DNA from: Halorientalis sp. LT38
GTDB lineage: Archaea > Halobacteriota > Halobacteria > Halobacteriales > Haloarculaceae
Assembly: GCF_037031225.1 (NCBI RefSeq)
Contig: NZ_JAYEZN010000001.1
Location: 1,302,001 to 1,366,000, forward strand
DNA: 64,000 nt
Direction of reading: 5' to 3'
Under the pieces are notes generated by a model. That model saw only the letters and a program-made list of their open reading frames with translations. It had not been told where the DNA came from and searched no databases. Position numbers and translations under genes: made by a program. Shown here in pieces: positions 1 through 64,000 of this stretch (position 1 is its first letter; every line of letters begins with the position of its first letter).

Positions 1-190
1 GAGGTGGCAAGAGCACCTCGCCGCAGTCGCCACAGACGCCGCCGAGGAGGTCGCCGTCGGCGAGTGCGTCGAAAAAACCCGGCAGCGTCAGCGGGCTGTC
101 GGCGTCGAGTTCGCCGGGACCGACCCCGCCGTCGGTCGAACTGGAATCGCCCTCCGTGCCCGTCTCGTCCCGGCCACGATCACCCGTCAT
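1..190 (-). CDS. DUF35 zinc-ribbon/OB-fold protein, partial (C-terminus off the window)
   Basis: Read on the minus strand from the ATG at 190, this frame stays open to base 1, so only the first 63 residues are visible. After an acidic, Ser/Gly-rich leader of about 30 residues comes a short segment ending in a CGDCG zinc-knuckle half followed by VLLPP, the usual start of the rubredoxin-like zinc ribbon in DUF35 acyl-CoA-binding OB-fold proteins. Its ATG overlaps the thiolase stop by four bases (ATGA), so the two are translationally coupled. In archaea, DUF35 proteins commonly pair with thiolases and are thought to hold thiolase complexes together; here it is inferred to be the partner of the upstream thiolase. 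Confidence 0.8.
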   Translation of the reverse strand, partial: MTGDRGRDETGTEGDSSSTDGGVGPGELDADSPLTLPGFFDALADGDLLGGVCGDCGEVLLPP

Positions 191-1356
191 TCTGCCACCT
201 CCGCTTCGAGGACGTGCGAGACCGTCATCGCGTCGGCGAGGCCACCCTCGTTGATCAGCAACGCCGTGTCGGCGTCGGCCACCGATCGGTCGCCCGCCTC
301 ACCGGTGAGCTGTTCGTAGGCCTCGATCGCCTGGTAGAGGCCGGTCGCACCGACGGGGTGCCCCCGGGCCTTCAGTCCGCCGCTCGTCGAGAGCGTGACG
401 TCGGTCCAGCCGTCGGCGCGCTCGGTCTGGGGTCGGTGGCTCTGGTAGCCGGTCCCCGGTGGCGCGAACCCGGCGGCCTCCGCGAGTAGCGCCTCGGAGA
501 CGGTGAACGCGTCGTGGACTTCGGCGACGTCGACGTCCGCGGCCGTGACGCCCGCCTCGTCGTAGGCCGTCTCGACGGCGGCCTGGGCGCCTTCGAGGTG
601 GGTCATGTCTTTCTCGGCGACGCCGATGCCGCCTGCGGCCGCACCGGTGCCGGTCACGGCGACCGCCGGCGCGTCCAGATCGGCGGCGAGTTCGGGCGTG
701 GTCACGAGGGCAACCGCCGCACCGTCCCCGACGGGGGCACAGTCGTAGCGTTTCAGCGGTTGGGCCACCGGTGGCGACTCGAGGACGTCCTCGATGGCGA
801 CTTCCTTCCGGAACTGCGCACGCGGGTTCGCCAGCGCGTTGTCGTGGTTCTTGACGGCGATGGCGGCGAGGTCGCGCTCGGTCGCGTCGGTCTCGTGGAG
901 GTACCGGCGGGCCAGCAACGCGTACTGGCTGGGCGCGGTCGCGCCCGAGCGCTGTTCGATCGGTCGGTCGAACGCCGCCGAGAGCGACTCGGTCGCGCCG
1001 CCGGTGCCACCGGCGGACATCTTCTCGAGGCCGCAGGCGAGGACGGCGTCGTGTTCGCCCGTCCGCACGTCCTTGACCGCGTGGCGGAGCGCGAGCGCGC
1101 CCGCAGCGGCACAGGCTTCGACGCGCTCGGCGGGCACGTTGCGCAGCCCCGCCCACTCCGCGAGCACCGATCCCTGCATGATCTGATGTTCGTATCGCTC
1201 GGACTGTGCGCCGACGTACACTGCCTCGACCAGGTCCGCTGGATCGGGCAACCCGTCGAAAGCCTCCGCGAGTGCGACCGAGAACATGTCCCGTCCCGGG
1301 AGGTCGGACGTCTCGACCGGCGGTGCACCGACCGCCGCGATCATGGGCGTCGTCAT
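187..1356 (-). CDS. Thiolase family protein (acetyl-CoA acyltransferase, SCP2-type)
   Basis: A 389-residue protein, the normal length for an archaeal thiolase. The probable nucleophile is Cys82 in the segment EACAAAGALAL. The C-terminal half has the GHPVGATG motif carrying a catalytic histidine. Near the end it has NEGG where bacterial biosynthetic thiolases have a Cys-x-Gly motif, which fits the SCP2-like branch. The reaction is thiolytic cleavage or condensation of acyl-CoA, here probably the last step of beta-oxidation or of a branched-chain acid route. The next gene is a DUF35 protein overlapping by four bases. The start is the ATG at 1356, giving MTTPMIAAVGA directly at the first beta strand. 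Substrate chain length cannot be read from the sequence. Confidence 0.88.
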   Translation of the reverse strand: MTTPMIAAVGAPPVETSDLPGRDMFSVALAEAFDGLPDPADLVEAVYVGAQSERYEHQIMQGSVLAEWAGLRNVPAERVEACAAAGALALRHAVKDVRTGEHDAVLACGLEKMSAGGTGGATESLSAAFDRPIEQRSGATAPSQYALLARRYLHETDATERDLAAIAVKNHDNALANPRAQFRKEVAIEDVLESPPVAQPLKRYDCAPVGDGAAVALVTTPELAADLDAPAVAVTGTGAAAGGIGVAEKDMTHLEGAQAAVETAYDEAGVTAADVDVAEVHDAFTVSEALLAEAAGFAPPGTGYQSHRPQTERADGWTDVTLSTSGGLKARGHPVGATGLYQAIEAYEQLTGEAGDRSVADADTALLINEGGLADAMTVSHVLEAEVAE

Positions 1357-1410
1357 GTTCGCCGACTTCGGCCCGGTCGCTAATAGACCTTCTCTTGCCC
1401 GGAACGACGG

Positions 1411-1578
1411 TCACTCGACGTCCGTCAGGTCCGCTGGCCGATCCACGTCGCGGTGGACCCCGTAATCGCCCGTTTCGACGGCGACTGCGCCTTCCGCCGG
1501 GGTCAGCAGCGCCGCCGCCCGCAGTTCGAGGACGGTTTCGACGGCGGCCTCGCGCCAGCACATGTCGTCGTGGGTCAT
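1411..1578 (-). CDS. Small hypothetical protein (55 aa)
   Basis: A short acidic frame starting MTHDDMCWREA at the ATG at 1578 and ending 54 bases before the thiolase start. It has one Cys and no recognised domain. Composition (acidic, Ala/Glu/Val rich, periodic third-position G/C) is like the neighbouring real genes and unlike the flanking non-coding DNA, which is why it is listed. A longer frame begins upstream, but that extension is Arg/Gly-rich and less protein-like. It could be cotranscribed with the thiolase. Function unknown; it may still be spurious. Confidence 0.4.
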   Translation of the reverse strand: MTHDDMCWREAAVETVLELRAAALLTPAEGAVAVETGDYGVHRDVDRPADLTDVE

Positions 1579-2128
1579 TGCCCCGCAGTAACGGGCACGT
1601 GCCGAAAAATACCGTCGACCGCCCACCGCCGGCCCGAATATCATCGAATAAACTATAATCTGTAGGTGATATGTATGACCGGAAATCGGCCTACCTGGTC
1701 CGCGACGGGCGGGACAGTTTGTGGGCGGCGAACTCTACACAGGCTCGTCCGACATTATCGAACGCGATCGGAACGCCAGCGAGGCCCGTGACGCCCGGGA
1801 GAAACCGACTCGAAGTCGGGCCAGGCACGCAGATGATGGGGGTGACAGCCAATCGCCACTCCTCGAGTGATCGGAACCCGGTCAACTGTGGCCGCCTCGA
1901 AAACCTGTACGTTAGGACATAATATGTGCCATGTGTATGAATAAAAATACTATCGAGGGTAATACGCTCCACCTCGGTTCTGCACTCGTCGCGTCCGCTG
2001 CCCGTGTGCGATGTGTACCCGACCGGGCGGGTTTGCTCGCTCCGACCTAGACCGATAGCACGTGGGCAGAACTCCCGCTCTGTCCTGGCACAACAAGAAT
2101 TATACAAGGAGATACCGAACTGGGAGAC
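1579..2128. other. Intergenic region, no gene recognised
   Basis: About 550 bases, visibly richer in A+T than the rest of the window, especially 1640-1680 and 1915-1960. Open frames on both strands here give Cys/Ser/Arg-rich translations without the acidic bias of haloarchaeal proteins, so none is called. The right end holds the promoter of the SMC-like gene. No tRNA fold, CRISPR repeat or obvious terminator was found by eye. Confidence 0.5.
2098..2105 (+). promoter_or_regulatory. TATA box of the SMC-like gene
   Basis: AATTATAC lies 24-31 bases before the ATG at 2129, the spacing expected for a leaderless or nearly leaderless haloarchaeal transcript. It follows an A/C-rich stretch that could serve as the BRE. 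Confidence 0.6.
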
Positions 2129-4084
2129 ATGCAACGAGAGAAAACGAGGGGGAGTGTAGAAGTTGAGAATATCGGGGGGATCGACCAGACACAGGTCGAT
2201 CTCTCACCGGGGGTAAACGTTCTCTCTGGCCGGAATGCGACGAACCGGACCTCGTTCTTACGAGCGATACTGATGGCGCTGGGAAGTGACGAGACGGCGT
2301 TGAAAGGCGACGCCGACGAGGGGTACGTCGAACTTACCCTCGGGGGTGAGACGTACACACGAACGCTCGAGCGCAAGAACGGTCGGGTGACGACGGATGG
2401 GGACCCTTACCTCTCCGATCCGGAGATTCTGGACCTGTTCGGAGCGCTCCTGGAGGACAACGAGGCGCGCCGGACTGTCGAGCAGGGCACCGACTTCCGG
2501 GAGATCATCATGCGCCCGGTCGACACCGACGAGATCCAGCGGCGGATCGACCGACTGCTCGACGAGCGAGAACGGATCACCGATGAGATCGAAGAGATCG
2601 ACTCGCTGTCCGAGGAACGAACGAAACTGGAGAAAAAGCGTCAGCGGATCGAAGATCGAATCGAGGAGACCCGCGAGAAACTGAAAGAAAAGCGCGAGGA
2701 GATCGAGGCCGCCGACGGGAGCGTCGAAGACACGCGCAAGGAAAAAGAGAAGATCGAAGCGCACATGAGCGACCTGCAGTCGGCCCGGTCCCGCCTGGAG
2801 GATGTCCGCCACCAGCTGGAGACCGAGCGCGAGAGTCTCGCGTCGCTCCGTGAGGAGCAGTCCGACCTCGCGGACGAACTCGACGACCTTCCGGACACGC
2901 CAGCGGGCGAGATCGACGAGATCGAGTCCCGCCTGCAGCGGTTGCGCGGGCGCAAGGAGGAACTGGGATCGACGATCTCGGAGCTACAAAACGTCGTCAG
3001 CTTCAACGAGGAGATGTTGGAGGGCGACGACACCGAGTTGGTCGAATCGCTCGCCGGCAACGGCGACACCGAGTCCGACGACGAGGGGGCCATCACGGAC
3101 CAACTCCTCGACGACGACCAGACGGTCTCGTGCTGGACGTGTGGCTCGGCCGTCGAGATGGTCGAGATCGAAGAGACGGTCGATCAGTTGCGGTCGCTTC
3201 GGCAGTCGAAGTTCGCGGAGCGAAACGAGATCGACGACCAGATCGACGAGCTGAAGTCCGAACAACGGAGCTACCGGAAAGAACAGCAGCGCCGCGAGGA
3301 CATCACCCGGAAGCTCGACCGCATCGAAGAGGAGATCGAGGAGCGCGAGGAGCGCATCGAACAGTTGACCGAAGAGCGTGCGGAGTATGAGACCGAAGTC
3401 GAGGACACGGAGGCGACCGTCGACGAACTACAGGCCGAGACCGAGAGCGAGATCCTCGAGCGTCACAAGGAAGCCAATCAGCTGGAGTTCGAGCTCGACC
3501 AGCACCGCCAGGAACACGACGAGGTCGAAGAGCGCATCGCGGAGATCGAGGACCGTCTCGGCACCCGCGACGAGCTCGAAGCCGAGCGCGAGCAGGTCAA
3601 GGACCAACTGTCCGAACTCAGAACCCACGTCGAACGGATCGAGGAACGCGCCATCGAGGAGTTCAATACCCACATGGAGAACGTCCTCGACGTCCTCGAG
3701 TACGCGAACATCGAACGCATCTGGATCGAGCGCAAGGAGCGTGAGGTCCGCGAGGGTCGCCGGAAGGTCTCGAAGAGCGTGTTCGACCTCCACCTCGTTC
3801 GAACCTCGGAGTCCGGGGCGACCTACGAGGACACGGTCGACCACCTCAGTGAGAGCGAGCGAGAGGTGACCGGCCTCGTGTTCTCGCTGGCGGGCTACCT
3901 CGCACACGAGGTGTACGAGCAGATCCCGGCCATCTTGCTCGACTCGCTAGAGGCCATCGACTCCGACCGCATCGCTGCACTCATCGAGTACCTGGAGCAG
4001 TACGCCGACAACCTCGTCGTCGCGCTACTGCCCGAGGACGCCGCCGCCCTCCCGGACGACTACCACTACGTGGAGTCGATCTGA
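2129..4084 (+). CDS. Archaeal SMC/Rad50-like coiled-coil ATPase (Sph family)
   Basis: 651 residues with SMC/Rad50 architecture: an N-terminal nucleotide-binding half (about 1-140), a long charged coiled coil broken near the middle by CWTC (Cys335, Cys338) like a Rad50 zinc hook, a returning coiled coil to about residue 520, then a C-terminal half with a signature-like LSESE near 575 and a Walker B-like AILLDSLEAID near 605. The P-loop is unusual: GRNATNRTS at 34-42 has Asn-Arg where Gly-Lys is expected. I associate this variant with the archaea-specific SMC-related proteins (Sph). The gene is convergent with an rdfA-like gene; as I recall, the Haloferax volcanii pair Sph3/RdfA is needed for rod-shaped cells. 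Likely a cytoplasmic, membrane- or DNA-associated shape or architecture factor rather than a repair protein; this role is inferred. Confidence 0.85.
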   Translation: MQREKTRGSVEVENIGGIDQTQVDLSPGVNVLSGRNATNRTSFLRAILMALGSDETALKGDADEGYVELTLGGETYTRTLERKNGRVTTDGDPYLSDPEILDLFGALLEDNEARRTVEQGTDFREIIMRPVDTDEIQRRIDRLLDERERITDEIEEIDSLSEERTKLEKKRQRIEDRIEETREKLKEKREEIEAADGSVEDTRKEKEKIEAHMSDLQSARSRLEDVRHQLETERESLASLREEQSDLADELDDLPDTPAGEIDEIESRLQRLRGRKEELGSTISELQNVVSFNEEMLEGDDTELVESLAGNGDTESDDEGAITDQLLDDDQTVSCWTCGSAVEMVEIEETVDQLRSLRQSKFAERNEIDDQIDELKSEQRSYRKEQQRREDITRKLDRIEEEIEEREERIEQLTEERAEYETEVEDTEATVDELQAETESEILERHKEANQLEFELDQHRQEHDEVEERIAEIEDRLGTRDELEAEREQVKDQLSELRTHVERIEERAIEEFNTHMENVLDVLEYANIERIWIERKEREVREGRRKVSKSVFDLHLVRTSESGATYEDTVDHLSESEREVTGLVFSLAGYLAHEVYEQIPAILLDSLEAIDSDRIAALIEYLEQYADNLVVALLPEDAAALPDDYHYVESI

Positions 4085-4173
4085 CGACCGCGTCCGGGCC
4101 GACGGACCCCCATTACAGAACTATGGGTGTAATGGGACCCGCAGGAACGAATTTTCGCTGGCCGTCGCCCGCG

Positions 4174-4791
4174 TCACGCCTCGCAGTCACAGCCCTGCTC
4201 GTCGAGGAGGTCAGCGATCGAGCGGTGGGCGCCACAGTCCCGACAGACCACGTCGACGGTGACCAGGACCTCGAACTCGCCGAGAGTGATGACGTCCGCG
4301 TCGCGCAGTCGCGTAAGTGAGGTCTCCGTCACCGCACTCAGTCGACTCTGGAGGCGCTGGATGGTCTCACGGATCGATGCGACGCGGTCGGTCCCGTCGT
4401 TTTTCTTCTGGACGCCCCGGCCCTTGGTGAGGTAGGTGTGGATCGCCTGATGGGTGACGAAATCACGTTCGAGTTGCTCCACGTCGATGCCGTCTCGCTC
4501 GAGCGCTCGGCGCACCTGCGTGCGGTCGCCGCTGCTCGTGTCCTCGTCGGCCAACGCGCGGTAGGTGGTCTCGACTTCCCCGTCGAGAGGTCGCTCGCCG
4601 CGTTCTTCGAGCGCCGCCCGGAGGACGGCGAGGTTGAACTCCTCGGCCAGTTCGCGGAGGCTGTGGGACTCGCCGTCGGCGCCCAGCCACCGCCGCTCCA
4701 GGCGCTCGCCCATCCCCGTCAGATCGTAGCGCTCGATGACCTTTCCCACCTTGTACGTCGCACCGTCCGTGTCGGCGTTCCCCGTCGTCAT
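4174..4791 (-). CDS. rdfA: Rod-determining factor A-like protein
   Basis: A 205-residue protein from the ATG at 4791. I recognise the family from the opening KVGKVIERYDLTGMG, the central SLRELAEEFN, the block VTHQAIHTYLTK and the C-terminal cysteines (Cys183, Cys186, Cys201, Cys203), which form a probable zinc site. The middle looks like winged-helix or adaptor helices. RdfA is a haloarchaeal protein required for rod morphology in Haloferax. The neighbouring convergent SMC-like gene fits that assignment. A frame extends 72 codons upstream of this start, but that part is not acidic and runs through the promoter, so the internal ATG with a TATA box 25-33 bases before it was chosen. No membrane segment is seen. 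Confidence 0.82.
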   Translation of the reverse strand: MTTGNADTDGATYKVGKVIERYDLTGMGERLERRWLGADGESHSLRELAEEFNLAVLRAALEERGERPLDGEVETTYRALADEDTSSGDRTQVRRALERDGIDVEQLERDFVTHQAIHTYLTKGRGVQKKNDGTDRVASIRETIQRLQSRLSAVTETSLTRLRDADVITLGEFEVLVTVDVVCRDCGAHRSIADLLDEQGCDCEA

Positions 4792-4815
4792 TTTCACGAC
4801 CGTATACCACTGCAG

Positions 4816-4824
4816 TACTAAAAC
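4816..4824 (-). promoter_or_regulatory. TATA box of rdfA
   Basis: On the minus strand the sequence reads GTTTTAGTA, 25-33 bases before the ATG at 4791. This supports the shorter start chosen for rdfA. Confidence 0.5.
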
Positions 4825-5123
4825 GTTGCCACCGCCGGCGGACCAACTGCGTGCGATGGTCGCCGTCTCCGGCCCGCGAACCGCCGTCTCACCGCCGCTG
4901 AACCGAACCGCGACTACGGCCACCAATCCACGCCCGATCGTGTCCGACGATACCGAACGAAATCCCGGCTCCGAGTCTGGCAGGGTCCCGTTCGATTGTA
5001 CCATCACAGTTCCGGGACACTCGATACTCGCATCTACAGGGATCGTAACCCATGATCCGTCTGAATTCCTCCAGCCGGAAATCTCCCGGAAGCCGGGAAA
5101 CGTGTCCGACGATATCGGATAGA

Positions 5124-5129
5124 TTTAAG
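5124..5129 (+). promoter_or_regulatory. TATA box of the IclR regulator
   Basis: TTTAAG lies 26-31 bases before the ATG at 5155, placing transcription start at or next to the start codon. Confidence 0.6.
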
Positions 5130-5154
5130 TTTGCGTGACAGAGTGTGTGGTGTA

Positions 5155-5919
5155 ATGAATCACGACGACTCAGTCAACATCGAAGCGACGCGGACGAGCC
5201 TCACCGTGGTCGAACTCCTCCACGAACTCGACGGCGCGGGCGTGACCGAGTTGGCCGACCGCCTGGAAAAGCCCAAGAGCACGGTCCACGATCACCTGCG
5301 GACGCTACACGATCTGGAGTACGTCGTCAAGGTCGACGGCAGCTACCGGGTCAGTACCAAGTTCCTCGAACTCGGCGAATACGAGCGCGAGAGCCTGCCA
5401 GTCTACGACATTGCCAAGCCGGAACTGGATGCCCTGGCCGACCGGACCGGCGACCACGCCAACCTGATGATCGAGGAACACGGCAAGGGCGTCTACATCT
5501 ATAAGAGTACGGGCACGGACGCCGCGCGCCTCGACACCTACCCCGGCTTCCGGACGCCGTTACACTCTACGGCCCTGGGGAAGGCCATCTTCTCGGAGAT
5601 GCCCGACGAACGTATCCACGAGATCGTCGACGAGGTCAGTCTCCCGGAGATCACACCGCACACGATCACCGAACGGGACCAGCTGTTCGAGGAGATCGAG
5701 ACGATTCGCGACCAGGGCTTCGCCATCGACCGCGAGGAGCGCGCCGAGGGTATCCAGTGCGTGGCCGCGCCGGTCAACGCGGGCGGTGGCGACCGTCTGG
5801 CCGCCGTCAGCGTCTCCGGCCTCGCGAGCAAGATGCGCGGCGACCGCCTCACCGAGGAAGTGCCGGAACTGGTCATGCGAACCGCCAACAAGATCGAAGT
5901 CGCGCTGAAGTACTCTTGA
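5155..5919 (+). CDS. IclR family transcriptional regulator
   Basis: 254 residues with the two-part IclR layout. A winged helix-turn-helix at about 15-75 has the recognition stretch VTELADRLEKPKSTVHDHLR. An effector-binding IclR domain at about 80-250 includes the typical LHSTALGKAIF and the later GIQCVAAPV. IclR regulators usually control nearby catabolic genes in response to a pathway acid. Downstream on the other strand is the branched-chain 2-oxoacid dehydrogenase operon (convergent, 24 bases between stops), which is a plausible but unproven target. A GTG-type start 24 bases upstream is also possible, but the ATG at 5155 fits the TATA spacing. Confidence 0.92.
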   Translation: MNHDDSVNIEATRTSLTVVELLHELDGAGVTELADRLEKPKSTVHDHLRTLHDLEYVVKVDGSYRVSTKFLELGEYERESLPVYDIAKPELDALADRTGDHANLMIEEHGKGVYIYKSTGTDAARLDTYPGFRTPLHSTALGKAIFSEMPDERIHEIVDEVSLPEITPHTITERDQLFEEIETIRDQGFAIDREERAEGIQCVAAPVNAGGGDRLAAVSVSGLASKMRGDRLTEEVPELVMRTANKIEVALKYS

Positions 5920-5943
5920 TGCGCGTCCGGCGATGTCGGACGG

Positions 5944-7572
5944 TCACTCCAGGAGCAGGAGGTCGGGGTCTCGCAGGTACGTCTTGACGGCGTTGACGAA
6001 CCGGGCCGCGTCCGCGCCGTCGGCGATCCGGTGGTCGAACGACAGTGAGAGTGTCAGGACGTGCCGGGGGACGACCTCGCCACTCACGCCGTCGTCGGCC
6101 GGTTCGTCGGACTCGACGACCCGGGGCTTTTTCTTGATAGCCCCGATGCCGAGGATCGCGGCCTCGGGGTAGTTGACGATCGGCGTCCCGTACTCACCGC
6201 CGACCGCGCCGAAGTTGGTGACGGTGAACGTTCCGCCCTGCAGGTCGTCCAGGTCGATCGTCCGATCGCGTGCCCGCTCGACCAGGTCGGTCGTCGTCCG
6301 TGCAATCTCCAGGACCGACTTCTCGTCGACGGCCTCGACGACGGGCACCATCAGGCCGGCGTCGGTCGCCGTTGCCACGCCGATGTCGTAGTCCTCTAGC
6401 ATGACGATCTCCGCTGCGTCCTCGTCGAGGCGCGCGTTGAAACGGGGAAACTCCTGTAGCGCCGCGACGACGGCCTTGAGGATCAGCGGCATGTACGTGA
6501 GATCGACGCCGCGCTCGGCCGCCCGCTCGCGGAGTCGGTCGCGGACCGCCACCAGCTCCGTCACGTCGACTTCGTCGTGATGGGTGACGTGTGGGACGGT
6601 GAACTTCGACTCGGTCATCCGCTCGCCGATGGTCCGCCGGACGCCCTCGTAGGGGACGCGCTCGCCGGCGGTGGGCCCCGCGTCGGGACTCGGTGTCGCC
6701 GTCGTCCCACCAGCCGAACCGCTCCCGGGCTCGCTCGTCGTCACCCTCTCACCCGTCCGGTCGGGCTCGCCACTCGCGGCGAACTCCCGGACGGCCTCGG
6801 CGCTGACGAACGCCTCGCCGTTGCGTTCCTCGACCATCGGCACCCGGTTCAGGTCGACGTCCAGTTCGCGGGCCAGCCCACGGGTCGCGGGGACCGCCAG
6901 GGTCTGCTCGCGGTCGGCTGGAGTCGCCCCGGAAGCGGGCCGGGTGTCAGCCGTGCCCGCCTGCTCTGCGTTCGCCGGCGCGCCCTGCGACGCCACACCC
7001 GCCGTCGTGGGGGCTGCCGTGTCGTCGCTCGCGGAGACGGTGTCGTCGGCGACACCGTCGTCGCCCTGGTTCGTGTCGTCGGTGCCTGCGGCCGCTCGGA
7101 CGTCGCCCTCGGTGATGCGCCTGCCCGCACTGGAGTTGGCGACCGACCCGAGGTCGACGCCGAGTTCGCGGGCGAGGCGTCGTACGCGGGGTGGCGCGAT
7201 CATCCGCCCGTCGGCCGTCTCACTCTCGTCGTTCTCGTGCCCCTCGCCGTCGGCCTCCGAACCGCCGCTCGGATCGGCCGCGTCGGCGGCTTCGTCAGTC
7301 TCGTCGGCCTCGTCGGCCGCGTCGGCGGGTCCGGCGTCCGTCGCGAACGTCACGATGACCTCGCCGACCGGAACTACCTCGCCGGCCTCGGCGTGCAGTT
7401 CCTGGACGCTGCCGGTCACGGGCGCGGGCACCTCGACGACCGCCTTGTCGGTCTCGACCTCGACGATGGGCTGGTCTTCCGAGACGGCCTCGCCGGGGCC
7501 GACGAGCCACTGGACGATCTCCGCCTCGGTCAGCCCCTCGCCCACGTCGGGAAGTACGAACTCGACCGTCAT
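5944..7572 (-). CDS. 2-oxoacid dehydrogenase E2 (dihydrolipoyl acyltransferase)
   Basis: 542 residues, a full E2 chain. An N-terminal lipoyl domain (about 1-78) has the lipoylated Lys43 in VETDKAVVE. Two peripheral-subunit-binding-like segments follow, at about 125-162 and 225-266, separated by acidic and Ala/Thr/Gly-rich linkers. The acyltransferase domain starts near 305 and carries DHRIADG at 513-519 with the catalytic histidine. It transfers the acyl group from E1 to CoA. It is the last gene of the LeuDH-E1alpha-E1beta-E2 operon, one base after the E1beta stop. The E3 gene is not adjacent. Having two E3/E1-binding modules is noteworthy. Leucine dehydrogenase in the same operon points to branched-chain 2-oxoacids rather than pyruvate. 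Confidence 0.92.
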   Translation of the reverse strand: MTVEFVLPDVGEGLTEAEIVQWLVGPGEAVSEDQPIVEVETDKAVVEVPAPVTGSVQELHAEAGEVVPVGEVIVTFATDAGPADAADEADETDEAADAADPSGGSEADGEGHENDESETADGRMIAPPRVRRLARELGVDLGSVANSSAGRRITEGDVRAAAGTDDTNQGDDGVADDTVSASDDTAAPTTAGVASQGAPANAEQAGTADTRPASGATPADREQTLAVPATRGLARELDVDLNRVPMVEERNGEAFVSAEAVREFAASGEPDRTGERVTTSEPGSGSAGGTTATPSPDAGPTAGERVPYEGVRRTIGERMTESKFTVPHVTHHDEVDVTELVAVRDRLRERAAERGVDLTYMPLILKAVVAALQEFPRFNARLDEDAAEIVMLEDYDIGVATATDAGLMVPVVEAVDEKSVLEIARTTTDLVERARDRTIDLDDLQGGTFTVTNFGAVGGEYGTPIVNYPEAAILGIGAIKKKPRVVESDEPADDGVSGEVVPRHVLTLSLSFDHRIADGADAARFVNAVKTYLRDPDLLLLE

Positions 7573-7573
7573 G

Positions 7574-8569
7574 TTAGAACTCGACGGCCTCGCGGATGCC
7601 GTCCTCGATGCGGGCGGCCTCGGGCAGGTAGTAGTCCTCCAGCGCGTACAGCGGATAGGGCACGTCGAAGCCCGTCACCCGTTCGATGGGCGCCTCCTGG
7701 TAGAGCAGCGCCTCCTCCTGGATGAGCGACGTAATCTCGCCGGCGAGCCCGCCCGTCTTGGGCGCTTCGTGGACGACGACCGCCCGCCCGGTCTTCTCGA
7801 ACGAGTCGACGATGGTTTCCCGATCGATGGGCGAGAGGGTCCGCAGGTCGACCACTTCACAGTCGACCCCCTCCTCGGCCAGATTCTCGGCCGCTTCCAT
7901 CGTCGGACGGGTCATCGCGCCCCAGGTGAACACCGACACGTCCGTGCCTTCGCGGCGGACCGCCGCTTCCCCGATCGGAACGGTGTAGGGCTCGTCGGGC
8001 ACTTCCTCGCGGAAGGACCGATAGATGAGCTTCGGTTCGAGGAAGATCACCGGGTCCGGGTCGCGGATGGCCGACGCCAGCAGTCCCTTCGTGTCGTACG
8101 GGGTCGACGGCACGACCACCTTGAGGCCCGCCTCGTGGACGAAGAACGCCTCCTTGGACTCGGAGTGGTGCTCCGGCGCGCGGATGCCACCGCCGAAGGG
8201 TATTCGGATCGTCATCGGACAGCTGTAGCGGCCGCGACTCCGGGTGCGCATTCGCGCAACGTGGTTGACGATCTGGTCGAACGCGGGGTAGACGAACCCC
8301 ATGAACTGCAACTCCGGGACCGGCCGCATGCCGTTCGCGGCCAGTCCCACCGCGGTGCCGACGATCCCCGACTCCGCCAGGGGTGTGTCGACGACGCGGT
8401 CGCGACCGAACCGATCGTAGAGACCCTCGGTCGCACGGAAGACGCCGCCGCTCGCGCCGACGTCCTCGCCCAGGACGACGACGCTGTCGTCACGCTCCAT
8501 CTCCGTGTGGAGCCCGTCGCTCACCGCTTCGACGAGCGTCCGTTCCGGTGTAGTGTCGTCAGTGCTCAT
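7574..8569 (-). CDS. 2-oxoacid dehydrogenase E1 beta subunit
   Basis: 331 residues from the ATG at 8569, with only a two-base gap after the E1alpha stop. It starts TLVEAVSDGLHTEMERD and includes the transketolase pyrimidine-domain motif VVVLGEDVGASGGVF, the PLAESGIVGTAVGLA stretch, and the C-terminal domain with GRAVVVHEAPKTGG. With E1alpha it forms the alpha2beta2 thiamine-diphosphate decarboxylase. A much longer open frame continues upstream in another gene's shadow; this start is fixed by the operon overlap and by family length. The substrate is inferred to be branched-chain 2-oxoacids from the adjacent amino acid dehydrogenase. Confidence 0.93.
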   Translation of the reverse strand: MSTDDTTPERTLVEAVSDGLHTEMERDDSVVVLGEDVGASGGVFRATEGLYDRFGRDRVVDTPLAESGIVGTAVGLAANGMRPVPELQFMGFVYPAFDQIVNHVARMRTRSRGRYSCPMTIRIPFGGGIRAPEHHSESKEAFFVHEAGLKVVVPSTPYDTKGLLASAIRDPDPVIFLEPKLIYRSFREEVPDEPYTVPIGEAAVRREGTDVSVFTWGAMTRPTMEAAENLAEEGVDCEVVDLRTLSPIDRETIVDSFEKTGRAVVVHEAPKTGGLAGEITSLIQEEALLYQEAPIERVTGFDVPYPLYALEDYYLPEAARIEDGIREAVEF

Positions 8570-8571
8570 TG

Positions 8572-9675
8572 TCAGTCCTCCAGTAGCTGTTCGTCGCCGA
8601 ACTCCTCGCGCAGGCGACGCAGGTACTCCTGTTGCTCGCGGACGTTCTGTGTCTGCTCGGCGTAGACGTGCTCGAACATCTCCTCCGGGTCCGCGGTCAC
8701 GTTCTCGGCCGCCTCGACGGCGGCCTCGACCTGTTCCGTGTTGCGCTCCTCGATGGCGTCGATCTCCTCGTCGTCGAGCAACCCGCGCTCGCGGAGGAAC
8801 GTCTCCAACCGCGGGAGCGGGTCCCACTCGCGCCACTCCTCGACTTCCTCCTCGCCGCGGTAGGCCGAGGGGTCGTCGGAGGTGTTGTGTGCGCCGATCC
8901 GGTACAGCAGCGTCTCGATCAGCGTTGGTCGGGCCTGGTCTGCGTCCGGGTCGAGCGCCTTCTCGCGGGCCTGCTGGGTCACCGTGTAGACCGCCAGCGG
9001 GTCCATGCCGTCGACGCGGATGCCCTCGAAGCCGTAGCCCTGGGCCTTCTGGGCGATGGTGTCGGCGGCCGTCTGGCGCTCGAACGGTGTCGAGATGGCC
9101 CACTGGTTGTTCATGCAGATGAAGAGGTTCGGCGTGTCCATCACGCCGGCGAAGTTCAGCCCCTCGTGGAAGTCGCCCTCGCTGGTCGCGCCGTCGCCGA
9201 AGTAACAGACGGTGGCGCTCTCTTCGCCTTTCAGTTTCGAGGCCCACGCGATGCCGGTGGCGTGTGGGATGTGGTCTGCGATCGTGATGCAGATGGGCAT
9301 CACGTTGACGTCCTCGGGGATGACACTCCCCTGCTCGTGGCCCATGTAGTACATCAGGATGTTCTCAAGCGGGAGCCCGTGTGTCACCGTCGCGCCCTGA
9401 TCGCGGTAGTAGGGCACGATCCAGTCGTCCTCGGCCAGCGCGAAGGCGCTGCCGACCAGCGTCCCCTCGTGGCCGAGCATCGTCGAGTAGGTGCCGCTGC
9501 GGCCCTGTCGCTGGAGGCTCACCGCTCGCTCGTCGAACGACCGGCACAGCCGCATCTGTGCGTACATCTCGACGAGCGTGTCGTCGTCCAGGTCGGGGAC
9601 GGTCGCGTCAGGCAACACCGAGCCGTCCTTGTCGAGTATCTGTACGTCCGTATCGCTGCGTATTGATTCGCTCAT
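8572..9675 (-). CDS. 2-oxoacid dehydrogenase E1 alpha subunit
   Basis: 367 residues. The thiamine-diphosphate motif runs from CYFGDGATSEGDFHEG (Gly-Asp-Gly) to the Asn of the CMNNQWAIS segment. The N-terminal LCRSFDERAVSLQRQG and YYRDQGA stretches are typical of branched-chain-type E1alpha, and AHNTSDDPSAYR carries the phosphorylation-loop-like region. It catalyses oxidative decarboxylation of a 2-oxoacid and reductive acylation of E2. Its ATG is 20 bases after the leucine dehydrogenase stop, so it sits inside one transcript. Pyruvate specificity cannot be excluded by sequence, but the linked LeuDH and the EQ-spaced N-terminus favour branched-chain substrates. Confidence 0.93.
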   Translation of the reverse strand: MSESIRSDTDVQILDKDGSVLPDATVPDLDDDTLVEMYAQMRLCRSFDERAVSLQRQGRSGTYSTMLGHEGTLVGSAFALAEDDWIVPYYRDQGATVTHGLPLENILMYYMGHEQGSVIPEDVNVMPICITIADHIPHATGIAWASKLKGEESATVCYFGDGATSEGDFHEGLNFAGVMDTPNLFICMNNQWAISTPFERQTAADTIAQKAQGYGFEGIRVDGMDPLAVYTVTQQAREKALDPDADQARPTLIETLLYRIGAHNTSDDPSAYRGEEEVEEWREWDPLPRLETFLRERGLLDDEEIDAIEERNTEQVEAAVEAAENVTADPEEMFEHVYAEQTQNVREQQEYLRRLREEFGDEQLLED

Positions 9676-9695
9676 GATCGTGTTCGGTGGGGTCG

Positions 9696-10793
9696 TTACC
9701 AGTCGGGACGACGACGCTCGTAGACTTTCGCCCGCGAGGCGCGCATGGCCTCGATTCGCTCCTCGGCGATCTCGTCCGCGATGGCCTGGGTCGGGCGGCC
9801 CTCGTGTTCGGCGCGTTCGCCGATGGTCACCATGCGGTCGTAGATATCGTCGATCATCGCCCGGGCCCGGTCGTGTTTGTACCCGCCCTTCCGGAGCAGG
9901 TCCGTGTCGTCGATGGTCCGCCCGGAGTTGGCCAGGTAGTCCGGGGCGTAGAGGACGTCGTGCTCGCGGAGCATCTCGTCGTGGCGCTCGACGTCGTCGA
10001 GCTGGTTGTTGGCCGCACCGCAGACGATGTCACACTTCAGCCGCGGAATCGTGTCGTCGTTGAGGACCATTCCGAGGGCACAGGGCGCGAACACGTCGCA
10101 GTCGACGTCGTAGACGTCCTCGGGGGCGACCGAGCCGACGCCGTACTCGTCTTCCATGTAGTCGACCTGCTCGTCGTCGACGTCCGCGAGCGTCACCTGC
10201 ACCCCGCGGTCCGTGAGGTACTTGATGAGGCTGGCCCCCATGTCACCCGCGCCCTGAACGGCGACGTGCAGGTCGCTCAGGTCGCGGTCGCCGTCGTAGG
10301 CGAGGTCACAGCAGGCCTCCATGGCCTTCACGACGCCGAGCCCGCCGCCGTGGAACCCTTCGGGGTGGTCGAACTGCTCGGGCAGCCCGATGATGTAGTC
10401 GGTCTCCATCCCGATCCAGCGCATCTCCTTGGCGTCGGTCCCGACGTCGCCGCCGGTCACGAACCGCCCGTCGAAGCTGTCGACGATGCGGCCGTACGAG
10501 CGGTAGAGCTCCTCGCTGTCGTGGTCGTCGTCCTCGACCCAGATGACGCCCTTGCCGCCGCCCATGTTGATGCCCGAGATCGCGTACTTGTAGGTCATCG
10601 CCCGGGAGAGCCGGAGGACGTCCTCGAGGGCTTCCTCCTCCGAGTCGAACGCGTACCGGCGCGTTCCACCGGCGGCGGGACCGAGCGTCGTGTCGTGGAT
10701 CCCGATGATGCCGCGGAGTCCCGTCGCGTCGTCCCGGAAGAACTTCACTTCGTTGTGACCGTACGTGCCCATTTGCTCGTGTAAGTCGCTCAT
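9696..10793 (-). CDS. Leucine/valine (Glu/Leu/Phe/Val family) dehydrogenase
   Basis: 365 residues from the ATG at 10793, matching bacterial leucine dehydrogenases in length. It has the catalytic lysine motifs MTYKYAISG and MGGGKGVIW, the TGGDVGTDAKEM segment, and a Rossmann domain with VAVQGAGDMGAS. It deaminates branched-chain amino acids to 2-oxoacids with NAD. As first gene of the operon it supplies the substrate for E1/E2. A 49-codon upstream extension lacks acidic character and overlaps the divergent promoter, so it was rejected as the start. A TATA box lies about 31 bases upstream. Confidence 0.9.
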   Translation of the reverse strand: MSDLHEQMGTYGHNEVKFFRDDATGLRGIIGIHDTTLGPAAGGTRRYAFDSEEEALEDVLRLSRAMTYKYAISGINMGGGKGVIWVEDDDHDSEELYRSYGRIVDSFDGRFVTGGDVGTDAKEMRWIGMETDYIIGLPEQFDHPEGFHGGGLGVVKAMEACCDLAYDGDRDLSDLHVAVQGAGDMGASLIKYLTDRGVQVTLADVDDEQVDYMEDEYGVGSVAPEDVYDVDCDVFAPCALGMVLNDDTIPRLKCDIVCGAANNQLDDVERHDEMLREHDVLYAPDYLANSGRTIDDTDLLRKGGYKHDRARAMIDDIYDRMVTIGERAEHEGRPTQAIADEIAEERIEAMRASRAKVYERRRPDW

Positions 10794-10823
10794 GGCGGTA
10801 CTACTGACCTGCCCGGGCATTCC

Positions 10824-10833
10824 GTTATAGCTT
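10824..10833 (-). promoter_or_regulatory. TATA box of the LeuDH-E1-E2 operon
   Basis: On the minus strand AAGCTATAAC lies 31-40 bases before the ATG at 10793. It drives the four-gene operon leftwards and is back to back with the ppnP promoter. Confidence 0.5.
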
Positions 10834-10861
10834 ACGGTGAGGATCACCCGTCGCGGCAAAC

Positions 10862-10868
10862 ATTTATC
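10862..10868 (+). promoter_or_regulatory. TATA box of ppnP
   Basis: ATTTATC lies 26-32 bases before the ATG at 10894. The divergent intergenic region is only 100 bases, so a single regulator could affect both directions. Confidence 0.5.
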
Positions 10869-10893
10869 CTGACGACGGACGGTACCTTCACCG

Positions 10894-11205
10894 ATGACGG
10901 ACGAGCACTTCGAGAACGCGCGCATCGGCAAGCAGGCCAACGTCTACTTCGACGGCAAGGTCACGAGCCGCGACGTCGAGACGGCCGACGGCCAGCGAAA
11001 GACCCTCGGGATCATGCTTCCCGGCGAGTACACCTTCGAGACTGACGACGAAGAGGAGATCGAGATCGTCGCGGGCGAACTCACCGTCGACGTCGACGGT
11101 GAGCCGACGAGCTACGAGGTCGGCGACGTGTTCACCGTCCCCCCGGACACCGAGTTCGACCTCGACGTCGAGACGGTCGTCGATTACTGCTGTACCTACC
11201 GCTGA
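10894..11205 (+). CDS. ppnP: Pyrimidine/purine nucleoside phosphorylase (PpnP/DUF1255 family)
   Basis: 103 residues forming a single cupin-like beta barrel, the length and pattern of Escherichia coli YaiE/PpnP. Diagnostic stretches are ANVYFDGKVTSR near the start, LGIMLPGEYTF in the middle, then VGDVFTVPPDTEFDLDV and the terminal CCTYR. The family phosphorolyses a broad set of nucleosides to free base and ribose 1-phosphate. It stands alone between the divergent LeuDH operon and a convergent SDR, so context adds nothing on substrate. In haloarchaea it would feed nucleoside salvage. Confidence 0.88.
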   Translation: MTDEHFENARIGKQANVYFDGKVTSRDVETADGQRKTLGIMLPGEYTFETDDEEEIEIVAGELTVDVDGEPTSYEVGDVFTVPPDTEFDLDVETVVDYCCTYR

Positions 11206-11224
11206 GTCGGGGGCCACACCCTCG

Positions 11225-12046
11225 TTATCGACCCGTCGAGCCCCAGCCGAAGGCGAGCCAGCCGCCGTCTGCGTGCACGATCTCGCCGGTCATGTAGTGG
11301 TCGCCCGACGCGAGGAAGAGCGCGCAGTTGGCGACCTCCTCGAGGGTCCCGAACCGCCCCATCGGAGTCCGGTTCTCGATATGTCGATCGTCGTAGTCGT
11401 AATACGGCCAGTCGGCCGCGTCGTTGAGCGCCTCGCTCCCTTCGTCCGCCCGGAGGTCCCGGTTGAGGTCGCTCCGCACGAACCCCGGCGCGAGGGCGTT
11501 CACCTGGACGTCGTGCTCGGCGAGGTCGACCGCCAGTGCCCGTGTGAGGTTGTCGACGGCCCCTTTGGCGGCGTTGTACGGGCCCCGCCCCTGGACGCCG
11601 ACGCTGCCGAAGATGCTCGAGATGTTGATGATTCGTCCGTCCCCTGGCTGGGCGGCCATCTGCTCGCCGGCCGCTTGCGCGCCGAAGAACACGCCCGTGA
11701 GGTTCACGTCGATGACCTCGCGCCACTTCTCCTCCGTGAGTTCCAGAATCGGGCTGACGATCAGGACGCCCGCGTTGTTGACCATGACGTCCACGCTGCC
11801 GAACTCCTCGACGGCCGCGTCGACCAGTTTCTCGGCGTCGGCTTTCTCGGAGACGTCGGCCTCGACCGCGATGGCGGTCCCGCCGGCGTCGCGGATGTCC
11901 GCGGCGGTCGACTCGGCCCGTTCCTGAGAACGGGAATTGGTCACCACGTTCGCGCCCGCCTCGGCGAAGGTCGTCGCGATTCGCTCGCCGATGCCGCTGC
12001 TCGAACCAGTGACGACTGCGGTCGCCCCGTCGATATCGGATGGCAC
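11225..12046 (-). CDS. SDR family oxidoreductase, copy A (paralogue of 29899-30720)
   Basis: 273 residues with the classical short-chain dehydrogenase pattern: TGSSSGIG cofactor loop, NNAG, catalytic Ser-Tyr-Lys in ISSIFGS...YNAAKGA, and a long insert rich in Asp/Tyr (WPYYDYDD) before the C-terminus. It ends HADGGWLAFGWGSTGR. The insert and tail are shared with the gene at 29899-30720, also 273 residues; by eye about four residues in five are identical. It probably oxidises a hydroxyacyl or sugar-like alcohol with NAD(P). It lies 43 bases after the acyl-CoA ligase and is probably cotranscribed with it. A GH88/GH105-like gene is close by in both copies. Confidence 0.88.
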   Translation of the reverse strand: MPSDIDGATAVVTGSSSGIGERIATTFAEAGANVVTNSRSQERAESTAADIRDAGGTAIAVEADVSEKADAEKLVDAAVEEFGSVDVMVNNAGVLIVSPILELTEEKWREVIDVNLTGVFFGAQAAGEQMAAQPGDGRIINISSIFGSVGVQGRGPYNAAKGAVDNLTRALAVDLAEHDVQVNALAPGFVRSDLNRDLRADEGSEALNDAADWPYYDYDDRHIENRTPMGRFGTLEEVANCALFLASGDHYMTGEIVHADGGWLAFGWGSTGR

Positions 12047-12089
12047 GGCTCTCCGAACGAACCGTCGAAAGGTAAACGTCCCGCCTGCC

Positions 12090-13670
12090 TCACTCCTCGG
12101 CGTAGCGGTCGCGGAGCTGGGTCTTCTGGATCTTGCCGGTGGCCGTCTCGGGGAGCTCGTCGTCGTCGACCACCTCGATCTCGGTCGGGATCTTGTAGCC
12201 GGCGAGCTCGTCGGCGAGGAACGACTCCAGGTCCGCGGGCGTCAGGTCGCTGTCCGGCTTCGTGACGACCAGGGCCAGCGGCGTCTCCTGCCACTCCTCG
12301 TGGGGGACGCCGATGACGGCCGTCTTGGTGACGTCGGGGTGGTCGTAGATGGCGTCCTCGACCTCGATGCTCGAGATGTTCTCCCCGCCGCTGACGATGA
12401 CGTCCTTCTTGCGGTCCTTGATGCTGACCATCCCGTCCTCGTCGATCGTGGCGATGTCGCCGGTGTGGAACCAGCCCTCGACCCGCTCGTTGAACGCCCG
12501 CTCGGTCTGCTCGGGCTTGTTCCAGTAGCGGTCCATGACCTGGTTCCCGCGAACGACGATCTCGCCCATGGTCTCGTCGTCCCGCGGGACGTCCTCGCCG
12601 TTCTCGTCGACGACGCGGAGCTCGACGCCGAGCGCGGCGAACCCCTGGCGGTTCTTGGTGTAGATGCGCCCGTTCTTCTCGATCTTGGCCGGTGCGTTGC
12701 TCGTGGTGATGACCGGCGCCGTCTCCGTCAGACCGTAGAGGTGGATGAGTTTCCAGCCCATCTCGTCTTCGACGCTCCGAATGGTCGACTCCGGTGGCGC
12801 GTTCGCACCGGTTGCGATGCGGACGTCGGCCGCGCCGGTCGTCTCGACGTCGTTCTCGGCGGCGTACTCGATGAGGCGGTTGAGGACCACCGGTGCACCA
12901 CACAGGTAGGAGACGTCGTACGCCTGGATCCGCTCGAACGTCCGCTCGGCGCTGAAGTCACGCTGGCAGACGTGGGTCCCGCCGACGCCCGTGATGGCGT
13001 ACTCGTGGCCCCAGCCGTTGCAGTGGAACATCGGCAGCGTCCAGAGGTACGTGTCCGCGTCGTCGATCTCCATGTGGTGGATGACGCAGAGCGCGTGGTA
13101 GTGTTCCGTCCGGTGCGTCCTGACGACGCCCTTCGGGTCACCGGTCGTCCCGCTGGTGTAGTTGATCGTCGCGGGGTCGTTCTCGTCGATGTCCGGCCGG
13201 TCCACCGCGACCGTCGACCGGCCCGCGAGGAGGTCCTCGTAATCGCGCCACTCGCCGTCGATGCGATCGGCCTCGTACCCGACGTAGTGGTCGGCCCCGA
13301 TGTCGCTCCGGACCGACTGGACCTTCTCGGCGTACTCGTAGTCCGCGATCACGACGTCGACGCCGCAGTCCTCGAGGATGTACTCGTAGTCTCCCGGCAT
13401 GAGCCGGTAGTTCAGCGCCACCTGGATGGCGCCCAGTTGCGTCGTGGCGTACAGCGTCTCGAGGAACCAGTGGGTGTTCGGCGAGAGGACCGCCACGCGG
13501 TCGCCCTGCTCGACGCCCAGGTCGACGAGCGCGCGTGACAGCTGGTTGACCCGGTCGCCGAACTCGGCGTAGGTGTACCTCGTCCCGTCGTCGGCGATCA
13601 CCCCTGTACTGTCACCGTAGAGATCCGTCGCGCGATCGAGGAAGTCCGTCGCGAGCAGTTCCTTCTTCAT
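12090..13670 (-). CDS. Acyl-CoA synthetase (AMP-forming), AlkK-like
   Basis: 526 residues from the ATG at 13670. All core motifs of adenylate-forming ligases are present: TSGTTGDPKGVV, YGLTETAPV, the hinge WFHTGDIATIDEDG, and ETATGKIQKTQLR with the catalytic C-terminal lysine. Overall it resembles medium/long-chain fatty acid ligases of the AlkK type. It would activate an imported acid to its CoA ester for the neighbouring SDR, CoA-transferase, hydratase and dehydrogenase. The frame extends further upstream but runs into the next gene's promoter and becomes Arg/Ser-rich, so the internal ATG was chosen. Exact substrate unknown. Confidence 0.9.
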   Translation of the reverse strand: MKKELLATDFLDRATDLYGDSTGVIADDGTRYTYAEFGDRVNQLSRALVDLGVEQGDRVAVLSPNTHWFLETLYATTQLGAIQVALNYRLMPGDYEYILEDCGVDVVIADYEYAEKVQSVRSDIGADHYVGYEADRIDGEWRDYEDLLAGRSTVAVDRPDIDENDPATINYTSGTTGDPKGVVRTHRTEHYHALCVIHHMEIDDADTYLWTLPMFHCNGWGHEYAITGVGGTHVCQRDFSAERTFERIQAYDVSYLCGAPVVLNRLIEYAAENDVETTGAADVRIATGANAPPESTIRSVEDEMGWKLIHLYGLTETAPVITTSNAPAKIEKNGRIYTKNRQGFAALGVELRVVDENGEDVPRDDETMGEIVVRGNQVMDRYWNKPEQTERAFNERVEGWFHTGDIATIDEDGMVSIKDRKKDVIVSGGENISSIEVEDAIYDHPDVTKTAVIGVPHEEWQETPLALVVTKPDSDLTPADLESFLADELAGYKIPTEIEVVDDDELPETATGKIQKTQLRDRYAEE

Positions 13671-13762
13671 TGGTACGTGTTCGCACGTCTTACGGGGAAT
13701 CACCATCATTGTTTCGGCGTCGGGCCGACCCACTGCCGGTTTAGTGGCCCAGCCAGCCGAAT

Positions 13763-13770
13763 ACTTATTA
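13763..13770 (+). promoter_or_regulatory. TATA box of GH105-like gene copy A
   Basis: ACTTATTA lies 29-36 bases before the ATG at 13799, implying a leader of only a few bases. Confidence 0.5.
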
Positions 13771-13798
13771 TCGCGGGCGGAGAGGTAGCCAGTGACAC

Positions 13799-14818
13799 AT
13801 GAGCGACTCGACGGAAGCGTTAGTCGAACGGGTAGCGAGAAAAACGTACCAGCGAGACATGCAGGGCGAGGACTGGGAGATGTCGCTGGCCATCGACGGC
13901 CTGCTCTCGACCGGGGAGTCGGAGTTCGTCGACGCGGCACAGGACCTCATCGACCGGGCCATCGAACTCCAGGGTACCGAAGGGAAACTCGGCTACGACG
14001 ACCCGAAGCCGTGGCTCGCAGACGGCGCTCGCGCCCAGTCGGAGTCGTCGGCCCTGGTCAACGGGTGCCTTGAGTTCTACGAGCGCACCGGCGAGGAGCG
14101 GTATCTCGACGCCGCTCGGAAACAGGTCGAGTTCCTGCTCGAGGACGCCACCCGACTCGACGACGGGACCATCTCCTTCGCCTCCGAACCCATCGAGCTC
14201 TGGGTCGACTCCATCTACCTGGTCGCGCTGCCGCTCGCTCGCTACGGGGACGAGACGGGCGAGGACGCCGCACTCGAGGAGGCCGTCGCCCACATCGTCG
14301 CCCAGGAGAAGCTGCTCCAGGACCCCTACGAGGACCTCTTCCGCCACGAGTGGCGCGAGACGCCCAACACCTACCCCGAGAGCACCTTCTGGCTCCGGGG
14401 CAACGGGTGGGCCGCCGCGGGCATCCTGAACATGCTCGAGTACGTCCCCGAGGACCACGAGCACTACGACACCCTGGTCGACAGCTTCCAGCGAGTCTGT
14501 GCCGCGATGCTCGACCTCCAGGACGCAAGCGGCATGTGGCACCACATCCCAGACGACCCGTGGACCGCCAAGGAGGCCTCCGGCTCCCTCCAGTTCGCCT
14601 ACGCCTTCCACAAGGGCGTCGAGCAGGGCTACCTCGACGCGGACGAAGGCTACGTCGAGGCCGCCGAGCGCGCCTTCGAGGTCTGTGAAGGCGTCGTCGA
14701 CGAGGACGGTGCGGTGACTCGCGTCGCGGTCCCGCCGGGCGGCCCGGACGTCCCGCTCGAAGTGGCTTCCTACGGCCAGGGCTGGTTCCTCCTGGCGGCC
14801 GACCAGCTCCACGGCTGA
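13799..14818 (+). CDS. GH88/GH105-like glycoside hydrolase, copy A
   Basis: 339 residues, all-helical, the size of unsaturated glucuronyl/rhamnogalacturonyl hydrolases. Asp137 in LWVDSIYL matches the position of the catalytic aspartate of GH105. The later HEWRETPN and WLRGNGWAAAG blocks, and repeated helical motifs such as ALVNGCLEFYERTGEERYL, are typical of the (alpha/alpha)6 barrel. It ends GGPDVPLE...GQGWFLLAAD. No signal peptide is visible, so it is probably cytoplasmic. Such enzymes hydrate the 4,5-unsaturated uronyl unit of polysaccharide-lyase products. Here it sits among acyl-CoA genes, with no lyase nearby, which is unusual. A second copy is at 31624-32640. The true substrate may differ from that of known family members. 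Confidence 0.72.
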   Translation: MSDSTEALVERVARKTYQRDMQGEDWEMSLAIDGLLSTGESEFVDAAQDLIDRAIELQGTEGKLGYDDPKPWLADGARAQSESSALVNGCLEFYERTGEERYLDAARKQVEFLLEDATRLDDGTISFASEPIELWVDSIYLVALPLARYGDETGEDAALEEAVAHIVAQEKLLQDPYEDLFRHEWRETPNTYPESTFWLRGNGWAAAGILNMLEYVPEDHEHYDTLVDSFQRVCAAMLDLQDASGMWHHIPDDPWTAKEASGSLQFAYAFHKGVEQGYLDADEGYVEAAERAFEVCEGVVDEDGAVTRVAVPPGGPDVPLEVASYGQGWFLLAADQLHG

Positions 14819-14881
14819 TTCCACGTCAGCGAGGGGGCACGCACCGTTAACTCTTTGTCGCTCCCGCGAGTCCAAAACCGC

Positions 14882-16069
14882 ATGCCTGGAGCGTTAGACG
14901 GCGTTACCGTCGTAGACTTCTCCCAGCTCGTACAAGGACCGCTCGCGACGCAGTTCCTCGGCGACATGGGCGCCGACGTCATCAAGATCGAGGCGCCGGG
15001 CGGCGAGTGGATGCGCCAGTCGTGGTCGATGGCCAACGCCTACGAGGACGGCGTCAACCTGACTTTCCTCACGGCCAACCGGAACAAGCGCAGCGTCGAA
15101 CTCGACATCAAGGACGACGAGCAACTCGAGGTGCTCTACGACGTCATCGCGGACGCCGACGTGTTCGTGGAGAACCTCCGGCCGGGCGTGGTCGACCGCC
15201 TCGGCCTCGGCTACGAGGACCTCTCGGAGATCAACCCCGAGGTGATCTACTGCTCTGCCTCGGGCTACGGCGAAGAAGGGCCCTACGCCGACCGCCCCGG
15301 GCAGGACCTCATCATCCAGGGCGTCTCCGGCCTGGCGAATCTCAACGGCCGCGCCGACGACCCGCCGACGCCCGTCGGCCTCCCGCTGAACGACTTCTAC
15401 TCCGCGGCGATGCTCGCGTTCGCGGCCGTCTCCGCGCTCTACCACCGCGAGCAGTCCGGCGAGGGGCAACACATCAAGGCCGACCTGCTGAGCGCGTCGG
15501 TCCACCTGCAGTCGATGGAGATCGACACCTACCTCAACACCGGCGAGCCGCCCGAGCGGAGCGAGACCGGCATCTCCCATCCCTACTACCAGGCGCCGTT
15601 CGGCGTCTACGAGACCGCCGACGGGCACATGACTCTCTCGCTGACCATGCCCTCGATCGTCGGCGAAACCCTCGGGATCGACGAACTCGAGGAATACGAC
15701 ACCTGGGAGGCCGCCTACGAGCACCGCGACGAGATCAAGCCGCTCATCGAGGAGGTGTTACGCGAGAAGCCGACCGACCACTGGATCGACAAACTCGTCG
15801 AACACGACATCTGGGGCGGCCCCGTCCAGACGATGGAGGAGGTCGTCGACGACCCGCAGGTCGAAGTCAACGACATGATCCAGACGGTCGAACACGAGGA
15901 ACTGGGCGAGATCGAACTCACCGGCGTGCCCTTCCGGATGACCGAGACGCCGCCGGACATCCACGAGGCGCCGCCGGCGCTCGGCAACGCGACGGAGGAC
16001 GTCCTCCGCGAGTACGGCTACTCCGAGGAGTTCATCGAGCAGATGCAGGCGCGAAACCGGGACCGCTGA
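14882..16069 (+). CDS. Class III CoA-transferase (CaiB/BaiF family)
   Basis: 395 residues from the ATG at 14882; a TTG start 27 bases upstream is less likely. It has the family opening LDGVTVVDFSQLVQGPLAT, the GADVIKIEAPGG motif, VFVENLRPGVVDRLGL, CSASGYGEEGPYA and the catalytic Asp171 in VGLPLNDFYSAA. It moves CoA between carboxylic acids, for example from succinyl- or acetyl-CoA to a pathway acid, without ATP. It is 63 bases after the GH105-like gene on the same strand, close enough for shared expression. It offers a second way, besides the ligase, of activating a substrate in this cluster. Confidence 0.92.
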   Translation: MPGALDGVTVVDFSQLVQGPLATQFLGDMGADVIKIEAPGGEWMRQSWSMANAYEDGVNLTFLTANRNKRSVELDIKDDEQLEVLYDVIADADVFVENLRPGVVDRLGLGYEDLSEINPEVIYCSASGYGEEGPYADRPGQDLIIQGVSGLANLNGRADDPPTPVGLPLNDFYSAAMLAFAAVSALYHREQSGEGQHIKADLLSASVHLQSMEIDTYLNTGEPPERSETGISHPYYQAPFGVYETADGHMTLSLTMPSIVGETLGIDELEEYDTWEAAYEHRDEIKPLIEEVLREKPTDHWIDKLVEHDIWGGPVQTMEEVVDDPQVEVNDMIQTVEHEELGEIELTGVPFRMTETPPDIHEAPPALGNATEDVLREYGYSEEFIEQMQARNRDR

Positions 16070-16120
16070 CCGGCAGCGAGAAGACCCGCGCGGATCCAGG
16101 CGACCGGGTTTCGACGACGT

Positions 16121-17227
16121 TCAGTCCCCGTGTGACGGGATGAGCGAGGCTCGCCCGACCTCGCGTGCGTCGGACTTTTCGAGTGCGGTCGAGACGTCGA
16201 CCAGGTCGAACTCCGCGTCGATGAGGTCGCTGTACGGGTAGTCCTCGACGGTCTCGGCGAGGAACTCGAGCGCCTTCCCGAGGTACCACGGGTCGTAGCG
16301 CATCGTCGATTGGACCTCGATGTTCTTCCGCGTGAGCAGCGCCGGGTCGAACTCGGTGGTGTGGCCGGGGGTGATGTTCCCGATCTCGAGGTATCGGCCG
16401 CCGTCCCGGAGCAGGTGCGGTCCCTCCGCGAAGGCCTGCGGGATGCCCGCGAGTTCGACGGCCACGTCCGCGCCGAGTCCGCCGGTGAGTTCGGCGACGC
16501 GCTCGCCGCGTGCCTCCGGCGTCTCGTACTCGCGGAAGTCCACGACGTGGTCGACGCCGAAGCGGCGGGCGCGCTCGATGCGGTCGTCGACGCCCTCGAC
16601 GAGGATCGTCTCAGCGCCGTATTCGTTTGCGACGGCGATGGCGTTCTGACCGAGGCCGCCGCCACCCTGGACGACCAGCGTCTCACCGTAGGAGAGGCCC
16701 ACTTCGTCCAGGCCGAACAGGACCTGCGAGAGCGCGCAGTTGGCCGCGGCCGCGACTCCCGGAGGAATCTCCTCGGGCACCTTGTAGAAGTGCTGCTCGG
16801 GGTGGACGTAGTAGTGGGTCCCGAAGGTACCGTGGAAGTGAGGCCACTGGTCCGGGTCCTTCAGCCAGTGCTGGAGTGCGTTCTCACAGGAGCGGAACTC
16901 GCCCGCGCCGCAGAACTGACACTTTCCGCACGCGACGAAGTACGTCGGGGCGATCAGGTCGCCCTCCTCGATCGGCTCGCCAGCGTAATCGGTCTCGACG
17001 CCTGCGCCGAGTTCGTCGACTCGACAGAGTGCCTCGTGGCCCAGTACCATCTGGTCGAGTACCGGGTGGTTGCCCTTCCAGATGTGCAACTCCGACCCGC
17101 AGACGTTGGCCTGCTCGACTCGGGTCACGAGCGCTCCGGGCTCGGGGTCTGGAACGTCGTACTCTTTGATCTCGACTGTCTCGGGGCTCTGCAGATACGC
17201 GAGCCTACCGGTGGGGCTATCCGCCAT
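16121..17227 (-). CDS. Zinc-dependent alcohol dehydrogenase (MDR family)
   Basis: 368 residues from the ATG at 17227. The GroES-like half has the catalytic zinc ligands Cys in NVCGSELHIW and GHE, and the structural-zinc lobe CGKCQFC...CE. The Rossmann half has VVQGGGGLGQNAI. Both zinc sites look intact, unlike the two quinone-reductase-like MDR proteins elsewhere in the window. It oxidises an alcohol or hydroxyacid with NAD(P). It is convergent with the CoA-transferase (51 bases between stops) and downstream of the enoyl-CoA hydratase on the same strand. A TATA-like GAGTATTTG is present upstream, so it may have its own promoter. Confidence 0.9.
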   Translation of the reverse strand: MADSPTGRLAYLQSPETVEIKEYDVPDPEPGALVTRVEQANVCGSELHIWKGNHPVLDQMVLGHEALCRVDELGAGVETDYAGEPIEEGDLIAPTYFVACGKCQFCGAGEFRSCENALQHWLKDPDQWPHFHGTFGTHYYVHPEQHFYKVPEEIPPGVAAAANCALSQVLFGLDEVGLSYGETLVVQGGGGLGQNAIAVANEYGAETILVEGVDDRIERARRFGVDHVVDFREYETPEARGERVAELTGGLGADVAVELAGIPQAFAEGPHLLRDGGRYLEIGNITPGHTTEFDPALLTRKNIEVQSTMRYDPWYLGKALEFLAETVEDYPYSDLIDAEFDLVDVSTALEKSDAREVGRASLIPSHGD

Positions 17228-17294
17228 ACTACTACCACATTTTCGCCCGGGACAAATACTCTTCGCCCCCCCGGTTCCCACGCCCGCCGACGGA

Positions 17295-18059
17295 TCAGTC
17301 GCGCTGCCAGTCGGCCTCGCGTTTCTCCAGGAACGCGCTGGTCCCCTCGATTCGGTCCTCTGATAGGAACGTGTTCGCGAGGACGGTGACCGCCTCGTTG
17401 GCCCCCTCGCGCTCCCCGTTGACGAGACGCTTGGTCATCTCGACGGCCAGCGGTGCGCTTTCGACGATCTCGTCGATGCGATCGGCGACGACGTCGTCGA
17501 CCTCGTCGTCGGTCGTGACGGCCGAGACGAGGCCGACACGGTGGGCCTCCTCGGCGTCGAGCGTCCGCGCGGTCACCATCATCTCCCGGGCCGGCTTGGT
17601 ACCGATGAGATCAGGGAAGCGAAACAGACCGTTCAGTGAGCTCACGCCGATCTTCGGCTCGATCAGGCTGAACTCGGCCTCCTCGGTGGCAATCGTGACG
17701 TCACAGAGGCCGGCGATCTCGCAGCCGACACCGTAGGCGATCCCGTCGACCTTGGCGACGACCGGGGTGGCGATCCGCTCGATCGTCCCGCTGGCTTCCC
17801 GGATGTACTCGCAGTACTCCATGACCTCCGTCGCCGACGTCAGGTCACGGATGTCCTGGATGTCGTCGCCGGCACAGAAGGTGTCGCCGTTGCCTTCGAG
17901 TCGGATCGCTCGGATGTCGGGGTCGTCCTCGGCGGCCAGCAGTGCCTCTCGGAACTCCTCCCACATCTCGACCGACACGGCATTGAGGTGCTCTGGGCGA
18001 TCGAAGGTGATTCGACAGACAGGTCCGTCGACGTCGCGGACGATGTGCTCGTACGCCAT
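17295..18059 (-). CDS. Enoyl-CoA hydratase/isomerase family protein
   Basis: 254 residues with the crotonase fold. The oxyanion-hole segment is DTFCAGDDIQDI. Both glutamates that bind catalytic water in enoyl-CoA hydratase appear to be kept, in YGVGCEIAGLCD and FSLIEPKIG. The C-terminus carries the trimerisation helix EGTSAFLEKREADW. It probably hydrates 2-enoyl-CoA in beta-oxidation. It is divergent from the acyl-CoA dehydrogenase at 18210, whose product is its expected substrate, so the two probably form one functional unit. Confidence 0.9.
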   Translation of the reverse strand: MAYEHIVRDVDGPVCRITFDRPEHLNAVSVEMWEEFREALLAAEDDPDIRAIRLEGNGDTFCAGDDIQDIRDLTSATEVMEYCEYIREASGTIERIATPVVAKVDGIAYGVGCEIAGLCDVTIATEEAEFSLIEPKIGVSSLNGLFRFPDLIGTKPAREMMVTARTLDAEEAHRVGLVSAVTTDDEVDDVVADRIDEIVESAPLAVEMTKRLVNGEREGANEAVTVLANTFLSEDRIEGTSAFLEKREADWQRD

Positions 18060-18174
18060 GGGTGTGACTCACTCGGCACCGTCAAATCACTTGTGATGGG
18101 GCAAGCGGCCCTACAACGGCAGTCGACCGGTCGTCAGATCGCGAAAACGGGCGTTTCACGCGTCTTCGGCGTCG

Positions 18175-18185
18175 AAAAGCCTAAG
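18175..18185 (+). promoter_or_regulatory. TATA-like box of the acyl-CoA dehydrogenase gene
   Basis: AAAAGCCTAAG lies 25-35 bases before the ATG at 18210. It matches the CCTAAG/TTTAAG style of TATA box seen elsewhere in the window. Confidence 0.45.
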
Positions 18186-18209
18186 TCCGAAACGCTGTAC
18201 TGACTTGCT

Positions 18210-19379
18210 ATGGCATCCCAGTCCGATCAGCAGTTCATGCTGAGCGACGAGCAAGAGGCCATTCGCACCGCCGTCCGCGAGTTCGGTGAGGAGGAAATCG
18301 CCCCCGTCGCACGCGAGTACGACGAGAGCCACGAGTATCCGTGGGACGTCGTCGAGAAAGCCGCGGAGGCAGACCTCGTCGGCCCGATGGTCCCGATCGA
18401 GTACGGCGGCGCCGGCATGGACGTCCTGGAGACGGCGATCGTTACCGAGGAACTGTGGCGGGCCGACCCCGGGATCGGGGCGGCGATCGACCTGATGGCG
18501 TTCAACTCGACGCTGCACGTGATGAAAGAGTACGGCACAGAGGAACAGAAAGAGGAGTGGTTCCCGGGCATCGCCGCCGGGGAGAAGTCCATCGCCATCG
18601 GCATCAGCGAACCCGCCCACGGCTCCGACGTGGCCAGCATCGAGACCCGCGCCGAGAAGGACGGCGACGAGTGGGTCATCAACGGCAACAAGATGTGGAT
18701 CAGCAACGGGTCGGTCGGCGACGCCGTCCTCCTGGTCACCAAGACCGATCCGGACGCCGGCTACGACGGTATCAGCACGATTCTGGTGCCACTCGATGCC
18801 GACGGGGTGACGACGAGCAAGATCGACAACAAACTCGGCCTGCACGCTTCGGACACGGCCGAGATCGTCTTCGACGACGTGCGTGTCCCGGCCGAGAACA
18901 TCGTCGGCGAGGAAAACCGCGGCTGGCAGTACTTCAACGAGGCGATGGCCCCCGCTCGGGTCCAGGTCGCGGCCCAGGCCGTCGGCGCGGCCCAGGCTGC
19001 GCTCGACGCCGCCATCGAGTACGCCAACGAGCGTGAACAGTTCGGCCAGCACATCGGCGACTTCCAGGCGATCCGCCACAAGCTCGCCGAGATGGCCACG
19101 AACGTCGAGGCCGCTCGCTCGCTGACCTACCGCGCTGCGGGCCTCTACGACGCGGGCGAGGTGCGACTCTCCGAGCGGTTCGCGAGCATGGCCAAACTGT
19201 TCGCCAGCGACCGCGGGTTCGAGGTCGCCGACGAGGCCGTCCAGGTATTCGGCGGCGCCGGCTACGTCACCGACCACCCCGTCGAGCGGTATCTCCGGGA
19301 CGTCCGCGTCACCAAGATCTACGAGGGAACCAACGAGATTCAAAAGGAGATCATCGGCGGCCGCCTGCTCGGACAGTAA
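18210..19379 (+). CDS. Acyl-CoA dehydrogenase (short/branched-chain type)
   Basis: 389 residues in the three-domain acyl-CoA dehydrogenase layout. The FAD/substrate motif IGISEPAHGSDVASIETRA and WISNG lie in the middle domain. The C-terminal helical domain has REQFGQHIGDFQAIRHKLA, VFGGAGYVTDHPVERYLRD and KIYEGTNEIQ, the last with the catalytic glutamate position typical of short-chain enzymes. It introduces the 2,3 double bond and passes electrons to ETF. A hotdog thioesterase follows 51 bases later on the same strand. Branched-chain acyl-CoAs from the LeuDH/E1/E2 operon are plausible substrates. Confidence 0.94.
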   Translation: MASQSDQQFMLSDEQEAIRTAVREFGEEEIAPVAREYDESHEYPWDVVEKAAEADLVGPMVPIEYGGAGMDVLETAIVTEELWRADPGIGAAIDLMAFNSTLHVMKEYGTEEQKEEWFPGIAAGEKSIAIGISEPAHGSDVASIETRAEKDGDEWVINGNKMWISNGSVGDAVLLVTKTDPDAGYDGISTILVPLDADGVTTSKIDNKLGLHASDTAEIVFDDVRVPAENIVGEENRGWQYFNEAMAPARVQVAAQAVGAAQAALDAAIEYANEREQFGQHIGDFQAIRHKLAEMATNVEAARSLTYRAAGLYDAGEVRLSERFASMAKLFASDRGFEVADEAVQVFGGAGYVTDHPVERYLRDVRVTKIYEGTNEIQKEIIGGRLLGQ

Positions 19380-19430
19380 GACTCGCCCGTACCGCAACAG
19401 TGAGGGGGCTCCCGGGCGACCCGGCCACGC

Positions 19431-19823
19431 ATGGCCGACTACGAGACCGAAATGACGACGCGGTACCGGGACAGCGACGCGATGGGTCACGTCAACAACG
19501 CCGTCTACTCCTCGTTCATGGAACACGCCGCGACGTCGTTCGTCGCCGAGCTGCTCGACGTCCCGATCGACGACGTGCCGTTGGCCATCGTCCGCCTCGA
19601 ACTCGACTTCGAGCGCCAGATCGAGATCGGCGACGAAGTCACGTCGGCGGTCTCGATCGCCGAGATCGGTGATCGGAGCCTCACCTTCGAGCACGAACTC
19701 CGCGTCGACGGTGCGACCGCCGCCAGCGCCACTGCCGTCCGCGTGGCGATGGACGACGATCGGGAGGGCGCCATGCCCGTCCCCGACGAGTGGCGCGACC
19801 GCATCGCCGCCTACCGGGACTGA
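19431..19823 (+). CDS. Acyl-CoA thioesterase (4HBT hotdog family)
   Basis: 130 residues, a single hotdog domain. The opening TRYRDSDAMGHVNNAVYSSFME is the 4-hydroxybenzoyl-CoA thioesterase/YbgC-type active-site motif, with Asp in YRDSDAMGHVNN. It hydrolyses acyl-CoAs, which may relieve CoA trapping or end a pathway. It is 51 bases after the acyl-CoA dehydrogenase and probably in the same transcript. Confidence 0.9.
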   Translation: MADYETEMTTRYRDSDAMGHVNNAVYSSFMEHAATSFVAELLDVPIDDVPLAIVRLELDFERQIEIGDEVTSAVSIAEIGDRSLTFEHELRVDGATAASATAVRVAMDDDREGAMPVPDEWRDRIAAYRD

Positions 19824-19942
19824 GAGCCGGCCACCACCGGCCTCGAAGGCCCGTGATCGGGCCGAGGCGCGCACCGCCGTGCACGGCGCCGATCCCACCA
19901 CACGAAACAGGCCACCGCAGTCGTGGCAACCGATCCAGAGTC

Positions 19943-19959
19943 GTTCCGCGATGCGGAAC
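19943..19959. promoter_or_regulatory. 17-base palindrome, operator-like (site 1)
   Basis: GTTCCGC-GAT-GCGGAAC is a perfect inverted repeat with 7-base arms and a 3-base centre. Size and symmetry resemble IclR-family operators. Its twin is 108 bases away. Confidence 0.55.
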
Positions 19960-20050
19960 CCTGTTTCGGCAGATCAGTCCGGGAATAAATACGAACCCGA
20001 CTACGTCGCCGGATTCGAGCGCCGACAGCTGACTCGCCGGGAACTGTATC

Positions 20051-20067
20051 GTTCCGCAATGCGGGAC
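20051..20067. promoter_or_regulatory. 17-base palindrome, operator-like (site 2)
   Basis: GTTCCGC-AAT-GCGGGAC has one mismatch in the arms and is otherwise nearly the same as site 1, in the same spacing. Two matching sites make chance less likely than one. Confidence 0.5.
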
Positions 20068-20159
20068 GTATGACACGCGGTCCGGTCCACGGACTGTTCC
20101 GGGGCAAATCGTGATCGGACGATCGGGGCCGACGGGTGGGCGGCCGTCGCGGCGCCCGG

Positions 20160-21113
20160 TCAGCAGATGCAGACCGACGTGCCTTCCCGGCCCTCGAACA
20201 GGCCGCCGGAGAGGTACTTGAGGCCAGTGTCACAGGCCACGGTGACGACGACGTCGTCGGGGTCGCGCTCGGCGGCGGCTTCGCGTGCGGCCGCGACGTT
20301 CATACCGGAACTGGTCCCGACGAGCAACCCTTCGTGGCGGGCGAGTCTGCGGACGGCCTCGACGCCGTCGTCGGCGGGGAGCGTGCGGACGCTATCGTAT
20401 CGGTCGTGTTCGACCAGCGGCGGGGAGCTGACGATGGCGGTCCCCTCGACGGCGTGGCCACCGGCGCGTCCCTCCGAGAGGACGGGCGACTCCGCGGGCT
20501 CGACCAGCGTCACGTCCACGTCGGCGCCGAGTTCGTCGAACGCCTTCGAGGTCCCCATCGCGCACCCGCCGGTGCCAACGATCATCACGAACTCGTCGAC
20601 CTCCGGACACTGGTCGAGAATCTCCTCGGCGAGTCCCCGGTAGCCGGCGAGCTGGTCCGTGTTCTCGAACTGGTTGGTGAAGTACGCGCCCGTGCGCTCC
20701 TGGAGGTCCTCGGCGGCTGCTTCCATGTCTTCGAACAGGCCCTCGTGGGCCGACCCGTCGGGCGTCTCGACGAGTTCGAGGGTCGCACCCAGGGCCTCCA
20801 TCGACGCGCGTTTCTCCTCGGCCACACAGTCGGCGGTCACGATGTGCAACGGGTGGTCGAGGACCGCACAGGCCAGCGCGAGGCTCGTCCCCGTGCTACC
20901 ACCGGTAAACTCCACCACCGGGTCGCCGGGCTCGATGTCGCCCCGTTCACGGGCCTGCTCGATCATCGCGAGCGCCATCCGGTCCTTGAGGCTCCCGGTC
21001 GGGTTCGCACCCTCCCACTTGACGTGGACCGACGCGCCACCTTCTGGTTTGATAGTAGACAATTCTACGAGCGGCGTCTCGCCGATGGCATCGAGTGCGC
21101 TGGCGTACTCCAT
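20160..21113 (-). CDS. PLP-dependent cysteine synthase family protein
   Basis: 317 residues of the O-acetylserine sulfhydrylase/cystathionine beta-synthase fold. Lys43 in NPTGSLKDRMA is the PLP Schiff-base lysine. The substrate/PLP loops GGSTGTSLA and GTGGCAMG are present, as is GTSSGMN near the C-terminus. The Asn/Ser-Gly-Asn loops differ somewhat from CysK, so it could make cysteine or act on another beta-substituted amino acid. A good Shine-Dalgarno-like AAAGGAG precedes the ATG, uncommon in this window, suggesting a leadered mRNA. A sulfur link is possible with the SufS fusion gene 2 kb away. Confidence 0.86.
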   Translation of the reverse strand: MEYASALDAIGETPLVELSTIKPEGGASVHVKWEGANPTGSLKDRMALAMIEQARERGDIEPGDPVVEFTGGSTGTSLALACAVLDHPLHIVTADCVAEEKRASMEALGATLELVETPDGSAHEGLFEDMEAAAEDLQERTGAYFTNQFENTDQLAGYRGLAEEILDQCPEVDEFVMIVGTGGCAMGTSKAFDELGADVDVTLVEPAESPVLSEGRAGGHAVEGTAIVSSPPLVEHDRYDSVRTLPADDGVEAVRRLARHEGLLVGTSSGMNVAAAREAAAERDPDDVVVTVACDTGLKYLSGGLFEGREGTSVCIC

Positions 21114-21224
21114 ACTCTCCTTTCAGCCGTCGGGAGCGGTGTGCTTCAAGCTACCGGGGACGCCGTCCGTGCCGGACGGGGATGCGAGCAACCTTTTTGA
21201 TCGACCCCGACCACGATGTAGGAC

Positions 21225-22262
21225 ATGAAAGCCGTTGGATTCCACGAACACGGGCCCCTGGACAACTACGAACTGCTCGACGTACCCACGCCCGAGGTCG
21301 ACGACGAGGAGGTCCTGGTCGACGTGAAGGCGTCGGCGGTGAACTACATGGACCTGTTCGCCGTCCGCGAACTCGACAACTACGTCCCCCAGTACCCGTT
21401 CTGGGGCGGCGGCGACGTCGCCGGAGTCGTCACCGAGGTCGGCGACGCCGTCACCGCCTGGGAGGAGGGCGACCGCGTCGTGGCCGTCCCCTTCATCTCC
21501 TGTGGCGACTGTCGGTTCTGCGTCCGCGGTGAGGAGATGCTCTGTGAGGAGTTCACGATGATGGGCGAGATGCGACGGGGCGGCCACGCCGAGTACGTCG
21601 CCATGCCCGAACGGAACCTGATTCCGATCCCGGACGACGCCGACTTCGAGACGGCGGCGGCGGTTCCGGTCGCAGGCGGCACGGCCTGGCGCGCGCTCGT
21701 CCCGCGAGCGAACGTGCAGTCGACGGAGGACGTCCTCGTCGTCGGTGCAACCGGCGGCGTCGGCACCTACGCGGTCCAGATCTGCAAGAACGTCCTGAAC
21801 GTGGACACCCTCTACGCGACGACCAGCAGCGAGGACAAAGCCGAGTTCCTGCGAGACCTCGGTGCGGACCACGTCGTCGACTACACCGAAGAACGCTTCG
21901 ACGAGGCCATCTGGAAGCTGACGGACAAGCAGGGCGTCGACGTGTGTTACAACAACGTCGGCGGCGACACCTGGGTGCAGTCGATGCGGACGCTGCGCTG
22001 GGGCGGCCGACTCGTCACTTCCGGAGCGACCGTCGGCCCGAACCCGGAGACGGAGATTCGCCAGATCTTCATGCGCCAGCTCGACGTCGTCGGCAGTTCC
22101 GGCGCCAACTCCTACGAACTCGCCGAACTCTACGACTACGTCTGGTCGGGCGACGTCGAGCCCGTGATCGACGAGACGTTCCCAATCGAGGACTACATGA
22201 CCGCCTTCGAGCGGATGGACAACCGGGGGCTGTACGGGAAGATCGTGCTGACCCAGGAGTGA
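21225..22262 (+). CDS. Quinone-reductase-like MDR oxidoreductase, copy 1
   Basis: 345 residues of the zinc-binding MDR superfamily. The structural-zinc lobe CGDCRFC...LCEEF is present, but the catalytic zinc site is not: the usual Cys is replaced in SAVNYMDLFAV, and GHE is replaced by WGGGDVAG. The Rossmann motif is VVGATGGVGTYAVQ, which usually goes with NADPH. It is therefore more like quinone oxidoreductase or enoyl reductase than alcohol dehydrogenase. A close paralogue is at 46366-47418. A TATA-like CTTTTTGAT lies about 26-34 bases before the ATG. Followed 43 bases later by a VOC protein on the same strand. Confidence 0.88.
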   Translation: MKAVGFHEHGPLDNYELLDVPTPEVDDEEVLVDVKASAVNYMDLFAVRELDNYVPQYPFWGGGDVAGVVTEVGDAVTAWEEGDRVVAVPFISCGDCRFCVRGEEMLCEEFTMMGEMRRGGHAEYVAMPERNLIPIPDDADFETAAAVPVAGGTAWRALVPRANVQSTEDVLVVGATGGVGTYAVQICKNVLNVDTLYATTSSEDKAEFLRDLGADHVVDYTEERFDEAIWKLTDKQGVDVCYNNVGGDTWVQSMRTLRWGGRLVTSGATVGPNPETEIRQIFMRQLDVVGSSGANSYELAELYDYVWSGDVEPVIDETFPIEDYMTAFERMDNRGLYGKIVLTQE

Positions 22263-22305
22263 GCGCCGGGCGAACTGTTTTGTGACGGGGCGCCGTCCCG
22301 CCGGT

Positions 22306-23148
22306 ATGAACGACGCTGTCGACCACGTCGTCTACGCCGACCGGGACATCGAGCGCATGCGGGACGCCTTCGAGGCTATCGGCCTGCCTCCACAGTACGG
22401 CGGGGAGCACTCGAACGGCGTGACTCACAACTACACCGTCGGCTTCGAGAACGGCTCGTACGTCGAACTCATCTCGAAGCTCGACCCCGACGCGCAGTCA
22501 CCGTGGTGGGACGCCCAGATCGACGGCGACGCCGGCCCCGCCGCGTGGGCGCTGTTCGTCGACGACATCGACACCCAGACCGAGCGCATCGCCGACCAGG
22601 GGATCGCCGTCGACGGTCCCACCCACTACCAGCGCGAGCGACCCGACGGCGAGCTCGTCGAGTGGGATCTCACCGTCGTGGGCGACCGCGAACTCGGGAC
22701 CGCCGTCCCCTTCCTCGTCAGCGACCGGACACCGCGCGACCTCCGGGTCAACGTCTCCGACGAACTCGCCGCGACGCCGCTGGTCGGCGTCGTCGAGGTC
22801 GTCGTCGCCGTCCCCGCGATCGAGGACCACGTCGATCAGTACCAGGCGTTGTTCGACTGCGAGGCCCCGACGCGAGTCGACAACGACGCCCTCGACGCGA
22901 CGCTCGCCAGGTTCCCGGACGCGCCGGCGACCCTGGCCGAACCGCGCTCCCCCGACTCCTCGCTGGCCGCCCGCGTCGAGGCGTTCGGTCCCGTCCCCTG
23001 TGCGTATCTCCTCGGAACCCCGGACCCGACCGCGGCGGCGGACCGGTTCGACCTCTCGGCCCCGATCGCCTGGGGGACCGACGAGGTGCGCTGGTTCGAC
23101 CTCGCGCTCCCCGGGCGCGTCGGCGTGATCGATCGCACAGACGACTGA
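22306..23148 (+). CDS. VOC family protein (glyoxalase-like)
   Basis: 280 residues from the ATG at 22306, chosen over an upstream GTG. The N-terminus DAVDHVVYADRDIERMRDAFEA is the first beta-alpha unit of a vicinal-oxygen-chelate domain, with the metal-ligand histidine in DHVVY. YVELISKLD supplies a second typical position. The rest resembles the Glyoxalase_3-type two-module fold, whose second half is divergent. The reaction is unknown; relatives include dioxygenases, isomerases and thiol transferases. Probably cotranscribed with the MDR gene before it. Confidence 0.78.
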   Translation: MNDAVDHVVYADRDIERMRDAFEAIGLPPQYGGEHSNGVTHNYTVGFENGSYVELISKLDPDAQSPWWDAQIDGDAGPAAWALFVDDIDTQTERIADQGIAVDGPTHYQRERPDGELVEWDLTVVGDRELGTAVPFLVSDRTPRDLRVNVSDELAATPLVGVVEVVVAVPAIEDHVDQYQALFDCEAPTRVDNDALDATLARFPDAPATLAEPRSPDSSLAARVEAFGPVPCAYLLGTPDPTAAADRFDLSAPIAWGTDEVRWFDLALPGRVGVIDRTDD

Positions 23149-23164
23149 CAGCGCGTCTCTCTCT

Positions 23165-24787
23165 TCACTCGCCGGCACGCGCGTCCAGGTACTCCCGGGC
23201 GGCGAGACGGATGACTTCTTCGGGCCCCTCCACGCAGTCCACCCGGAGCGGCGGGATCTGCCCGTCGAAGAGGTCCAGGGCGTGCCCGTCGAGGTCGGCG
23301 ATCTCCTCGAGTGACCGGCCGACGAGCGACTCGGAGAGCTTGCTCGCCGTCGCGCTCGAAACGGCGCAACTCTCGCTCTCGAAGGCGATCCGACGGATGA
23401 CGCCCTCGTCGTCGACCTCGACGTCGAAGCGACCCTCGTCGCCGCAGGTCGTCGCTTGCGAGGTCTTGCTGAACGTGGGATCGGCGAGGCCCTCGGCGGT
23501 TCGGGAGCGCTCGTAGTGGGACTCGACGTCGGGGCTGAACCGGTCCGACCGGAGGTAGTCGGTCAGCATCGACTCGCCGTCGCCCAGGGCCGCGAGGAGG
23601 CGGTCGATCTCCTCGCGCGTGTTGTAGACGTAGAACGAGGCGCGCGCAGAGCCCGAGATGCCGAGCTCGTCGTGCAACGGCTGGGTGCAGTGGTCGCCGG
23701 CGCGGATGGCGACGCCGCTCTCGTTGAGGATGCCCGACAGGTCGTGGGCGTGGACGCCGTCGACGTTGAACGCCACGAGTCCCGCGCGCTCCTCGCCCGA
23801 CGGCGGACCGTACGTCTCGACGTCGTCGCGAGCTTCGAGCCGTTCGAGGAGGTACTGCGCGAGGGCGTTCTCGTGGTCGCGGACGTTCGCCATCCCGAGG
23901 TCGTCGAGGTAGTCCGCGGCGGCGGCGAGGGCGATGCCCTCGGCGATGGGCGGGGTGCCGGCCTCGAACTTCCAGGGGAGTTCGTTCCAGGTGGCGTCCT
24001 CGAAGGTGACGTCGGCGATCATTTCGCCGCCGTAGAGGAACGGGTCCATCTCCTCGAGGAGGCGGCGTTTCCCGTAGAGGACGCCGATCCCCGTCGGCCC
24101 GCACATCTTGTGGCCCGAAAGGGTGTAGAAGTCCGCGTCGATGGCCTCGACGTCGACGGGCCTGGTCGGCGCCGCCTGCGCGCCGTCGACGAGCACGCGC
24201 GCGCCGTGGTCGTGGGCGAGGGCGGCGAGTTCGCGCACGGGGTTGATCGTCCCGAGGACGTTCGAGACGTGGACGACGCTGACCATCGCCGTGTCCTCGC
24301 CGACGACCTCGCGGGCGTGGTCCATGTCGAGGCGGCCGTCGTCGTCGACGCGGATGTACGTCACGTCGGCGCCGGCCTTCTTCGCGATCTGCTGCCAGGT
24401 GACCAGCGAGGCGTGGTGTTCCATCTCCGTGAGCACGACCTCGTCACCCGGCCCCAGTTCGGACAGCCCCCAGGCGTACGCCACGAGGTTGATGCTCTCG
24501 GTCGTGTTCTTCGTGAAAACGATCTCCTCGCGACCCCCGGAGGCCCCGAGGAACTCGGCGAGGCGGTCGTGGGCCGCTTCGTATCGAATGGACGCCTCGT
24601 AGCTCAGGTCGTGGATGCCGCGGTGGACGTTCGCGTTGTACCGATCGTAGACGTCGTCGTAGGCCTCGCGGACCTGCGTCGGCGTCTGCGTCGTCGCCGC
24701 GTTGTCGAGGTACACCAGCGGGTCGTTCCCGACCCGACGGTCGAGGATCGGAAAGTCACCTCTCACTGACCCAACGTCGATTGGCAT
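23165..24787 (-). CDS. SufS cysteine desulfurase fused to IscU-like scaffold domain
   Basis: 540 residues in two parts. Residues 1-410 are a complete SufS-type (group II) desulfurase: PLP Lys227 in SGHKMCGP, His in TEMEHHASLV, and the sulfur-accepting Cys367 in RAGDHCTQP. Residues 440-540 match an IscU/SufU scaffold: Cys448 and Asp450 in TTCGDEG, Cys474 in SESCAVSSATASK, and Cys518 in RVDCVEG. The spacing (26 and 44) is that of IscU rather than of SufU, which has an insert before the last cysteine. The fusion would move persulfide sulfur directly to the scaffold. A TATA box lies 24-31 bases upstream, so it is a single-gene unit. Confidence 0.9.
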   Translation of the reverse strand: MPIDVGSVRGDFPILDRRVGNDPLVYLDNAATTQTPTQVREAYDDVYDRYNANVHRGIHDLSYEASIRYEAAHDRLAEFLGASGGREEIVFTKNTTESINLVAYAWGLSELGPGDEVVLTEMEHHASLVTWQQIAKKAGADVTYIRVDDDGRLDMDHAREVVGEDTAMVSVVHVSNVLGTINPVRELAALAHDHGARVLVDGAQAAPTRPVDVEAIDADFYTLSGHKMCGPTGIGVLYGKRRLLEEMDPFLYGGEMIADVTFEDATWNELPWKFEAGTPPIAEGIALAAAADYLDDLGMANVRDHENALAQYLLERLEARDDVETYGPPSGEERAGLVAFNVDGVHAHDLSGILNESGVAIRAGDHCTQPLHDELGISGSARASFYVYNTREEIDRLLAALGDGESMLTDYLRSDRFSPDVESHYERSRTAEGLADPTFSKTSQATTCGDEGRFDVEVDDEGVIRRIAFESESCAVSSATASKLSESLVGRSLEEIADLDGHALDLFDGQIPPLRVDCVEGPEEVIRLAAREYLDARAGE

Positions 24788-24810
24788 GCTCCGCCGTACC
24801 AGACACTGAA

Positions 24811-24818
24811 AGTTAAGC
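24811..24818 (-). promoter_or_regulatory. TATA box of the sufS-iscU fusion gene
   Basis: On the minus strand GCTTAACT lies 24-31 bases before the ATG at 24787. Transcript leader is therefore very short. Confidence 0.5.
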
Positions 24819-24876
24819 GTACTGTTGTCTCCCCCGCTAATTCATCGTTCGGCAGTCGGCGGACCCCAGGGGGGTA

Positions 24877-24885
24877 CTTATATTA
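24877..24885 (+). promoter_or_regulatory. TATA box of the MFS transporter gene
   Basis: CTTATATTA lies 33-41 bases before the ATG at 24918, next to a GTCCGCC-type G+C stretch; a leader of roughly ten bases is implied. Confidence 0.5.
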
Positions 24886-24917
24886 GCCTCCCGGTCGCAG
24901 TGGGAGACTGTCACACG

Positions 24918-26171
24918 ATGGAACAGGAGGAACTCGGGTTCTCGCCCTGGTGGCTCGTCGTCGTCGCGGCCGCGGCCATGGGGGTCGCCGGGACCTATCA
25001 GTTCGCCTGGTCGTCGATCAGACTCCCGCTCGAGACCCGCCTGGCGGCGTCCGAGGCGGCCATCGGGACCGTCTTCACGCTGTTCGTCGTCTTCCAGACG
25101 ACCGTCCAGTTCCCTGCCGGCTGGGTCCGCGACCGCTGGGGGCCGAAGCTCCCGATGCTCGCGAGCGCCGTCCTGCTCGCCGGCGGGTACGCCGGGACGG
25201 CGCTCGCGGACTCGATCTGGGGCGTCTACCTGTTTTACTCGCTGGGCGGCATGGGCGTCGGCATCGTCTACACCGTGGCCGCCAACACGCCGGTGAAGTG
25301 GTTCGACGACCGGCGCGGCCTGGCGACGGGCATCGCCATGGTCGCCTACAGCGGACTGAGCTTCGTGCTCATCCCGTTCATCCGACGGTACATCATCACG
25401 GACTTCGTCGGGACGTTGTTCGCCCTGGGCGCGCTGGCGGGCCTCGTGGCCCTCGTCGCCGTCCCCCTCCTCCGGGACCCGGCGACCGCCACTGCCGGCG
25501 ACGACGCAGAAACCGACGGAGGCACCGACGCCGTCGCGGAACGCGAGGCAGACCCCGGTGACGAGACCCCCGAAGCGGCGGCCTACACCTGGCGCAAGGT
25601 CGTCCGGACCTGGCAGTTCTGGCTGCTGTACGCCATCTTCGTGATCGTCAACGGCGTGACGCTGATGCTCCTCGGGAAGGTGATCGCGTTCGCAGCGAAC
25701 GCGGGCGTCTCCGCCGGAGCGGCGACCGGCGCCGCGTCGATGGTCGCGCTCGGCGACGCGATCGGCATCGTGCTCATCGGCGGCGCCTCCGACCGGTTCG
25801 GTCGCGAGCGGACGGTCGGGATCTCGCTGACGCTCTGTGGCGTCGCGATCGCCGGCCTCGTGACGGTCGCTCAGGCGGGGATCGCCCCGGCGTTCGTCGC
25901 CCTGGCTGCTGCCGCCGCGTTCCTCCGCGCGCCGCCCTACGCCATCTTCCCGACGATCGTCGGGGAGTACTACGGGAAGGCCCACTCCTCGGCGAACTAC
26001 GCGATGCTGTACTCGGCGAAGCTCTGGGGCGGCGTAGCCGGCGGGACCGTCGCCAGTGGCCTCGTCGTCTCCATCGGCTGGAACGAGACCTTCCTGCTCG
26101 GCGGCGCCCTCATCCTGCTGGCCGGCATCGCCACGTTCTTCCTCCGGCCGGTCCGGGCGGCTCCGGCCTGA
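24918..26171 (+). CDS. MFS transporter, OxlT-like
   Basis: 417 residues from the ATG at 24918. About twelve hydrophobic segments are visible, in two groups of six separated by an acidic cytoplasmic loop (about residues 190-225). The first loop after helix 2 has the GWVRDRWGPK pattern and the second half has GGASDRFGRER, both MFS motif-A positions. The overall pattern resembles the oxalate/formate antiporter branch, which carries small organic acids. A role in importing an organic acid for the neighbouring ligases is likely but not proven. It is convergent with the creatininase-family gene. Confidence 0.88.
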   Translation: MEQEELGFSPWWLVVVAAAAMGVAGTYQFAWSSIRLPLETRLAASEAAIGTVFTLFVVFQTTVQFPAGWVRDRWGPKLPMLASAVLLAGGYAGTALADSIWGVYLFYSLGGMGVGIVYTVAANTPVKWFDDRRGLATGIAMVAYSGLSFVLIPFIRRYIITDFVGTLFALGALAGLVALVAVPLLRDPATATAGDDAETDGGTDAVAEREADPGDETPEAAAYTWRKVVRTWQFWLLYAIFVIVNGVTLMLLGKVIAFAANAGVSAGAATGAASMVALGDAIGIVLIGGASDRFGRERTVGISLTLCGVAIAGLVTVAQAGIAPAFVALAAAAAFLRAPPYAIFPTIVGEYYGKAHSSANYAMLYSAKLWGGVAGGTVASGLVVSIGWNETFLLGGALILLAGIATFFLRPVRAAPA

Positions 26172-26201
26172 AACCGGCGACGGTGCCGGTCGTTTCCCTC
26201 G

Positions 26202-27041
26202 TCAGTAACTCAGCCCCAGCGAGTCGCCGTCGTCGCTCCGCTGGGCCTCCCGGAACGCTCGCAGGTCGTCGACGAACTCCTCCGCGTTGTCGAGCAGCCG
26301 CTCGATCAGCTCCTCACCCTTCTCGGCGCTGGCCTTCGTCGGATCGCCCTGGTGACCGAGGGCGTCCTCGGGCCAGTCGTGTCGGGACTTGGCGGCCAAC
26401 ACCTTGTCGTCCAGGTTGACGTAGTCGTTCGAGGTGAAGCGCGTCCACCCGCCGCCGGCCTGGGCGACGAACTCCTCCTCTTTGACCAGATCGGGGTGTT
26501 TGTGCATGATGAACGACGTCTCGAACTCGCCGCCGTGGAAGCCGGCCTCGGGGTCGCCCTCGCGCATCTCGCGGTAGATCCGAACCCCGAACAACACGAG
26601 GTCGATGGTCGCGAGGAACGCCTCCGGGTGCTCGTCCTTGACGCCGTCCGCCGCGATCTCGATGGCCGCGTTGTTGGCCATCCGGTGGCCGTTGACGGTC
26701 AGGATGTTCTCGACGCCGTGTGAGAGGAGGCTCTCGTAGACGTCGGTCAGCACGGACACGACGGTCTCGCTGGACAGCGAGATGGTCCCCGGAAACGCCA
26801 GGTGGTGGTCGGCGTCGCCGTACCAGATCGGCGGCGCGGCGAGCACGCCCGTCCGTTCGGCGATCTCCTCGGCCGTGTCCTTCGCCTGGTAGGCGTCGAC
26901 CCCGAGCGGGAGGTGCGGGCCGTGTTGCTCGGTCGACCCGATCGGGACGATCACCGTCGGGTGGTCCTCGTTCTCCACGTACGCCTCGAAGTCCTGCCAC
27001 GTCATCTCCTGGATCCAGACCGTTTCGTCTGCTGCTACCAT
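26202..27041 (-). CDS. Creatininase family hydrolase
   Basis: 279 residues. Metal-binding residues are visible in PIGSTEQHGPHLPLGVDA (Glu, His, Asp), in the NGHRMANN segment and in HGGEFETS. The family hydrolyses cyclic or linear amides (creatinine amidohydrolase, formamide deformylase ArfB, cofactor-maturation peptidases). The gene is between the MFS carrier and an acyl-CoA ligase. ArfB-type function for F420/riboflavin synthesis is an alternative, given F420 genes elsewhere in the window. A TATA-like GCTTTTA occurs upstream on the minus strand. Confidence 0.85.
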   Translation of the reverse strand: MVAADETVWIQEMTWQDFEAYVENEDHPTVIVPIGSTEQHGPHLPLGVDAYQAKDTAEEIAERTGVLAAPPIWYGDADHHLAFPGTISLSSETVVSVLTDVYESLLSHGVENILTVNGHRMANNAAIEIAADGVKDEHPEAFLATIDLVLFGVRIYREMREGDPEAGFHGGEFETSFIMHKHPDLVKEEEFVAQAGGGWTRFTSNDYVNLDDKVLAAKSRHDWPEDALGHQGDPTKASAEKGEELIERLLDNAEEFVDDLRAFREAQRSDDGDSLGLSY

Positions 27042-27143
27042 ACGCGCCCCGAGGCGCCCCAGCGGGTAAAAGCTACGGCGCGAGTGTCGACCCGCGACAG
27101 GTCGGTCGTCGGCGACGCGGGACCGCCGCGTTCTGCGCTCGGC

Positions 27144-28838
27144 TCACTCCTCCCGCTCGACGTCCGTCTCGACGTCCCGGGCCTCGGAGGCCTCGCGCAG
27201 TCGCATCTTGTCGAACTTGCCCGTCGCCGTCTTGGGGATCGCCTCGACCAGGCGGATCTCGTCGGGCGTCCACCACTTCGGGTACTCCGCCTGGATGCGA
27301 TCCCGCAACGCCGCCCGAAGCGCCTCGGGGTCGACGGCCGCGCCCTCGGCGGTGACGACGAACCCGAGCGGTCGCTCCTGGTAGCGCTCGTGGGGGACGC
27401 CGACGACCGTCGCCTCGCTGACGGCGTCGTGGCCCATCATCGTGTTCTCCAGTTCGACCGAGGAGATCCACTCGCCGCCGCTCTTGATGATGTCGTTGTC
27501 CCGGTCGACGAGCGAGATGTAACCATCGGCGTCGACCGTGACCAGGTCGCCCGTTCCCAGCCACCTTCCGGAAGACGTTCCGTCTTCCGACACCCCGGTC
27601 GCGCCACGCCCGGGGTCGTCTTCGAAGTCCTCCTCGTTGGCCTCGGGGTTCCGGTAGTATGCCGTCGTCACCGACGGCCCGCGGACGTAGAGTTCGCCGA
27701 CCGCGGTGTCGTTCCACGGGACTTCCGCGCCGTTCTCGTCGACGACCCTGAACTCCAGGCCGGGGATGATTCGGCCCTGTTTCTGGCGTTTGGCGTACCG
27801 GGCCTCGGCGTCGGCGTCGCGCAGGGCCGGCGTCAGGTGGGCGACGGTCCCGATTGCGGTCAGTTCGGTCATCCCCCACGCGTGGAGCACCTCGACGTCG
27901 TACTCCTCGTCGAAACGCCGGATGAGGCTCTCGGGGACCGGCGCGCCACCGGCGACGATCCGGTCCAGCGAGGAGATATCGGCGTCGTTCGTCTCGAGGT
28001 GCTCCAGCAGGTCGATCCAGATGGTCGGGACGCCGGCGGTCAGCGTCACGCCTTCGTCCTCGATGAGGTGAGCGAGAGTGGCCGAGTCCGGGGACGGGCC
28101 GGGGTAGACCTGTTTGGACCCGGCGGCCGTCGCCGCCCACGAGAGCCCCCAGCCGGTCGAGTGGAACATCGGGACCAGCGGCATGACCACGTCGTCGTCC
28201 GTGAGGCCGAGCATCTGCGGCGTGAGCGTCGACATCGTGTACGACCAGATCATCTGCTGGGTGTACTCGACGCCCTTCGGGTTCCCCGTCGTCCCGGAGG
28301 TGTAACACATTCCCGCGGGCCGGTCCTCGTCGACATCGGGCCAGACGTAGGACGGGTCGTGGCCCGCGAGGAACGACTCGTAGTCGACGACCGGGTCCAG
28401 GGACGTCTCGGGCACCTCGTCGCCCATCACCACGTACTGCTGGACGCTCTCGAAGGCCTCGCTGTCCGCGAGCGCTTCGAGCGTCGCTCGCTCGTCGGGG
28501 TCGACGAACAGCAACTCGTCGGCGGCGTCGCCGACGATGTGCTCGACGTGGCTCTCGGGGAGATTCGGGTTGATGGTGTGGAGCTGTGCGCCCATGCACG
28601 GGACCCCGAAGTACGTCTCGAAGTGACGGTGATGGTTCCAGCACAGCGACGCGACGCGGTCGCCGGGCTCGATTCCGGCGGCCGCCAGTGCGTTCGCCAG
28701 CTGCGCGACGCGGTCGCCGTACTCGGCGTAGTCGTACCGTGTCGTCTCGTCGTCGGTTCGGGAGACGATCTCGACGTCGGGGTAGAGCCGCTCTGCACGC
28801 CAGAGAAACGAGCGGACCCGCTGATCAGTGCCGGCCAT
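27144..28838 (-). CDS. Long/medium-chain acyl-CoA synthetase
   Basis: 564 residues. Motifs run in order: YTSGTTGNPKGVEYT, WGMTELTAIG, the hinge TGDLVTVDADG, SGGEWISSVELE and TATGKFDKMRLR with the catalytic lysine. The EWISSVELEN form of motif A8 is typical of the long-chain fatty acid ligase group also found in dimethylmercaptopropionate ligases. There is an acidic insert of about 15 residues (DDPGRGATGVSEDG) just before the hinge. TATA-like GTACTTTC precedes it. Probably feeds the beta-oxidation genes around it. Confidence 0.9.
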   Translation of the reverse strand: MAGTDQRVRSFLWRAERLYPDVEIVSRTDDETTRYDYAEYGDRVAQLANALAAAGIEPGDRVASLCWNHHRHFETYFGVPCMGAQLHTINPNLPESHVEHIVGDAADELLFVDPDERATLEALADSEAFESVQQYVVMGDEVPETSLDPVVDYESFLAGHDPSYVWPDVDEDRPAGMCYTSGTTGNPKGVEYTQQMIWSYTMSTLTPQMLGLTDDDVVMPLVPMFHSTGWGLSWAATAAGSKQVYPGPSPDSATLAHLIEDEGVTLTAGVPTIWIDLLEHLETNDADISSLDRIVAGGAPVPESLIRRFDEEYDVEVLHAWGMTELTAIGTVAHLTPALRDADAEARYAKRQKQGRIIPGLEFRVVDENGAEVPWNDTAVGELYVRGPSVTTAYYRNPEANEEDFEDDPGRGATGVSEDGTSSGRWLGTGDLVTVDADGYISLVDRDNDIIKSGGEWISSVELENTMMGHDAVSEATVVGVPHERYQERPLGFVVTAEGAAVDPEALRAALRDRIQAEYPKWWTPDEIRLVEAIPKTATGKFDKMRLREASEARDVETDVEREE

Positions 28839-28890
28839 ATACCCCCATCGCAGGACCCGACGAAGAAAGTACGGGTCGTCGCCGCCCGTC

Positions 28891-29790
28891 TCAGGTCAGC
28901 CCGAGCGTGTTGAGGACGCAGTCCGTAGCCATCCGCGACTGGGTCTCGTGTTCGCGCGCCGAGTACTCGGGCTCGAGGGCGACGAGTTCGTCGCCGACCG
29001 CCCGACGTGTCGCCGCGAGGTCCTCGTCGCTCGCCGCGTACAGCTCCGGGACCCGCTCTCGGAACGTCGCCAGCCGGTCGCCCGCCCGCTCGAACGCCCG
29101 GTCCACGTCCGGGCGGACGCCGACGTGCGAGAGGACGAGCGTCTCGGGGCCGAGCTCGTGAAGCCTCGCCATGCTGGCCTCGACCTGCTCGAAGTCGAAC
29201 GCCGGGAGGGTCGTCGGCGGGACCCAGGTGTCGGCCGCCGGGTAGTACCGTCCCAGCGCCTCGTTGGCGAACAGCAGGCCCGACGCCTCGTCCCAGACGG
29301 AGACGTGGTCCGGCGAGTGCCCCGGCGTGTGGACGATCTCGAGCGTCCGGTCGCCCGTCTCGACGGTCGTCCCCGCGTCCGGGACGGCCGTGAGTCGCGA
29401 CTCGGGGAGCGGGCCGTCCGGCGCACCCACCTCGGGGAAGGCTTCGCCCAGGGCCTCGCGGGAGCTTTCGACCAGGTGGTCGAACCGGTCGGGATCGGTG
29501 AGCCACTCCGTCATCGACTCGTGGAGGTACACCGTCGCGTCGGGGGCCGCCTCGACCAGCGCCTGCGCGCCCCCGGAGTGGTCGAGGTGGGCGTGGCCCA
29601 GCACGACGTGTTCGATGGCCGCCGGGTCGACGCCGACCTCGCGGATACCCTCCAGCAGTCGGTCCGTCGCGGCCGCGACTCCCGTCTCGATCACCGTCGG
29701 GGCCTCGTCGTCGACGAGGTACGCCACGACCGTCCCTTCCAGTGCGAGTTCGATACCGTAGACGTCGTCGGCCACGTCGAACGTCGTCAT
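28891..29790 (-). CDS. Metallo-beta-lactamase fold hydrolase
   Basis: 299 residues from the ATG at 29790. The zinc motif is HAHLDH, followed by later metal ligands in HTPGHSPDHVS and SHVGVRPD. This is the general MBL-fold pattern seen in thioesterase-like and glyoxalase II-like proteins. The C-terminal helical tail contains several acidic repeats and no membrane segment. It is 52 bases before the acyl-CoA ligase start and probably in the same transcript, which suggests a role as an acyl-thioester or lactone hydrolase. A 32-codon upstream extension was rejected because it overlaps the promoter. Confidence 0.85.
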   Translation of the reverse strand: MTTFDVADDVYGIELALEGTVVAYLVDDEAPTVIETGVAAATDRLLEGIREVGVDPAAIEHVVLGHAHLDHSGGAQALVEAAPDATVYLHESMTEWLTDPDRFDHLVESSREALGEAFPEVGAPDGPLPESRLTAVPDAGTTVETGDRTLEIVHTPGHSPDHVSVWDEASGLLFANEALGRYYPAADTWVPPTTLPAFDFEQVEASMARLHELGPETLVLSHVGVRPDVDRAFERAGDRLATFRERVPELYAASDEDLAATRRAVGDELVALEPEYSAREHETQSRMATDCVLNTLGLT

Positions 29791-29863
29791 ATGCAGGTCC
29801 TTCTCCAATCGGTGTAAAAATCCTTTCGCCGGTCCCCCGCCCCGCCGTTCGCGCCGGTCCCAT

Positions 29864-29872
29864 AGTTTTATT
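29864..29872 (+). promoter_or_regulatory. TATA box of SDR copy B
   Basis: AGTTTTATT lies 27-35 bases before the ATG at 29899; on the opposite strand, GATTTTTAC at 29814-29822 serves the MBL gene. Confidence 0.5.
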
Positions 29873-29898
29873 CTCGATCCATTCACTACTGTGGACGT

Positions 29899-30720
29899 AT
29901 GCCAGAATCCTTAGACGGAGAGACGGCGATCGTAACGGGTTCGAGCAGCGGTATCGGGATGGGAATCGCCGAGGCCTACGCCGAGGCGGGCGCGAACGTG
30001 GTGACGAACTCGCGGTCCCTGGAACGGGCCGAGTCGACCGCCGAGGACATCCGCGACGCCGGCGGGACCGCCATCGCGGTCGAGGCCGACGTCTCCGAGA
30101 AAGCCGACGCCGAGAAACTGGTCGAGGCGGCCGTCGAGGAGTTCGGCAGCGTGGACGTCATGGTCAACAACGCGGGCATCTCGAACATCGCGCCGATCCT
30201 CGAACTCACGGAAGAGGAGTGGCGCGAGGTCATCGACGTGAACCTCACGGGCGTGTTCTTCGGTGCGCAAGCGGCCGGCAAGCAGATGGCCGAGCAGGAC
30301 ACGGGCGGCCAGATCATCAACATCTCGAGCATCTTCGGCAGCGTCGGCGTCCAGGGTCGGGGCCCGTACAACGCCTCCAAGGGCGGCGTCAACAACCTCA
30401 CCCGGGTGCTGGCGGTCGACCTCGCCGAACACGACGTCCAGGTGAACGCCCTCGCGCCGGGGTTCATCCGTACCGAACTGGACGAGCAGACCCGCGAGTC
30501 CGGCGACGACGACGAGACCCTCGACGAGGCCGACTACCCGTACTACGGTTACGACGACCAGCACATCGAGAACCGGAACCCGATGGGGCGGTTCGGGACG
30601 CTGGAAGAGATGGCCAACTGCGCGCTCTTCCTCGCGGGAGGCGACCACTACATGACCGGCGAGATCATGCACGCCGACGGCGGCTGGCTCGCCTTCGGCT
30701 GGGGCTCGAAGGGGCGATAA
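29899..30720 (+). CDS. SDR family oxidoreductase, copy B (paralogue of 11225-12046)
   Basis: 273 residues, exactly the length of copy A. The cofactor loop TGSSSGIG, NNAG, ISSIFGS and YNASKGG are conserved. The Tyr-rich insert (YPYYGYDD) and the tail WLAFGWGSKGR are shared. Differences cluster in the helix after the cofactor loop and in the substrate-loop region around 205-225, so the copies may differ in substrate. The bases just past the stop (TAACGAGGGTG) are also shared, pointing to a fairly recent duplication of the DNA segment. It is convergent with another SDR and 0.9 kb from the second GH105-like gene. Confidence 0.88.
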   Translation: MPESLDGETAIVTGSSSGIGMGIAEAYAEAGANVVTNSRSLERAESTAEDIRDAGGTAIAVEADVSEKADAEKLVEAAVEEFGSVDVMVNNAGISNIAPILELTEEEWREVIDVNLTGVFFGAQAAGKQMAEQDTGGQIINISSIFGSVGVQGRGPYNASKGGVNNLTRVLAVDLAEHDVQVNALAPGFIRTELDEQTRESGDDDETLDEADYPYYGYDDQHIENRNPMGRFGTLEEMANCALFLAGGDHYMTGEIMHADGGWLAFGWGSKGR

Positions 30721-30738
30721 CGAGGGTGGGACCGCCCG

Positions 30739-31518
30739 TCAGTTCGTGGAGATGCGCCCGCCGTCGACCACGAGCGACTCGCCGTTGACGTACCCGGCCA
30801 TGTCGCTCGCGAGGTAGAGGGCGGCGTCGGCCACGTCCTGCGGTTTTCCCCACCGCCCGGCCGGCACGGGGTCCTTGTAGCGATCGCCGTCCTCCGAGCC
30901 GACGATGGGGACGTCGTCGGTCGTCATGGTCGTCTCGACGACCCCGGGATGGATGGCGTTGGTCCGGATCCCCTCTGCGCCGAACGCGTCCGCCAGCGAG
31001 TAGGTGAGCAGCCGCACCGCGCCCTTCGACGCGCAGTAGTGGGCGTGGCTGCCCGAGCCCCGGAACCCGGCGACGCTGGAGAGGTTGACGATGGCGCCGT
31101 CGTCGCCCGACTCGAGCATGCGCTCGGCGGCGACCTGCGCGCCGAAGAACGTCCCCTTGACGTTGATCGCGAACATCCGATCGAACTCCGACTCCGTGAT
31201 GTCGAGAAAGTCCACGCTGCGGAAGATGCCCGCGTTGTTGACCATGACGGTGACGCCGCCGAACTCGTCGGCCGCGTCCGCGGCCGCGACCAGGTCCGCC
31301 CGATCCGTCACGTCGCAGTCGACGTAGGTCGCCGCGGCGTCGGTCTCTCGCTCGATCAGTTCGTGGGTAGGGACGTCGCCTTCCCGGGGGTCGGCCCGAA
31401 CGTCCGCGACGACGACGTCCGCGCCCTCCGCCGCGAAGGTCCGTGCGATCGCACGCCCGATACCGCTGGCACCGCCGGTGACGACGGCGGTCTCGCCGTC
31501 GAGCAGTGGTCCTGCCAT
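30739..31518 (-). CDS. SDR family oxidoreductase (third, more distant)
   Basis: 259 residues from the ATG at 31518. TGGASGIG, NNAG, LSSVAG and YCASKGA give the classical SDR set. The Asp in VVADVRAD after beta strand 2 suggests NAD preference. It is only distantly related to the two 273-residue SDRs and lacks the Tyr-rich insert. It has a TATA-like GTTATTAGC on the minus strand just upstream, and is divergent from the GH105-like copy B. Relatives act on sugars, 3-hydroxyacyl compounds and secondary alcohols; the substrate is unknown. Confidence 0.87.
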   Translation of the reverse strand: MAGPLLDGETAVVTGGASGIGRAIARTFAAEGADVVVADVRADPREGDVPTHELIERETDAAATYVDCDVTDRADLVAAADAADEFGGVTVMVNNAGIFRSVDFLDITESEFDRMFAINVKGTFFGAQVAAERMLESGDDGAIVNLSSVAGFRGSGSHAHYCASKGAVRLLTYSLADAFGAEGIRTNAIHPGVVETTMTTDDVPIVGSEDGDRYKDPVPAGRWGKPQDVADAALYLASDMAGYVNGESLVVDGGRISTN

Positions 31519-31623
31519 GACTGTATTCGTCCGCCGGGAGGCTAATAACGGTTCCCGCCGTGAGCGCTCACCCCGGACCCAGCGTTTAAGCCGGCTCCGT
31601 CGCTCTGTGTGCGTGAACGTCAC

Positions 31624-32640
31624 ATGACAACCGAACTCTCGGAGTTAGTCACGCGCGTCGCCGACAACGTCGTCGACCGCGACATGGAGAACGAAGACTG
31701 GGAGAAGGGGGCTGCGGTCAACGGCCTCCTGTCGGTCGGTGCAGAGAAGTACGACGAGGAAGCGCACCGCATCGCCGACCGCGCCGTCGCGACCCAGACC
31801 AGCGAGGGCGTGTTCAACTACGACGACCCCAAGCCGTGGCTCCACGGCGAGGACATCCACCGCGCACAGTGTGAGCCGGCGACGCTTGGCCACGTCGTCC
31901 TCGAGTTCTACGAGCGCACCGGTGAGGACCGGTACCTCGAGGCCGCCCGCCGGCAGTACGAGCACCTCCGCGACGACGCGAAGCGGACCGCCGAGGGGTG
32001 TCTCGCTTACTCGACCGGGCCGGTGGCCGTCTGGGTCGACTCGGTGTACATGATCTGCCCGTGGTTCGCCCGCTACGCCGAGATCACGGGCGACGAGGCG
32101 GCCTTCGACGAGGCGGCCGCCCACATCGAGGACCAGGCGTACTACCTCCAGGACCACAAGTCGGGCCTGTTCCGCCACGAGTGGCGCGAGACGCCCGACA
32201 CCTTCCCGGAGAGTTCGCTCTGGGCGCGGGGCAACGGCTGGGTCTGTGCCGGCACCGTCGACACGCTCGCGCGCCTCCCCGAGGACCACGACCGTTACGA
32301 CGCCCTCGTCGACGTCTTCGAGGAACACACCGCGGCGCTGTACGACCTGCAGGACGACAGCGGCCTCTGGCACCACATCCTCGATTACCCCGACTCCCCG
32401 CTGGAGACCTCGGCGACGTTACAGTTCGCGTATACCTTCAAGCGCGGCGTCGACATGGGACTCCTCCCCGAGAAGTACGAGACGGCCGCCGAGCGGGCGC
32501 TCGAGGTCTGTACGGACCTGGTCAACGAGAAGGGCGAGGTCAGACGCGTCGCGGTGCCGCCGGGCGGACCCGACGCGCCCCTGGACGAGACGTCCTACGG
32601 TGGCGGCTGGTTCCTCATGGCGGCGGACGTACTCGGGTGA
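31624..32640 (+). CDS. GH88/GH105-like glycoside hydrolase, copy B
   Basis: 338 residues from the ATG at 31624. Organisation matches copy A: N-terminal RVADNVVDRDMENEDWEKGA, FNYDDPKPWL, Asp139 in VWVDSVYM, HEWRETPDT, WARGNGWVCAG and a GGGWFLMAADVLG end. By eye about half the residues match copy A, so this is an older pair than the SDRs. No signal peptide. A TTTAAG box at 31586-31591 gives a normal promoter distance. Conserved pairing of this family with the SDR suggests they act on one compound. Unsaturated-uronide hydrolysis is the family precedent, but other glycosides or non-sugar substrates are possible. Confidence 0.72.
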   Translation: MTTELSELVTRVADNVVDRDMENEDWEKGAAVNGLLSVGAEKYDEEAHRIADRAVATQTSEGVFNYDDPKPWLHGEDIHRAQCEPATLGHVVLEFYERTGEDRYLEAARRQYEHLRDDAKRTAEGCLAYSTGPVAVWVDSVYMICPWFARYAEITGDEAAFDEAAAHIEDQAYYLQDHKSGLFRHEWRETPDTFPESSLWARGNGWVCAGTVDTLARLPEDHDRYDALVDVFEEHTAALYDLQDDSGLWHHILDYPDSPLETSATLQFAYTFKRGVDMGLLPEKYETAAERALEVCTDLVNEKGEVRRVAVPPGGPDAPLDETSYGGGWFLMAADVLG

Positions 32641-32655
32641 GTCCGCCCCCCGGGC

Positions 32656-33780
32656 TCAGTTCCGGTCGGCGTAGGCGAGGTCTTCCTCGCCGACGTACTC
32701 GGCACGCGGCCTGATGAGGCGGTTGTCCTCGTACTGTTCCAGCGCCTGGGCCACCCAGCCGGCGACCCGGGCCTGACAGAACATCAGCGGGAACAGGTCG
32801 TCCGGGATGCCGAGGTAGTGGTAGGCGACCGCGGAGTAGTAATCGAGGTTCGTGTCGATGCCGACCTCGTTGCGCATGTGTACCTCGATGATGTGTGCGA
32901 TCTCGTAGATCGCGGGGTCGTCGGCGTTCGACGCCAGCCGTTCGGAGATGCCCCGGAGGATGACCGCCCGCGGGTCGACCGTCTCGTAGACCCGGTGGCC
33001 GAACCCGGGCACGCGCTCGCCGCGGTCGATCATGTCCTCGATGTAGTCCCCGGCCGTCTCGGGGCTCTCGATCTCCTCGAACATGCGCAGGACGTTCCCG
33101 CTCGCGCCGCCGTGCAGCGGCCCCTTGATCGCGCTGATCGCGCCGACGATCGCCGAGTAGATGTCCGACTGCGTCGACGTGACGACGCGCGCGGTGAACG
33201 TCGAGGCGTTGATGCCGTGGTCCGCGGGCAGAATCAGGCAGGTGTCCAGGCAGTCGGCCGTCGCCTCGTCGGGTTCCTCCCCGTTCAGCATGTACAGGAA
33301 GTTCGCCGCGTGGCCCAGGTCCTCCCGCGGTTCGACCGGCTCACGCCCGTTCCTGAACCGGTCGAAGTACGCCAGGATGGTCGGGACCTTCGCGAGGATG
33401 TCCATGCCGCGGTCGACGTGGAGGTCGCGGTCGTCCACGTCCTCCCGGTCGTCGAGCGCCGAGAGGTACAGGAGGCCGAGCCGCAGCATCGTCATCGGGG
33501 CGGCCTGGTCGGCCAGCTCCTCGATCGTCGCGACCAGCGGCCCGGGGAGACCGCGCCGCGACGCCAGATCGGCCGTGAACTCGGCGAGTTCCGCCTCGTC
33601 GGGGAGCGCACCGAACATCAGCAGGTACGCGACCTCCTCGTAGGAGGCGTTGTCCGCGAGGTCTTCGATGTCGTACCCGCGGTAGATGAGCCGACCCGCC
33701 GCGCCGTCGATGCGGGTGATCTCGGTGTCGGCCATGACGACGTTCTCGAGTCCGATCCGCCTGATTCGCTCGGATGACAT
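32656..33780 (-). CDS. Citrate synthase / 2-methylcitrate synthase
   Basis: 374 residues from the ATG at 33780, the short archaeal/Gram-positive type. Active-site residues are visible: His188 in ADHGINAST, His223 in GPLHGGASG, His262 in GFGHRVY and Asp313 in GIDTNLDYYS. It condenses oxaloacetate with acetyl-CoA or propionyl-CoA. The neighbouring aconitase and PrpF-like genes suggest 2-methylcitrate synthesis from propionyl-CoA, but the sequence cannot separate the two substrates. A TATA-like CTATTATTACG lies upstream on the minus strand. Divergent from a methylmalonyl-CoA epimerase-like gene. Confidence 0.92.
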   Translation of the reverse strand: MSSERIRRIGLENVVMADTEITRIDGAAGRLIYRGYDIEDLADNASYEEVAYLLMFGALPDEAELAEFTADLASRRGLPGPLVATIEELADQAAPMTMLRLGLLYLSALDDREDVDDRDLHVDRGMDILAKVPTILAYFDRFRNGREPVEPREDLGHAANFLYMLNGEEPDEATADCLDTCLILPADHGINASTFTARVVTSTQSDIYSAIVGAISAIKGPLHGGASGNVLRMFEEIESPETAGDYIEDMIDRGERVPGFGHRVYETVDPRAVILRGISERLASNADDPAIYEIAHIIEVHMRNEVGIDTNLDYYSAVAYHYLGIPDDLFPLMFCQARVAGWVAQALEQYEDNRLIRPRAEYVGEEDLAYADRN

Positions 33781-33898
33781 GGTTGGTAGTCTCACCCACA
33801 CACGTAATAATAGTTGGGGAATCGCGACACGTACCGGCGTTCGAGCGTGCCGCCGTCCGGAGGGAACTATAAGTACCGCCGTGGTGAACCAGGGGTGT

Positions 33899-34387
33899 AT
33901 GTCCAAGGAGCGAGATCTGCGCATCCTGCTCGACCACGTCGGACTGGCCGTCGAAGACGTCGACACGATCGAACCGATCCTCAAACTGCTCGGGGCTGAG
34001 ACCCTGGTCGACGAGGAACTCGACTTCCTCGGCGCCCGGTGGCTCTACTACGAGATCGGTCCGGAGAGCCGGATCGAACTGCTCGTCCCGACCGAGGAGG
34101 ATACCTTCCTGACCGACTTCATCGAGAACGCCGGGTCGGGGCTACACCACGTCACCTTCGAGGTCGCCAACATCGACGACTTCGAGGCACATCTGGAGGA
34201 GAACGGCATCGGGCTGGTCGATCGGACCCACCGCCCCAAGTACGAGGAAGCGTTCGTCTCACCGCGGGACACTGGCGGGATCCTCCTCCAGCTCATCGAA
34301 TACGAGGCGGGGTACGCAGAGGAGTACGCCGCCGACGAGGTCGGCGCGACCATCTTCCCGCAGGGCGAGCGACTCTCGGACCGCTAG
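33899..34387 (+). CDS. Methylmalonyl-CoA epimerase-like VOC protein
   Basis: 162 residues from the ATG at 33899. LDHVGLAVEDVD, GLHHVTFEV and TGGILLQLIEYE follow the two-module epimerase pattern, including both metal histidines and the C-terminal Glu. The metal-ligand Gln of known epimerases falls in a position that reads Leu here (DFLGARWLYYE), so epimerase activity is uncertain. If active it would interconvert R- and S-methylmalonyl-CoA. Its stop overlaps that of the next gene: the four bases CTAG hold both stop codons. A TATA box, AACTATAAG, is about 25-33 bases before the ATG. Confidence 0.75.
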   Translation: MSKERDLRILLDHVGLAVEDVDTIEPILKLLGAETLVDEELDFLGARWLYYEIGPESRIELLVPTEEDTFLTDFIENAGSGLHHVTFEVANIDDFEAHLEENGIGLVDRTHRPKYEEAFVSPRDTGGILLQLIEYEAGYAEEYAADEVGATIFPQGERLSDR

Positions 34388-35169
34388 TCCCGGTCCTCGT
34401 GGAACGCGGCGACGAGCCGCTCCCGTTCTTCGGTGGCGAACTGCTCCCACCAGAGCTCGGCCTCGCGCTCGGCGGCCGTCTCGGGGTCTGGCGCCTCGAC
34501 GCTCTCGTTCAGCGACCGCTTGGCCGCCTTCACCGCGCCGTGGCCGCAACTCCTGATCCCGTCGACGCGATCGGCGACGGCGTCGTCGAGGTCCGCGGCC
34601 GGGACCGCGTCGTTGAGCAGGCCCAGCGACAGCGCCCGCTCGGCGCCCACGTACTCGGCCGTGTAGACGAGTTCCCTGGCCGCGGTCTCCCCCAGCAGAT
34701 CGACGGCCCGGCGCGTCGAGCCACCGCCGGGGATCTGGCCGATGTCGCCGGTGGGGATGGCGAACTCGGCCGACTCGGTCGCGATCCGCATGTCGCAGTG
34801 CATCGCCAGGATCAGGCCCGCGCCGACGCAGTAGCCGTGGATCTTCGCGACGACCGGCGCGTGGAACTCGAACACCTGCCGATACAGGTCGCGGAACAGC
34901 TCCTGGCGGCGGCGCTGGGTCCCCTCGTGGTCTTCCGTCGGGCCGGCGTACTCCGAGAGGTCGGCGCCCGCCGAAAACGAGGCACCCGCGCCCTCGACGG
35001 TGACGACGGCGATCTCCCGGTCGAGCGAGAGCTCGTGAAACGCACGCCGGAGGTCCAGCATCGTCGCCGTATCGAGGGCGTTGTACGAGTCTGGACGCTC
35101 GAGGGTGAGCGCGGCGACGCCGTCCTCGACGGACAGCGAGACGTTCCGGTACGGACCGTATTCGGTCAT
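34384..35169 (-). CDS. Crotonase-fold protein lacking both hydratase glutamates
   Basis: 261 residues with the crotonase fold. The oxyanion segment SFSAGADLSEYAG and the helix VAKIHGYCVGAG are normal. Where enoyl-CoA hydratase has Glu in GGGCELA, this protein has Ile (GAGLILA). Where it has Glu in FGQPE, this has Thr (FAIPTGD). It is therefore unlikely to hydrate double bonds and may be an isomerase, dehalogenase-like or hydrolytic member, or a scaffold. The PGGGSTRRAV stretch is intact. It overlaps the epimerase-like gene tail to tail and lies 70 bases from the aconitase stop. Confidence 0.85.
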   Translation of the reverse strand: MTEYGPYRNVSLSVEDGVAALTLERPDSYNALDTATMLDLRRAFHELSLDREIAVVTVEGAGASFSAGADLSEYAGPTEDHEGTQRRRQELFRDLYRQVFEFHAPVVAKIHGYCVGAGLILAMHCDMRIATESAEFAIPTGDIGQIPGGGSTRRAVDLLGETAARELVYTAEYVGAERALSLGLLNDAVPAADLDDAVADRVDGIRSCGHGAVKAAKRSLNESVEAPDPETAAEREAELWWEQFATEERERLVAAFHEDRD

Positions 35170-35239
35170 ACGCCCCCGGTTTCGGTCGAGTCGGCAAAAC
35201 AGTTCGGGACGAACGGACCGCCCGCCGCGGGGCGAGGGG

Positions 35240-37183
35240 TTACTGCGAGTTGCGGACGTGTGCCAGCCGGCCGCCGTCGAGGAGGTACTCGCGTTCCCGC
35301 CCGGTCGCGTCGAGCGTGACCGGGATCTCCTCGCCGGTGGTCTCGTCGATCACGGTCAGCCGAGTCACGTCCTCGTCGCCCGCGACCGCCTCCCGGAGGC
35401 CGGTCAGGCGGAGTCTGTGTCCCTGCTCGAGGGCCTCGTAGTCGTCCGGGTCCTCGAACGCCAACGGGAGCAACCCGAAGTTGATCAGGTTGGCCTTGTG
35501 GATGCGTGCGAAGCTCTTCGCGAGCACGCCGTCCACGCCGAGGTACATCGGACAGAGGGCCGCGTGCTCGCGCGAGGAGCCCTGACCGTAGTTCTCGCCG
35601 GCGACGACGAACCCGCCGTTGGCGTCGAGCGCGCGCTCGGGGAACGTCTCGTCGATCCTGGTGAGCGTGAACTCGGAGATCTTCTCGATGTTCGAGCGGT
35701 ACATCAGGATGTCACTGGAGGCCGGCATGATGTGGTCGGTCGTGACGTCGTCGCCGACCCGCAGCAAGACGTCGCCCTCGATGGCGTCGACCAGTTCGTC
35801 GTTGACGGGGACCGACCCGATGTTCGGTCCCTTCCTGAGCTCGACGTCGGTCTCCGGCGGCGCGACGAGGTCGCGGTCGCTCCCGTCGAAGCGGTCGGGC
35901 TCGGGGTAGCCCGGGTCGGCGATGCCGTGCTCGGCCCCGTAGTCTCGCGGGTCGACGAACTCCCCTTCGACGGCCGCCGCGGCGGCCACCTGCGGTGAGG
36001 TGAGGTAGACGTCGTCGGCCTCGATGCCCGACCGTCCCTCGAAGTTGCGGTTGAAGGTTCGGACCGAGATCGAGTCGCTGCCGGGGACGTGGCCGACGCC
36101 GCAGCAGGCCCCGCAGGTCGCCTCGGACCAGTTGACGCCCGCGGCCATCATCTCGGCGACGGTCCCGTCGCGCGCGAGCAGTTCGCTGGCCTGCTTCGAG
36201 GCCGGCTGGACGATCGCGTGGACGTCCTCGTGGACCTGCTGCCCGTCGACGGTCTCGCTGAACGCCTTGAGGTCCTCGTAGGCCCCGTTGGTACACGAGC
36301 CGACGATCACCTGCTCGACCGACGTGCCCGCGAGCTCGGATATTGGCACCACCTTGTCGGGCATGGACGGCGAGGCGACCAGCGGCTCGATCGTCGAGAG
36401 GTCGATCTCGATCCGGTCGTCGTACTCGGCGTCTTCGTCCGGCGCGACCGCCTCGAAGGCCTCCGGGCGGCCGAGTTTCTCCATGTACTCGCGCGTGACC
36501 TCGTCCGTCGGGAAGACGGAGCTCGTCGCACCCAGCTCCGTCCCCATGTTGGTGATGGCACAGCGCTCGGAGACGGGCAGCGTCTCGACGCCGGGCCCGG
36601 TGTACTCGAACACCTTCCCGACCCCGCCCTTGACGGTGAGCCGCCGGAGCAGTTCGAGGACGACGTCCTTGCCGGTGGCCCACTCGGGCAGTTCGCCGGT
36701 GAGGTGTACGTTCACGACGTCGGGCATCTCGAGGTAGTACGGCGAGCCGCCCATCGCGGCCGCGACGTCGAGCCCGCCGGCGCCGATGGAGAGCATCCCG
36801 ATCCCGCCCTGTGTCGGCGTGTGCGAGTCGGAGCCCAACAGCGTCTCGCCGGGTCTGGCGAAGTGCTCGTGGTGGACCTGGTGGCAGACGCCGTTGCCCG
36901 GCCGCGAGAAGTACGCGCCGAACTTCCCGGTTACCGACTTGAGGTACGCGTGGTCGTCGGTGTTGCGAAAGTCGAACTGGAAGCTCTGGTGGTCGCAGTA
37001 CTGGGCCGCGACCTCGGTCTGGACCGCGTCGAGCCCCAGTGCCTCGAACTGCAACCAGGCCATCGTTCCGGTCGTGTCCTGGAGGAGTACCTGGTCGATT
37101 TCGATACCGATCTCCTCGCCGGCCGCCATCCGACCGTCGACGAGGTGCTCGGAGACGAGTTGCTCCGTGAGCGTCTGACCCAT
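35240..37183 (-). CDS. Aconitate hydratase family protein
   Basis: 647 residues from the ATG at 37183, the length of other haloarchaeal aconitases. The [4Fe-4S] ligand cysteines lie in IVGSCTNGAY and ATCGACCGVGH. SDSHTPTQGG, FSRPGNGVCH and the C-terminal swivel-domain motif YGQGSSREHAAL are present. It isomerises citrate/isocitrate or 2-methylcitrate/2-methylisocitrate. Position between a citrate/methylcitrate synthase and a PrpF-like gene suggests 2-methylcitrate dehydration. PrpF is needed when an AcnD-type enzyme makes the wrong isomer of 2-methylaconitate. TATA box at 37206-37214. Confidence 0.92.
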   Translation of the reverse strand: MGQTLTEQLVSEHLVDGRMAAGEEIGIEIDQVLLQDTTGTMAWLQFEALGLDAVQTEVAAQYCDHQSFQFDFRNTDDHAYLKSVTGKFGAYFSRPGNGVCHQVHHEHFARPGETLLGSDSHTPTQGGIGMLSIGAGGLDVAAAMGGSPYYLEMPDVVNVHLTGELPEWATGKDVVLELLRRLTVKGGVGKVFEYTGPGVETLPVSERCAITNMGTELGATSSVFPTDEVTREYMEKLGRPEAFEAVAPDEDAEYDDRIEIDLSTIEPLVASPSMPDKVVPISELAGTSVEQVIVGSCTNGAYEDLKAFSETVDGQQVHEDVHAIVQPASKQASELLARDGTVAEMMAAGVNWSEATCGACCGVGHVPGSDSISVRTFNRNFEGRSGIEADDVYLTSPQVAAAAAVEGEFVDPRDYGAEHGIADPGYPEPDRFDGSDRDLVAPPETDVELRKGPNIGSVPVNDELVDAIEGDVLLRVGDDVTTDHIMPASSDILMYRSNIEKISEFTLTRIDETFPERALDANGGFVVAGENYGQGSSREHAALCPMYLGVDGVLAKSFARIHKANLINFGLLPLAFEDPDDYEALEQGHRLRLTGLREAVAGDEDVTRLTVIDETTGEEIPVTLDATGREREYLLDGGRLAHVRNSQ

Positions 37184-37205
37184 GAGGCCTGCAAACACAC
37201 CCGGG

Positions 37206-37214
37206 CTTATAATC
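37206..37214 (-). promoter_or_regulatory. TATA box of the aconitase gene
   Basis: On the minus strand GATTATAAG lies 23-31 bases before the ATG at 37183. It separates the aconitase from the prpF-like transcript upstream. Confidence 0.5.
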
Positions 37215-37321
37215 GTTGTCGGATACGTCGGCAGGCCGAGGCGGACCGATTCGGCGAGCACTCCGTTCACACGGGATGGGTCGGTCGCCGCGACCCGCTG
37301 TCGTGCGGCTCAGACCGCGGG

Positions 37322-38476
37322 CTAGAGGTCGTCGACGTAGCGGTAGAACATGTCGCCGTCGACGAGCAACCGGGACGTGCGACCGACGCGAACGTGCTCG
37401 ACGGTCGGTTCACCGTCCGTCGTGGTCGTCTCGACCCCGACCGTGATCCGACCCTTCGGATGGCCGATCGTCACGTCCGTCAGGTCACCGTCCCGAACGA
37501 ACTCGTTCGGGATCGTTCCCGGCAACTGGCTCGCCGCGGCGAGGCACATCGCCCCCGTCATCGCGTAGGAGTGGTGGGGCGTCTGGGTCGTGACGATCCG
37601 GGACGTGACGTCGACGTCGGCCGCGTCGACGGCGTCGCCGGTCGTGCACTCGGCCGATTGGGGCTCCGAGACCAGCGCGATCTGGGGGATGGCCGCGCGC
37701 TCGTCGACGGCGTCGCGGCGGTCCTCGACCAGCCCCAGCAGCTCGCAGGCGGCGCCGCGGAGCAGTTCGATTCGCTCCAGGAGCTCGGGGTCGTCCATCG
37801 CCGCCGGCAGTTCGGTCCCGTCGAGCCCGAGATCTGACGCCCGCAGGAACACGTTGAGGTTCGCGACGTCGACCAGCGACACCTCGTAGGTTTCGCCCTG
37901 GACGGTCACCTCGTCGACGAGGGACCCGGACGGGAGTAAGTCACCGGTGACCGCGCCGCTCGGGTCCCTGAAGTACGAGTCGATCCGGGCGCCCGTGCCG
38001 GGGACGCCGTCGATGGCGTAGTCGCCCCGGACCGCCGGCTCGCCGTCGACCACCGGAACGGTCTGTTCGATCACCGTGTCCGTGTTCGTGTTGTAGAGCC
38101 GCAGGTTCGCTTCCGGGGCGTCGGCCTCGACCAGCCCGTTCAGGATGGCGTACACGCCGACGCCGCTCGTCAGGTTGCCGCAGTTGCCCGTCCAGTCGAC
38201 CGTCGGATTCTCCACTGCGATCTGGCCGAACGTGTACTCGACGTCGATCTCCGGGCGGTCGGACGCCTCGACGACCATCACCTTGCTGGTGTGGGAATTT
38301 CCGCCGCCCAGGCCGTCGATCTGCAACGGATCCGGCGTCCCGAACAACTCGACGAGGAGTCGGTCCCGCCGATCGCCCGCCGGCGGGAGTTCCTCGGGAG
38401 CGACGTAGAGGCCCTTGCTCGTGCCGCCGCGGATCAGCATGCCGTCGACAGTTCCCTGCTGGGTCGAGCCGGTCAT
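37322..38476 (-). CDS. PrpF family protein (2-methylaconitate isomerase-like)
   Basis: 384 residues, the usual PrpF length. The opening MLIRGGTSKGLYV and GLGGGNSHTSKVMVV, then the VDWTGNCGNLTSGVG segment with its active-site Cys, are hallmarks of this diaminopimelate-epimerase-like family. It isomerises the double bond of 2-methylaconitate so that aconitase can continue the methylcitrate cycle. Relatives include 4-oxalomesaconate tautomerase (GalD) of aromatic-acid pathways, which remains possible. It is 26 bases after the acyl-CoA dehydrogenase and likely shares its transcript; the aconitase is the next gene downstream with its own promoter. Confidence 0.88.
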   Translation of the reverse strand: MTGSTQQGTVDGMLIRGGTSKGLYVAPEELPPAGDRRDRLLVELFGTPDPLQIDGLGGGNSHTSKVMVVEASDRPEIDVEYTFGQIAVENPTVDWTGNCGNLTSGVGVYAILNGLVEADAPEANLRLYNTNTDTVIEQTVPVVDGEPAVRGDYAIDGVPGTGARIDSYFRDPSGAVTGDLLPSGSLVDEVTVQGETYEVSLVDVANLNVFLRASDLGLDGTELPAAMDDPELLERIELLRGAACELLGLVEDRRDAVDERAAIPQIALVSEPQSAECTTGDAVDAADVDVTSRIVTTQTPHHSYAMTGAMCLAAASQLPGTIPNEFVRDGDLTDVTIGHPKGRITVGVETTTTDGEPTVEHVRVGRTSRLLVDGDMFYRYVDDL

Positions 38477-38502
38477 AGCTGGCCTTGTGAGGCCCGTCGC
38501 CG

Positions 38503-39654
38503 TCAGTCTTGTGCCGAGAGGAGGGCGTCGGCGACGATGTTCCGCTGGATCTCGCTGGTCCCCTCGTAGATCCGACAGGCGCGGACGTCCCTGAAGTAGC
38601 GCTCGACGTGGTTTCCCCCGTGCGTGCCGGCGCGTCCGTGGACCTGGATCGCGGCGTCGGCGACCGTCGAGGCCGCCTCGGTGGCGAACAGCTTCGCCGT
38701 GCTCGCGGACCGCCCGGCCCGGTCGTCGCCGGCGTCGATCAGCGCCGCCGCGCGGTAGGTGATCGCGCGCGCCGCTTCGACCCTCGTCGCCATCTCGGCG
38801 AGTTCGTGACGTAGCGCCTGCGTCTCGCCCGCCCGGCCGTTCCGCTCGCGTTCACGGACCGCCTCGACCGCGCGGTCGACGGCGGCCTGGGCCGCCCCGA
38901 CCGCACCGGCGGCCACCTGGACGCGGGCCTGGGGCAGCGCCTCCATGAAGTGGTAGAAACCCCGGTTTTCCGTACCGACGAGGGCGTCCGCCCGGACGCG
39001 AACGCCGTCGAGGACCAGGTCGCCCCAGTCGCAGGCCCTGAGGCCCATGGTATCGGCCATCGCCGTGGCCGCGATCCCATCGGCGTCGGTCGGGACGAGG
39101 AAGGCGCTGATGCCGCGGGCCCCGGCCCCGGGGTCGGTCTTCGCGAACAGCAACGCCACGTCGGCGACCTGTGCGTTCCCGACGAACGCCTTTCGGCCGT
39201 CGATGACGTACTCGTCGCCGTCCCGCTCGGCCCGGGTTTCGATGCCAGCGACGTCGGATCCGGCGCCGGGCTCGGAGACGGCGATGGCAGTGATAGCGTC
39301 CGCGCTCGGGAGCTTCGAGACCCACGTCTCCCGCAGCCGATCCGGAGCGTAGGACGCGAGGACGTGACAGGCCGAGGCGAAGGCCGTCATGTCGATCGCG
39401 AAGCCGATTCCCGGGTCACCGCGCCACAGCTGCTCCGAGACGACCGCACACTCGAGCATCGTCCGGTCCGGCCCGCCGAGGTCGGCCGGAAGCCGCTGGG
39501 CGAGGAACCCCTGGTCGGCCGCCTTCTCGACGACGGCGGTCGGGTACCGTCTCTCGCGATCGTGCTCGTGGGCGACGGGTTCGATCTCCGCGCTCGCGAA
39601 CTCGCGGGCGCGATCGCGCAACTCGCGGACCGGGTCAGCGAGCCGGAACGTCAT
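38503..39654 (-). CDS. Acyl-CoA dehydrogenase (second)
   Basis: 383 residues from the ATG at 39654. AVSEPGAGSDVAGIETRA, GRKAFVGNA and RIYEGTSEIQRN, with the catalytic glutamate, are all in place. The C-terminus has the VHGRAGTHGGNHVERYFRD segment. It differs clearly from the enzyme at 18210 (shorter, different N-terminus), suggesting another chain length or branching. First gene of a two-gene unit with the PrpF-like gene. An 18-codon Arg-rich upstream extension was not accepted. Confidence 0.92.
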   Translation of the reverse strand: MTFRLADPVRELRDRAREFASAEIEPVAHEHDRERRYPTAVVEKAADQGFLAQRLPADLGGPDRTMLECAVVSEQLWRGDPGIGFAIDMTAFASACHVLASYAPDRLRETWVSKLPSADAITAIAVSEPGAGSDVAGIETRAERDGDEYVIDGRKAFVGNAQVADVALLFAKTDPGAGARGISAFLVPTDADGIAATAMADTMGLRACDWGDLVLDGVRVRADALVGTENRGFYHFMEALPQARVQVAAGAVGAAQAAVDRAVEAVRERERNGRAGETQALRHELAEMATRVEAARAITYRAAALIDAGDDRAGRSASTAKLFATEAASTVADAAIQVHGRAGTHGGNHVERYFRDVRACRIYEGTSEIQRNIVADALLSAQD

Positions 39655-39714
39655 CACTCTCCTCGCTCTCCGCGGTCGTCTCGACGGCGTCGGCTCCCGC
39701 CACTGCACGCCGGT

Positions 39715-40017
39715 TCATGACCGGCCGCGCCGGACGTCGCGTTCCGTGGCCGCCGTGTCGCTACTGGCTGTCTCGGGATAGCGCGGCACCGACGTCGGGC
39801 CGTTGTCGTACCCGGTCGGCACCCACTGGTAGATGTGCTGGGACGTGTAGACGATGAGTTCTTCCCAGCCGTCGAGCGCGCGTTCGGGGACCGCCGCGAG
39901 CGAGGAGAACTCCCGCCACCGTTCGTCCGGGTCCGAGAGCGTTCCACCGTTTTCCCGGTAGAGAATCACGTCCACGGTCTCGTCGCCGATCTCACGTTCG
40001 ATCTTGTCTCTGAGCAT
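39715..40017 (-). CDS. Hypothetical protein, 100 aa, haloarchaeal type
   Basis: A compact acidic protein. Recognisable stretches are ETVDVILYRENGG, ERWREFSSLAAVPE and DGWEELIVYTSQHIYQWV, which read like a small alpha/beta domain. The C-terminal 25 residues are Ser/Thr/Arg-rich and probably disordered. No catalytic motif or membrane segment is seen. It is 60 bases from the acyl-CoA dehydrogenase start but has a CTTTAG box about 40 bases upstream. Divergent from the transducer gene. Function unknown; coding status is supported by composition. Confidence 0.65.
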   Translation of the reverse strand: MLRDKIEREIGDETVDVILYRENGGTLSDPDERWREFSSLAAVPERALDGWEELIVYTSQHIYQWVPTGYDNGPTSVPRYPETASSDTAATERDVRRGRS

Positions 40018-40204
40018 TGGCTCGACTCCGGTACGTTCGAGGTGCGTGCACGTCCGCTAAAGCGTTTCGCCATCGCCGTGGCCAGTCGCCCGACGGCCCT
40101 GCCGTCACCGGGGCGACGCCAAGTTCGAGCGGGCGGCGTCCGGTGTCAATCGTTCATTAAATTCACCGATATTTTCTTACGATAGGTCGGAATACGTGAA
40201 AGGC

Positions 40205-41587
40205 ATGCCGACCTCTCGGAACGACGCTGACCCTGCCGGAGAGACCGAGTTTCTCCTCGGTGACGAAGACACGAACGCAGACGCGGACGCCGATACGAAC
40301 CAGGAGACGCTCGAAGCGGTGCGCCGGGAGCGCGACTGCTGGCGACACATGTTCGAACAGCTCGTCGAGGAGTTCCCGGAGCCTGCGCAGGTCGTGACGC
40401 CCGACGGGACGATCACGCACTGGAACGAACGCATGGCCGACCTCATCGATGTGCCGCCCGAGGAGGCCATCGGACGGACGGCCTACGAGGTCATCGGGAC
40501 CGACGGCGAGAGCGAGACGGTCGCCGAGACGGTCGCGCGCACCGGCGAGACGGTCCGCGAGGACGACATCCGATCCGGGACGAGCGCCGACGGCACGCCA
40601 TGGCACGTCCGTTCGGAAGGCGTGCCCCTGGAGACGCCCAACGGCGACGTCGTCGGCGGGTTCGGCTTCGTCACCCGCGTCACGGAACTCGTCGAGCAAC
40701 AGCGAGCCATCGAGGACCTCCAGGAACAGATGTCGATAGAGGTGATGTCCGCCGTCGAGGAACTCCGCGAAACGTCCATGGACATCACCGAGAACGCCCA
40801 GGAGATCAGCGACCTCGCCGCCGATCAGTCCGACGAGTTGACCGAGGTCAACGGCGAGGTCTCCTCATTCAGCGCCACCGTCGAGGAGATCGCTTCCAGC
40901 GCGAACGAGGTGTCCACTCGAGCGGACGAGGCAAGCGAACTCGCCCAGGAGTCCTCCGAGACCGCCGAACGTGTCCTCGCGCTCCTGGACGAACTCGACG
41001 AATCGGGTGAGGTCGTCGCCGAGAGCACCGAGGACCTCAAGTCACAGGTCACGGAGATCACCCGCGTCGTCGACGTCATCACCGACATCGCCGAGCAGAC
41101 GAACATCCTGGCACTCAACGCCAACATCGAGGCCGCGCGCGGGAGCAGCGACGGTGCCGGGTTCGAGGTCGTCGCCAACGAGATCAAGACGCTCGCCGAG
41201 GAGACCAAAGAACGCATCGACGAGATCGAGACTATCGTCGACGACATCTTAGAGAACGCCGACACGACCGCCGGTAACGTCGAGGCCACTAACGAGCGCA
41301 TCGAGCACGTCGCCGAGGAGGTCCGTGCGTTCGCGGCGAACCAGGAGACAATCGCCGACGCCGTCGGAGACGTCGCCGAGGGGATCGAGGGGGTCGCCGA
41401 CGCGACCGATTCCCAGGCCCAGAGCGCGGAAGAGATCGCTACTATGACCGATTCCGTCGTGGAGAAAGCAGACGGCGTTGCGGGCGCGGTCGAAGACATC
41501 GCCGCGGCCAACGAGGAACAGACGGCGATGGTCGATCAGATCGCCCAGAGCATCGAGCGTCTCGAAGGCGAGCTCGAAGCGCTCTAG
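40205..41587 (+). CDS. Soluble PAS-containing methyl-accepting transducer
   Basis: 460 residues from the ATG at 40205; a GTG nine bases upstream is also possible. The N-terminus is acidic and unstructured. A PAS domain occupies about 45-155 (EFPEPAQVVTPDGTITHWNERM). A long coiled-coil signalling domain follows, with the conserved hairpin IAEQTNILALNANIEAAR. There is no transmembrane segment, so it is a cytoplasmic sensor like several Halobacterium Htr proteins. It probably signals to CheA/CheW. A redox or small-ligand signal is a guess; no haem or flavin residue can be assigned. Its stop overlaps the aldehyde dehydrogenase stop within CTAG. Confidence 0.92.
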   Translation: MPTSRNDADPAGETEFLLGDEDTNADADADTNQETLEAVRRERDCWRHMFEQLVEEFPEPAQVVTPDGTITHWNERMADLIDVPPEEAIGRTAYEVIGTDGESETVAETVARTGETVREDDIRSGTSADGTPWHVRSEGVPLETPNGDVVGGFGFVTRVTELVEQQRAIEDLQEQMSIEVMSAVEELRETSMDITENAQEISDLAADQSDELTEVNGEVSSFSATVEEIASSANEVSTRADEASELAQESSETAERVLALLDELDESGEVVAESTEDLKSQVTEITRVVDVITDIAEQTNILALNANIEAARGSSDGAGFEVVANEIKTLAEETKERIDEIETIVDDILENADTTAGNVEATNERIEHVAEEVRAFAANQETIADAVGDVAEGIEGVADATDSQAQSAEEIATMTDSVVEKADGVAGAVEDIAAANEEQTAMVDQIAQSIERLEGELEAL

Positions 41588-43107
41588 TCCTCGTCGGTCT
41601 TGATGTCCGCGGACAGCCCCTGTGCCATCTCGATGTCCTTCGAGTTGTTCACCGTCCAGGCGGTGCGTTCGGTGACGGCCTCGATCGACTCACGGGCGCT
41701 TGGCGTGCCCTTCCCGGACTTCTTGACGCCGCCGAAGGGAAGCTGGACCTCGGCACCGATGCAGGGCAGGTTGCCGTAGGCGAGGCCGACCTCGGCGTTG
41801 TCGCGGTAGTAGTTGATCTGGCGGTAGTCCTCGCTGATGATCGCCCCGGACAGTCCGTAGGGGACGTCGTTGTGGATCTCGACCGCGTCCTCGATGTCAC
41901 CGTCGTACTCGATGAGCGCGACGTGCGGCCCGAACACTTCCTCTTTGATGCAGCGCAGGTCGGGGTCGTACTCGGTCTCGTAGACGAACGGGCCGATCCA
42001 GAAGCCGTCGTCGTGGCCCTCGGGAATCTCGTCGTCGCCGAGTTCACTGCGATCGACGAGGACGTTCACCCCTTCCTCACGGGCGAGGTTGTTGCACTCG
42101 TTGAACTTCTCGACCTGGTCTTCGTCGACGGCGGGACCCATGAAGGTGCCTTCGTCGAGCGGATCGCCGACCGCGACCTGCTCGGCTACCTCGACGAACC
42201 GCGATTTGAACTCGTCGTAGACGTCCGTGTGGACGATCAGGCGCTCGCTGGAGACACAGCGCTGCCCGGTCGTCTTGAACGAGGACATGACCGCCGAGTG
42301 GACGGCGATGTCGAGGTCGGCCTCGTCGGTGACGACGATGCCGTTCTTCCCGCCCATCTCCAGGGAGGCCTCGCGACCGGGTTCGCCGCCGAGTTTGCCG
42401 CCGATCAGGTGACCGACTTCGGCGCTGCCGGTGAACAGGATCGTCGGAACGTCGTCGTTCTCGGTGATGGCGTTGCCGGCGTCGCCGAAGCCCTGAACCA
42501 TGTTGAACACGCCGTCCGGGATGCCCGCGTCGTCGAACATCTCGGCGATGATCTGGCCACACCACGGCGTCTGTTCGGCGGGCTTCCAGACGACGGTGTT
42601 GCCCTCGACCAGCGCGACGGCCATGTGCCAGAAGGGGATGGCGACCGGGAAGTTCCAGGGCGTGATGCAACCGATGACGCCCCGCGGCTTGCGGCGCATG
42701 TACGAGTCCTTGCTCGGGATCTCGCTGGGGACCACGTCACCGTGGGGGTGACGGGCGTTACCGGCGGCCCACTCGACCATGTGGTACGCCTCGACCACGT
42801 CGGCGGTCCCTTCGCTGATCTCCTTGCCACACTCCCGGGTGACGACCTCGCCGAGTTCGTCCGTCCGCTCGCGAAGTTCGTGGTAGATCTCCCAGAGGTA
42901 CTCCGCGCGGTCGATGTACGAGAGGCTCCGCCACTCCTCGAACGCGTCGTCGGCGGCGTCGATCGCACGGTCGACGTCTCCGGGCGTCCCCTTCTGGAAC
43001 GTCGCGATCGCCTCGCCGGTCGCGGGGTTGACGCTCTCGAAGGTCTCCTCGCCGTCGCCGGCGACCCATTCGCCGTCGATGTAGTGTCGGTAGATGTCGT
43101 CTGCCAT
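41584..43107 (-). CDS. Aldehyde dehydrogenase family protein
   Basis: 507 residues from the ATG at 43107. Catalytic Cys is in TTGQRCVSSER and the general-base Glu in LEMGGKNG. TPWNFPVAIPFW and FTGSAEVG define the NAD site. It resembles the aminoadipic semialdehyde/piperidine-carboxylate or betaine aldehyde-type branch by its GPAVDEDQVEKF and PSARESIEAVTERTAW segments. It oxidises an aldehyde to an acid. The TTG start six bases upstream is rejected because ATG with MADDIYRHYIDG starts at the usual place. Not linked by operon to its neighbours. Confidence 0.92.
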   Translation of the reverse strand: MADDIYRHYIDGEWVAGDGEETFESVNPATGEAIATFQKGTPGDVDRAIDAADDAFEEWRSLSYIDRAEYLWEIYHELRERTDELGEVVTRECGKEISEGTADVVEAYHMVEWAAGNARHPHGDVVPSEIPSKDSYMRRKPRGVIGCITPWNFPVAIPFWHMAVALVEGNTVVWKPAEQTPWCGQIIAEMFDDAGIPDGVFNMVQGFGDAGNAITENDDVPTILFTGSAEVGHLIGGKLGGEPGREASLEMGGKNGIVVTDEADLDIAVHSAVMSSFKTTGQRCVSSERLIVHTDVYDEFKSRFVEVAEQVAVGDPLDEGTFMGPAVDEDQVEKFNECNNLAREEGVNVLVDRSELGDDEIPEGHDDGFWIGPFVYETEYDPDLRCIKEEVFGPHVALIEYDGDIEDAVEIHNDVPYGLSGAIISEDYRQINYYRDNAEVGLAYGNLPCIGAEVQLPFGGVKKSGKGTPSARESIEAVTERTAWTVNNSKDIEMAQGLSADIKTDED

Positions 43108-43234
43108 GTACAACCACTAGAGGAATGACCCAATAACGGTTGTGATTCTAGGCCTCTCACTGCACGTCTGCCGACCATCGGTCCCGACCGCGTCGCGGCG
43201 GTCGCTGACGGACGGAATCGGTCACCGTCGCGGC

Positions 43235-43669
43235 TCAGGCCGCGACCACGGGGATGGCTTCCTCGGGGTCGATGCGGACGATTATCCGGGTCTCGCCCTC
43301 GTGCATCTCGGTCATGTAGTCCGTGTCGAGATCCATGTACCGGCGACCGAGTTCGTTGATGTGCTCCTCGGCGCCCTCTTCGGTTATCTCGACGACCTCG
43401 CCCCGGACCGTGAGGTAGCGGTACGGGTTCTCGGGGTCGATGACCGTCAGCGCGACCCGCGGATCGTTCCGGACGTTTCGGATCTTCCGTCGGCCCTCCG
43501 CGGAGTTGATCAGGAGGTGCTCGCCGTCGTAATCCACCCAGACCACGGTCGGGTGCGGCATGCCGTCCGGGTCCAGTGTCACGATGACGGTGTGCGATGG
43601 CCGTTCGAACAGGTCCGTGAAGTCGTCTGGAATGATTGTCACGAGGGTCCGTTCACCTCCGGGGACCAT
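43235..43669 (-). CDS. PPOX-class flavin/F420-dependent split-barrel protein
   Basis: 144 residues from the ATG at 43669. HTVIVTLDPDGMPHPTVVWVDYDG and RRKIRNVRNDPRVALTV are typical of the pyridoxamine 5'-phosphate oxidase-like barrel, in the subfamily predicted to use F420. Such proteins reduce or oxidise small compounds or bind FMN. F420 biosynthesis genes lie 12 kb away. It is an isolated gene convergent with nothing close; no partner is suggested by context. Confidence 0.82.
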   Translation of the reverse strand: MVPGGERTLVTIIPDDFTDLFERPSHTVIVTLDPDGMPHPTVVWVDYDGEHLLINSAEGRRKIRNVRNDPRVALTVIDPENPYRYLTVRGEVVEITEEGAEEHINELGRRYMDLDTDYMTEMHEGETRIIVRIDPEEAIPVVAA

Positions 43670-43748
43670 CAAGGTTTCATTCGCCGTGGACGTCGAGCCG
43701 CCGCCGCGACCGGACGTTTAAGACCCCACGAGATGTCTGCCCGCGTAG

Positions 43749-44642
43749 ATGGTGTTCCAAGCGCCGGGCGAGGTGTTCCTCCTCGCGCTCGGGAGTGGCG
43801 TCGCCTTCGGCCTGGGCCCCGTGTTCTCGAAGCGCGGGCTCGCCGACGCGGGAGACTGGATACAGAACACGGTCGTCGTGGTCGGGACGCGCGTCGTCCT
43901 CTTCTGGGCGGTGCTGCTCGCCACCGCTCGAACGGGCGCGCTCGACGGCGTGGCGCCGGCCACGGCCGGTTTCTTCGCCCTCGCGGGCGCCGCCATCGGC
44001 GTCGGCCGCTTCATGTTCTACAAGGGCGTCGACGACGTCGGCTCGACGCTCGCCAACGCGTTCGTGAACACCCGACCGCTCTTCGCGGTCCTGCTCGCCA
44101 TCCTCCTGCTGGGCGAGACGGTCACGCCGCGCATGGGTGCTGGCGTGTTGCTCCTGGTCGTCGGGCTGGTCGTCCTCTCGGTGTCGAAGGGCGGCGACGT
44201 CACGGGCTGGCAGCGGGTGGATCTCGGTCTCCCGCTGCTGGCGGCGATGCTGTTCGCGATCGGGAACGTCGCCAGGCGCTTTGGCTTCACCGAGAGCGCC
44301 ATCAGCACCCTGGAAGCGGTCGCCATCGGCGACCTCGTCGCCTTCCTGCTGGTCGGCGTCGTCGCGGTCGTCGGCAACTCCCGCGGCCTGGCCGCCTCGC
44401 GGACGGCCTACGCGAACTTCCTGCTGAGCGGTCTCTGTTCGGCGACCGGCATCTTCCTGCTGTTCCAGGCCTTTTCCCTCGAGGGCGGTACCGTCTCCAT
44501 CGTCGATCCGCTGTCGGCGACGGCGCCGCTGTTCACGACCGTCTTCGCGGTGGCGCTCCTGCGAGACCTCGAACGAGTGACGATCGGGACGGTCCTCGGC
44601 ATCGCCGTCGTCGTCTTCGGCGTCGCGCTGATCACGCTGTGA
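43749..44642 (+). CDS. EamA/DMT family transporter, copy 1
   Basis: 297 residues with about ten hydrophobic segments in two EamA repeats (about 10-145 and 155-295). Characteristic small-residue-rich helices and ends of repeats are seen (TRPLFAVLLAILLLGE in repeat 1; PLFTTVFAVALLRDLERV in repeat 2). These carriers export or import amino acids, sugars or metabolites across the cytoplasmic membrane. Highly similar to the gene at 47537-48439 in length and motifs (for example VFSKRGL and WIQNTVVVVGTR against AFSKRGL and WMQNTLVVLGTR). No close operon partner. Confidence 0.88.
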   Translation: MVFQAPGEVFLLALGSGVAFGLGPVFSKRGLADAGDWIQNTVVVVGTRVVLFWAVLLATARTGALDGVAPATAGFFALAGAAIGVGRFMFYKGVDDVGSTLANAFVNTRPLFAVLLAILLLGETVTPRMGAGVLLLVVGLVVLSVSKGGDVTGWQRVDLGLPLLAAMLFAIGNVARRFGFTESAISTLEAVAIGDLVAFLLVGVVAVVGNSRGLAASRTAYANFLLSGLCSATGIFLLFQAFSLEGGTVSIVDPLSATAPLFTTVFAVALLRDLERVTIGTVLGIAVVVFGVALITL

Positions 44643-44678
44643 CCCGGACGCGTACTCGCCCCACGGCGCGGGTCGCGG

Positions 44679-46175
44679 CTACAGGTCGTCCGGAAGCTCG
44701 TCGACGAAGTGGATCGCCCGCGGCCGCTTGTAGTCCGCGACGGCCGTCTGCTCGTCCAGCCAGTACGAGTCGATGGCGTCCGCGGTGAGCGACTCGTCGG
44801 CCGGGACGACGTACGCGACGACGCGCTCGCCCAGGTCGTCGTCCGGCTCGCCGGTCACGGCGCAGTCAGCCACGTCGGGGTGGGTCCGGAGCGTGCGCTC
44901 GACTTCGAGGGGATAGACGTTCTCGCCGCCGGAGATGACGACGTTGTCGATGCGGTCGAACATGTAGTAGCGGCCGTCCTCGCCGAGCAACGCGACGTCG
45001 TTGGTGTAGAGCCACTCCCCGTGGAGCGTCTCGTCGGTCTTCTCGGGCTGTTCGTAGTAGCCGTGCATGAGTTTCGGTGCGCGGACGATCAGCCGGCCGC
45101 GGTCGCCCCGCTCGACGGTGTCGGTCGGCCTGGCGTCGTCCGCCAGTTCGATCAGGCGCACGTCGACGTTGAGGAACGGCTTCCCGATGCAGTAGTCGTT
45201 CGGACGGGCCGCGGGCGCAGTCGAGTCGCGGAGGGTCACAAAGCCCGTCGTCTCCGTGAGCCCGTAGACGTTGTAGTGGTCGTGGCAGAGTTCGGTCGTG
45301 ATCCAGTCGGCGACGTCGTCGGGGACCGGCGCACCGGAACTCATGACGAGCCGCAACGACGAGCAGTCGTACCCGTCCGCGCCTGCGTCTTTCAGCCGCT
45401 TGAGGTGCGTGGGTACCCCGAGAGTGAGGGTGATCGACTCCGACTCGAACAGGTCGAGCGTCCGCTCGGGATCGAACCGCGGTTGCATCACGTTCGCCGC
45501 GCCGGCGAGGACGCTCGGTAGCAACACGTTCAGGTAGTCCGCCGAGTGGAACATCGGCGCGACGTGCAGCGAGCGGTCCGTGTGACGGAAGTCGAACTCG
45601 GCCAGGCAGGCCATCGCGTTGGCCCACACGCTCCGGTGGTCGGTCTCGACGAGTTTCGGCCGCCCCGTCGTTCCCGAGGTGTGCATCATCACGGCCAGGT
45701 CCGTCGGGGCGACGTCCCCGTCGTCGGGCGTCGTCGCCGGCGCGTCCGCGCCGAGCGTCGCGAACGGGTCGCCCAGGTCGGGGTCGTCCCCGGTCGAAAA
45801 GTAGTGCTCGACGGGCGAGAGCTCCGACCGGACCGAGGCCACGCGGTCGGCGAGTTCCTCGTCGTACAGCAGGACGGACGTCTCGGCCGTCGTCACCACG
45901 TGGACGAGGTCGTCGAGCGAGAGCCGGAAGTTCATCGGGACCGCGACCGCGCCGAGCTTCTGGGCGGCGAAGTACGCCGTCGCCTGTTCGACCCGGTTGC
46001 GTGTCAGGATGCCCACCCGGCCGCCCGCCTCGACGCCGCTGTCGGCCAGCGCGTTCGCGACGCGGTCGACCCGGCGGTTCCACTGGTCGTAGGTGAGCCG
46101 GCGATCGCCCTGGACCATCGCGTCGGTGTCCGGCCAGCGCGTCGCCGTCTGGTCGAGGATCCGTCCGAGAAGCAT
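44679..46175 (-). CDS. AMP-dependent ligase with truncated C-terminus
   Basis: 498 residues from the ATG at 46175. The N-domain is normal: HTSGTTGRPKLVETDH, YGLTETTGFV and SSGAPVP. Two departures stand out. The hinge motif reads YTNDVALLGEDG with Asn where TGD is expected. The protein stops at FVDELPDDL, a few residues before the usual TxxGKxxR motif, so the lysine needed for adenylation is missing; the bases after the stop do not restore the motif in any frame by eye. It may have lost function, act only in the thioester half-reaction, or work with another protein. It is followed by EamA copy 1 (convergent). Confidence 0.82.
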   Translation of the reverse strand: MLLGRILDQTATRWPDTDAMVQGDRRLTYDQWNRRVDRVANALADSGVEAGGRVGILTRNRVEQATAYFAAQKLGAVAVPMNFRLSLDDLVHVVTTAETSVLLYDEELADRVASVRSELSPVEHYFSTGDDPDLGDPFATLGADAPATTPDDGDVAPTDLAVMMHTSGTTGRPKLVETDHRSVWANAMACLAEFDFRHTDRSLHVAPMFHSADYLNVLLPSVLAGAANVMQPRFDPERTLDLFESESITLTLGVPTHLKRLKDAGADGYDCSSLRLVMSSGAPVPDDVADWITTELCHDHYNVYGLTETTGFVTLRDSTAPAARPNDYCIGKPFLNVDVRLIELADDARPTDTVERGDRGRLIVRAPKLMHGYYEQPEKTDETLHGEWLYTNDVALLGEDGRYYMFDRIDNVVISGGENVYPLEVERTLRTHPDVADCAVTGEPDDDLGERVVAYVVPADESLTADAIDSYWLDEQTAVADYKRPRAIHFVDELPDDL

Positions 46176-46365
46176 GGATACTGCAGGTTCCCGCCGATCG
46201 GTGTTAACAGTACTGTTTCCTGTCGACTCGACGATCGGTCGCTGACCGCCAAAAACCGCCCGAACGTGCGGCGATGTATGGCTCGTCCAGCAGTGCCAAC
46301 GGCGACGCTCACACCCGGTGGCCACGTGATCGTTCGAGGCGGAACCCTCCCGTGGCGGTCGACAC

Positions 46366-47418
46366 CTAGTCCTGCGTCAGGACGACCTTTCCGTAGAGGC
46401 GTCGCTGGTCCATCAGCTCGAAGGCACGCGCGAACTCCTCGAACGGGAGCGTCTCCTGGACGACGGGCTCGACGCTCCCGTCGAAGACGAACCCCATGGC
46501 CGTCTCGAAGGCGGTGCGGCTGTGGGTCGTACTGCCGTAGATCTCGAGCTGGCGGACGAACATCAATCGGAGTTCCGAGGTCGGGTTGGGCCCGGCCGTC
46601 GCCCCGGACAGGACGAGTCGGCCGCCGTGGGTGAGCGAGCGCATCGACGGGACCCACGTGTCGCCGCCGACGTTGTTGTAGACCACGTCGACGCCGCGCC
46701 CGTCGGTCAGCTCCCAGATCCGGCTGTCGAAGTCCTCCTCGGTGTAGTCGATGACGTGGTCGACGCCCAGGTCCCGGAGGAACTCGGCCTTCTCCTCGCT
46801 GCTCGTGGTCCCGTACACCGTCTCGGCGTTCAGCACTTCCGTCGCGAACTGGACCGCGTACGTGCCGACGCCGCCGGTCGCCCCGACGATCAGGACGTCG
46901 TCGTCGGGCCGGACCCCCGCGCGGTCGGCCAGCGCCCGCCAGGCGGTCCCGGCCGCCATCGGCGCCGCCGCGGCCGTCTGGAGGTCGTAGCCGTCCGGAA
47001 CCGGGTACAGGTTCGTCCGGGGGACGGTGATGTACTCGGCGAACCCACCCTTCCGGTGCTCGCCGAGGACCTCGTAGTTTGCGCACATGGACTGTTCGCC
47101 CTGCAGGCAGAACTCGCACTCGCCACAGGCGTGGGCGGGGTTGACGACGACGCGGTCGCCGACGGCCCAGTCGTCGACGCGCTCGCCGACCTCGGCGACG
47201 ACGCCGGCGGTGTCCCCGCCACCCCAGAAGGGGTACTCGGTGACGTAGTGGTCTAGCTCTCGAACGGCGATGAGATCCTGGTGATTGAGCGCCGACGCCT
47301 TCACGTCCACGAGCACCTCTTCGGGCCCCGGCTCCGGTTTCGGGACCGATAGCAACTCGAAGTTGTCGATGTCGCCGTGTTCGTGGAAACCGATCGCGCG
47401 CATCTCGTCTGCGGACAT
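46366..47418 (-). CDS. Quinone-reductase-like MDR oxidoreductase, copy 2
   Basis: 350 residues from the ATG at 47418. It shares with the protein at 21225 the structural-zinc lobe (CGECEFC...SMC), loss of the catalytic zinc residues (ALNHQDLIAV, WGGGDTAG), the VGATGGVGTYAVQ Rossmann loop and the terminal RLYGKVVLTQD. The reaction is likely NADPH-dependent reduction of an enone, quinone or enoyl-CoA. It is upstream of the truncated ligase on the same strand (190-base gap) and divergent from EamA copy 2. An internal ATG (15 bases later) is an alternative start. Confidence 0.88.
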   Translation of the reverse strand: MSADEMRAIGFHEHGDIDNFELLSVPKPEPGPEEVLVDVKASALNHQDLIAVRELDHYVTEYPFWGGGDTAGVVAEVGERVDDWAVGDRVVVNPAHACGECEFCLQGEQSMCANYEVLGEHRKGGFAEYITVPRTNLYPVPDGYDLQTAAAAPMAAGTAWRALADRAGVRPDDDVLIVGATGGVGTYAVQFATEVLNAETVYGTTSSEEKAEFLRDLGVDHVIDYTEEDFDSRIWELTDGRGVDVVYNNVGGDTWVPSMRSLTHGGRLVLSGATAGPNPTSELRLMFVRQLEIYGSTTHSRTAFETAMGFVFDGSVEPVVQETLPFEEFARAFELMDQRRLYGKVVLTQD

Positions 47419-47536
47419 CCTTACCCCAGAGACAGGAGCCGGGATGAAGTAAGTTACCGTCAGCGACGGGCCGAGCGGACCACCGAGCCGATTGCCACGA
47501 CCGGATGGACTAAACGTGTGACGCGAAACGCCAGAC

Positions 47537-48439
47537 ATGATGGGAATCGGGTCGACAATCGAGGTGTCCGCGCTGGCCATCGGAGCCGCGCTGTTCTGGG
47601 GGTTCGAGCCGGCCTTCTCGAAGCGCGGACTCGACGGGGCCGGCACGTGGATGCAGAACACGCTCGTCGTCCTGGGGACCCGGACGGCACTATACTGGGT
47701 CCTGCTGGTCGTCACGGGCGGGGCGGCCGCCCTGACGGGGATCACCGCCGAGACCGTCGTCCTGTTCGCGCTCTCCGGTGTCGTCGCGTCGGGTCTCGGT
47801 CGGTTGCTGTTCTACGTCGCCGTCGACGAGATCGGGTCGGCCATCACGAACGCGTTCACGAACACGCGACCGCTGTTCGCGGTGGGGCTCGCCGTCGTCT
47901 TGCTCGGAGAGGACGTCACGGTACTGATGGCGATCGGGACGCTCGTCATCGTCGCGGGCCTCGTCGTGATGACGTTGTCGGAGGGCGGTGACATCGAGGG
48001 CTGGGACCGCCGGTACCTCGCGTTGCCGCTCCTCACGGCCACGTTCTTCGCGCTCGGCAACATCATCCGCCGGTTCGGATTCACGACCGCCACCATCGAG
48101 CCCCTCCAGGCCATCGCCATCGCGAACCTCGCGGCGTTCATCTTCGTGAGTGGGACGGCAGTCGTCTCCGACAACCACGACCTGCACGGCTCCCGGGAGT
48201 CGTACGCCTACTTCACCGTCAGCGGTCTGTTCGCCGGCATGGGTCTCCTTCTGGTGTTCCAGGCGCTCTCCCTCGACGGCGGCCACGTCGCCATCGTCGA
48301 CCCGCTGACCGCCACGGCACCGCTGTTCACGACCGTCTTCGCGGCAGCCTTCCTGCGCGACGTCGAGCGCGTCACTCTCGGGACGGTCGTCGGCGTCCTC
48401 GTCGCCATCGCGGGCGTGGTCCTCGTCACGGCCGGGTAA
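47537..48439 (+). CDS. EamA/DMT family transporter, copy 2
   Basis: 300 residues, ten hydrophobic segments, two EamA repeats. Same motifs as copy 1. Loops differ mostly in the middle (GGDIEGWDRRYL) and after helix 8 (SDNHDLHGSRESY). Because the two copies flank a ligase and an MDR gene, they may be the remains of a duplication or transport related compounds of that small cluster. No signal for substrate. Confidence 0.88.
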   Translation: MMGIGSTIEVSALAIGAALFWGFEPAFSKRGLDGAGTWMQNTLVVLGTRTALYWVLLVVTGGAAALTGITAETVVLFALSGVVASGLGRLLFYVAVDEIGSAITNAFTNTRPLFAVGLAVVLLGEDVTVLMAIGTLVIVAGLVVMTLSEGGDIEGWDRRYLALPLLTATFFALGNIIRRFGFTTATIEPLQAIAIANLAAFIFVSGTAVVSDNHDLHGSRESYAYFTVSGLFAGMGLLLVFQALSLDGGHVAIVDPLTATAPLFTTVFAAAFLRDVERVTLGTVVGVLVAIAGVVLVTAG

Positions 48440-48512
48440 GCGGCGACGACTCCGCCGACCGAGTATCCACAGAAAGAAAGCCCTTTTACCCTTCTTGGCA
48501 CACGATGGGAGT

Positions 48513-50198
48513 ATGACAGACGCACCCAGACTGGACGCCTACCACTTCTACGAGCAGGAGTGGAGCGGATACGACGAACTGTTCGACGCCTTCGAGTGGG
48601 AGATCCCCGAGCAGTTCAACATGGCCGACTATATCTGTGATCGCTGGGCCGAGGACGGCGACCGGGTCGCCATCTACACCAGGCGCGGCGACGGCACCGA
48701 AGACGCCATCACCTTCGAGGAACTCCGCGAATACACGAACGCGCTGGCGAACTACCTGGCCGACCAGGGCGTCGAGCGCGGCGACCGCATCGCGGTCAAC
48801 ACCCCACAGAAGCCCGAGACCGTCGTCGCCCACGTCGCCGCGTGGAAACTCGGCGCCGTCTCGGTCCCGCTGTCGGTCCTGCACGGCCCGGACTCGGTCG
48901 CCTACCGTCTGGAGGACGCCGACTGCGTCGCCGCCATCGTCGACGCAGGCAACGTCGACTCGTTCCGCGAGGGGTGTGCCGACGTCGACGGCTGTGAAAC
49001 CGTCCTGACCGTCGCGGTGGACGACCGAGAGCCCGCCGAGGAGGACCTCTGGGACGTCGTCGAGAACGGCGACCCCGAGTTCGAACCCGTGACGACCGAC
49101 GCAGAGGAGACCGCCATCATCCTCTACACCAGTGGGACGACCGGCGACCCGAAGGGCGTCGTCCACGCACACCGCCTCCTGCTCGGGTTCCTGCCGATGC
49201 TGGTCAACACGATCGGGAACCACGACGTCAGGGACGACGACGTGTTCTGGTCGCCGACGGAGTGGGCGTGGATCGGTACACTCTACCTGGTCGTGTTCCC
49301 GCCGCTGTTCTACGGCCAGCCCACCGTCGCGGTCGAGAGCGACCAGTTCGATCCCGTCGAGGCCTTCGACGTCATCGACACGTTCGACGTGTCCGCATTC
49401 TTCGCGCCCCCGACCGCCCTGCGGATGATGATGCAGGTCGACACGACCGACCTCGACGTGGACGTCGACAGTATGCGCGCCATCTCCAGCGGCGGGGAGT
49501 CCGTCGGTGAGAGCATCAAGACCTGGGCCAACGACGAGTTCGACGGCGCGGCCGTCAACGAGGTGTACGGCCAGACCGAGGCCGACCCCATCGTCTGTGA
49601 GTGTGCTGCCATCGGCGTCTCTCGCGACGGCTCGATGGGCAAGCCGACACTCGGCGCGGACGTGACGATCGTCGACCCCCAGACGGGCGACCCCTACGAG
49701 GAGCGCGACAAACTCGGGGAGATCGCCGTCGACTACGAGAGCAGCTACCCGATCTGTTTCAAGGAGTACTGGAACAAGCCGGAAAAGACCGCCGCGAAGG
49801 TCCAGGACGGCTGGCTCCTCACCGAGGACCTCGGCCGGATGGACGAGGACGGCTACCTCTACTTCGAGAGCCGCAAAGACGACGTCATCATCTGCTCGGG
49901 CTACCGGATCGGCCCCGAGGAAGTCGAGGAGTCACTGGCCGGTCACGAGGCCGTCGTCGACGCCGGCGTCATCGGCGTGCCCGAGGAACGCCGCGGCGAG
50001 ATCCCGAAGGCGTTCGTGATCCTCGCTCCCGAGTTCGAACCGAGCGACGAACTGGTCGAGACGCTTCAGGACCACGTCAAGAATCGACTGGCGAAGTACC
50101 AGTACCCCCGCGAGGTCGAGTTCGTCGACGACCTGCCCCAGACGGCGACGGGGAAGATCCAGCGTTTCGAACTGCGCGAGCGGGAGGGACTCGAGTAA
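48513..50198 (+). CDS. Medium-chain acyl-CoA synthetase (MACS-like)
   Basis: 561 residues from the ATG at 48513. YTSGTTGDPKGVVHAH, YGQTEADPIVCE, CSGYRIGPEEVEE and TATGKIQRFELR are the acetyl-CoA synthetase/MACS-type motifs. The hinge has LLTEDLGRMDEDG with Glu in place of the Gly of TGD. SPTEWAWIGTLY is a MACS feature (acyl-pocket Trp residues). It activates short or medium, possibly aromatic or branched acids. It starts 73 bases after EamA copy 2 on the same strand; it may also have its own promoter in the A-rich stretch at 48470-48490. Confidence 0.92.
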   Translation: MTDAPRLDAYHFYEQEWSGYDELFDAFEWEIPEQFNMADYICDRWAEDGDRVAIYTRRGDGTEDAITFEELREYTNALANYLADQGVERGDRIAVNTPQKPETVVAHVAAWKLGAVSVPLSVLHGPDSVAYRLEDADCVAAIVDAGNVDSFREGCADVDGCETVLTVAVDDREPAEEDLWDVVENGDPEFEPVTTDAEETAIILYTSGTTGDPKGVVHAHRLLLGFLPMLVNTIGNHDVRDDDVFWSPTEWAWIGTLYLVVFPPLFYGQPTVAVESDQFDPVEAFDVIDTFDVSAFFAPPTALRMMMQVDTTDLDVDVDSMRAISSGGESVGESIKTWANDEFDGAAVNEVYGQTEADPIVCECAAIGVSRDGSMGKPTLGADVTIVDPQTGDPYEERDKLGEIAVDYESSYPICFKEYWNKPEKTAAKVQDGWLLTEDLGRMDEDGYLYFESRKDDVIICSGYRIGPEEVEESLAGHEAVVDAGVIGVPEERRGEIPKAFVILAPEFEPSDELVETLQDHVKNRLAKYQYPREVEFVDDLPQTATGKIQRFELREREGLE

Positions 50199-50245
50199 TC
50201 AGCAGCCACGGGCGACTGCAATTCGGTGACGCGCCGCGACCGCTC

Positions 50246-50638
50246 TCACTTCGGGACGGGTACCGAGACGACGGGGATCGACGTGTTCAACAGGATTTGC
50301 TGTGCGGTGCTCCCGAAGACGACCTTGCCCGTGGGGTTGCGCTTGTGAACGCCGATGACGATCTCGTCGGCGTCGTGTTCGGACGCGAACGCGATGATCT
50401 CCTCGGCCGGGTCGTTGTCGCGGATGAGCTGGTGTGTCTCGACATCGAGGCCGCCGAGGGCCGCCTGCAGGTCGTCGACCGCCTGCTCGCCGGCCCGGAC
50501 CTCTTCGACGTCCTCGGACCCCTCCGAGAGGGCGTTGACGACGAGGATGTCGTCGTCGGGAGTCGCCCGTTTCGCGAGATACGCGCCGATGTGTTCACTA
50601 TCCGCTTTACTCCTCGTCCCAGCGACGAATCGTGTCAT
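50246..50638 (-). CDS. Universal stress protein (UspA family)
   Basis: 130 residues, one Usp domain. The C-terminal ATP-binding pattern is visible: IVIGVHKRNPTGKVVFGSTAQQILLNTSIPVVSVP, with the GxxGs-like loop altered (GKVVFGST). It is a cytoplasmic regulator or chaperone-like protein for stress. TATA-like CTTTTTGTG is upstream on the minus strand. Divergent from the xdhC-like gene; no functional link is implied. Confidence 0.87.
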   Translation of the reverse strand: MTRFVAGTRSKADSEHIGAYLAKRATPDDDILVVNALSEGSEDVEEVRAGEQAVDDLQAALGGLDVETHQLIRDNDPAEEIIAFASEHDADEIVIGVHKRNPTGKVVFGSTAQQILLNTSIPVVSVPVPK

Positions 50639-50785
50639 GGACTGATATCACATTCGGGGTCACAAAAAGATTCCTCCGACAGTCCCTCGACGGAGTCGTC
50701 GAACTCGCCGAAGCGGCGGGCAGCGTCGACGTCGCCGGGGTCGATTGGAGAACGCTTTTGTGACTCAGTGACCCTATCCACGAAC

Positions 50786-51916
50786 ATGGGATCCGACTGG
50801 AGCGTCCCCGAAGCTGACGTTATCGACGGGATCAGGGACACCCTCGTGTGCGATCGGTCGGCCGTCCTCGCGACCGTCGTCGACGTCGAAGGGAGTGCCT
50901 ACCGCCGCCCCGGGGCGAAGATGGTCGTCGACGCCGACGGCGAGGGCGTCGGCAACATCACCGCGGGCTGTCTCGAAGACGAGGTGCGACGCATCGCGGC
51001 CGACGTCCTCGACGCAGGCGAGCCCCGCGTCGAGACCTACGACCTGATGAACGACGACGAGGACGTCTGGGGCCTGGGCGTCGGCTGCAACGGCATCATA
51101 GACGTGCTGATCGAGCCGATCGACGAGTCCTTCCGCCCGGTCGTCGAGGCGAGCGAAGCCGGGGACGACGTCGCGACGATCACCGTCCTCGACGGCGACG
51201 CCCCCGCCGGGTCGCGAGCGGTCTATCGGCCGGGTTCGGGATTCACCGACGACGAGGACCTGCCCGAGTGGGTCCGCTCCGGAATCCGGGAGACGGTCAC
51301 GGACCTGCTCGAACGGGATCAGTCCGCTGCCGTGACCGTCGAGGGGGACGAGGGAACGGCAACGGTGTTCGTCGACGCCCTGACCGCGCCCCCGAAACTG
51401 GTCGTGTTCGGGAGCGGCCCCGACGTCGGGCCGGTGACGGAACTGGCCAAGAACTGCGACTTCCGCGTGACCGTCGTCGCGTTCCGCGGTGCGGCCGCCG
51501 ACCCGGACCGGTTCCCGCACGCCGACGCGGTCTCGTCGACCTCCCCCTCGGACCTGCGATCGGCCTGCGAGTTCGACGAGTCCACCTACGCCGTCCTCAT
51601 GACACACAACTTCGTCGACGACCGCCTGGCCCTCGAATCACTGCTGTCGACGCCGGTCCCCTACGTCGGGTTGCTCGGGCCGCGCGACCGGTTCGAGGAG
51701 ATCCGCGAGGACCTGAACGGGGACGGGATCGACCTCGACGGACGCGACCGCGAACGGATCTACACGCCGGTCGGCCTCGACCTCGGGAGCGGGACTCCCT
51801 ACGGCATCGCCCACAGCATCGTCGCCGAACTCCTCGCGGTCCACAACGACCGCGACCCGAAACACGTCAGAGACCGGGAAGGCCCGATTCACCCGCGCGT
51901 CGACGAGACGGTCTGA
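50786..51916 (+). CDS. XdhC/CoxI family protein (molybdenum hydroxylase maturation)
   Basis: 376 residues from the ATG at 50786. The N-terminal XdhC domain has YRRPGAKMVVDADG, GNITAGCLEDEV and VGCNGIIDVLIEPI with its Cys. The C-terminal Rossmann-like domain includes VVFGSGPDVGPVTELAK, LMTHNFVDDRLALE and GLLGPRDRFEE. The family sulfurates and inserts molybdenum cofactor into XDH/CODH-type enzymes. A coxM-S-L operon is 5.5 kb away in the same window, a natural client. The open frame begins earlier inside other genes' shadow; the ATG here follows a TATA-like CGCTTTTGTG at about -24 to -33. Confidence 0.92.
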   Translation: MGSDWSVPEADVIDGIRDTLVCDRSAVLATVVDVEGSAYRRPGAKMVVDADGEGVGNITAGCLEDEVRRIAADVLDAGEPRVETYDLMNDDEDVWGLGVGCNGIIDVLIEPIDESFRPVVEASEAGDDVATITVLDGDAPAGSRAVYRPGSGFTDDEDLPEWVRSGIRETVTDLLERDQSAAVTVEGDEGTATVFVDALTAPPKLVVFGSGPDVGPVTELAKNCDFRVTVVAFRGAAADPDRFPHADAVSSTSPSDLRSACEFDESTYAVLMTHNFVDDRLALESLLSTPVPYVGLLGPRDRFEEIREDLNGDGIDLDGRDRERIYTPVGLDLGSGTPYGIAHSIVAELLAVHNDRDPKHVRDREGPIHPRVDETV

Positions 51917-51946
51917 TCTCGGCGCGGTCGCTCACGGACGATCGAA

Positions 51947-51974
51947 GGGAGAGAGAAGCCGGGAGAGAGAAGCC
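51947..51974. repeat. Two tandem copies of a 14-base unit
   Basis: GGGAGAGAGAAGCC occurs twice head to tail, followed by a partial third copy, just after the xdhC-like stop. Too short and local to be a known repeat family; probably a polymerase-slippage repeat. Confidence 0.7.
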
Positions 51975-52106
51975 GGGAGAGGGGAACCGGACGGGGAACT
52001 GCGTCCGTCTCGAAGGATCGCACCGCCGGTCGCTTCGGTTCCGTGGGTAACGATGGGGTTGGGGGGATGCGGTGCACCCACGTCCGGTCACGTTCACCTA
52101 TGAGAA

Positions 52107-52124
52107 TGTGACACGTAAGTCACA
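52107..52124. repeat. Inverted repeat TGTGAC-6-GTCACA
   Basis: Six-base arms around a six-base centre, 37 bases past the stop of the nitrilase-family gene and in a convergent intergenic region. It could be a weak hairpin or a regulator site; too little to decide. Confidence 0.4.
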
Positions 52125-52160
52125 CCGATGCGGTGACAATTACCGGTAGCTTCGTCGTCG

Positions 52161-52949
52161 TTACAGGTCGTAGGAGAGGTCGAACTGACGGTCGGCCAGC
52201 GCGGGGAAGTCGTCGCGTGCCTCCGCGACCATGTCCATGTCGACGTCTGCGATGACGGTTCGCTCGTGGAACCCTGCGTTGGCAAGCGGCGTCGCCCACG
52301 GGTCCACGACGAGGCTGTGGCCCGCGAGTTCGACCCCCTGGTTGTCGCCCACGAGGTTCGACGACGCGAGGAACACCTGGTTCTCGACCGCTCGCATCCG
52401 GTTGAGCATCAGCCAGTGTTCGAGTCGGGGGATGGGCCAGGCCGAGGTGACGAGGAACAGCTCTGCGCCCTGATCGACCAGCGCCCGGAACAGTTCGGGG
52501 AACCGGAGGTCGTAGCAGGTCACCAGTCCGACGGTGCCGAAGTCCGTCTCGACCGTGACGACGCGTTCGCCGGGGGTCAGCAGTTCCTGCTCCCTGGAGC
52601 CGTAGCCGTAGGTGTGGATCTTCCGGTAGGTATCGAGCAGTTCGCCCTCCGGCGAGACGAGCCCGCTCGTGTTGTGGAGGTCGTCGCCGTTTTCCTCGAC
52701 GATGCTTCCCGTGTGAAGGTAGATGTCGAGTTCGTCCGCCAGCGACTGCAGGTGGGTCATCGTCGGACCGTCGATGGGCTCCGCGCCCGCCGAGTACTCG
52801 TCGAAGGCGAAGTACCCGAGGTTCCAGATCTCCGGGAGGACGACCAGATCGGCGCCGCTGTCGGCGGCGTCGCGGATCCGCGCTTCACCCTTCGCGACGT
52901 TACTCTCTGCATCCGCTCCTGCCTCTAACTGAACGCTTGCGATTCGCAT
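52161..52949 (-). CDS. Carbon-nitrogen (nitrilase/omega-amidase family) hydrolase
   Basis: 262 residues from the ATG at 52949. The catalytic triad is visible: Glu40 in LPEIW, Lys110 in YRKIHTYG and Cys145 in VTCYDLRFPEL. Family length and the WPIPRLEHWLMLNRMRAVEN stretch are close to omega-amidase and nitrilase-like amidohydrolases. It cleaves an amide or carbamoyl group to acid plus ammonia. A nearby XdhC, cupin and DUF2848 gene suggest a shared nitrogen-compound pathway. A 48-codon upstream extension was rejected as non-acidic and promoter-bearing. Confidence 0.92.
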   Translation of the reverse strand: MRIASVQLEAGADAESNVAKGEARIRDAADSGADLVVLPEIWNLGYFAFDEYSAGAEPIDGPTMTHLQSLADELDIYLHTGSIVEENGDDLHNTSGLVSPEGELLDTYRKIHTYGYGSREQELLTPGERVVTVETDFGTVGLVTCYDLRFPELFRALVDQGAELFLVTSAWPIPRLEHWLMLNRMRAVENQVFLASSNLVGDNQGVELAGHSLVVDPWATPLANAGFHERTVIADVDMDMVAEARDDFPALADRQFDLSYDL

Positions 52950-52987
52950 ACACGTACAACCGGGGCGTCCGCCCTTAACTGTTGCTC

Positions 52988-53008
52988 GCCTGCCGTGGCG
53001 AGGCAGGC
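52988..53008. repeat. 7-base stem hairpin GCCTGCC-7-GGCAGGC
   Basis: A perfect inverted repeat in the divergent promoter region between the nitrilase-family gene and the cupin gene. It may be an operator for either, as it lies 39 bases before one start and 98 before the other. Confidence 0.45.
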
Positions 53009-53070
53009 CGGTCCCGCACTCGTCGCTGTCGCAGGGCCCGCTCGTCGGGGTTCGAATTCTCCGACCACAA

Positions 53071-53079
53071 CTTATAATA
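53071..53079 (+). promoter_or_regulatory. TATA box of the cupin gene
   Basis: CTTATAATA lies 27-35 bases before the ATG at 53106; the transcript is probably almost leaderless. Confidence 0.6.
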
Positions 53080-53105
53080 TCTGATGCAGACAACCTATAG
53101 GGTGC

Positions 53106-53462
53106 ATGCCAACCGAAGACAAGGAGCTTTTCGACCCGTTAGCGGACGATAGCGGTATCGAGTGGGAGCCCGTCGAAGGCTATCCGGACGGAATCTACGA
53201 GAAGGTACTCTACATGGACGAGGACGGCAGCCACAGCCGCATCCTCAAGTTCGAGCCGGGCGTCGAGACCGACGAGGTCCTCAACCACGACTTCTACGAG
53301 GAGGTCTACGTCATCTCCGGGGGTCTCATCGACAAGACACTCGGCGAGGTCTTCGAGGCCGGCACCTACGCCTGCCGGACGCCGGGCATGGAACACGGCC
53401 CCTACGAGACCCCCATCGGCTGCATGACCTTCGAGACGCGGTACTACGAAGACGGTAACTGA
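53106..53462 (+). CDS. Cupin domain protein
   Basis: 118 residues, one small beta barrel. HSRILKFEPGVETDE, NHDFYEEVYVISGG and GTYACRTPGMEHGPY carry the cupin motif-1 and motif-2 positions, including His in NHDF and MEHG. It may bind metal. Relatives are often small anti-sigma-like (ChrR) or catabolic barrel proteins that act as isomerases or dioxygenases. It has its own strong promoter and stands in the right-hand cluster; role unknown. Confidence 0.85.
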   Translation: MPTEDKELFDPLADDSGIEWEPVEGYPDGIYEKVLYMDEDGSHSRILKFEPGVETDEVLNHDFYEEVYVISGGLIDKTLGEVFEAGTYACRTPGMEHGPYETPIGCMTFETRYYEDGN

Positions 53463-53555
53463 CGGACGGTTCCCGGCAGCATCGCGTTTCGGAGGATTCG
53501 TGCGACGGCGGCCCGTTCGCACTTTTTCGTTCACGTCGAATACGCAAGCGGCGCG

Positions 53556-54266
53556 TCAGTCGTCGACGACCCAGTCGAGCTTCGAGACGTCGTACTCGGC
53601 GCGCAGCGTGCGGTCGAGCACGGGGTCGTGGAGCTCGACCTCGAAGAAGTCGCCGTGGACGAGTTCGTCGGTCTCGGTCCCGACGCTGCCCGAGAAGATT
53701 GCCGTGTGCTCGGTCGGTTCGGTCGTCTTCTCCTCGACGAGATCGAAGAGGTCCGCCGGCGGGAGGATCGCCTCGAGCGTGGCGTCCTGGTAGAGGACAC
53801 GCTCGTCGTCGCTCCCGGTCCAGCTACGGAGTTCGATCTGGTCCCAGTGGTCACGGAGGTCCTCGAGCAGCCACAGGTCGCTCCCGACGACGTTGGGGCA
53901 GAGGCTCTTCGCGACGACGATGCTCTCGGTCTCCATCTCCCTGTCGGTGTGGTCGCTCCCGACGCCCACGTACACCTCGTCGGTGTCCGCCTGGGGGAAG
54001 AAGACGAACTCGGCCTCGCCGGAGGTCTCCTCGGAGACGACCTCGATGTCGTCGCTGGTCGTGATCAGGTGGTACGGCTTGGGGTAGATGACCGGGAACT
54101 CGTCGGGGGCCTCGATCCCCTCCTCCTCGAGTTCCTCGATGTGCTTGCGGAGTTCCTCCTCGTTGCGTCCCGTCCAGCCGCAGTTCGCGATGCGGTCGAC
54201 CGAGACGTTCACAGGTTCCGACTCCGACGATCCCTGTCGCTGAAGCTGTAAGTCGAGGGTTGTCAC
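53556..54266 (-). CDS. DUF2848 family protein
   Basis: 236 residues with a GTG start at 54266; no ATG fits. The family signature is visible: RIANCGWTGRNEEELRKHIEEL near residue 25, then IEVVSEETSGEAEFVFF and VGVGSDHTDREMET. This conserved arrangement resembles fumarylacetoacetate hydrolase-like proteins by eye, but I do not know a proven activity. It is usually found in catabolic clusters. It lies downstream of livF on the same strand (67-base gap) and convergent with the cupin gene. Confidence 0.85.
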   Translation of the reverse strand: MTTLDLQLQRQGSSESEPVNVSVDRIANCGWTGRNEEELRKHIEELEEEGIEAPDEFPVIYPKPYHLITTSDDIEVVSEETSGEAEFVFFPQADTDEVYVGVGSDHTDREMETESIVVAKSLCPNVVGSDLWLLEDLRDHWDQIELRSWTGSDDERVLYQDATLEAILPPADLFDLVEEKTTEPTEHTAIFSGSVGTETDELVHGDFFEVELHDPVLDRTLRAEYDVSKLDWVVDD

Positions 54267-54333
54267 AGGTGGAGATAACGAGCCGAGGATATAAATCTAC
54301 GGCTCGGCCGCCGGAAGCGGTGTGTCGGGGGCT

Positions 54334-55038
54334 TCAGCCCGCGAGGAACTCCTGGCGGATCTCCTCGTCTGCCAGCATCGCTTCGGCGCCCTCTTCGCGC
54401 TGCATCTTGCCTTCGGTCAACAGGTAGCCGCGGTCGGCCCGGTTGAGGATCTCCTCGGCGTTTTGCTCGACGATGAGGATGGCCGTGCCGTCGGCGTTGA
54501 TCTCGTCGATCTTGTCGAACAGTTCGTCGACGAGGTGCGGTGCCAGTCCCGAACTCGGCTCGTCCAGTATGAGGAGGTCCGGTTCCGAGATGAGTGCGCG
54601 GCCGATGGCGAGCATCTGCCGCTGCCCACCGCTCATGGTCTCTGCGACCTGCGCCGTCCGCTCCTCGAGGATGGGGAACCGCGAGTAGATGTCCTGCAGC
54701 TTCTCATCGGAGAGTTCGCTCTCGGTGTAGGCACCCATCTTCAGGTTCTCCATGACCGAGAGGGTCGGGAAGATGCTATCGTCCTGTGGGACGTAGTTCA
54801 TCCCTCTGCGGATGCACTCCTCGGTATCGAGGCCGGTGATGTCCTCGCCGTCGTAGCTGACCGTCCCGCCCTTGTGGTCGGTCAGGCCGAAAATCGAGTC
54901 CATCAGGGTACTCTTGCCGGCCCCGTTCGGGCCGATGATCGTCACGTACTCGCCGTCGTTCACGGAGAGGTCGATCCCGTTCAGGATCTGCAGGTCCCCG
55001 TATCCGGCCCGGAGGTCCGAAACTTCGAGGAGCGTCAT
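54334..55038 (-). CDS. livF: Branched-chain amino acid type ABC transporter ATP-binding protein
   Basis: 234 residues, a complete LivF-type subunit. Walker A is GPNGAGKST, the signature MSGGQRQ, Walker B LLILDEPSSGLAP and the H-loop region LIVEQNAEE. LivF has Glu-Gln-Asn in the switch rather than His, as here. It energises uptake of amino acids or amide-like compounds with LivG and the LivH/LivM membrane subunits. No LivG/H/M is next to it. A LivK-like binding protein starts at 63018 on the other strand. It is therefore separated from the rest of its operon. Confidence 0.93.
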   Translation of the reverse strand: MTLLEVSDLRAGYGDLQILNGIDLSVNDGEYVTIIGPNGAGKSTLMDSIFGLTDHKGGTVSYDGEDITGLDTEECIRRGMNYVPQDDSIFPTLSVMENLKMGAYTESELSDEKLQDIYSRFPILEERTAQVAETMSGGQRQMLAIGRALISEPDLLILDEPSSGLAPHLVDELFDKIDEINADGTAILIVEQNAEEILNRADRGYLLTEGKMQREEGAEAMLADEEIRQEFLAG

Positions 55039-55217
55039 CGTGAATCACCGACTGGGGCGATATCGGCTGTACCGTCGCAACGAATACAGTTTGTGTGTGC
55101 CATGACCAGCGTGGTGTAAATCAATCAGCTTCGTAGTATAACCTTTTTGATTGGAAATCGGATACTTCTCCCCGAACGGCCGGCGACGTGCGGCCGTCGC
55201 CGACCGCAGACAACAAA

Positions 55218-55227
55218 CTAATATATT
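55218..55227 (+). promoter_or_regulatory. TATA box of the coxG-like gene
   Basis: ACTAATATAT ends 23 bases before the ATG at 55250. The divergent livF promoter is probably near 55136-55145 (GTTATACTA on the minus strand). Confidence 0.5.
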
Positions 55228-55249
55228 CGCCCCGGAGAAGTGAAACTAC

Positions 55250-55693
55250 ATGCAATTCGATGGAGAGGTCTCTATCGGTACTGACCAGCAAACGGTGTGG
55301 GAAACGATCTCAGACCCGGAAGCGCTCGTCCTGTGCGTCCCGGGTGCCGAGGAGGTCGAACGGATCAGTGAGACCCACTACAGAGGGACGATCAAGCGCG
55401 GCATCGCCAGCGTCAACGTCGAACTCAACGGGGAGGTCGAGATGCTCGAGCTCGACGCGCCCGACCGCATGGTCGCGGACGTGAAAGGCGAGGACGAGCT
55501 GACGGGCAGCATCATGACCGCGGACGCCCAGATGGACCTCTCCGAGGAGGGCGCCGACACGATACTCAGCTACACGATGGACGTCGAGTTCACCGGCAAG
55601 CTGGCGACGCTCGGCTCGCGCATCATGAAGCGCAAGATCAAATCCGACATGAACACGTTCTTCGACAACCTCAGAGACCACGCCGAAGCGTAA
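55250..55693 (+). CDS. CoxG family SRPBCC protein
   Basis: 147 residues of the CoxG/SRPBCC fold: FDGEVSIGTDQQTVWETISDPEALVLCVPGAEEVE at the start, then HYRGTIKRGIASVNVELNGEV and SYTMDVEFTGKLATLGSRIMK. Bacterial CoxG tethers Mo-CODH to the membrane or aids its maturation. Presence beside coxMSL and xdhC supports an associated role here. It lacks the long C-terminal membrane extension of some CoxG proteins. It is convergent with cofE (18 bases between stops). Confidence 0.88.
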   Translation: MQFDGEVSIGTDQQTVWETISDPEALVLCVPGAEEVERISETHYRGTIKRGIASVNVELNGEVEMLELDAPDRMVADVKGEDELTGSIMTADAQMDLSEEGADTILSYTMDVEFTGKLATLGSRIMKRKIKSDMNTFFDNLRDHAEA

Positions 55694-55711
55694 GCGTGAC
55701 CGACCTGCCGA

Positions 55712-56479
55712 CTACGACTTCTTCCGATCACGCGAGTACGCCAGCAGCGCGTCCCGGATCACGTCGTCTTCCGGCGCACGGAACAGCGTGTCGTCACCGG
55801 CGTGGTCGCCGAACGCGAAGTCGCGGACGAGTGCGACCGGGCGACCCCCGTCGCCCTCACCGGTGACGAGGTTCCCCGCGGCCGCGAGTTCGTCGACCAC
55901 CGACTGGACCGTCGCGCCGAGTTCGCGCCCCTCGCGGTCGTGCTCGCCGCGCCAGTCCCGGTTCGCGGGCATCCCCGCCCAGCCGAGGGCGACGCCGCGT
56001 TGCCCGTGTCGGAACGGCCGTCCCGACGTGTCCGTGACGACGACAGACGCGTCCACCGACAGGCGCTCGCGGATGCGAGCGGCGCTGGCCGACGGGTCCA
56101 GCGGTAACAGGAGCAGGTCCGCGTCGGGGACGTTCGATCGGTCGATTCCGGCGTTGACCGTGACGTGCCCGAAGGGCGTCACCGCCAGCACGAACGGCGT
56201 CTCCAGCAGCAGTTCCTCGCTCTCCTCGATGACGGCCTGGACGAACCGCGGGTCTCGCTCCTCGCCGGTGGCGTCCGCGAGCGCGCCTGCGATCCGCTCG
56301 GCCCGCTCGCTCGCCGGAAACGCAGCGCAGTCGGCCGTCCGGCCCTCGACCTTCGAGACGATGGTGCTCGCGACGACGAGGACGTCGCCCTCCCTGACCG
56401 TCGCCTCGCGTTCGACGAGGGCGGCGATGTCGTCGTTCGATTCGAACTCCGGGAGCCCGGAGATCCCTGTCACGTGCAT
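55712..56479 (-). CDS. cofE: Coenzyme F420-0:L-glutamate ligase
   Basis: 255 residues, archaeal CofE length. GDVLVVASTIVSKVEGR at the front, the GIDRSNV segment and SVVVTDTSGRPFRHGQRGVALGWAGM are family hallmarks. It adds L-glutamate to F420-0 using GTP. The neighbouring gene 98 bases upstream on the same strand encodes an F420-dependent NADP reductase, so the two form a small F420 module. In most haloarchaea F420 genes are not next to molybdenum hydroxylases, so the location is of interest. Confidence 0.92.
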   Translation of the reverse strand: MHVTGISGLPEFESNDDIAALVEREATVREGDVLVVASTIVSKVEGRTADCAAFPASERAERIAGALADATGEERDPRFVQAVIEESEELLLETPFVLAVTPFGHVTVNAGIDRSNVPDADLLLLPLDPSASAARIRERLSVDASVVVTDTSGRPFRHGQRGVALGWAGMPANRDWRGEHDREGRELGATVQSVVDELAAAGNLVTGEGDGGRPVALVRDFAFGDHAGDDTLFRAPEDDVIRDALLAYSRDRKKS

Positions 56480-56577
56480 AGTGGCCGCTCGCGGACGACC
56501 GGCAAAAGCACCGCGATGGCGGACCCGGCGATCGGCGCGTCTAGTCAGCGGTCCGGGGCGTCGTCGTCACCGGTCGG

Positions 56578-57246
56578 TCACTGGAAGCGCACGCCGAGGT
56601 CGTGCATCCCGTCGTTGTTCATCGCGAGGTTGATGAGCAGCGGCGTGATCGACTCGACCTCCGACGAGTTGGCCAGGCCGCCGCCGTCGAGGGCCCGGAT
56701 CCCGTCGATCGCCTCGACGAGGCCGCGGATCGTCTCTTTGGCGTCGGCGTCGTCGCCGGTCATGACGACGTCGACCTCGAGGTCGTTGTCGAGGTCGGTC
56801 AACGCCCCGGCCGCGACGTTCTGGAAGGCACCGACGACCGGGACGCCCGCCGGCGCGGCCGCCGCGACCGCCTCGGCGACGCTGCCAGCACTCGGCGGGT
56901 CGTAGTGGAACCCGTCCTCGTCGCGGTCCATCTGCGTCGCCGGACAGACCAGGACGTCGCCCTCGTCGAGGTCCTCGGCCACGGCCTCGACGGTACTGGC
57001 CGCGTACTCCGGCGGCACGCTCACGACGACGACGTCGGCCGCTGCCGTCGCCGCCTGGTTGCCGTGCCCAGAGACGACGACGTCGTGCCCCCGGTCGCCG
57101 AGCAACTCGACGTACTCGGCGGCCCGGCGCTCGGCCTTCTCCGCGTCGCGTGAGCCGATGTGAACCTCGTGGTCCGCGTCACGCGCCAGTCGAAGTGCGA
57201 TTCCCTCACCGATGTCGCCAGTACCGCCTAACAGTGCGACTCGCAT
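56578..57246 (-). CDS. npdG: NADPH-dependent F420 reductase
   Basis: 222 residues from the ATG at 57246. LLGGTGDIGEGIALRLA and IGSRDAEKAERRAAEYVE are the NADP-binding motifs, with Ser-Arg after beta 2 for the 2'-phosphate. VVSVPPEYAA, VGAFQNVAAGAL and the conserved end INLAMNNDGMHDLGVRF match archaeal Fno. It exchanges hydride between F420 and NADP. The TATA box lies 25-31 bases upstream, so it begins the npdG-cofE unit. Confidence 0.92.
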   Translation of the reverse strand: MRVALLGGTGDIGEGIALRLARDADHEVHIGSRDAEKAERRAAEYVELLGDRGHDVVVSGHGNQAATAAADVVVVSVPPEYAASTVEAVAEDLDEGDVLVCPATQMDRDEDGFHYDPPSAGSVAEAVAAAAPAGVPVVGAFQNVAAGALTDLDNDLEVDVVMTGDDADAKETIRGLVEAIDGIRALDGGGLANSSEVESITPLLINLAMNNDGMHDLGVRFQ

Positions 57247-57270
57247 GAAAAACGGTTCCGTCAGCGCAGA

Positions 57271-57277
57271 TTTATAG
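57271..57277 (-). promoter_or_regulatory. TATA box of npdG
   Basis: CTATAAA on the minus strand lies 25-31 bases before the ATG at 57246. Confidence 0.6.
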
Positions 57278-57385
57278 GTTCTGATGCGCGCCACGAGGCA
57301 TCGGTCCCGGGCGCCGACGCCGGCATCGGGGACAGTCAGTGTGGTGGAAGCGACCCAGTGCGAAAGAGAGTGCCGGATGCGGTCC

Positions 57386-59806
57386 CTACAGTTCGCGCAT
57401 CCCCTCTTCGGCGAGCCGGGGCAGCACGCGGTCCGGCGTCAGGGGCAGTTCGGTGAAGCGGATGCCCGTCGCGTCTGCGACGGCGTTGGCCACGGCCGCC
57501 GGGACCGGGACCAGCGGGCACTCGCCGACGCCTTTCTGCCCGTGGGAAGTAGTCGGGTCGGGCGTCTCCACCTCGTCGATCTTGGTGATGAGGGGGACGT
57601 CCTTGGCGGTCGGGAGGTGGTAGTCGACGAGCGAGCCGTTGGTGAGGTTCCCGCTCCCGTCGTAGTCGTAGTCCTCCAAGAGCACCTCGCCGAGCGCCTG
57701 TGCGATGGCGCCCTGGGTCTGGCCCTCGATCATCTTCGGGTTGATGGCCTTGCCGACGTCCTCGCTGATCGCCACGTCGACCACGTCGATCTCGCCCGTG
57801 GTCGGGTCGACGTCGACGACGATTGCGAGACAGCCCCAGGTGTAGCCGTGTGAGAGACTGCCCTTGGGGTCGGGGATCTCCGCCTCCTGGCTGTCGAAGC
57901 GCGCACGACCGACCAGCGAGATTCCGTCTTTCATCCCGTCCGGCCGCTCGTCGGGGTTCGCGAAGGTGGCCTCGTAGGCGAGGTCCTCCATCGAGACGGC
58001 GTTCTCGGGGTCATCGGCGGCGCGGACGCCGCCGTCGGCGAACTCGACGTCGTCCACGTCGACGTCGAGCATCAGCGCGGCCAGCGGCTGGAGGTTCTCC
58101 CTGAGGTCCTCGGCCGCCTTGGCCGCCGCGGTTCCGCCGATGATCGTCCCGCGGTCGGCCCAGACCCCGAAGCCTTCCGGGGTCACGTCGGAGTCGCCGA
58201 TGATGGGTTTGACCCGATCCGAGGAGACTCCGAGTGTGTCGGCGACGATCTGGACGATGCCCGTCTCGGTCCCCTGGCCGATACTGGCGCTTCCGATGAG
58301 CACCGTGATCTCGCCGAACTTGTTCATCTGGACGACCGCGGCGTCGGACTCGGTCCCGGCGACCTTCTTGTTGCCGCCGCGTTTCATGAGCGTCCCCATG
58401 CCGACGCCCCGGAGCTTGCCGTCCTTGGTCCGGCCGAAGCCGCGGTGTTCGTCCCAGTTGATCATGTCCTGGACGCGGTCGAAGCACTCGTGGACGTCGG
58501 CGCCGCGCCAGTTGATGCCGGTCGGCGTGCGCATCGGCATCTCTTCGAGTTCCGGCGCGTTCTGGCGCCTGATCTCCATCGGGTCGACGCCCAGTTCCGC
58601 GGAGGCTCGCTCGAGCAACTGCTCGCGGGCGAACGTGTACTGGGGGTCACCGAAGCCGCGGACCGCGGACCCGGGCATCACGTTCGTGTACAGCGCTTTC
58701 CCGCGGATGTGCTGGTTCGGGATGTAGTACGGCCCCGCCGAGGTGATCCCGGCCGACGAGATGACGGCCGGCCCGAAGCTCGCGTGTGCGCCGGTGCTCT
58801 GGAGTACCTCGACGTCCCAGCCGACGATGTCGCCGTCCTCGTCGAGCGCCAGCCGGGCGTTCAGGCGTTCGTCGTGGCGACCGCGGCCCGCCTTCATCTC
58901 CTCGAACCGGTCGAGGATGAGCTTGATCGGCCGGCCCAGCGCTATCGAGAGCGCAGAGGCACAGACCTCGTGGGGGAACGCCTCGATCTTCACGCCGAAG
59001 CCGCCGCCGATGTCGGGGATCTTGACGACGATGTCCGACGGTTCGAGGTCGGCGAGCGCCTCGGCCATGTACTCCTTCATCAGGTGGGGTGCCTGGTTCG
59101 ACGTGTGGAGCGTCAGTTCCCGTTCGCCGGCGTTGTAGTCGGCGACACAGCCCTTCGGCTCCAGCGGCGTCGGATTGGTCTTGTTCGTCTCGAAGGTGTC
59201 CTCGACGACGACCGCGGCGTCCTCGAAGGCGCCGTCGACGTCGCCGACCTGAAGGTCGTACTCGGAGGCGACGTTCCCGTCGACGTCGACGTCGGGGTCC
59301 TCGTCGAGGGCCGGATGCAAGATCGGAGCGTCCTCGTCGAGGGCGTCGTCGACGTCGGCGACCGTCTCGAGGCGTTCGTACTCGACGTCGACCTTCTCTG
59401 CGGCCAGCGTCGCCGTCTGCTGGTCCTTCGCGACGACGACGGCGATCTCGTCGCCGACGAACCGCGCGCAGTCGGTGACCAGCGGTTCCTCGTCGGGGAG
59501 GATGAGTCCGTAGGGCTCGACGTAAGGTTCGATGTCCTCGGCGGTCCAGACGAGCTCGACGCCCTCCATCGCCTCGGCCTCGCTGGTATCGACGTCGACG
59601 ATGCGTGCGTGTGCGATCTGGCTCCGGACGAACCGGGCGTGGCGCTGCCCGGAGATGTTGATGTCGTCGACGTACTCCCCGGTACCGGTGACGAGCCGGC
59701 GCCCGAACTTGCTGTTGACGGATTTGCCGACCTCGCCCTCCGTCTCTGCCGCCGCTTCGCTCTGTTCTTCCTGTTCGTGTTCCTGGGTGAGGTCCGGTTG
59801 GCTCAT
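57386..59806 (-). CDS. coxL: Molybdenum hydroxylase large subunit (CoxL/XdhA-like)
   Basis: 806 residues. The N-terminal hammerhead domain starts KFGRRLVTGTGEYVDDI. The Moco domain has IGGGFGVKIEAFPHEV, GSAVRGFGDPQYTFAREQLLE, IGSASIGQGTETGIVQIVADTLG and the catalytic glutamate in GQKGVGECPLVPVPAAV. The GSAVRGFG loop resembles xanthine/aldehyde dehydrogenases rather than the AYxCSFR loop of form I CO dehydrogenase, so CO oxidation is unlikely. It hydroxylates an aldehyde, purine or N-heterocycle. Last gene of coxM-S-L; its ATG overlaps the small-subunit stop by four bases. Confidence 0.92.
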   Translation of the reverse strand: MSQPDLTQEHEQEEQSEAAAETEGEVGKSVNSKFGRRLVTGTGEYVDDINISGQRHARFVRSQIAHARIVDVDTSEAEAMEGVELVWTAEDIEPYVEPYGLILPDEEPLVTDCARFVGDEIAVVVAKDQQTATLAAEKVDVEYERLETVADVDDALDEDAPILHPALDEDPDVDVDGNVASEYDLQVGDVDGAFEDAAVVVEDTFETNKTNPTPLEPKGCVADYNAGERELTLHTSNQAPHLMKEYMAEALADLEPSDIVVKIPDIGGGFGVKIEAFPHEVCASALSIALGRPIKLILDRFEEMKAGRGRHDERLNARLALDEDGDIVGWDVEVLQSTGAHASFGPAVISSAGITSAGPYYIPNQHIRGKALYTNVMPGSAVRGFGDPQYTFAREQLLERASAELGVDPMEIRRQNAPELEEMPMRTPTGINWRGADVHECFDRVQDMINWDEHRGFGRTKDGKLRGVGMGTLMKRGGNKKVAGTESDAAVVQMNKFGEITVLIGSASIGQGTETGIVQIVADTLGVSSDRVKPIIGDSDVTPEGFGVWADRGTIIGGTAAAKAAEDLRENLQPLAALMLDVDVDDVEFADGGVRAADDPENAVSMEDLAYEATFANPDERPDGMKDGISLVGRARFDSQEAEIPDPKGSLSHGYTWGCLAIVVDVDPTTGEIDVVDVAISEDVGKAINPKMIEGQTQGAIAQALGEVLLEDYDYDGSGNLTNGSLVDYHLPTAKDVPLITKIDEVETPDPTTSHGQKGVGECPLVPVPAAVANAVADATGIRFTELPLTPDRVLPRLAEEGMREL

Positions 59807-60291
59807 CGTTCCTCCTGCTGCATGTCGGCAGCTTCCTGGACGCTCTCGATGATCTTCGTGTAGCCGGTGCACCGACAGATGTTACCCGCCAGGTGGTCCT
59901 GGATCTCCGGGATCGTCGGGTCCTCCTTCTCCTCGAGCAGCGCCGCCGAGGAGACGACGAATCCGGGCGTACAGAAGCCACACTGCATCCCGTGTTCGTT
60001 CCAGAAGGCCTCCTGGACCGGGTGGAGCTCGTCGCCGTCCATGAGCCCCTCGACGGTCGTGAGTTCCTTCCCGTCGACCTGTGCGGCGAGCATGTTACAG
60101 GACTTCACCGGGTCGCCGTCCAGCAGGACGGTACAGGCCCCGCACTTCGCCGTCTCGCACCCGCGGTGGGTCCCGGTCAGGTGCTCGTGGTCGCGCAGGA
60201 ACTCGGAGAGGAGCGTCCGGGCCGGGACCGTCTCCTCGAGCGATCGGTCGTTGAGCGTTACCTCGATCGTTACGGTGTCGGATCCACTCAT
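59803..60291 (-). CDS. coxS: Molybdenum hydroxylase [2Fe-2S] subunit
   Basis: 162 residues. The plant-type ferredoxin half has cysteines in HRGCETAKCGACTVLLDG and SCNML. The second cluster uses CGFCTPGF and NICRCTGYTKI. It shuttles electrons from the Mo site to the FAD subunit. Overlaps four bases with both neighbours, so the operon is tightly coupled. A short acidic linker precedes the C-terminal helix (ADMQQEER). Confidence 0.94.
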   Translation of the reverse strand: MSGSDTVTIEVTLNDRSLEETVPARTLLSEFLRDHEHLTGTHRGCETAKCGACTVLLDGDPVKSCNMLAAQVDGKELTTVEGLMDGDELHPVQEAFWNEHGMQCGFCTPGFVVSSAALLEEKEDPTIPEIQDHLAGNICRCTGYTKIIESVQEAADMQQEER

Positions 60292-61160
60292 TCGATGTCA
60301 CCTCCAGCGCGGTCGATCGCCGTGACGAGCGCCCGCTTTGCCAGCGTCTTCGTGATCTCGCGTTTGAACTCGACCGAGCCGTCCGAGTCCTCCATCGGAT
60401 CGGACCCGTCACCGACCAGTTCCGCGGTCGTCGTGACGAGGTCCTCCGTCGGGGTCTCGCCCGCCAGGTGTGCTTCGGCCTCCGGCATCGGCGTCGGGCC
60501 GGGTTCGATGGCGCCGGTGACCAGCGTCGCGTCGGTCACGACGGAGTCGTCGAGTTCGACGACGGCCGCAACCGTCGCCGTCGGGTACGCGCCGGCGCTC
60601 GGCTCGTACTTCTGGTACGCCGCACCGTATGGCGGCTCGACGACGGGGAACGACGCTTCGGTGACGATCTCGTTTTCCCCGAGTTCCGTCTCGTAGAAGC
60701 CGTGGAAAAACGAGGAGCCGTCGTAGGTGTGCTCGCCGTCGGGCCCCTGGCTTTTGATCTCGGCGTCGAGGGCAGTGGCCACGACCGGCGGGTCGCCCGC
60801 GGGGTCGGCGTGGGCGAGGGCACCGCACAAGGTGCCCCGGTTTCGGACCTGCGTGTCCCCGATCTCGGCCGCCGTCTCGGCGAGCGTCTCGCAACTCTCC
60901 GCGACGGTGTCGGAGTTGGCGACGTCGGTGTGACGGACCAGACACCCGATCCGCAGCTCGTCGTCGTCCACTCTGAGGTAGTCGCGATCCGCCACCTCGT
61001 TGATGTCGATCAGGAGTTCGTAGTCGGCCAGTCGTTGCCGTAACATCGGCATGAGGCTCTGGCCGCCGGACATGACGGTCGCGTCCTCACCGTACTCCCC
61101 GAGCAACGCCGCCGCGTCGGCGATGGTCTCCGGGCTTGTGTATTTGATATCTTGTAGCAT
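60288..61160 (-). CDS. coxM: Molybdenum hydroxylase FAD subunit
   Basis: 290 residues. The FAD motifs are ATVMSGGQSLMPMLRQRL and IGDTQVRNRGTLCGALAHADPAGDPP, with the TLGG loop altered to TLCG. The C-terminal CO_deh_flav_C domain is complete. It passes electrons to an acceptor such as NAD, a quinone or F420, which the sequence does not decide. First gene of the operon, with a promoter at 61191-61200 and a palindrome at 61163-61182. Confidence 0.93.
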   Translation of the reverse strand: MLQDIKYTSPETIADAAALLGEYGEDATVMSGGQSLMPMLRQRLADYELLIDINEVADRDYLRVDDDELRIGCLVRHTDVANSDTVAESCETLAETAAEIGDTQVRNRGTLCGALAHADPAGDPPVVATALDAEIKSQGPDGEHTYDGSSFFHGFYETELGENEIVTEASFPVVEPPYGAAYQKYEPSAGAYPTATVAAVVELDDSVVTDATLVTGAIEPGPTPMPEAEAHLAGETPTEDLVTTTAELVGDGSDPMEDSDGSVEFKREITKTLAKRALVTAIDRAGGDIE

Positions 61161-61162
61161 AT

Positions 61163-61182
61163 CCCTCTCGCTAGAGAGAGGG
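61163..61182 (-). promoter_or_regulatory. 20-base inverted repeat at the cox operon start
   Basis: CCCTCTC-GCTAGA-GAGAGGG has perfect 7-base arms. It sits between the TATA box and the ATG, over the predicted transcription start. Position suits a repressor operator or an mRNA 5' hairpin that would cover the start codon. Absent from other promoters in the window. Confidence 0.65.
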
Positions 61183-61190
61183 TTGGCCGA

Positions 61191-61200
61191 TCATATAAGG
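61191..61200 (-). promoter_or_regulatory. TATA box of the coxMSL operon
   Basis: CCTTATATGA on the minus strand lies 31-40 bases before the coxM ATG. Confidence 0.6.
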
Positions 61201-61269
61201 ATTTATCGTTCCCGTGCACCCGCGAGGGACACTGTGAGGCCCGGGGGCGATCCCGGTCCGATCGACCCG

Positions 61270-62754
61270 TCAGTCGTTCGCGACGTGGGTCACGTAGACC
61301 GCCTTCTCGTGGGTGAAAAAGTCGATCGCCTGGCGACCCTGCTCCTTGTAGGTCTGCGTACTGGAGTCCTTCATGCCGCCGAACGGCAGCTGGAACTCGA
61401 TGCCGGTCGTGGTCTGGTTGACCTTCACGACGCCCGCTTCGATGTCGCCGACGAACTCCTCGGCGTGGTCGAGGCGGTTCGTACAGATGCTCGCCGACAG
61501 GCCGTAGTTGGTGTCGTTCGCCAGCTCGATGGCCTCGTCGTAGTCGGCGACCGGCGTGACGCCGACGACCGGTCCGAAGATCTCCTCGCACATCAGCCGC
61601 ATGTCGCGGTCGACGTCGGTGAAGATGGCGGGCTCGACGAAGTACCCGTCCTCGACGCCCTCGGGCTCGACGGCCTGCCCGCCGTAGTGGAGGGTCGCAC
61701 CCTCGTTCTGGGCGTTTTCGACGTAGTCACGCACTTCATCGAAGCCGTCCTCGTCGACCTTCGGACCGACCTCCGTCGCCGGATCCAGCGGGTCGCCGAC
61801 GACCATCTCCTCGGTCGCCTCGGTCAGGGCGTCCAGGTACTCGTCGTAGACGTCCTCGAAGACGTAGACCCGGCTGGTCGCCGTACAGGACTGTCCGGTC
61901 GCCGCGAACGCGCCGCCCGTCGTGACCTCGACCGCCGTCTCGATGTCCGCGGTGTCGTCGACGATGAGCGGGTTCTTCCCGCCCATCTCGCACTGCACGC
62001 GCTTGCCCTCGACGGCAGCGTCCTCGTAGACGTACATGCCCGCCTTGGTGCTGCCGGTGAACGAGACGACGTCGACGTCCTCGTTCGTCGTGATCTCGTC
62101 GCCGATCTCGCTGCCCGGCCCGGTGACGAAGTTCAAGACGCCGTCGGGCAGCCCCGCGTGGTCGAACGCCTGCGCGATGGTGGCAGCCACGGCCGGCGAG
62201 GACGAGGCGGGCTTCAGGACGACGGTGTTGCCCGCGACGAGCGCCGGCGCCAGTTTCCAGATGGGGATCGCGATGGGGTAGTTCCACGGCGTGATGAGGC
62301 CGACGGTCCCCAGCGGTTCGCGCGTGGTGTACGTACGGGTGTTGTCGGCGCTGCTCGGCGGCGCGTCGCCGCCGTAGTCGCGGGCGACTTCGGCGTAGTA
62401 GTTCAGGAGATCGATGGCGCGCTGGATCTCGCCGTCGGCGATCGAGATCGGCTTGCCCATCTCCGTCGCGATGAGCTCGCCGATGGCCTCCCGGTTGTCC
62501 TCGACGAACTCGGCCGCGTCGCGCAGGTAGCCGCCCCGGGTGTGTGGAGACGTGTTCTCCCACTCCTCCTGGGCACGGACTGCGGCGTCGATCGCCTCCT
62601 GCGCGACCGCACGCGGCGAACTCGGGAACTCGGAGACGATCGTCTCGGGGTCCGCGGGACTCCGGCGCTCGATGGTCTCGGCGTCGTCGGGCGTCGTCCA
62701 CGCACCGTCGATGTAGTTGGCCTCGTGGCTAGGGACGCTGGCGTCTGTAGGCAT
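61270..62754 (-). CDS. Aldehyde dehydrogenase (2-oxoglutarate semialdehyde dehydrogenase-like)
   Basis: 494 residues. Catalytic Cys lies in AATGQSCTATSRVYV and the general base in CEMGGKNPLIV. TPWNYPIAIPIWKLAPALVAGNTVV and FTGSTKAG form the NAD site. The end TTGIEFQLPFGGMKDSSTQTY is typical of the KGSADH/XacD-like and 5-dehydro-4-deoxyglucarate-linked branch of haloarchaea. Sequence alone cannot fix the aldehyde. It lies upstream of coxM on the same strand, 109 bases before it, but the cox promoter is in between. It could oxidise an aldehyde produced by the hydrolase/hydroxylase genes. Confidence 0.9.
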   Translation of the reverse strand: MPTDASVPSHEANYIDGAWTTPDDAETIERRSPADPETIVSEFPSSPRAVAQEAIDAAVRAQEEWENTSPHTRGGYLRDAAEFVEDNREAIGELIATEMGKPISIADGEIQRAIDLLNYYAEVARDYGGDAPPSSADNTRTYTTREPLGTVGLITPWNYPIAIPIWKLAPALVAGNTVVLKPASSSPAVAATIAQAFDHAGLPDGVLNFVTGPGSEIGDEITTNEDVDVVSFTGSTKAGMYVYEDAAVEGKRVQCEMGGKNPLIVDDTADIETAVEVTTGGAFAATGQSCTATSRVYVFEDVYDEYLDALTEATEEMVVGDPLDPATEVGPKVDEDGFDEVRDYVENAQNEGATLHYGGQAVEPEGVEDGYFVEPAIFTDVDRDMRLMCEEIFGPVVGVTPVADYDEAIELANDTNYGLSASICTNRLDHAEEFVGDIEAGVVKVNQTTTGIEFQLPFGGMKDSSTQTYKEQGRQAIDFFTHEKAVYVTHVAND

Positions 62755-62940
62755 ACGAAGAGACGGTCCAGGGGCAGAATGAAAGTCCTTACGATTAGCA
62801 CAACGTCAGCGGCCGTACCTGTCGAACTCGGCGGGCACACCGGTCGAACTGACGCCGTGCTCGCCGGCATCCCCCCGGCCACCTCCCTGCGGGTTCTGTA
62901 GACTACCCGCCACTATGTGTGGTCTGTTTTCACACGGAGG

Positions 62941-62987
62941 TATATATTGATGGCCTAAACCATACGAACCCTGACAAAACATTAATG
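62941..62987 (+). promoter_or_regulatory. Promoter region of the ABC binding-protein gene
   Basis: TATATATT at 62941-62948 and AACATTAATG at 62978-62987 are candidates; the second lies 31-40 bases before the ATG at 63018. The intergenic region is distinctly A+T rich. Confidence 0.45.
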
Positions 62988-63017
62988 AGGCTGTTATGCA
63001 CACGCAAAGAGGAGGAT

Positions 63018-64000
63018 ATGACACGACACGACGAGTCGAACTCGGGACGGAGTCGGCGTAGCTATCTGAAAATCACCGGTGTAATCGGAGCCGGCGCACT
63101 GGCCGGTTGTACGGGCGGCGGTGGCGGCGACGGTAGCGGCCCCATCTCGATCGGTGCACCGGCAGCCCAGACCGGACAGTACGATTACCTCCAGGAAGGG
63201 TGTACGAGAGTCCTGGAGCTCGCGCTCGAACAGATCAACGAGGCCGGCGGGCCGCTCGACCGGGAGATGGAGCTGCTCCTCCGGGACACGGCCGTCAACC
63301 CCCAGCAGGCGCGGAACGTCGTCGACCAGATGACGACCGTCGACGGCTGTGAGGTCATCTGCGGGTTGTTCTCGAACGAGATTCCGGCGAACTGGGACTT
63401 CCTGCAGTCCAAGGAAGTGCCGATCGTCACCTACTGGCCGGGGTCGCGGTTCCTCGACACGCGTGGCGGCGACAACGACACGCCGGACGATCTCAGCGAC
63501 GACGAGTGGGTCTGGCGCACCATCATCAGCGACTCCGTACACACCGCGGGCCAGGCGGTGAACGCGGCCGCGCGGGGTTACAGCCGCGTGGGTACCATCA
63601 ACACCGCCACGGAGGGCGAGCGCTCCTGGATGACCGGCTTCACCGACGCCGCCGCGGCCGTCGACGGTGTCGAAGTCGTCAACTCGATCGAGGTCGAATC
63701 GGGCGCATCGAGCTACCAGAGCGGAATCGACCGCCTGCACAACGAGGACTTCGACGCGATGGTCATGTCGTTCGCGGTCGAAGACGCGATCACCGCCATC
63801 CGGGACTTCGCGTCGGGCGGCTACGACAGCGCGCTCCTCATGTCCGACGGCCTGAAGCACAACGACCTCGTCAACGAGGTCGGCGGCGATCTGCCCGAGG
63901 AGAACTTCGCTGCGCTGGCCGGCGCGTCCGGACCACACGGCGACCAGCTGATTAGCGACTTCGACGAGATGTACGACACCGACAGCATGGGCGACGACAA
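63018..64000 (+). CDS. ABC transporter substrate-binding lipoprotein, branched-chain amino acid type (partial at right end)
   Basis: At least 327 residues, open to the window's end. The N-terminus has twin arginines in GRSRRSYLKITGVIGAGA followed by a lipobox LAGC, so it is probably Tat-exported and lipid-anchored, as is common in haloarchaea. The mature domain starts ISIGAPAAQTGQYDYLQEG and includes the type I periplasmic-binding fold landmarks REMELLLRDTAVNPQQARN and CGLFSNE. LivK/urea- or amide-binding relatives share this pattern. GGAGG sits only two bases before the ATG, too close for a normal ribosome site. Further liv genes are presumably beyond the window and would pair with livF. Confidence 0.88.
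   Translation, partial: MTRHDESNSGRSRRSYLKITGVIGAGALAGCTGGGGGDGSGPISIGAPAAQTGQYDYLQEGCTRVLELALEQINEAGGPLDREMELLLRDTAVNPQQARNVVDQMTTVDGCEVICGLFSNEIPANWDFLQSKEVPIVTYWPGSRFLDTRGGDNDTPDDLSDDEWVWRTIISDSVHTAGQAVNAAARGYSRVGTINTATEGERSWMTGFTDAAAAVDGVEVVNSIEVESGASSYQSGIDRLHNEDFDAMVMSFAVEDAITAIRDFASGGYDSALLMSDGLKHNDLVNEVGGDLPEENFAALAGASGPHGDQLISDFDEMYDTDSMGDD

Follow-up and report, generated by a model that had tools for sequence, protein, structure and literature searches.

Comparison of homologous sequences confirms that both catalytic residues of the ATP site have been re-tooled, apparently under selection and across a whole clade, in a known family of archaeal SMC-like proteins. This is a larger change than the altered P-loop to which the original prediction had drawn attention. 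As judged from the alignment, the catalytic glutamate of Walker B is gone from all haloarchaeal members examined, and within the main Sph clade the P-loop lysine has become arginine, mostly together with a change of the neighbouring glycine to asparagine. The protein analysed here is encoded in a 64,000-nucleotide stretch of DNA from Halorientalis sp. LT38 (the window; Table 1). It is a full-length archaea-specific SMC-related protein (ASRP/Sph), scoring 683.5 bits against NCBIfam NF045487 (cut-off 300) and spanning positions 1–593 of the 593 in the profile.

The ASRP has ATPase-type head halves at its two ends, an antiparallel coiled coil and a zinc hook in mid-protein. An AF2 model (mean pLDDT 83) runs in the order head–coil–hook–coil–head, with coils flanking the CWTC hook on both sides. 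Structure searches with Foldseek place Rad50, Smc5/6 and MukB at the top, the best match being Rad50 in complex with ATP-gamma-S (7zr1, E 5.6e-17); a search for a solved ASRP structure found none, returning just coiled-coil matches and a weak match to the Rad50 head. We infer a Rad50-like dimer, joined at the zinc hook and bearing ABC-type ATPase heads. In the tree described below, the protein sits in the core arginine-type clade with haloarchaeal Sph sequences (support 97/90). Several features on which the original prediction was built are borne out, namely an open reading frame that carries GRNATNRTS at residues 34–42, the absence of the Walker A lysine (Arg40 stands in its position), a zinc-hook-like CWTC and a convergent RdfA-like neighbour.

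Table 1. Features of the sph–rdfA locus, with positions in the window
Feature	Position	Strand	Evidence or remark
ASRP/Sph-family SMC-like protein gene	2129..4084	+	651 aa; NF045487, AF2, Foldseek
Non-canonical P-loop GRNATNRTS, aa 34-42	2228..2254	+	Alignment, conservation, DNA pattern search, AF2
Arg40 codon, Walker A lysine position	2246..2248	+	Arg in 144/181 ASRPs; six Arg codons used
CWTC zinc hook, aa 335-338	3131..3142	+	CxxC kept in nearly all ASRPs tabulated
ABC-signature-like LSESERE, aa 573-579	3845..3865	+	LSESERE in 136/181 ASRPs
Walker B and D-loop region AILLDSLEAID, aa 601-611	3929..3961	+	Asp605 kept, catalytic Glu replaced by Ser606
rdfA, rod-determining factor A, about 205 aa	4174..4791	-	PF21811, E 1.1e-72; convergent with sph
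IclR-family regulator adjoining rdfA	5131..5919	+	PF01614, E 1.4e-41

Homologues were collected from GTDB genomes, from 393 genomes of the phylum and from fetched loci, giving 181 aligned ASRPs. At the Gly-Lys positions of the P-loop these read NR (141), HR (3) or NK (7), and the remainder, made up of 16 Sph1-type haloarchaeal proteins and the ASRPs from outside Halobacteria, keep GK. The segment NATNRTS is invariant in the 144 arginine-type (NR or HR) homologues except for three ATHRSS variants, and DNA encoding it turned up in 235 of the 292 Halobacteria genomes, which cover 66 of the 77 genera in that class; the reversed control pattern gave zero matches among the genomes listed. Nearly all of the main Sph clade has NR, which rules out an odd mutation or sequencing error, and the outcome that would have spoken against the original prediction, a normal GK in the majority of homologues, did not occur. 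The AF2 model shows an intact P-loop fold, in which a strand (residues 28–32) leads through the loop into a helix (37–51). The window genome encodes two arginine-type ASRPs together with one ASRP whose P-loop reads GRNASNKTS and one whose P-loop reads GTNWQGKSS, and the Rad50 head of the same genome keeps GLNGSGKSS. A 1.6 Mb megaplasmid of Natrinema gelatinilyticum (NZ_CP100757.1) carries ten ASRP genes of arginine, NK and GK types (L204, L207, L209–L216).

Across 92 non-redundant arginine-type proteins, the P-loop ranks second of 643 nine-residue windows by conservation, and it and the signature are the two most conserved (0.97, against about 0.51 in the coils). Arg40 is written in these proteins with all six arginine codons, and Ser606 codons include both TCN and AGY, so selection acts on the two residues themselves. 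Arg40, Ser42, Asp605, Ser606, Ser574 and Glu577 are invariant in all 144 arginine-type ASRPs, and the high conservation of P-loop and signature argues for a pocket that is used. Lys59, which presumably corresponds roughly in position to the SMC R-loop arginine, is present in 143 of the 144 and is variable outside; we considered it as a displaced, compensating lysine, but it provides no clear compensation, since it is kept in most NK types too.

Walker B had been predicted to remain, and this holds in part: the hydrophobic strand and Asp605 are present, but Ser606 occupies the catalytic-glutamate position. Asp-Ser is found in 144 of 144 arginine types, and the seven NK types have Asp-Ala (six) or Asp-Ser (one). 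Haloarchaeal GK types carry Gly, Arg, Gln or Ser at this position, and no haloarchaeal ASRP in the 181-protein table has the glutamate. Asp-Glu is kept only by ASRPs outside Halobacteria, where 11 proteins have it, two have Asp-Asn and one Asp-Asp. The signature segment reads LSESERE, not LSGGE, and the Q-loop glutamine is not conserved (Q119 in 17 of 144 arginine types, at a position judged by eye). The arginine type has Glu608 and Asp611 without exception (144 of 144 for Glu608); Glu608 is shared by six of the seven NK types and is replaced by Gly or Ser in Sph1 and by Thr in Methanosarcinia. The Walker A and B positions do exist in the window protein, with lysine changed to arginine and the catalytic glutamate to serine, and the hallmark residues of a motor ATPase at these positions are accordingly replaced by Arg40 and Ser606. 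As both replacements are common to most of the family sampled, they do not exclude ASRP membership.

The order of these changes was read from a careful maximum-likelihood tree of ASRPs computed with the motif columns removed. Methanosarcinia fall outside, and the tree recovers an Sph1 clade (99/86), with one NK protein among its members, and an arginine clade (99/90). Three changes between lysine and arginine suffice on it: arginine replaced lysine basally, and lysine came back twice, once in loci L133 and L135 and once in L156, L169 and L175 (100/100, nested at 99/91). The L133/L135 return is the less secure of the two, because the basal branches of the arginine clade lack resolution. A single-change tree, in which all lysine rows were constrained together, was rejected (AU p 0.0145). 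Both returns carry a serine-to-alanine change at Walker B. The coupling of arginine with serine and of NK with alanine is striking, though it rests on few independent events: the independent pairs of arginine with serine number only 2–3, which puts significance out of reach.

Linkage of haloarchaeal rdfA with sph has been published already (PMC10869688). At the window locus the two stop codons lie 89 nt apart and rdfA adjoins sph as in the rod-determining Sph3/RdfA pair, and RdfA is a helical protein with a C-terminal CxxC...CxC. Over the haloarchaeal and Methanosarcinia loci, rdfA adjoins the ASRP gene in 147 of 171, broken down as 120 of 141 NR, 3 of 3 HR, 4 of 7 NK, 16 of 16 Sph1-type and 4 of 4 Methanosarcinia loci. 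The NR loci with rdfA are arranged as rdfA–sph tandems (71), sph–rdfA tandems (16), convergent pairs (27) or divergent pairs (6). The convergent layout was dropped as meaningful, being found at 27 of these 120 loci with tandem layouts commoner. RdfA pairing was likewise dropped as a cause of NR, since RdfA pairs too with all 16 GK Sph1 types and four Methanosarcinia ASRPs. Of 81 genomes surveyed in the order, 80 have either both ASRP and RdfA or neither (Fisher 3.7e-14, where p is only a guide as the genomes are related): RdfA is present in 67 of 67 genomes with an ASRP and absent from 13 of 14 without one.

At four loci that we read as Methanosarcinia from their place in the phylum (L099, L101, L102 and L104), an RdfA-like gene follows the ASRP gene on the same strand, and the ASRPs so paired keep both lysine and glutamate. 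Because the pairing reaches Methanosarcinia, the pair predates the P-loop change. We did not find this Methanosarcinia linkage in the published literature examined. An AF2 model of RdfA (mean pLDDT 87.5) gave zero matches to PDB folds at E below 1, and its fold is possibly new. Weak RdfA matches occur in another family of the phylum, in genomes G209 (C164:1553–2095) and G219 (C4:150314–150808; L193 and L194), neither of which has a strong ASRP match; they may form a distant or orphan branch of RdfA.

At 23 of 57 loci (L001–L056 plus the window), a gene for an IclR-family regulator is found no more than about 4 kb from sph, and one is annotated beside rdfA–sph on H. salinarum pNRC200 and H. gibbonsii pHG3 (L201 and L199). 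IclR_C genes number just two in the window genome, and one is the neighbour of rdfA, so chance is an unlikely source of the link between IclR and sph; the rdfA–sph pair may be under the control of this regulator. Elsewhere in this genome, an unpaired rdfA (C1:1576384–1576935) and an unpaired sph of the GRNASNKTS type (C1:1532574–1534334) are about 42 kb from each other, which would fit a pair that has been separated.

Published genetics bear on what these proteins do. In H. volcanii, rods and motility require RdfA and Sph3; the deletion that abolishes rods is that of HVO_2175 (sph3), one of four candidate orthologues of the gene described here, and H. volcanii overexpressing H. salinarum Sph1 forms rods (PMC10869688). 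All four sph deletions in H. volcanii lower gene-conversion survival. Their effects on shape differ, with loss of sph3 and loss of sph2 acting in opposite directions and loss of sph1 or sph4 leaving it near normal, and a double deletion of sph2 and sph4 was not possible (PMC11276520). Shape and recombination are thus both served by the Sph family. The cell-shape role of the original prediction therefore stands as far as shape involvement goes (Sph3, RdfA), but 'shape only' is too narrow, given the effect of four sph deletions on gene conversion. A shape-independent DNA-repair phenotype, which had been named as evidence against that role, is seen in part, in that sph1 and sph4 deletions cut gene conversion with roughly normal shape.

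Our preferred reading, to which we give a probability of about one half, is that the protein is a nucleotide-gated, hydrolysis-deficient, Rad50-like clamp or scaffold that acts with RdfA in shape and recombination, and is not a motor. Within the main Sph clade of haloarchaea, the re-tooled ATP site has its replacement residues held by selection. The heads would most likely still bind ATP-Mg, with Arg40 taking over the phosphate contact, and would close on ATP yet hydrolyse it very slowly or not at all. A gated clamp with little or no turnover is the likeliest state because the glutamate is gone while Thr41/Ser42, Asp605, the signature serine and the D-loop aspartate are kept. Lysine-to-arginine mutants of related ATPases often bind ATP and do not hydrolyse it; in Msh2–Msh6 and human MSH2 the same change impaired ATP binding (PMC6254361). 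The clamp would work with its neighbour RdfA, for which the gene linkage suggests direct contact, and the two would serve to control rod shape as well as to recombine genome copies, with no loop extrusion. The conserved pocket could instead serve another ligand or only the fold, and the invariant Glu608, two residues after the lost glutamate, could be a moved catalytic base. Of the structural or nucleotide-sensing role originally predicted, the non-motor part fits and is strengthened by the glutamate loss; the RdfA pairing brought in alongside it does not explain NR.

A purely structural role, in which the heads do without nucleotide and form a constitutive dimer much like a cytoskeletal coiled-coil protein, is the alternative we take most seriously, though we think it unlikely. 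Such a pseudo-ATPase would account for the substitution of both lysine and catalytic glutamate and for the poorly kept Q-loop glutamine, and the gain of rods with Sph1 overexpression and their loss with sph3 deletion (PMC10869688) would suit it. A dead site should drift, however, and here conservation along the protein peaks in the pocket motifs, with Thr/Ser41, Ser42, Asp605, Ser574 and Asp611 kept, and the reversions to lysine arrive with serine-to-alanine changes. That last coupling, tight over separate changes, favours a rewired but active ATPase in which Arg40 and a relocated acid, Glu608, are coupled to Ser606 in a new catalytic arrangement, as does the confinement of Glu608 to the arginine types and most NK types, away from Sph1 and Methanosarcinia. 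We nevertheless regard this as doubtful: the independent pairs are too few for significance, and Glu608 lies three residues past the Walker B aspartate, in the turn before the D-loop aspartate, a position at which we know of no precedent for a catalytic base. More doubtful again is the specific form in which arginine-type Sph proteins are active ATPases through Arg40, the coupled Ser606 and a Glu608 acting either in cis or across on the other head; such a layout is not known to us in the SMC/Rad50 superfamily.

Compositional drift, by which a haloarchaeal preference for arginine over lysine would make the P-loop change a salt adaptation devoid of functional meaning, would explain why the change is seen only in Halobacteria. 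It is improbable, because the Rad50 head and the Sph1-type paralogue of the window genome keep GK, because the loss of glutamate and the glycine-to-asparagine change are not lysine-to-arginine effects, and because some lineages returned to lysine, as rejection of the single-change tree indicates. Least probable of all, in our estimation, is a regulatory half-site, in which an arginine type must pair with a GK-type ASRP so that a dead site is combined with a live one, in the manner of asymmetric ABC proteins. Many genomes do hold both types, Halorientalis sp. LT38 included, but the arginine type also occurs alone. We rescanned 30 near-complete genomes, scoring 30 candidates in each, and found one ASRP over the cut-off per genome; the P-loop was read in 29 of these single-ASRP genomes and was of arginine type in 28 and NK in one. 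No GK-type partner is therefore required, and obligate pairing is ruled out for the 28 genomes in which the arginine type is alone.

Sph proteins are widespread and often multi-copy in a major archaeal group, and are described as P-loop ATPases and tied to shape and gene conversion. Stepwise, conserved replacement of both catalytic residues in most of them would imply that a protein of the SMC superfamily gave up, or rebuilt, its defining ATPase cycle and retained its architecture. The question of Sph mechanism becomes one of point mutants (R40K, R40A, S606E and E608Q) in the tractable H. volcanii, with the RdfA-paired Methanosarcinia ASRPs, which have lysine and glutamate, as the ancestral comparison.

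The ASRP family has been described as bearing Walker A and B motifs (PMC9389158), and Sph1 is termed a P-loop ATPase in a title cited by PMC11276520. We found no mention of the arginine or the missing glutamate in ASRPs in a literature search whose range ended short of Herrmann and Soppa 2002 and the original ClsN paper. Coalescin ClsN of Sulfolobales is a member of the same family (PMC9389158), and Sulfolobus acidocaldarius scores over the NF045487 cut-off; ClsN differs in being a chromosome compartment protein. Arcadin-4 and the Anabaena SMC-domain coiled-coil proteins are, by their description in work cited in PMC10869688, SMC-like with a cytoskeletal or shape role, although arcadin-4 groups with Rad50 and not with ASRP (PMC9389158). 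Rad50, with Mre11, shares the zinc hook, coiled coil and head fold (7zr1) but has its own canonical P-loop lysine, an Asp-Glu Walker B and a nuclease partner; for RdfA no PDB fold match was detected. With the haloarchaeal Sph proteins (Sph1–4 of Haloferax volcanii; Sph1/Hp71 and Sph2 of Halobacterium salinarum) the window protein has family, architecture, zinc hook and rdfA linkage in common. H. salinarum Sph1 differs from it in having ASNFQGKSS with Asp-Gly. On pNRC200 of H. salinarum, a second ASRP that is presumably Sph2 is of arginine type, with GRNATGRTS and Asp-Ser.
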